Shown here piece after piece: positions 1 through 16,593 of a DNA stretch of 16,593 nucleotides. The DNA lies in NCBI GenBank assembly GCA_026991065.1, contig JALXCG010000553.1, forward strand, positions 1 to 16,593, given 5' to 3'. Source of the DNA: JALXCG01 sp026991065 [NCBI: Gemmatimonadota bacterium] (GTDB taxonomy: Bacteria; GCA-2686955). The position numbers and the translations under genes are program-made. The notes under the pieces are model-generated. The model worked only from the letters and a program-made list of their open reading frames with translations. It did not search any database and was not told the origin of the DNA. Within the stretch, counting starts at the first letter, position 1. Every line of letters begins with the position of its first letter.

Positions 1-618
1 CGGTCGGCCACGGAATACGCCATGAACCTTCGCACGGTGCCGTTCAAGATCGGGCATGGACGCACAGATATACTGGTTCGTCCCCATCATGCCAAGGACC
101 TGGATCGGGCAATTCGCGCCTACGACCCTCTCTACTACGATGGAATCTACTGGCACTGGGGAAGCCACTGGGTTCTGCCGCGGCATGCGCGAATGACGGT
201 CTCCTGGTTCGAAGACAAGGTGCTGCGCCCCTCCCCCGACTTCCTCTTGCTAACCGTCGATGAGGATATGCGGATTCACTATCTTGACGTTGGACCGCGG
301 CAACCGGACGCGGAGTTTGCGCGTCTGCAGAGCGAAGTTCTGCCCGAGATCAACACGTGGGATCTTCAAGTCCAAGGGGCGTCACGCGTGGGGCTCTACC
401 TGGCCGACTCGGCGCTTGACGGCGGTCACGACCTTGCTTTGGATGTTCTGCGCGCGGAACCGGTGGATCTGGAATGGATCGGAATCACCGGGGAGGTGGG
501 AGCGGTTCTCCGTGACAATGAACCCTTCAGCGACTACACACTCGACTCCGGGACCCTGACCCTGCACGCGCGAGAATCGGGCATCCGATCCGAGACCTAT
601 GCCGTGCTCATGAACTGA
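1..618 (+). CDS. Probable alpha/beta-hydrolase (prolyl-oligopeptidase/esterase-like), C-terminal part
   Basis: The frame is open from base 1 through the first ATG at 22, so this is most likely the 3' part of a longer gene cut by the window edge. The visible piece begins with a pattern typical of the end of an alpha/beta-hydrolase core: an HGRTD segment whose Asp (bases 67-69) sits where the catalytic Asp is expected, about 30 residues before a GSHW segment (His at 166-168) where the catalytic His is expected. The following ~130 residues are strand-rich and resemble the beta-sandwich tail of secreted esterase/peptidase-like proteins, not a hydrolase core. The nucleophile Ser would lie upstream, outside the window, so activity cannot be judged. 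The gene ends 8 bases before a strong stem-loop and is convergent with the sigma factor gene. Family assignment is by pattern only. An unrelated strand-rich protein starting at 22 is possible. Confidence 0.45.
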   Translation, partial: RSATEYAMNLRTVPFKIGHGRTDILVRPHHAKDLDRAIRAYDPLYYDGIYWHWGSHWVLPRHARMTVSWFEDKVLRPSPDFLLLTVDEDMRIHYLDVGPRQPDAEFARLQSEVLPEINTWDLQVQGASRVGLYLADSALDGGHDLALDVLRAEPVDLEWIGITGEVGAVLRDNEPFSDYTLDSGTLTLHARESGIRSETYAVLMN

Positions 619-626
619 TCTCTGCA

Positions 627-670
627 CTTCGGCCCCGATCGCCGCTGCGGGAGAGCGATCGGGGCCGAAG
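627..670. terminator. Bidirectional stem-loop terminator between convergent genes
   Basis: A perfect 16-bp inverted repeat (627-642 pairs with 655-670, arm CTTCGGCCCCGATCGC) encloses a 12-base loop. It lies 8 bases after the hydrolase stop (618) and 27 bases before the stop of the convergent sigma factor gene (698). It has no clear U-tract on either side, so it may act as a 3'-end stabiliser or Rho-assisted terminator. Its position between two convergent 3' ends makes a shared terminator the natural reading. Confidence 0.8.
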
Positions 671-697
671 GCTGGGCAGGAATGAAAGTGCCGCGGA

Positions 698-1561
698 TCA
701 GTTTTCGAGGTAGTGCTCAAGCAAGTGGCGACGGGAGTGCATTCGCAGCCGTCCAAGCGCCTTCTCTTTGATCAGGCGAATGTTCTCTTTTGTGCAGCCG
801 AACTCGTCGCCAATCGCCTGCAACGTACGGGGTGTTTCGCCGGCAAGGCCGAAATAGAGGGTAATCACGCGGGCTTGACGCGGGGCGAGAGAGGAGAGTG
901 CGCGCAGCACATCTCGCCCCAGCGATTCTTCGGTGAGTTTGGCTGCCACTTGATCTTCGAAACTGGTTTCGATGAAGTCCATGAGGGGGCTCTCGCCATC
1001 TTCGCTCACGGGTGCATCGAGCGAAAGATGCGCCCGTCCCAGTACGAGATCCTGCTCGACCGTCTCCGGTGACAGTTCGAGTTCTTCCGCGATCTCCTCG
1101 ATGCGTGCTTCGCGGTGTTCGCGGTTCTCGATCTCGCGGGCCGCGCGCTTGACCCGCTTGATCTCTTGCGACTTGTACTGTGGATAGCGAACCACGCCAT
1201 TGGCTTCAGCGACGGCCTTGAGGATCGACTGGCGAATCCACCACACCGCATAGGAGATGAAGCGCACGCCCTTGGTTTCGTCGAACCGGTGGGCCGCCTT
1301 GATCAGCCCCACATTGCCTTCACCGATCAGATCTTCCAGAGGTAAGCCGCGATTTCGAAACTGATTGGCGATTTTCACAACAAAGCGCAAGTTGGCTGTA
1401 ACAAGGCGGTCCAGCGCGGCGCGATCACCAGCTCGTGCCGCGCGCGCCAAATCGACCTCGGCCTCGCGGCTGATCAGGGTCTCGCGGCCGATTTCATTGA
1501 GGTAGCTGCTCAAGATGTTGAGTGGCTCGCGCTTGGCAGGGGGAGAAGTTGCGGTGATCAT
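698..1561 (-). CDS. Sigma-70-family RNA polymerase sigma factor (probably alternative, RpoD/RpoS-like)
   Basis: This is an RNA polymerase promoter-recognition subunit of 287 residues, counted from the ATG at 1561. Region 1.2 (about 14-47), region 2 (51-126, with the VVKIANQF and YAVWWIRQS core-binding and -10 motifs), region 3 (127-205) and region 4 (210-280, helix-turn-helix TLQAIGDEFGCTKENIRLI) are all present. Region 1.1 is absent, as in short FCB-group primary sigmas and in RpoS-like group 2 factors. The DNA-contact positions are unusual. The segment normally read as QARTIRIP is ANGVVRYP, and the region 4 motif normally read as RERIRQIE is KENIRLIK. I chose ATG 1561 because GGAAAG lies 10 bases upstream. 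An in-frame GTG at 1612 has no Shine-Dalgarno sequence. The gene is preceded by a sigma-54-type promoter. The family is certain. Whether it is the housekeeping factor is not, and the altered contacts and RpoN promoter argue against that. Confidence 0.93.
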   Translation of the reverse strand: MITATSPPAKREPLNILSSYLNEIGRETLISREAEVDLARAARAGDRAALDRLVTANLRFVVKIANQFRNRGLPLEDLIGEGNVGLIKAAHRFDETKGVRFISYAVWWIRQSILKAVAEANGVVRYPQYKSQEIKRVKRAAREIENREHREARIEEIAEELELSPETVEQDLVLGRAHLSLDAPVSEDGESPLMDFIETSFEDQVAAKLTEESLGRDVLRALSSLAPRQARVITLYFGLAGETPRTLQAIGDEFGCTKENIRLIKEKALGRLRMHSRRHLLEHYLEN

Positions 1562-1659
1562 AGTTTCGGCTCTTTCCGATCGCCCAATTCTCTGATCTGG
1601 AGCGATGCACACTAACTGTTGGAACTACGATGTGTTTCGTATGGCACTCAAAGGGTTTT

Positions 1660-1675
1660 TGCAAGTAATGTGCCA
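1660..1675 (-). promoter_or_regulatory. Sigma-54 (RpoN) -24/-12 promoter for the sigma factor gene
   Basis: Read on the minus strand the site is TGGCACATTACTTGCA. It matches the RpoN consensus TGGCAC-N5-TTGC at all ten of those bases, with exactly 10 bases between the -24 GG (1674-1673) and the -12 GC (1662-1661), followed by an A-run as usual. The predicted transcription start is near 1649, giving an 88-base leader to the ATG at 1561. It lies in the intergenic region and points at the sigma factor gene. Confidence 0.8.
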
Positions 1676-1778
1676 CGTTGCAGAGCTTCTGTTGCCATCT
1701 GCTCCATATATGGTCTATCCGCTGTTTTTGTTCCACCCAAAGATTTTTGTCTGGCAGCAGCGTGGGCCGACATCGGCG

Positions 1779-1793
1779 CGATTCGTCGAATCG
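1779..1793. promoter_or_regulatory. 15-bp inverted repeat, candidate activator (UAS) site
   Basis: CGATTCG-T-CGAATCG is a perfect 7-1-7 palindrome centred at 1786. It lies about 130-145 bases upstream of the predicted sigma-54 start on the minus strand, the distance at which RpoN activators normally bind. It could equally be an operator for the divergent deacetylase gene. Only one copy was seen, so the assignment is tentative. Confidence 0.4.
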
Positions 1794-1994
1794 AAGGGCA
1801 ACGGTGTCGCCGGAAGAGGACAGCACTGGCTCTGGCTGATAAACGGCGACCGGCTGCCATGAACAGCTGCTCCGAGCAAGGTCGAACCGGCCGAATTGTG
1901 CTTGCCAATCGGGTCGCCCCACGATTCTGGCGTGCGATGCGCTATGCTGCCGTATCCGCACGATGAGGACTGCGTTTTGACTCCGGAGAGGATG

Positions 1995-2786
1995 ATGCAT
2001 TTCGGACCAGTGCAGAGGTTTCGACGGGAGCTGATGGCGCCGAGGCTGCGCATGCAGTTGGATTATCATCGCGCGCTGCGCGAAATCCGCGCGGACAACA
2101 CGATCCAAAAGTGTCTGCCGGATCCCGGAAATGTCCTGGTTCTCGCCCCCCACTCCGATGATGAAGTTCTTGGCGCGGGGGGGACGGCGGCACTGCATGT
2201 CCGTCGGGGTGATCGGGTTGAAGCAGCGATCGTCACCGATGGCCGTTTCGGGCAGGATGGCGACATCGATCCCGAAGAGTTGGCCCGCATCCGGGAAGCT
2301 GAATCGCGTGCCGCCGGGGAGCAGATTGGGTTCAACCAGATGCACTTTGGCGGCATGAGCGACCGCGAGGAAGAGACCCGGCGGCAGATGACGCGTTGGT
2401 TGGCGGACCTACTGGAAGAGCTGCGTCCTCGGGTGATCTACTTGCCGTCGCCGATCGATTTCCATCCGGATCATGCGATGGTCAACGAGTTTCTGTTCCA
2501 GGCCCTGCGCGCCTCTGCTCCGGCCCCGGAAGTGGTGGCCGGCTATGAGGTTTGGGCAACGCTGTGGCCGAACTGCGTGATCGACATCTCCGCCACCGTG
2601 GCGATCAAACGCCGCGCCCTGGATCTGTTTCCGTCGCAAATGGGGCGCTCGAATGTGGATGGTGCCTGCCTGGGACTCGGGCGATACCGTGGTCTGACCT
2701 CCGGCGCGGGGGGGGCTGCCGAGGCTTTTTCCTGCAGTTCGGCCGCGGAGTTCAGCGCTCTGTGGGATCGGTTGCGTTGGCCGTGA
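1995..2786 (+). CDS. PIG-L/LmbE-family metal-dependent N-deacetylase
   Basis: Members of this family are Zn-dependent amidases that remove acetyl groups from N-acetylglucosamine-type sugars or glycoconjugates. From the ATG at 1995 the protein has 263 residues, normal for the family. The metal/base motif APHSDDEVLG (residues 51-60) supplies His53, Asp55 (general base in MshB-type enzymes) and Asp56. The second motif HPDH (157-160) supplies the third metal ligand, His160. About 45 residues precede the first strand, and there is no signal peptide or membrane segment, so a cytoplasmic location is likely. I chose ATG 1995 because GGAG at 1985-1988 lies 6 bases upstream. An ATG at 1944 and a TTG at 1896 extend the frame but lack ribosome sites. 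The 3' end overlaps the convergent sulfotransferase gene by 35 bp. The substrate is unknown: sugars of a cell-surface or flagellar glycan and small-thiol precursors are both possible. Confidence 0.88.
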   Translation: MHFGPVQRFRRELMAPRLRMQLDYHRALREIRADNTIQKCLPDPGNVLVLAPHSDDEVLGAGGTAALHVRRGDRVEAAIVTDGRFGQDGDIDPEELARIREAESRAAGEQIGFNQMHFGGMSDREEETRRQMTRWLADLLEELRPRVIYLPSPIDFHPDHAMVNEFLFQALRASAPAPEVVAGYEVWATLWPNCVIDISATVAIKRRALDLFPSQMGRSNVDGACLGLGRYRGLTSGAGGAAEAFSCSSAAEFSALWDRLRWP

Positions 2787-5034
2787 CGGAAGCCGGGCCG
2801 GCCATCTTGGTTGCTTCGCCGCCGGCAAACAGCCACGCCGGAGTCTGCCCGTCGAAGTGGATTGTAGAGGGCGGGGTTACGCCGAAAAGGCGCAGCATGA
2901 TCGGGGTGAGATCCACCAGGTCGAGCGACTGAGGGGCGGTGTGTTGGGCGATGGCGCTGCCGGAGGCGATGAAGATCCCCGCCTTCTGGTGCCAGCCTTG
3001 CATCTTGTGGTGAACCGTCTCCCCCTTGTCGTCCAGCACTTTGGCGAATTCTTCGGTGTCGGGGTGGGATTTTCCCTGCATGCCATGATCGCTCATGATG
3101 ATCACGTTCTCGGCATCGACGGCATTGAGAACGCGTCCGACCAATTGATCCAGGAGCGCGTAGGAATCATGCACGGCACTGGCGTCATCCCAGAACCAGT
3201 GCCCAACATTGTCGGGGGTGTAGAGCACGATCGTTGCCAGATCGGTTGGGTGGGCGCGGACCAGTTTTTCCCAGTAGTGGATGCACTGGCGGTCGGTTTC
3301 CCACTGCTCGCGAAGAAACTCCGCGGTTGTCTGGGGGAGGATTCGCGGATGCGCGCGGTACCCTTGCAGTGTGTTGCGAACCGCCGGCGTCATCCGCTGA
3401 AGTGGTGCGAAGCGACCCGGAACGATGTAGCCGAGCACCGGGTCAACTTGATAGGCCAGGGGCATGTTGAGGAATCCGGTGGAGATCCCGGCGGCATTCA
3501 GCATCTCCCACACCTTGGTCGCGCGCACGTCGAGATAACTCATGTCTTCGAAACGCCGCTGGCTTTCATCGAAGCCGTGATGCCTGGGATCGAGACCGGT
3601 GAAGAAGGATGGCCATGCACAGCCGCTCATGGGCGGAGACACACTGGCCAGGGGACCGTGACTGCCGCGCTGGATCAAGGCCTGGAAGCTCTCCAAACGG
3701 GGCAGTTCGTCGAAGAGCACATTCGGCGTCATCCCATCCAGCCCGATGACCAGGAGTTTCACTTTGGGGCGCTTGCCAACCGCCTCCGGGCGCAGGAGCG
3801 CCGGACCCCGGAGCAAGAGTTCCTCCTCAGGTGGCGGCGGCAACGCCGGCGCGGATGGTGGAGCATCGTCCCCGGGCTCCGCGGCGGCGGCCGGCTCGGC
3901 GGAAGCTGAAGGCGTGTCGTGCGGGGTTTCGGCCGTCATCTCCTCGGTGACGTGATCGATCTCCGGGGCGTCGATATCGCCGGGGGCGGCGGGAGGCGGA
4001 TCGGGAAGCGGTGATCCGGGGACCGGAGGTTGCGGGGCGGATTCAGGGGTTGCCTCGACGCCGGTTTCGGCGGTGGGGGCCGCGGCCGGAGCCGACTCTC
4101 TTTCAACCTTGGCCGGTGTATCGATGGTGACTGCGGTGATCTCGCCGGAACTTGGAGGAGAATACCCGTAGAGGTCGCACAACTCCTCGAATTCAGGCGT
4201 GGTCGGACAACTTGCGACCAGGCGCGCGGCCGGCATTCGTCGCCACTTCCCCACTTGGCCGGGGTCGACCCGCTCCAGAAGAGAACGCAGTTCCTCGCTG
4301 TCCAGGAGCGGTGTGCCGAGGAATGTCTCCAACCGGGCAAACATCTCTTGCGGCTGGCCGGCAAGCTCCTCGAAGGGAACCTCAATTCGGCGGGTCGCCG
4401 GGATCTGCTCTTTGAAGTTGTGCCAGAGCCGATTCCACGCGGTCCATTGGTCGCGACAGTCCGCCATGGTAAATCGCAGACTGCCGGTGAATCCCCGGCG
4501 CGTATTGCGATGGCGGAAGAGTGACTCCATTACATCGCCCGGGTGCCGCCGGAGAAAGATGTAGCGTCCGTCAGGGAAGAGCGCGTTCAACGCCTCCAAG
4601 TGAAAGAGGTACTCCGGGTATTTGTCACCCCAGAATGCGAGATCCGGGATGTCCAGTGAATGGCTCTCGAAGCAGAGCGCGCGAATGAAACCATCGACAT
4701 CCATGGACTCCGCCCAGTTTTCCAGGCGGCCGCTGCGAATCTGCAGTGCGAGTACTCGCTGCACGTTGTTGAAGATGTGCTGCAACTCCGGTGGCCCGTT
4801 TTCGCCGCCGGTGCGGCGGAAGGCGTGGAGAAACTCCACCATGCGAAGATTGCGAAATGCCGCCGGGGAGGTGCAAAGGTGTCTGAACCAGATGATGGCG
4901 AACCGGATCACACCGAACTCCGAGCCGAATCCTCCCCGGGGATGCGAAGCGAGGATCCGGGCCGCGAGCGTAGTGCCGGAGCGCTGGCAGCCCAGCATGA
5001 TGAGCGGAGCGTTGGCGGAGGTGAGAGGGGGCAT
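2752..5034 (-). CDS. Sulfotransferase fused to alkaline-phosphatase-superfamily domain
   Basis: The protein has 760 residues in two enzyme modules. Residues 10-290 form a PAPS-dependent sulfotransferase: the 5'-phosphosulfate loop GCQRSGTTL (15-23) and the 3'-phosphate site RHPGDVMES (163-171, Arg163 and Ser171). Residues 300-420 form a Pro/Ala/Glu-rich linker. Residues 424-735 form a phosphodiesterase-like alkaline-phosphatase domain with a full set of expected ligands: Asp433 (GLDG), nucleophile Ser470 (PPMSGCAW), Asp608 and His612 (DNVGHW), Asp649-His650 (SDHG) and His682. Relatives usually carry Thr or Ser at the nucleophile. No signal peptide is visible, so both modules should be cytoplasmic, where PAPS is made. 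AGGAG lies 8 bases before the ATG and touches the stop codon of the preceding gene, only 15 bases away, so the two are translated as a pair. The acceptor and the hydrolysed ester are unknown. Confidence 0.88.
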   Translation of the reverse strand: MPPLTSANAPLIMLGCQRSGTTLAARILASHPRGGFGSEFGVIRFAIIWFRHLCTSPAAFRNLRMVEFLHAFRRTGGENGPPELQHIFNNVQRVLALQIRSGRLENWAESMDVDGFIRALCFESHSLDIPDLAFWGDKYPEYLFHLEALNALFPDGRYIFLRRHPGDVMESLFRHRNTRRGFTGSLRFTMADCRDQWTAWNRLWHNFKEQIPATRRIEVPFEELAGQPQEMFARLETFLGTPLLDSEELRSLLERVDPGQVGKWRRMPAARLVASCPTTPEFEELCDLYGYSPPSSGEITAVTIDTPAKVERESAPAAAPTAETGVEATPESAPQPPVPGSPLPDPPPAAPGDIDAPEIDHVTEEMTAETPHDTPSASAEPAAAAEPGDDAPPSAPALPPPPEEELLLRGPALLRPEAVGKRPKVKLLVIGLDGMTPNVLFDELPRLESFQALIQRGSHGPLASVSPPMSGCAWPSFFTGLDPRHHGFDESQRRFEDMSYLDVRATKVWEMLNAAGISTGFLNMPLAYQVDPVLGYIVPGRFAPLQRMTPAVRNTLQGYRAHPRILPQTTAEFLREQWETDRQCIHYWEKLVRAHPTDLATIVLYTPDNVGHWFWDDASAVHDSYALLDQLVGRVLNAVDAENVIIMSDHGMQGKSHPDTEEFAKVLDDKGETVHHKMQGWHQKAGIFIASGSAIAQHTAPQSLDLVDLTPIMLRLFGVTPPSTIHFDGQTPAWLFAGGEATKMAGPASVTANATDPTER

Positions 5035-5049
5035 GAAGCGGACTCCTAG

Positions 5050-5667
5050 CTAGGCGATGTAGCCAACGGCACGCAGATGGGCAAGCACTTCGTCATGCTC
5101 TTCGGCGCTGAGATGAGCAGCCTTGAAAATTTCGTGCAGCGCACGTCCCTCCGGAAGAGGGCCGGGAATGGGAGGTATGCCGAAGTGAGAGAGCAGGGTC
5201 GGCCGTATATCCGTCAGTTCGGCAGTGATTTCCGCCTGCGGGTAGATGTCGGGACCGCGGGCGATCAGGGCGGCCGGCTCGGTGTCGGTCGCGTGGCCGA
5301 CGACGAGGACGTTGTGGTCGGGGAGGCCCGTGATGCAGGAGCGCCAGAGGGCATCGTCTTTGGTTGTTTCCACCCAAACCAGTGCGGCGCCCCGGCCAAG
5401 CGCGGCCTGGATGCTCTTGAAGTCGCTCCCGTGAACCACCGCTCCGACCTGTCTTGCGATGTGGGCAGGAAAGTCACCACTGGCCTCTTGCTCCTCCGGG
5501 TTCCACATGCCACTGAGGATGACTGCTCGGGTCGCTTCAGCGGAGAGTCCGGGGGTTGGGCCAAGCGTCCCCAGAAGAGAATCGTGTTCAGGGGAGTCGA
5601 GCGAGAGAAGAGCAGCCTGTTGATGGGTCAGGCCGGTAGCGAGCAACAAGACGACGGGGGTGGCCAT
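5050..5667 (-). CDS. Degenerate alkaline-phosphatase-superfamily protein (probable pseudoenzyme)
   Basis: This 205-residue protein keeps the outline of an alkaline-phosphatase/phosphodiesterase fold without its active site. The first strand (PVVLLLATG, 4-12) stands where active members have the metal-binding LDG. ATRAVILSGMWNPEE (45-59) resembles the segment after the nucleophile. VLVVGHATD (120-128) replaces the usual SDHG. The end is typical of the superfamily: TDIRPTLLSHFGI (152-164), a LPEGRAL turn, and a final helix closing with LRAVGYIA. At about half the usual length, with the metal ligands missing, it is probably not a hydrolase. It could bind a substrate or partner its downstream neighbour, which carries an intact domain of the same superfamily 15 bases away. 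GGAG lies 9 bases before the ATG. It follows fliT on the same strand after a 107-base gap in which I saw no clear promoter or terminator. Confidence 0.6.
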   Translation of the reverse strand: MATPVVLLLATGLTHQQAALLSLDSPEHDSLLGTLGPTPGLSAEATRAVILSGMWNPEEQEASGDFPAHIARQVGAVVHGSDFKSIQAALGRGAALVWVETTKDDALWRSCITGLPDHNVLVVGHATDTEPAALIARGPDIYPQAEITAELTDIRPTLLSHFGIPPIPGPLPEGRALHEIFKAAHLSAEEHDEVLAHLRAVGYIA

Positions 5668-5774
5668 GATCGCGATCTCCGATCCAGAGTAGACATACTG
5701 CTCTAGTGATCGGATCGAATCGCCATTTGCCCAGAAGATTCGACGCCCGGAGATGCCCGCCCCTTCTACGGTTC

Positions 5775-6191
5775 CTATCCGCAGCGGTCCATGACCGCAT
5801 AGGCCTCGCTGTCACGAGTCGGGCGATAGGTGCGCAGCGTGCGCCTGGCGCGCTGCAGCGAGGAGTTGTGGGCGCGCAGTTCATTGAGCCGGTTCTCTAC
5901 CCGGCTCTCCAGGGTCTGGTTCAGGGATTCGATCTGGCGTCCCAAGTCGATGCAGCGTCGTACTTCGGCCTGCGCGGCGACCTTCTCCGGGCTGCCCGCG
6001 GGAAGCTCCTTGATCCAGCTCCGTGCCGCCTGGAGTAGTTCTGCGCCGCTGGTCAAGAGATCCTGACGATCGGCGAGGAGAGAAAGCAGGATCTCGGCAT
6101 CCAGTGTGTCAGCGGAGGAAGACTCCAGCGTCGCGGTGATGCGGAGCAGCTCTTGATAGCATTCACGGAGCGCAGGGAGAGGGGTGTCCAT
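5775..6191 (-). CDS. fliT: FliT/FlgN-like flagellar export chaperone
   Basis: This 138-residue, almost wholly helical protein has no membrane segment or signal peptide. FliT binds unassembled FliD in the cytoplasm, delivers it to the flagellar export gate and, in enterobacteria, also restrains FlhDC. Sequence in this family is poorly conserved, so the call rests on size, helical heptad pattern (about 15-125), the C-terminal motif ending in AYAVMDRCG, which recalls the xxDR(K/R)G ending of many FliT/FlgN-like proteins, and above all position: it begins 7 bases after the fliD stop in the same operon. The ribosome site is weak, so translation is probably coupled to fliD. An FlgN-type chaperone is the main alternative. 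Confidence 0.6.
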   Translation of the reverse strand: MDTPLPALRECYQELLRITATLESSSADTLDAEILLSLLADRQDLLTSGAELLQAARSWIKELPAGSPEKVAAQAEVRRCIDLGRQIESLNQTLESRVENRLNELRAHNSSLQRARRTLRTYRPTRDSEAYAVMDRCG

Positions 6192-6198
6192 CGGTTGC

Positions 6199-8847
6199 CT
6201 ACTTCTTGGCGATCGCCTGGCTCAGGTTATCCAGTCCCGCAAGCTGTGCGGTAAGGAACGCGCTTTGGCTCTGCAGAGTTCCCATGGTTGTTTCCATGCT
6301 CAGGAACTCCGCCGTGAGGGTTTCCTGTCTCTTCGCGACCCGCTCCTCCATGGAATCGATTTGATTGGCCAGCAGATCGATTTGATCCTCCAATGCACCG
6401 ATCCGCCCGCCGACGAGCCCATTGTCCTCATTGTAGGATTTGATCAGTTCATCCAGGCGGAAACCCATGCCGCGGGTAAATGAAACATAGCCCTGGTTGG
6501 AACCTTGCGAGGCAAGCTCATCCGGAGTCAACAAAACCTCTACCTGAAGCCCCTTGGCATTTCCGGAGTCGGCCGTCAGTATTCGCCCCTGGCCGGTGGC
6601 AATCGAGCCATTGATTCGGCCCTGGACATTTACGCCTGATGTCTTGCCAGAGGTTCCCAGCGACAGAATGTTGTTGGCCGAGGAGGGCGGCGCTTCCAAC
6701 TCAACCGTGGAATCGGATCCCCACGAGAGGGAGCGGATGATCAATTGGCCCTCATCCGGATTGTTCGCATCCTCCTCCCACACCACCTCGACATCTTGCG
6801 CGCCGAGCGAGCTTTGCTCATAGAGCGAACGCTCGATCATGGCGGCCAGCTCCTTGCCGCTGGAATAGCTGCCCTCTTCGAGGTTGAACATGCCGGAATC
6901 GCGACCGTCGATGCTGAAGCGCATCTTCTTGTGGGCCCCATCGATGGTCAGGGGATTGGATGCCGATACCTCGATGGTCTGGCCGACCCGCTCGGCGTGG
7001 GTCGCGGCGCGGGTCACTTCAACCCGGTAGCCGGTGCCTTCGGTGACGGTGTCTGCGGTTGAGGTGACGTAGCGGATGTCGTTATCGGTGGCGTTGCCGA
7101 GTTCGGCGAAGAGCGCGATCACGCTGTTGAAGTCGTCCGACAACTCCTCCTTGAACTTGGTTTGGTCAAAGCTCAAGGTGCCGTCATCGCCGGATCGGAT
7201 TCCAACTTGCGAGAGGGCTCTGGTGTCGCTGCTCATGTCCGGCTGGTTGCTGGTGACCATGGCCCGAATCTGAGTCTGTACAGTCAAGAGCGAGGAGTCG
7301 CCAAGCAGGACGCCCCCCACCTCCATGTCGGGGTCATAGTTGAACTGAGCATTGAGAAACTCCATCAGCTCGTTGTAGCGATCGACAAAGTTTTGCACCG
7401 AGTCAACGATGGCGGAGTCGTCACGGCTGATGGTGAGTTTGACGCTCTCGGTGGTGTCTGCTGCTTGCAGGTCCAGGGTTACGCCCTCGATCAGCCCGGT
7501 TACTTGGTTGGTCGATGAGTGAACCAGGATGGGGTTGCCGCCGCCATCACTGGAGCCGAACTGGACGATGGCGTCTTGAGCTTGCTGGATGGTGTTGACG
7601 CCCGATCCCGGCGTCACATCCAAAGTGAATTGATCCCCGCTTTCCAGTGATCCAGCGTCGAAAGCGACCTGTAGTCCGTTGCCCAGATCGATTGCATCGC
7701 CCGCGGTATAGCCCGCGTCGAGGTCAAACGATCCGCTGTTGCCATATAGATCCTGCCATGTGACGGTTACATCTTGGGTATCGCTTCCCACCAGACCGTA
7801 GCCGGTTTCCATTTCTGCGGAGAAGGACTCGTCGGCGACCGCGGTATCGCCCACGTTGAATTGCACCGTGACTCCTTCACTGCCGAGTGCGATCGGGTCA
7901 CCGGTGTAGGTCCCGTCAAGGGTGATGGTTTGGGCGTTTTCGCCATCGTTCCATACAATCTCCACAGTGTCGGTACCGATGGTGCCGCCGGAGATTACCT
8001 GGAAGTCGTAGGTCTTGTCGGTGGCGCCGGTGTAGTCGCCGCCGAGAGTCGGAGTGCCTCCGCTCCAGGAGGAGAGGTCGGGGGGGCCGATAACGGCGGG
8101 ATCGAATGTGCCGGCGGTGAATGTGTAGGTATTGGGTAGCGTTCCCTGGTAAGCGCCGGGTGTTGATATTGCGCTGGTGGAGTTGCCGCTCCACGCCGAT
8201 GCGGTGGTGTCTCCCGGGGCACTGAAGCTGAGTGAATCCTGTCCGCCAGAGAGATTCGTGGTGACCGCGATTGTGTTGTCGGCACCTGTTTTCTCCGCGG
8301 TGAGAACCAACTGTTTGCCATAGCTCTCGGCACCCGTGTCGATCACCGAGGCCACAACCCCGACGCCGGCGTCGTTGATGGCGTCACGAATCCCTTCGAG
8401 AGTTGTGTCCTGCCCAGATTCGATGGTAACGGTCTTGGTGGAGTCTCCGACACTGATCTGGATGGTCCCGGTACCGAAAGAGGTCTGATCGGAGTCGTCG
8501 TAACCGCGGGAGGCGATCTGGTGGTTCTGCGCCAATTGCTGAACGGTCAGATCGTAGGTACCGAATGCGGCATCATCGGCCGCGGTGGCAGTGAGCAGGT
8601 CGCTGTTGGATGAGGTCGCGGAGATCGCCGAAGTGAACGTGGATTGATTCTTGATCCCGTTGGTGGCGCTCTGCAGGGCGATGAGCATCGTCTGGACGCT
8701 TTTCCAGGCGGTCAGTTGGTTGGTCTTGAGCGCCTGGCGATTCTGCATGATCAGAATCGGCTGTCGCTCCACCTGAATGATGGCATCGACGAGTGCGGTA
8801 GTATCGAGCCCGGAAGCAAGTCCGGAGACCGACGTAGTGGGTTGCAT
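6199..8847 (-). CDS. fliD: Flagellar filament cap protein FliD (HAP2), unusually long
   Basis: FliD caps the growing filament outside the cell and helps flagellin fold into place. The N-terminal domain (1-110) opens with the family signature VSGLASGLDTTALVDAIIQVE, and the C-terminal domain (470-880) holds the SVQNFVDRYNELMEFLN helix, the GVLLGDSSLL segment and a terminal coiled coil (800-875). At 882 residues it is much longer than common FliDs (about 450-650). The extra length lies mainly in residues 205-430, made of imperfect repeats: 217-245 resembles 259-284, and 293-348 resembles 358-413. A second insert at 600-720 carries a domain also found in the flagellin of this locus. It is exported by the flagellar type III system, hence no Sec signal. 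GAGGAG lies 6 bases before the ATG. It sits between the flgM-like and fliT-like genes in one operon. Confidence 0.95.
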   Translation of the reverse strand: MQPTTSVSGLASGLDTTALVDAIIQVERQPILIMQNRQALKTNQLTAWKSVQTMLIALQSATNGIKNQSTFTSAISATSSNSDLLTATAADDAAFGTYDLTVQQLAQNHQIASRGYDDSDQTSFGTGTIQISVGDSTKTVTIESGQDTTLEGIRDAINDAGVGVVASVIDTGAESYGKQLVLTAEKTGADNTIAVTTNLSGGQDSLSFSAPGDTTASAWSGNSTSAISTPGAYQGTLPNTYTFTAGTFDPAVIGPPDLSSWSGGTPTLGGDYTGATDKTYDFQVISGGTIGTDTVEIVWNDGENAQTITLDGTYTGDPIALGSEGVTVQFNVGDTAVADESFSAEMETGYGLVGSDTQDVTVTWQDLYGNSGSFDLDAGYTAGDAIDLGNGLQVAFDAGSLESGDQFTLDVTPGSGVNTIQQAQDAIVQFGSSDGGGNPILVHSSTNQVTGLIEGVTLDLQAADTTESVKLTISRDDSAIVDSVQNFVDRYNELMEFLNAQFNYDPDMEVGGVLLGDSSLLTVQTQIRAMVTSNQPDMSSDTRALSQVGIRSGDDGTLSFDQTKFKEELSDDFNSVIALFAELGNATDNDIRYVTSTADTVTEGTGYRVEVTRAATHAERVGQTIEVSASNPLTIDGAHKKMRFSIDGRDSGMFNLEEGSYSSGKELAAMIERSLYEQSSLGAQDVEVVWEEDANNPDEGQLIIRSLSWGSDSTVELEAPPSSANNILSLGTSGKTSGVNVQGRINGSIATGQGRILTADSGNAKGLQVEVLLTPDELASQGSNQGYVSFTRGMGFRLDELIKSYNEDNGLVGGRIGALEDQIDLLANQIDSMEERVAKRQETLTAEFLSMETTMGTLQSQSAFLTAQLAGLDNLSQAIAKK

Positions 8848-8868
8848 GGTGGCTCCTCGGCCGGAGGG

Positions 8869-9180
8869 TCAAGCTGCGTAGATGGAAAGCAGCAGGCTTG
8901 AGATCGTTTTCTGTACTTCCGGTGTGTCGTAGAAGCCGCTGCTGATCCGCTCCCGTACGGCGCTCACCTGCTCTTCGCGGGGTTCGGAGAGATCCGGCAT
9001 GCGCGCCTGGAACTCCCGCGCAGTCTGCAGCTCTTCGCTGCGCCGCTTGCCTTCAGCCGAGATCTCGATCGGTTTGCGATTCGAGGGTGCCTGAGAGTTC
9101 TTGTTTTTTTTCTCGCCGCCCGGGCCTGGCAGTGCCGTCTGGTAGGCCGCCAGGATTGAGTTGGAGTGACCAATCTTCAT
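8869..9180 (-). CDS. flgM: FlgM-like anti-sigma-28 factor
   Basis: FlgM holds sigma-28 (FliA) inactive in the cytoplasm until the hook is complete, then is exported through the flagellum. This 103-residue protein has the usual size and layout: a flexible polar N-terminal half (1-38), then the sigma-binding half. The pattern EISAEGKRRSEELQ (39-52), REEQVSAVRERISSGFY (68-84) and a last helix (86-102) follow the family consensus, in which VxxLRxAIxxGxY precedes a final helix ending in KLL. I chose ATG 9180 because GGAG lies 7 bases upstream. An ATG at 9222 has none and would add 14 non-family residues. It is unusual for this gene to lie between fliS and fliD. No fliA is present in the window. 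Another small flagellar protein is possible, but the helix pattern fits FlgM best. Confidence 0.65.
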   Translation of the reverse strand: MKIGHSNSILAAYQTALPGPGGEKKNKNSQAPSNRKPIEISAEGKRRSEELQTAREFQARMPDLSEPREEQVSAVRERISSGFYDTPEVQKTISSLLLSIYAA

Positions 9181-9240
9181 GGCGAGTCTCCTGATTGAAG
9201 TTGAAGGCGGAGGCGAGTCCAAGCGGGTACGTATCTGCCC

Positions 9241-9648
9241 TTAGGTAGCGATCGGTTGCCCACTGCTTTCCTTGAGTTCAGCAGCGGCCGGGATCTTTTC
9301 CCAGCCCTCTTTGAGTGTGCTCAGGAGCTGAATCGCTTCCTGGGTCTTGGCGCTGGATTGCTCAAGATTGGCCTCGACAAGGAGGCGGAAGAGGTAGTGA
9401 TAGAGCGAGTAGAGATGGGTCGCGATGTCTCCCGCGTCGTGGTTCAGGGTGGACATCAGTTCAGTGACGATGCGTCGGGCGCGGATGATTGCATGGTGGG
9501 CGCGCTCACGCTGTTTTTCTTCGATCGCATCCGTGGCTTCGCGGAGGAAACGAATGGCGCCACCATAGAGCAGCAGGATCAGTTCGCGTTGGCTGGCGGT
9601 GTTGATTCGTGCCTGTTGATAGCTCTGGTAAGCTCTACCTGCGGCCAT
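9241..9648 (-). CDS. fliS: Flagellin export chaperone FliS
   Basis: FliS clamps the C-terminal helices of newly made flagellin, preventing polymerisation in the cytoplasm and guiding it to FlhA. The 135-residue protein shows the family pattern throughout: AYQSYQQARI near the N-terminus, SQRELILLLYGGAIRFL (19-35), and the AIIRARRIVTELMSTLNHD and HLYSLYHYLFRLL helices (53-92). The last 20 residues are polar and probably disordered. It follows flagellin by 92 bases, separated by a hairpin, and precedes the flgM-like gene by 60 bases. A GGGGGA stretch lies 7 bases before the ATG. Confidence 0.95.
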   Translation of the reverse strand: MAAGRAYQSYQQARINTASQRELILLLYGGAIRFLREATDAIEEKQRERAHHAIIRARRIVTELMSTLNHDAGDIATHLYSLYHYLFRLLVEANLEQSSAKTQEAIQLLSTLKEGWEKIPAAAELKESSGQPIAT

Positions 9649-9696
9649 TGTTGAATCCCCCGACTAAAGAAGGAAGGGCGCCCGGAAGGGGGTGGC

Positions 9697-9718
9697 CGCG
9701 GGGCCTTGCGGCCCCGCG
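9697..9718. terminator. GC-rich stem-loop between fliC and fliS
   Basis: CGCGGGGCC (9697-9705) pairs perfectly with GGCCCCGCG (9710-9718) across a TTGC loop. It begins 22 bases past the flagellin stop on the transcribed minus strand. There is no U-tract, so it is more likely a partial terminator or 3'-end protector that lets flagellin mRNA exceed fliS-fliD mRNA than a full stop. Confidence 0.6.
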
Positions 9719-9740
9719 AACCGGTGATGAAATGGTGGGA

Positions 9741-11462
9741 CTAGCCGAGCAGCGAAAGCACGGCTTGCGGTTGCTGGTTGGCCTGCGCCAGCATCGAGAT
9801 CGATGCCTGTTGCAGAATCTGGTTCTTGGTGAACTCGGCCATCTCCGACGCCATATCGGTGTCGCGCAGGGTCGAATCCGCCGCGTTGAGATTCTCGTGA
9901 GCCACTTGCAGGTTGGCCAGCGTTGACTCCAGCACATTGGTCTGGAAGTTGCCCAACTCAGCGCGTTCCGAAGAGACCTGAGAGATGGCTGCGTCGATCA
10001 CACTGATCGCCTCCTGCGCGCCGGCGAAGGTGGTGAGATCCAGCGACGAGAGTTTCTTGTCGGTGGTGCCCAACTGCGTCGCCGCCATCGAAGCGATGCT
10101 GACCGATTTGTACTGGCCGGCATTGGCGCCCAACTGGAACTTGAGCGAATTGTCCTCCGCGCGAACTTTGTTCGTGCCGGCCGTGACACCGGTGCCGAAG
10201 CGCAGATCCACCGATTCAATTCCGTTGCTCAGGGTTCCGGTGACGCCGACCTCGAAGCGGCGCTTGGTCTCGCCGTCGAGCTGCGCCAGGAAGCTCTTGG
10301 CATTGTAGGTCAACGTTGTCGACCCCAAGGTCAGTCCACTGCCCCCTGCGGCGACCGTGAAGGTGACTGAGTTGCCATCCTTGTCCTGCAGAGTTGCGCT
10401 CTTGGTTGTCCGCTCATCGACGTCGTAGATGTAGTTGACCTGGTTGTCCAGGGTAACGATGGCGTCCGTGCCGGTGGCAACCTCCTGCGTGACATTGATG
10501 TCGGAAAGGGCGCTGGAACTGGTCAGGCCGGTGTCGTGGATCGAGATGGAGGCGGCGGAGCCTTCATCTCCGGTGGTGAAGACCAAATGGTCATCGCTGT
10601 ACGAGACACTCACCTCGGCGGCGCTGTAACCCGCGTTGGTCAGAGCACTCGCCACAGCGCTGTCGACCGCCGACTCCAGGGCGCTGATGTTGGCATAGCC
10701 GCCGGTGGTGATCGAGACGGTCACCGCGGTGGCCCCATCGATCGAGAGCATGAACTGGTTGTTGCTGCTGGTGAGCGTAAGCGGGTTGGTGAAGTCGATA
10801 TCGTCGCCGGTAATGACGGCGCCCGCCGACTCTTGGGTGACCACGATCTGGTGATCGCCGGTCGACAGACCGCTGACACTTGTTGGGTCGCTCAGGCCGA
10901 GAGATTCGTTGTCGATGAACTGACTGGCATCGACGATCGAACTGACGGTGATGGTGTGGAAGCCCTCACTCAAGGTGGAGTTCTCGATCAACTCGATGTC
11001 CGAGGTGTTGGTCGAGATCCCAACGCTGTTGTCGGCGGAGCCATTCAGCAGGTACTGGTGACCGAACTGAGTCTCCTGGGCGATGCGGTTGATCGTGTCG
11101 ATTGACGACTCGAGCTGATCCTGATCCGCGGCGAGCTGAGTGGAGTCATTAACGCCTTCGTTGGAGGCATGCACGGCCAGCTCTCGCATGGTGGTGAGCA
11201 GAGAGTGTACCTCCGCGAGGGCGCCTTCCGCGGTTTGCAGCATATTGACCGAGGTCTCGCCGTTCTCGATCGCCTGTCCCAGGCCCGAAATCTGGGCGCG
11301 GAACTGCTGCGAGATGGAGAGTCCGGCCGGATCATCGGCGGCGGAGTTGATCCGCATGCCGCTGGAGAGACGCTCCAGGTTCTTGTTCAATCCGCCCTCA
11401 ACCTTGCTCAAATTGCGGAAGGCGGTCATCGACGCGATGTTGTGATTGATGCGCAACGACAT
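9741..11462 (-). CDS. fliC: Flagellin
   Basis: This is the filament subunit, exported unfolded through the flagellum and polymerised outside the cell. It has 573 residues from the ATG at 11462, where GGAGG lies 7 bases upstream. The D0/D1 N-terminal part (1-145) starts MSLRINHNIASM and contains LSSGMRINSAADDPAGLSIS. The C-terminal D1/D0 part (475-573) ends in the standard MLAQANQQPQAVLSLLG. The middle (150-470) is the variable surface domain, rich in Ser and Thr and so able to carry O-glycans. It includes a module at 225-310 that is also found in FliD of this locus. In the stretch corresponding to the TLR5-recognised loop of Salmonella FliC (LQRVRELAV), this protein reads LTTMRELAV, losing the key Arg. 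The open frame continues 89 residues upstream, but that extension is Arg/Pro-rich leader sequence and not protein. Confidence 0.97.
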   Translation of the reverse strand: MSLRINHNIASMTAFRNLSKVEGGLNKNLERLSSGMRINSAADDPAGLSISQQFRAQISGLGQAIENGETSVNMLQTAEGALAEVHSLLTTMRELAVHASNEGVNDSTQLAADQDQLESSIDTINRIAQETQFGHQYLLNGSADNSVGISTNTSDIELIENSTLSEGFHTITVSSIVDASQFIDNESLGLSDPTSVSGLSTGDHQIVVTQESAGAVITGDDIDFTNPLTLTSSNNQFMLSIDGATAVTVSITTGGYANISALESAVDSAVASALTNAGYSAAEVSVSYSDDHLVFTTGDEGSAASISIHDTGLTSSSALSDINVTQEVATGTDAIVTLDNQVNYIYDVDERTTKSATLQDKDGNSVTFTVAAGGSGLTLGSTTLTYNAKSFLAQLDGETKRRFEVGVTGTLSNGIESVDLRFGTGVTAGTNKVRAEDNSLKFQLGANAGQYKSVSIASMAATQLGTTDKKLSSLDLTTFAGAQEAISVIDAAISQVSSERAELGNFQTNVLESTLANLQVAHENLNAADSTLRDTDMASEMAEFTKNQILQQASISMLAQANQQPQAVLSLLG

Positions 11463-11622
11463 CTTTGATCCTCCGTGGTGTGGATGCCTCCGTCGCACTG
11501 CGAGTGGGGGCACTGTCCGGGTTGCGGCGCGAGGCGCCCGAGAAGGCGTTCGATTCCGAACCTGGGGCGAGGCTTCCGTGCCTCTGGTTGCTTGTGATGG
11601 TCGGGTCGAGGGGCCGATCCGT

Positions 11623-11662
11623 GGTCGGGACGCCCTGCGGTCGCTGCGTCGCGTCCCGGACC
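11623..11662 (-). promoter_or_regulatory. Hairpin in flagellin mRNA leader
   Basis: On the minus strand, GGTCCGGGACGC (11662-11651) pairs with GCGTCCCGACC (11633-11623), an 11-bp stem with one bulged C and a 17-base loop. It sits about 160 bases before the flagellin start codon, inside the presumed leader. It might stabilise the mRNA or bind a regulator. No U-tract follows, so it is not an intrinsic terminator. Confidence 0.5.
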
Positions 11663-11730
11663 GGCATCGATCCCGAGTTGATCTCCCGGATTGGGCGAAG
11701 GGGAGTTCGCTCTCTCCGGGCTTTCGCATA

Positions 11731-11758
11731 CCATCGGGCTAAGTGGGCTACGCCTTTA
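11731..11758 (-). promoter_or_regulatory. Candidate sigma-28 (FliA) promoter for flagellin
   Basis: Minus-strand TAAA (11758-11755), 15 bases, then GCCCGATG. With one more spacer base the -10 reads CCCGATGG (11738-11731), preserving the CCGAT core of the consensus GCCGATAA. It lies 48 bases after the glycosyltransferase stop and about 270 bases before the flagellin ATG. Flagellin is the classic sigma-28 target, and a FlgM-like regulator is encoded in the same cluster. Confidence 0.5.
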
Positions 11759-11805
11759 GGGGGAGGATGCGGAAAATGGGTTGCAAATATTGAGCAGCAG
11801 GGTGG

Positions 11806-14800
11806 TTACATGCCAGCGGCGGCAGGGTCGAGACGCTGCTGTGGCGGTTGGTTGCGGCGATTGAGACGCTGAGCGGTTTGGTAGGCGACTTCGGCCGCGG
11901 CTGGGTGGCCCAGTGCCCGATAGGTGTCGCCGATGCGGGCGAAGGTGGTCGCCGAGGGCGGCAGGCCGGCGCGCAGTGCCGCCTCATAAGCCTGCAGTGC
12001 TTGCTCCGGCCGAGAGCTGTGGAAATGAATGTCACCGATGATGCACTGTACGTCCAGCAGTGTCGGGTCGGCGGTGAGTGCTTCTTCCAGCACCGGCAGA
12101 GCTTCGGCGCTGCGCCCGAGAAGCACCAGGGCTTTGCCGCGATTGGCCAGAACCGCCACGGTCGGCTCCTCGATGGCGCTGTAGAGTTTCAATGCCTTCT
12201 CCACCTCGCCCACTTCAAAGCAAAGATTGCCGAGGAGGCCGCAGAGTGCCGGGGCCGGCCCACAACTCTCGATGGCGCTGTTCAGCAGGTCGATCGCATC
12301 CTGTCGCCGTTGTTGCGCATGCAGCGCGCGTGCTTCGATGAGCCAGCCCTCGGCGCGCTCCGGAGCCGATTCTCGCGCGGCCCGCGCGACCTGGGCGGCG
12401 GTTTGCGGATCGCCGCTCTCTTCGCAGATCTCGGCCCAGGCGATCCGCGCCCGGTAACGCAGCAGTTCGGTTGGTGTTCCGAGATCATCGCCACCACGCT
12501 CGCTGGTTGCAGCGCGCTTGAATGCGTGCAGCGCGGCTGTCCAATTGGCCCGCTTTCTTTCCACCTGTCCCTGGTAGTAGAGGGCCTGGGGATCATCCGG
12601 ACGGTCGGCCAGGATCTCCTGGATCGGCTGCATGGCCCCGGGCAGATCGTCTTGTGCCAAAAGGATCCGGGCCAGGTAGATGCGTGCCTGATTGTAGATT
12701 CCGGGAGCTTCGCGGGGGCAAAGCGGATCTTCCAGGATCGCATGAATGTAGGGGATCGCTTCAGCCGGGCGGCCGGCGCCGAAATAGCTGCGAATCAGGT
12801 TGTGGCGCTCATGGTAGGTGGCATCCTCCTGCTCCGCGGCCGCGATCAGGAGCGGCAGATTGCGCTCCGCTTTGCTGCGGGCGGCGTGGGCGGCGACGTA
12901 GCCGTGGTGTTCGACCAGGATGTCGGACGCATCCACCACGGGAAAACCCAGCCGCTGCAGGCTTGGACCCACCTGTTCATGGATGACGCCGCTGAAGCAG
13001 ACGCCTGGATGATTGGGAAAGATCCGCAACTGGCGGGTGTCCGAAGCCAGGGAATCTTCCCGCAACATGCGGGCGCTGATCAGCAGTGCACCGGGCATTC
13101 GCGACCGGTCCGCGGCCAGGTTGCGGAGCTTCTCGCGCGATTCCGGCGGCAGCGTGTCGTCGGCATCCAGCCACATGACCCAGCGACATTCGGCATGGCG
13201 CAGTGAGGCGTTGCGGGCGGCGGCGAAGTCATCTTCCCAGGCGAAGTGATGCACCTCCGCGCCACATTCGCGGGCGATCTCCGGCGTGCGATCGGTGGAT
13301 CCGGTGTCGATCACCACAATCTGGTCGAATGCACCGGCGGCGCTGGCGAGGCAGCGGGGGAGGTTGCTCTCCTCGTCGCGAACGATCATGCAGAGGGTGA
13401 TGCCGGGACGCTGCTCGCCACGGCAGCCGTTCTGTTCGCCTTGAGCCCAGGCGGCGACCGCCTTTTGGCTGCGGTGCGGTTCGCGGAATCCCTCCGGGGC
13501 GAGTTCCGCCGCGCGGGCGAATGCCTCCTGCGCGGGAGCGAACTGCCCCAGGCGAGCGAGCACGTTGCCCCGCCGGTTCCAGAGTTCCCAGGCGGAGTGT
13601 TTGCGGACCAGCGATTCAGGGAGCAGCGCCAGGGCTTCCCGCGGCTGGTTCAACTCCAGCAGAATCGCCGCGTGAAGCTCGATGATCGGTGTGTGTCGGG
13701 GGGCGATCTCTGTCGCTTTGCGGATTGCATCCAGCGCTTCCCGGCGACGGCCGGCCGCCTGCAGGCAGCGCGCCAGGTTGAAGTGTGCGAGGGCGTAGGT
13801 TGGGGTGATTTCGGTTGCTCGCCGCAACAGTTCGATGGCGCGTTCGTTGTTGTGGTGTTGAAAATGCTCCAGCAGGGCGACCGCATGTAGCGCCGGGGCA
13901 TAGTCCGGAGCGGCCGCCAGGGCGCGTTCGGCACATTCGCGTGCTTCCCGGAAGCGCAGCTTGCCGAGCAGGGCGGAGGCTTGATGAACCAGCGCGACGG
14001 CGGGGTCCACACTGAGTTCCGCCGCTTTCTCGAAATAGGGCCGCGCGGCGTCGAGTTCGCCGCGTTGGGCCAGTACCAGCGCCACTTCCAGGTGGGCCTT
14101 GGAATCGTGCGGGTTTTCCGCAATCGCCTTGCGGCCCAACTCGAAATAGTAGTCGAGTTTGTCTCGGCTTTCGGCAAGGAGACCGTAATGATGCACCGGT
14201 ATCCGCGTGTGCGCGAGACGCACTCCCCGCGCTTCGGCGCTCGGTTCCAGCAGTTCATGGATGCGATGTTGCCAGCGCAGACCCGTGGCGCGCCGCCAGA
14301 GGCGGATCTTGGTTGATGGAACCCAGCCCGGGGCGCTGCGGCAGCGGCCGGGGTAAGAGTTGTCGTCCGGATGGAAATCGGGTGCGGCAGTGCGGTTGCA
14401 ATAGTTGCGCGTGGTGATCTGGATCGCGTCGGCGCGCGCCCGGCGCAGCAGCAGGCCGATCTTCTCGTGGTCTTCGGCGGCGATCTCTTCGTCGGCATCC
14501 AGGCTGAGAACCCAGTCGCCGCGGGCCTGGTCGAGTGCAGCGTTGCGCGCCGCGGCGAAATCGTCGATCCAATCGAAATGCCCGACCTTGGCGCCGAACT
14601 CTTTGGCGATCTCGATGGTGCGATCGGTGGAGCCAGTATCCATGATGACAATTTCGTCCGCCAGATCGCGCACGCTTGCCAGGCAATTCCGCAGGAACTG
14701 CTCCTCATTCTTGGTGATCATGGAGATGGTCAGGGTGGGACGACCATCGGCGCGCGGCGGCAGAGGGGGGAGCGGGCGTGGGCCGGTGGCCGCAGTGGCT

Positions 14801-14877
14801 CCGCGGGGAGTCGCTGTGCGCGTGGCTCGGCGCTGCTTGCCCGGACGACGTTTCTTGCTGCTTTTGCGTTTCGACAT
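11806..14877 (-). CDS. Tandem GT2 glycosyltransferase with TPR repeats
   Basis: The 1023-residue cytoplasmic protein contains two GT2-type (SunS/RfaG-like A-fold) modules, each followed by tetratricopeptide repeats. Module 1 (48-230) has MITKNEE (53-59), DTGSTDRT (80-87) and the metal site DADEE (127-131). TPRs follow (about 250-460). Module 2 (493-660) has MIVRDEE (497-503), DTGSTDRT (524-531) and DADDT (571-575), with a second TPR array at about 690-1005. Both nucleotide-sugar and metal motifs are intact, so two transfer steps or two donors are possible. The first 45 residues are Lys/Arg-rich and probably disordered. TPR-GT proteins next to flagellin genes (for example FlmG of Caulobacterales) glycosylate flagellin, with the TPRs binding it. 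Position directly upstream of fliC suggests the same here. The ATG at 14877 lacks a Shine-Dalgarno sequence, and a terminator-like stem precedes it. Confidence 0.9.
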   Translation of the reverse strand: MSKRKSSKKRRPGKQRRATRTATPRGATAATGPRPLPPLPPRADGRPTLTISMITKNEEQFLRNCLASVRDLADEIVIMDTGSTDRTIEIAKEFGAKVGHFDWIDDFAAARNAALDQARGDWVLSLDADEEIAAEDHEKIGLLLRRARADAIQITTRNYCNRTAAPDFHPDDNSYPGRCRSAPGWVPSTKIRLWRRATGLRWQHRIHELLEPSAEARGVRLAHTRIPVHHYGLLAESRDKLDYYFELGRKAIAENPHDSKAHLEVALVLAQRGELDAARPYFEKAAELSVDPAVALVHQASALLGKLRFREARECAERALAAAPDYAPALHAVALLEHFQHHNNERAIELLRRATEITPTYALAHFNLARCLQAAGRRREALDAIRKATEIAPRHTPIIELHAAILLELNQPREALALLPESLVRKHSAWELWNRRGNVLARLGQFAPAQEAFARAAELAPEGFREPHRSQKAVAAWAQGEQNGCRGEQRPGITLCMIVRDEESNLPRCLASAAGAFDQIVVIDTGSTDRTPEIARECGAEVHHFAWEDDFAAARNASLRHAECRWVMWLDADDTLPPESREKLRNLAADRSRMPGALLISARMLREDSLASDTRQLRIFPNHPGVCFSGVIHEQVGPSLQRLGFPVVDASDILVEHHGYVAAHAARSKAERNLPLLIAAAEQEDATYHERHNLIRSYFGAGRPAEAIPYIHAILEDPLCPREAPGIYNQARIYLARILLAQDDLPGAMQPIQEILADRPDDPQALYYQGQVERKRANWTAALHAFKRAATSERGGDDLGTPTELLRYRARIAWAEICEESGDPQTAAQVARAARESAPERAEGWLIEARALHAQQRRQDAIDLLNSAIESCGPAPALCGLLGNLCFEVGEVEKALKLYSAIEEPTVAVLANRGKALVLLGRSAEALPVLEEALTADPTLLDVQCIIGDIHFHSSRPEQALQAYEAALRAGLPPSATTFARIGDTYRALGHPAAAEVAYQTAQRLNRRNQPPQQRLDPAAAGM

Positions 14878-14899
14878 GGGAGGCTCGCTGCAGGAGGAG

Positions 14900-14924
14900 A
14901 AAAAAGAGCCGTGGAGTACGGCTC
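14900..14924 (-). terminator. Intrinsic-terminator-like element in the glycosyltransferase leader
   Basis: On the minus strand, GAGCCGT (14924-14918) pairs with ACGGCTC (14912-14906) across a 5-base loop and is followed at once by six T residues (14905-14900). This is the form of a Rho-independent terminator. No minus-strand gene lies to its right within the window, and the glycosyltransferase ATG is 23 bases downstream. It would therefore act as an attenuator in that gene's leader, or block antisense transcription coming from the right. Confidence 0.6.
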
Positions 14925-15009
14925 ATACCTGTCCGATCGCCCATTTAAGACCATCCTTGAATGGAGGGAAGAGTGTCTTGATGAGAATGCTCTGCTGAGA
15001 GGAGTAGCC

Positions 15010-15993
15010 ATGGCGTCACCATCGCTCTTGCGCGCGGCCCCGCCGGCGCGGCTTTTTGTCGAGGCCGATCTGCCGGCTCTCCTGGCGCTCATGGCGCGGA
15101 TTGCTCCTTCGGGCAAGGTGCCCACGGCCGCCGACTTTCAGGCTGCGTTTGTGGCGGCCGACGAGGGACGGGATCCCTGCCGGGACCTCTTTGTGAAACC
15201 GGGGCCCGGTGAGCGGATCGACGGTTTTTTGGCGCTCTATCGGGAAGATGAGTTTTTTACCGCCCTGGGGCCGTTTTTGGCGCCTGATCTGTCGGTTCGT
15301 CATCGCCCCTGTGCCCACGCACTGCTCAAGTCCGCGGAGATGGAGGCGACGCGACGCGGTTGGCGCAGTTTGCGCTTCGAGGTGGATGGCGCCGATCATG
15401 AGCGGCGCATCCTGCTCCACAATCGCGGTTACCGGGAGGAGCGCGTTTACAGCCACATGGAACTGTGGCTCGACCGCGAAGATTGGAGCCTGCTGGCCGA
15501 CGCCGATCTTCTGCGCTCGCCCTCCTGCAGCGCCGGCAGGGTGGTTACGCTGGACGCCTACTGCAGTGCCGAAGGGGTTTCGGCGCCCGCGTTGCTAGGC
15601 GAGTTGCTCGACGCTACATTGGGCTCCACTTGGATGTATCAGCCCCACGGTGCCCGTGGAGCGGCGGAGCGGCTGGCCCGCGCGGGGGCCGGCGCGGAGC
15701 GGGTTCTGCTTGGCATCGACGCGCAGAGTGGCAAGCCGGTCAGCTATTTCGAGTGGAGCCTCCAGACTCCACGCGATGCATTCCTGGATGATATCGGGGT
15801 TCTTGCCACGGCGCGTCGCCAGGGGTGGGGGCGGCGGTTGATGCGCGAAGGGCTGGCGGCAATGCGCGCCGCCGGCGCGCGGCGCGTGGCGCTGGATGTG
15901 GATCGGCGCAATGTGGCGGCGCGCTGGCTCTATCGGCGTCTCGGCTTCACCGAGAGCGGGAGTGTGCGCTACGTGGCCTTGCGCCTGCGCTGA
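15010..15993 (+). CDS. Tandem-GNAT N-acetyltransferase
   Basis: GNAT enzymes move an acyl group from acyl-CoA to an amine. The 327-residue protein appears to contain two GNAT units. The C-terminal unit (about 225-327) is clear: motif A has DIGVLATARRQGWGRRLM (261-278), where RRQGWGR is the acetyl-CoA pyrophosphate loop, and motif B is NVAARWLYRRLGF (301-313). The N-terminal unit (about 15-155) keeps the overall layout and an NRGYREERVYSHMELWL end but lacks a recognisable CoA loop, so it is probably non-catalytic, as in MshD-like tandem GNATs. I chose ATG 15010 because GGAG lies 5 bases upstream. An in-frame GTG at 14911 lies 11 bases after AGGAGGAG and would add 33 residues. The gene is divergent from the TPR glycosyltransferase. 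The acceptor is unknown. Confidence 0.85.
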   Translation: MASPSLLRAAPPARLFVEADLPALLALMARIAPSGKVPTAADFQAAFVAADEGRDPCRDLFVKPGPGERIDGFLALYREDEFFTALGPFLAPDLSVRHRPCAHALLKSAEMEATRRGWRSLRFEVDGADHERRILLHNRGYREERVYSHMELWLDREDWSLLADADLLRSPSCSAGRVVTLDAYCSAEGVSAPALLGELLDATLGSTWMYQPHGARGAAERLARAGAGAERVLLGIDAQSGKPVSYFEWSLQTPRDAFLDDIGVLATARRQGWGRRLMREGLAAMRAAGARRVALDVDRRNVAARWLYRRLGFTESGSVRYVALRLR

Positions 15994-16115
15994 AAGAAGT
16001 GGGCCGGAAGAGTGCGGCACGGCCAGTCGCAGGCCGGTAGTGGATTGTTCGGGGGGCGGGTCGATCTCCCGAAAAACCCCGCCGATTCTCTGCCCGCTCC
16101 ATCGATAGGTTTTGC

Positions 16116-16593
16116 ATGCCCGCTGTGACCACTGCTCCCCCGTCCGTTTCCCCTTCACCACAAGTCGCCGACCCCCGCGCAGCCCGGATTCGGGCGGATG
16201 AGATTGCCCGCCACGCCCATTTGGCGGCGGAATACCGCAAACGCCACACGCCGGCCGCCGGGAGGGCCTACCACGCTTGGTGGAATGCTCTGCTGATGAG
16301 TCATCTGCCGCCGCGGCCGGAGACCCGGGTGCTGGATCTCAACTGTGGCACTGGCGTGCTTCTGAGTGACCTGGCGGGGGTTTACCGGCGGCCGGTGGGG
16401 ATCGATCTCTCTCCCCACATGTTGGCGGCAACCGGCGGCGCGCGCCCGGATCTGGTGCGCGGTGACAGTGAGAGGTTGCCGTTTCCGGATGCGAGTTTTG
16501 ACGCAGTGGTCTGCCGCGGCGCGCTCCACCATCTGCCTGACGTGGCAGCCGGGATCGCCGAGGTGGCGCGGGTGTTGCGTCCCGGGGGGCGGG
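16116..16593 (+). CDS. Class I SAM-dependent methyltransferase (3' end cut by window)
   Basis: The frame opens at ATG 16116 and runs off the right edge with 159 residues visible. The core of a Methyltransf_11-type enzyme is present. Motif I is VLDLNCGTGVLL (about 73-84), with Asn where most relatives have Gly. The acidic end of strand 2 is GIDLSPHML (95-103). The adenine-side motif is GDSERLPFPDASFDAVVC (115-132). The HHLPD segment and ARVLRPGG motif follow. The first 25 residues are Pro/Ser-rich, followed by about 45 helical residues. AGG lies 6 bases upstream of the ATG, a weak ribosome site. It follows the acetyltransferase on the same strand after 122 bases. The substrate cannot be told from this part: a small molecule, quinone or sugar are all possible. 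Confidence 0.85.
   Translation, partial: MPAVTTAPPSVSPSPQVADPRAARIRADEIARHAHLAAEYRKRHTPAAGRAYHAWWNALLMSHLPPRPETRVLDLNCGTGVLLSDLAGVYRRPVGIDLSPHMLAATGGARPDLVRGDSERLPFPDASFDAVVCRGALHHLPDVAAGIAEVARVLRPGGR

Follow-up and report, generated by a model that had tools for sequence, protein, structure and literature searches.

A predicted sigma-54 promoter before a group 2 sigma factor gene in a Gemmatimonadota bacterium, with similar elements before sibling sigma genes

Sigma factor genes under sigma-54 control

Sigma-54 promoters are silent without an activator, so a sigma factor gene placed behind such a promoter allows a signal to switch an entire regulon under tight control. Borrelia, the Lyme spirochaete, is the example usually cited. 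In Pseudomonas syringae, hrpL is controlled by HrpR/HrpS together with sigma-54, and HrpL is an ECF factor. The hrpL case resembles the one described here in that sigma-54 controls another sigma gene, but differs in the class of the target, since here the element was found at none of 13 ECF-like genes.

The RpoN-RpoS relay of Borrelia burgdorferi is established, as the available parts of two accounts set out (PMC3037356; PMC11109971). Sigma-54 also acts ahead of FliA (sigma-28): the available text of PMC2725144 gives fliA as the best-scoring RpoN promoter of Geobacter sulfurreducens and cites Campylobacter and Vibrio. In a comparative survey, again as far as its available text goes, the sigma-subunit families COG1191 and COG0568 are enriched among predicted sigma-54 targets, and chaperones are among the targets in Bacteroidota and Planctomycetota (PMC12316311).

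Here we describe a locus in a window of 16,593 nucleotides (the whole stretch of DNA that was analysed) from a Gemmatimonadota genome, G000 (the own genome), and compare it with one relative of the same phylum, G001. As in the Borrelia relay, a sigma-54 promoter, here predicted, lies directly before a gene for a group 2 or alternative sigma-70-family factor. The relay uses an NtrC-type activator, Rrp2; here the genome carries activator-domain genes, none of them adjoining the sigma gene of the window. Unlike the relay, the present case lies in another phylum, and the element stands before several sigma genes, which belong to distinct lineages. The FliA cascades share with it a sigma-54 promoter before a sigma-70-family gene, and one sigma gene of the phylum (gene 7 below) codes for a FliA paralogue and is preceded by the element in both genomes. 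However, the factor of the window is RpoS/RpoD-like, and its orthologue was not seen near flagellar genes. The survey likewise makes sigma subunits a recurring class of predicted sigma-54 targets, but its available text describes neither a single genome with many sigma-54-controlled sigma genes nor a Spirochaetota-wide arrangement. An earlier note on this DNA had called sigma factors under sigma-54 control rare, with Borrelia as the known case. The fliA cases (PMC2725144) and the COG1191 and COG0568 results (PMC12316311), in the parts of these sources that were available, contradict this, and the rarity was overstated. A single element of this kind is a further case of an already known type; what is new is the putative multi-sigma hub.

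The element and its target gene

The minus strand, read from 1675 to 1660, has TGGCACATTACTTGCA, which is of the form TGGCAC-N5-TTGCA. It is an exact match to the -24/-12 consensus of a sigma-54 promoter, with the GG at 1674/1673, the GC at 1662/1661 and ten bases between them, and all ten consensus letters as well as the final W match. By a simple gene caller (one that overlooked the PIG-L gene at 1992-2786) the element is intergenic, and it is oriented towards the ATG at 1561, 98 nt downstream. Nowhere else in the window is TGGCACN5TTGCW matched exactly, and about 0.014 such matches would be expected from base composition; 1.4% of Markov-simulated windows (n = 500) contained one. Looser matches are uninformative, as 70 with up to three mismatches were observed in the window against 68 expected. 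The earlier note had described a sigma-54-type promoter with ten consensus bases, exact spacing, an intergenic position and the correct orientation, and in all these respects it is borne out. From the geometry of the element, transcription is predicted to start at 1649 on the minus strand, 12 nt after the C of the -12 GC, which would give a 5' leader of 88 nt (1562-1649).

The target gene (698-1561, minus strand) encodes a protein of 287 aa with Pfam regions 1.2, 2, 3 and 4 and no region 1.1. ECF identity is ruled out by this domain content. A separate primary RpoD is present in the own genome (G000:C176) and in the relative (G001:C38), and the possession of regions 1.2 to 4 without region 1.1, together with a separate RpoD, places the protein in group 2 of the sigma-70 family. 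Its best NCBIfam match is RpoS (TIGR02394) at 228 bits, which is below the cut-off of 378.7; the protein is RpoS/RpoD-like and outside the curated RpoS family, and an RpoS-like mode of working is possible. The region-1.1-less RpoD/RpoS-like factor that the earlier note had named as the target agrees with these results. A tree of 44 sigma proteins groups the window protein with its orthologue on a separate branch (support 100/100), which it leaves unplaced relative to RpoS, the Bacteroidota sigma factors and other lineages.

Judged from the DNA, the element is very probably a sigma-54 promoter that makes the group 2 sigma factor depend on an activator signal. An alternative to which we give some weight, while thinking it unlikely, is that the element is real but secondary, sigma-54 adding a conditional promoter to a gene that is mainly read from another. 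Group 2 sigma genes often have several promoters, which speaks for this alternative. A simple consensus scan of the minus strand from 1500 to 2000 found no sigma-70-type candidate, so that the 500 bases scanned offer no second promoter on the strand of the gene, although promoters of other sigma factors would escape a scan of this kind, which covered the sigma-70-type consensus only.

Two repeats lie near the element. A second TGGCAC, on the plus strand at 1642-1647, stands 22 nt from the -24 half of the element in inverted orientation; the pairing may be due to chance. A perfect inverted repeat, CGATTCG-N-CGAATCG (1779-1793), about 103 nt upstream of the element, is a tentative candidate for an activator site. 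Across the two genomes, GATTCG-N-CGAATC is found in the window and twice in the relative, there each time within a called gene; as the repeat is absent before the orthologue, it is not claimed as an activator site. Comparison of the two species revealed no conserved activator site upstream of the sigma gene.

Conservation in a relative

Conservation was tested in one other genome of the phylum, G001, which supplied a single close orthologue (n = 1). The orthologous protein is 76% identical to the window protein over 282 residues, and both gene neighbours are retained. These are a divergent PIG-L deacetylase gene (1992-2786, plus strand) and a convergent gene truncated by the window edge (1-618, plus strand), which looks hydrolase-like by eye from the longer copy in the relative; no Pfam match was found for its stretch 22-615. 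At the orthologue, TGGCGTGGGACTTGCA stands 151 nt before the start (G001:C11:25703-25718). The GG and GC, whose conservation the earlier note had proposed to check, are kept in this one orthologue of the one compared. The remaining spacer gives no convincing alignment with that of the window, and the distance from element to start is 98 nt in the own genome and 151 nt in the relative, a difference that we count against the sigma-54 reading.

The window also contains flagellin, fliS and fliD (6199-11462), and a strict sigma-54-type site precedes a gene of the flgE/F/G family in the own genome. These facts favour a role of the sigma factor as a flagellar regulator, with the element belonging to a flagellar cascade like those of Vibrio or Geobacter. 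Yet fliD, the flagellar gene nearest to the sigma gene, is more than 4 kb away from it, the protein is RpoS/RpoD-like while the own genome has two separate genes of the FliA/WhiG type, and no flagellar gene was seen in the 17.8-kb locus of the orthologue (among called genes, judged by eye from their N-termini). The flagellar role is rejected on the last of these grounds, and we consider it very improbable. Of the flagellar neighbourhood that the earlier note had pointed to, the genes themselves are in the window, but their vicinity to the sigma gene is not conserved; the cluster is probably a chance neighbour, since none was seen at the orthologue locus, and the flagellar link is unsupported. 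Sigma-28-type promoters were also looked for at the flagellar genes of the window; the best candidate had 9 of 12 matches, and none was clear.

RpoN and its activators

RpoN is encoded in the own genome (PF04552, E = 1.6e-64; 4 of 14 control genomes also match) and contains the sequence ARRTVAKYR, which we take to be the RpoN box. A similar RpoN box is given in the available part of PMC2725144. Activator domains of the PF00158 type were matched 31 times in the own genome, with 23 scores above 140 bits, and 29 times in the relative. The model matches all 14 control genomes, including some without rpoN, so weak matches carry no weight. Of 15 activator loci of the own genome, 9 had a strict GAFTGA-type motif, as did 6 of 15 in the relative. 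The presence of rpoN and of an AAA+ activator, a check suggested in the earlier note, is confirmed by these matches. No activator gene was found adjoining the sigma gene of the window or anywhere among the genes of the window. In both genomes, AAA+ activator genes stand directly upstream of the sigma genes numbered 6 and 7 below, and in G000 these activators consist of a receiver and a sigma-54 activation domain.

Sigma-54-type sites in the two genomes

The own genome contains 29 copies of the pattern TGGCRYN5TTGCW and the relative 23, against 14 and 12 for the reversed pattern. The strict TGGCAC form is found 9 and 8 times, against 4 and 4. As even this form has only about double the count of its reversed control, frequency alone is a weak sign of promoter identity. 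The position of the sites is a stronger one: by the simple gene caller, every one of the 17 strict sites lies between genes and faces a gene start, 16 at distances of 33-261 nt and one at 377 nt. Strict sites precede groES (in both genomes), dnaK, an Hsp20 gene, the flagellar rod/hook-family gene (flgE/F/G family, own genome), the gene for a secreted protein (in both genomes), a FliA-type sigma gene, the window sigma gene and others. One stands before a flgB-like gene, so named by eye and with no Pfam match.

Sibling sigma genes

The two genomes have 14 and 15 PF04542 sigma genes; all counts exclude an incomplete sigma gene at the C865 contig edge, whose start is missing. Sixteen of these genes form eight orthologous pairs of RpoD-, RpoS- or FliA-like factors, and the other 13 are ECF-like, an assignment made by length and similarity. 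Sites of the form GG-N10-GC were scored from 0 to 7 in the 300 nt upstream of each gene, the starts of sigma genes 2 and 6 in G000 being set by alignment with the orthologue. The scores (G000/G001) were 7/6.0 for the window sigma gene (pair 3), 6.3/5.5 for pair 4 (43 and 35 nt) and 6.5/7 for pair 7, the FliA paralogue (120 and 122 nt). Pair 2, an RpoD paralogue, scored 5/6.5 (162 and 171 nt), pair 5 scored 4.5/5.8 and pair 6 scored 4.8/5.5, while the RpoD pair had 4.5/4.5 and pair 8, of the FliA/WhiG type, 3/2.

With a threshold of 5.5, which was picked after the sigma scores were known, 9 of the 14 genes of pairs 2-8 (those neither RpoD nor ECF-like) reached the threshold, versus 2 of 221 background genes (Fisher 2e-11). 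The excess persists when the window pair is left out (7/12, Fisher 4e-9) and among genes found independently of the TGGCRYN5TTGCW scan (4/9, Fisher 1.6e-5). The background comprised 221 genes with at least 250 nt upstream, from 40 contigs sampled at regular intervals of contig number, and nine of the genes reach 5. Reversed upstream regions reach 5.5 in 1 of 16 cases, and no opposite strand (0 of 16) does. The ECF-like genes all (13 of 13) stayed below 5.5, the highest score being 5; the one on C852 has only 86 nt upstream. In pairs 2, 5 and 6 the threshold is reached in one species only (pair 2 having 5 in the own genome). The reading of sigma-54 as a hub is based on the elements at both members of pairs 3, 4 and 7, with pair 2 contributing less firmly and pairs 5 and 6 less still.

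Chance resemblance, in which the 16-mer would be unused and the sigma gene read from a sigma-70 promoter, has in its favour that the pattern counts, both loose and strict, are only about twice their reversed controls, but it is hardly credible in view of the intergenic and oriented position of every strict site, the element before the orthologue, the strong enrichment at sibling sigma genes and the lack of a sigma-70-type candidate on the minus strand between 1500 and 2000. The promoter call made earlier is sound, and it is better supported than the window sequence alone could show.

Two gene arrangements were seen at the sibling loci. An AAA+ activator, the FliA-paralogue sigma gene with its sigma-54 element, an HtrA-like protease and an RpoS-like sigma gene form a conserved cluster (L210, G001:C111, 10524-17297; L209, G000:C856, 4298-9862). 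Sigma gene 4 is downstream of an S41 (CtpA-like) protease gene in both genomes (L228, 9000-11723; L239, 4032-6658), the protease being recognized by Pfam in G000 and by eye in G001.

Other phyla and the Spirochaetota

Upstream regions of homologues from other genomes reached 5.5 in 4 of 106 cases, the 80 named ones being mostly from Bacteroidota; at the distant named homologues, largely Bacteroidota, the element is mostly absent. Two of these four cases come from G049 and G018, genomes outside the phylum. G049 has a site of 6.0 at 289 nt before one sigma match and one of 6.5 before another sigma gene. G018 has perfect sites at two short sigma genes and none at its five other scored sigma loci. 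In G007 and G054 no scored sigma locus reached 5.5 (8 of 20 and 7 of 14 matches being scored), the highest score being 4.5. The phylum of G018 is the Spirochaetota, to which Borrelia also belongs: in G108, a protein is identical over about 420 residues to SthK of Spirochaeta (now Winmispira) thermophila.

Sixty genomes of this phylum were searched with one G018 sigma protein, and the 30 best loci, one per genome, were examined. Of the short sigma genes, 22 of the 29 scored had at least 5.5, compared with 0/29 for the reversed control and 1/29 for the opposite strand. At the thirtieth locus, L352, TGGCACGCACTTTGCA stands just before the start. In total, 23 of the 30 best loci (L347-L376) carry the element, spread over 14 of 18 family labels, in a sample that is non-independent (several genomes share a genus), includes no Borrelia genome and leans towards relatives of the query, because the search started from a protein whose gene has the element. 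When the count was anchored more strictly to reading frames, 19 of the 27 frames that were located had it, against none in the reversed control, three of the 30 frames being unplaced. In four loci inspected closely, the ATG follows the element within about 45 nt. The term RpoS-like is used for these genes on the basis of frame length (267-414 aa) and of the 44-protein tree, which holds 13 of the 30.

These counts suggest that a sigma-54 element before short sigma genes may be widespread in Spirochaetota, and that the Borrelia relay may be an example of something found across the phylum. Leptospira interrogans is without RpoS according to the available part of PMC12655853, and the part of PMC6719511 that was available yielded nothing on other spirochaetes. 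Among the titles and abstract openings of top-ranked papers, few of them subscription papers, we recognized no description of a Spirochaetota-wide sigma-54-to-sigma arrangement or of a multi-sigma hub.

Proposed mechanism and its implications

RpoN-polymerase would bind at 1660-1675 as a closed complex. A signal would then switch on an AAA+ activator, leading to transcription of 698-1561 from near 1649, and the sigma product would redirect core polymerase to its own regulon. For the window gene, the signal may plausibly be one of stress, as other strict sigma-54 sites precede chaperone genes. In the phylum, sigma-54 would be a hub above several alternative sigma genes. The element and its geometry, its recurrence before the orthologue and before sibling sigma genes, and the rpoN and activator genes are direct observations. 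The best reading is that sigma-54 gates a stress-type group 2 sigma factor within a multi-sigma hub.

The sibling sigma genes with the element suggest a master-switch wiring wider than the single Borrelia example. We lean, with moderate confidence, towards a broader picture in which sigma-54 gates a battery of alternative sigma-70-family factors in the phylum (two to four RpoS-like lineages, together with paralogues of RpoD and FliA), Spirochaetota widely share this logic, and the Borrelia relay is one instance of an old and recurrent design that converts signals into whole-polymerase switches. If this is true, the Borrelia relay exemplifies a general design that harmless relatives would make accessible to study, and sigma hierarchies outside Proteobacteria need redrawing.

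Heat-shock genes and other features of the window

In both genomes the sigma-54 elements of groES and dnaK are preceded by an inverted repeat, CTGYCA-N3-TGRCAG (L257, G000:C324, 14988-15002; G001:C120:70656-70670; G000:C81:13583-13597; G001:C257:20819-20833). The motif, which was derived from three of these four promoters, occurs at five places in the two whole genomes, the fifth being inside a gene, and a variant of it precedes the Hsp20 gene. It looks like the site of a dedicated sigma-54 activator for heat-shock genes. The heat-shock-type site was absent from all five sigma gene promoters looked at.

Two further genes of the window were noted for their domains. A single gene at 2752-5034 fuses a sulfotransferase domain with a type I phosphodiesterase domain. 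At 11806-14877, adjoining flagellin, is the gene for a large protein with two family-2 glycosyltransferase stretches and TPR repeats, which perhaps serves in flagellin glycosylation.
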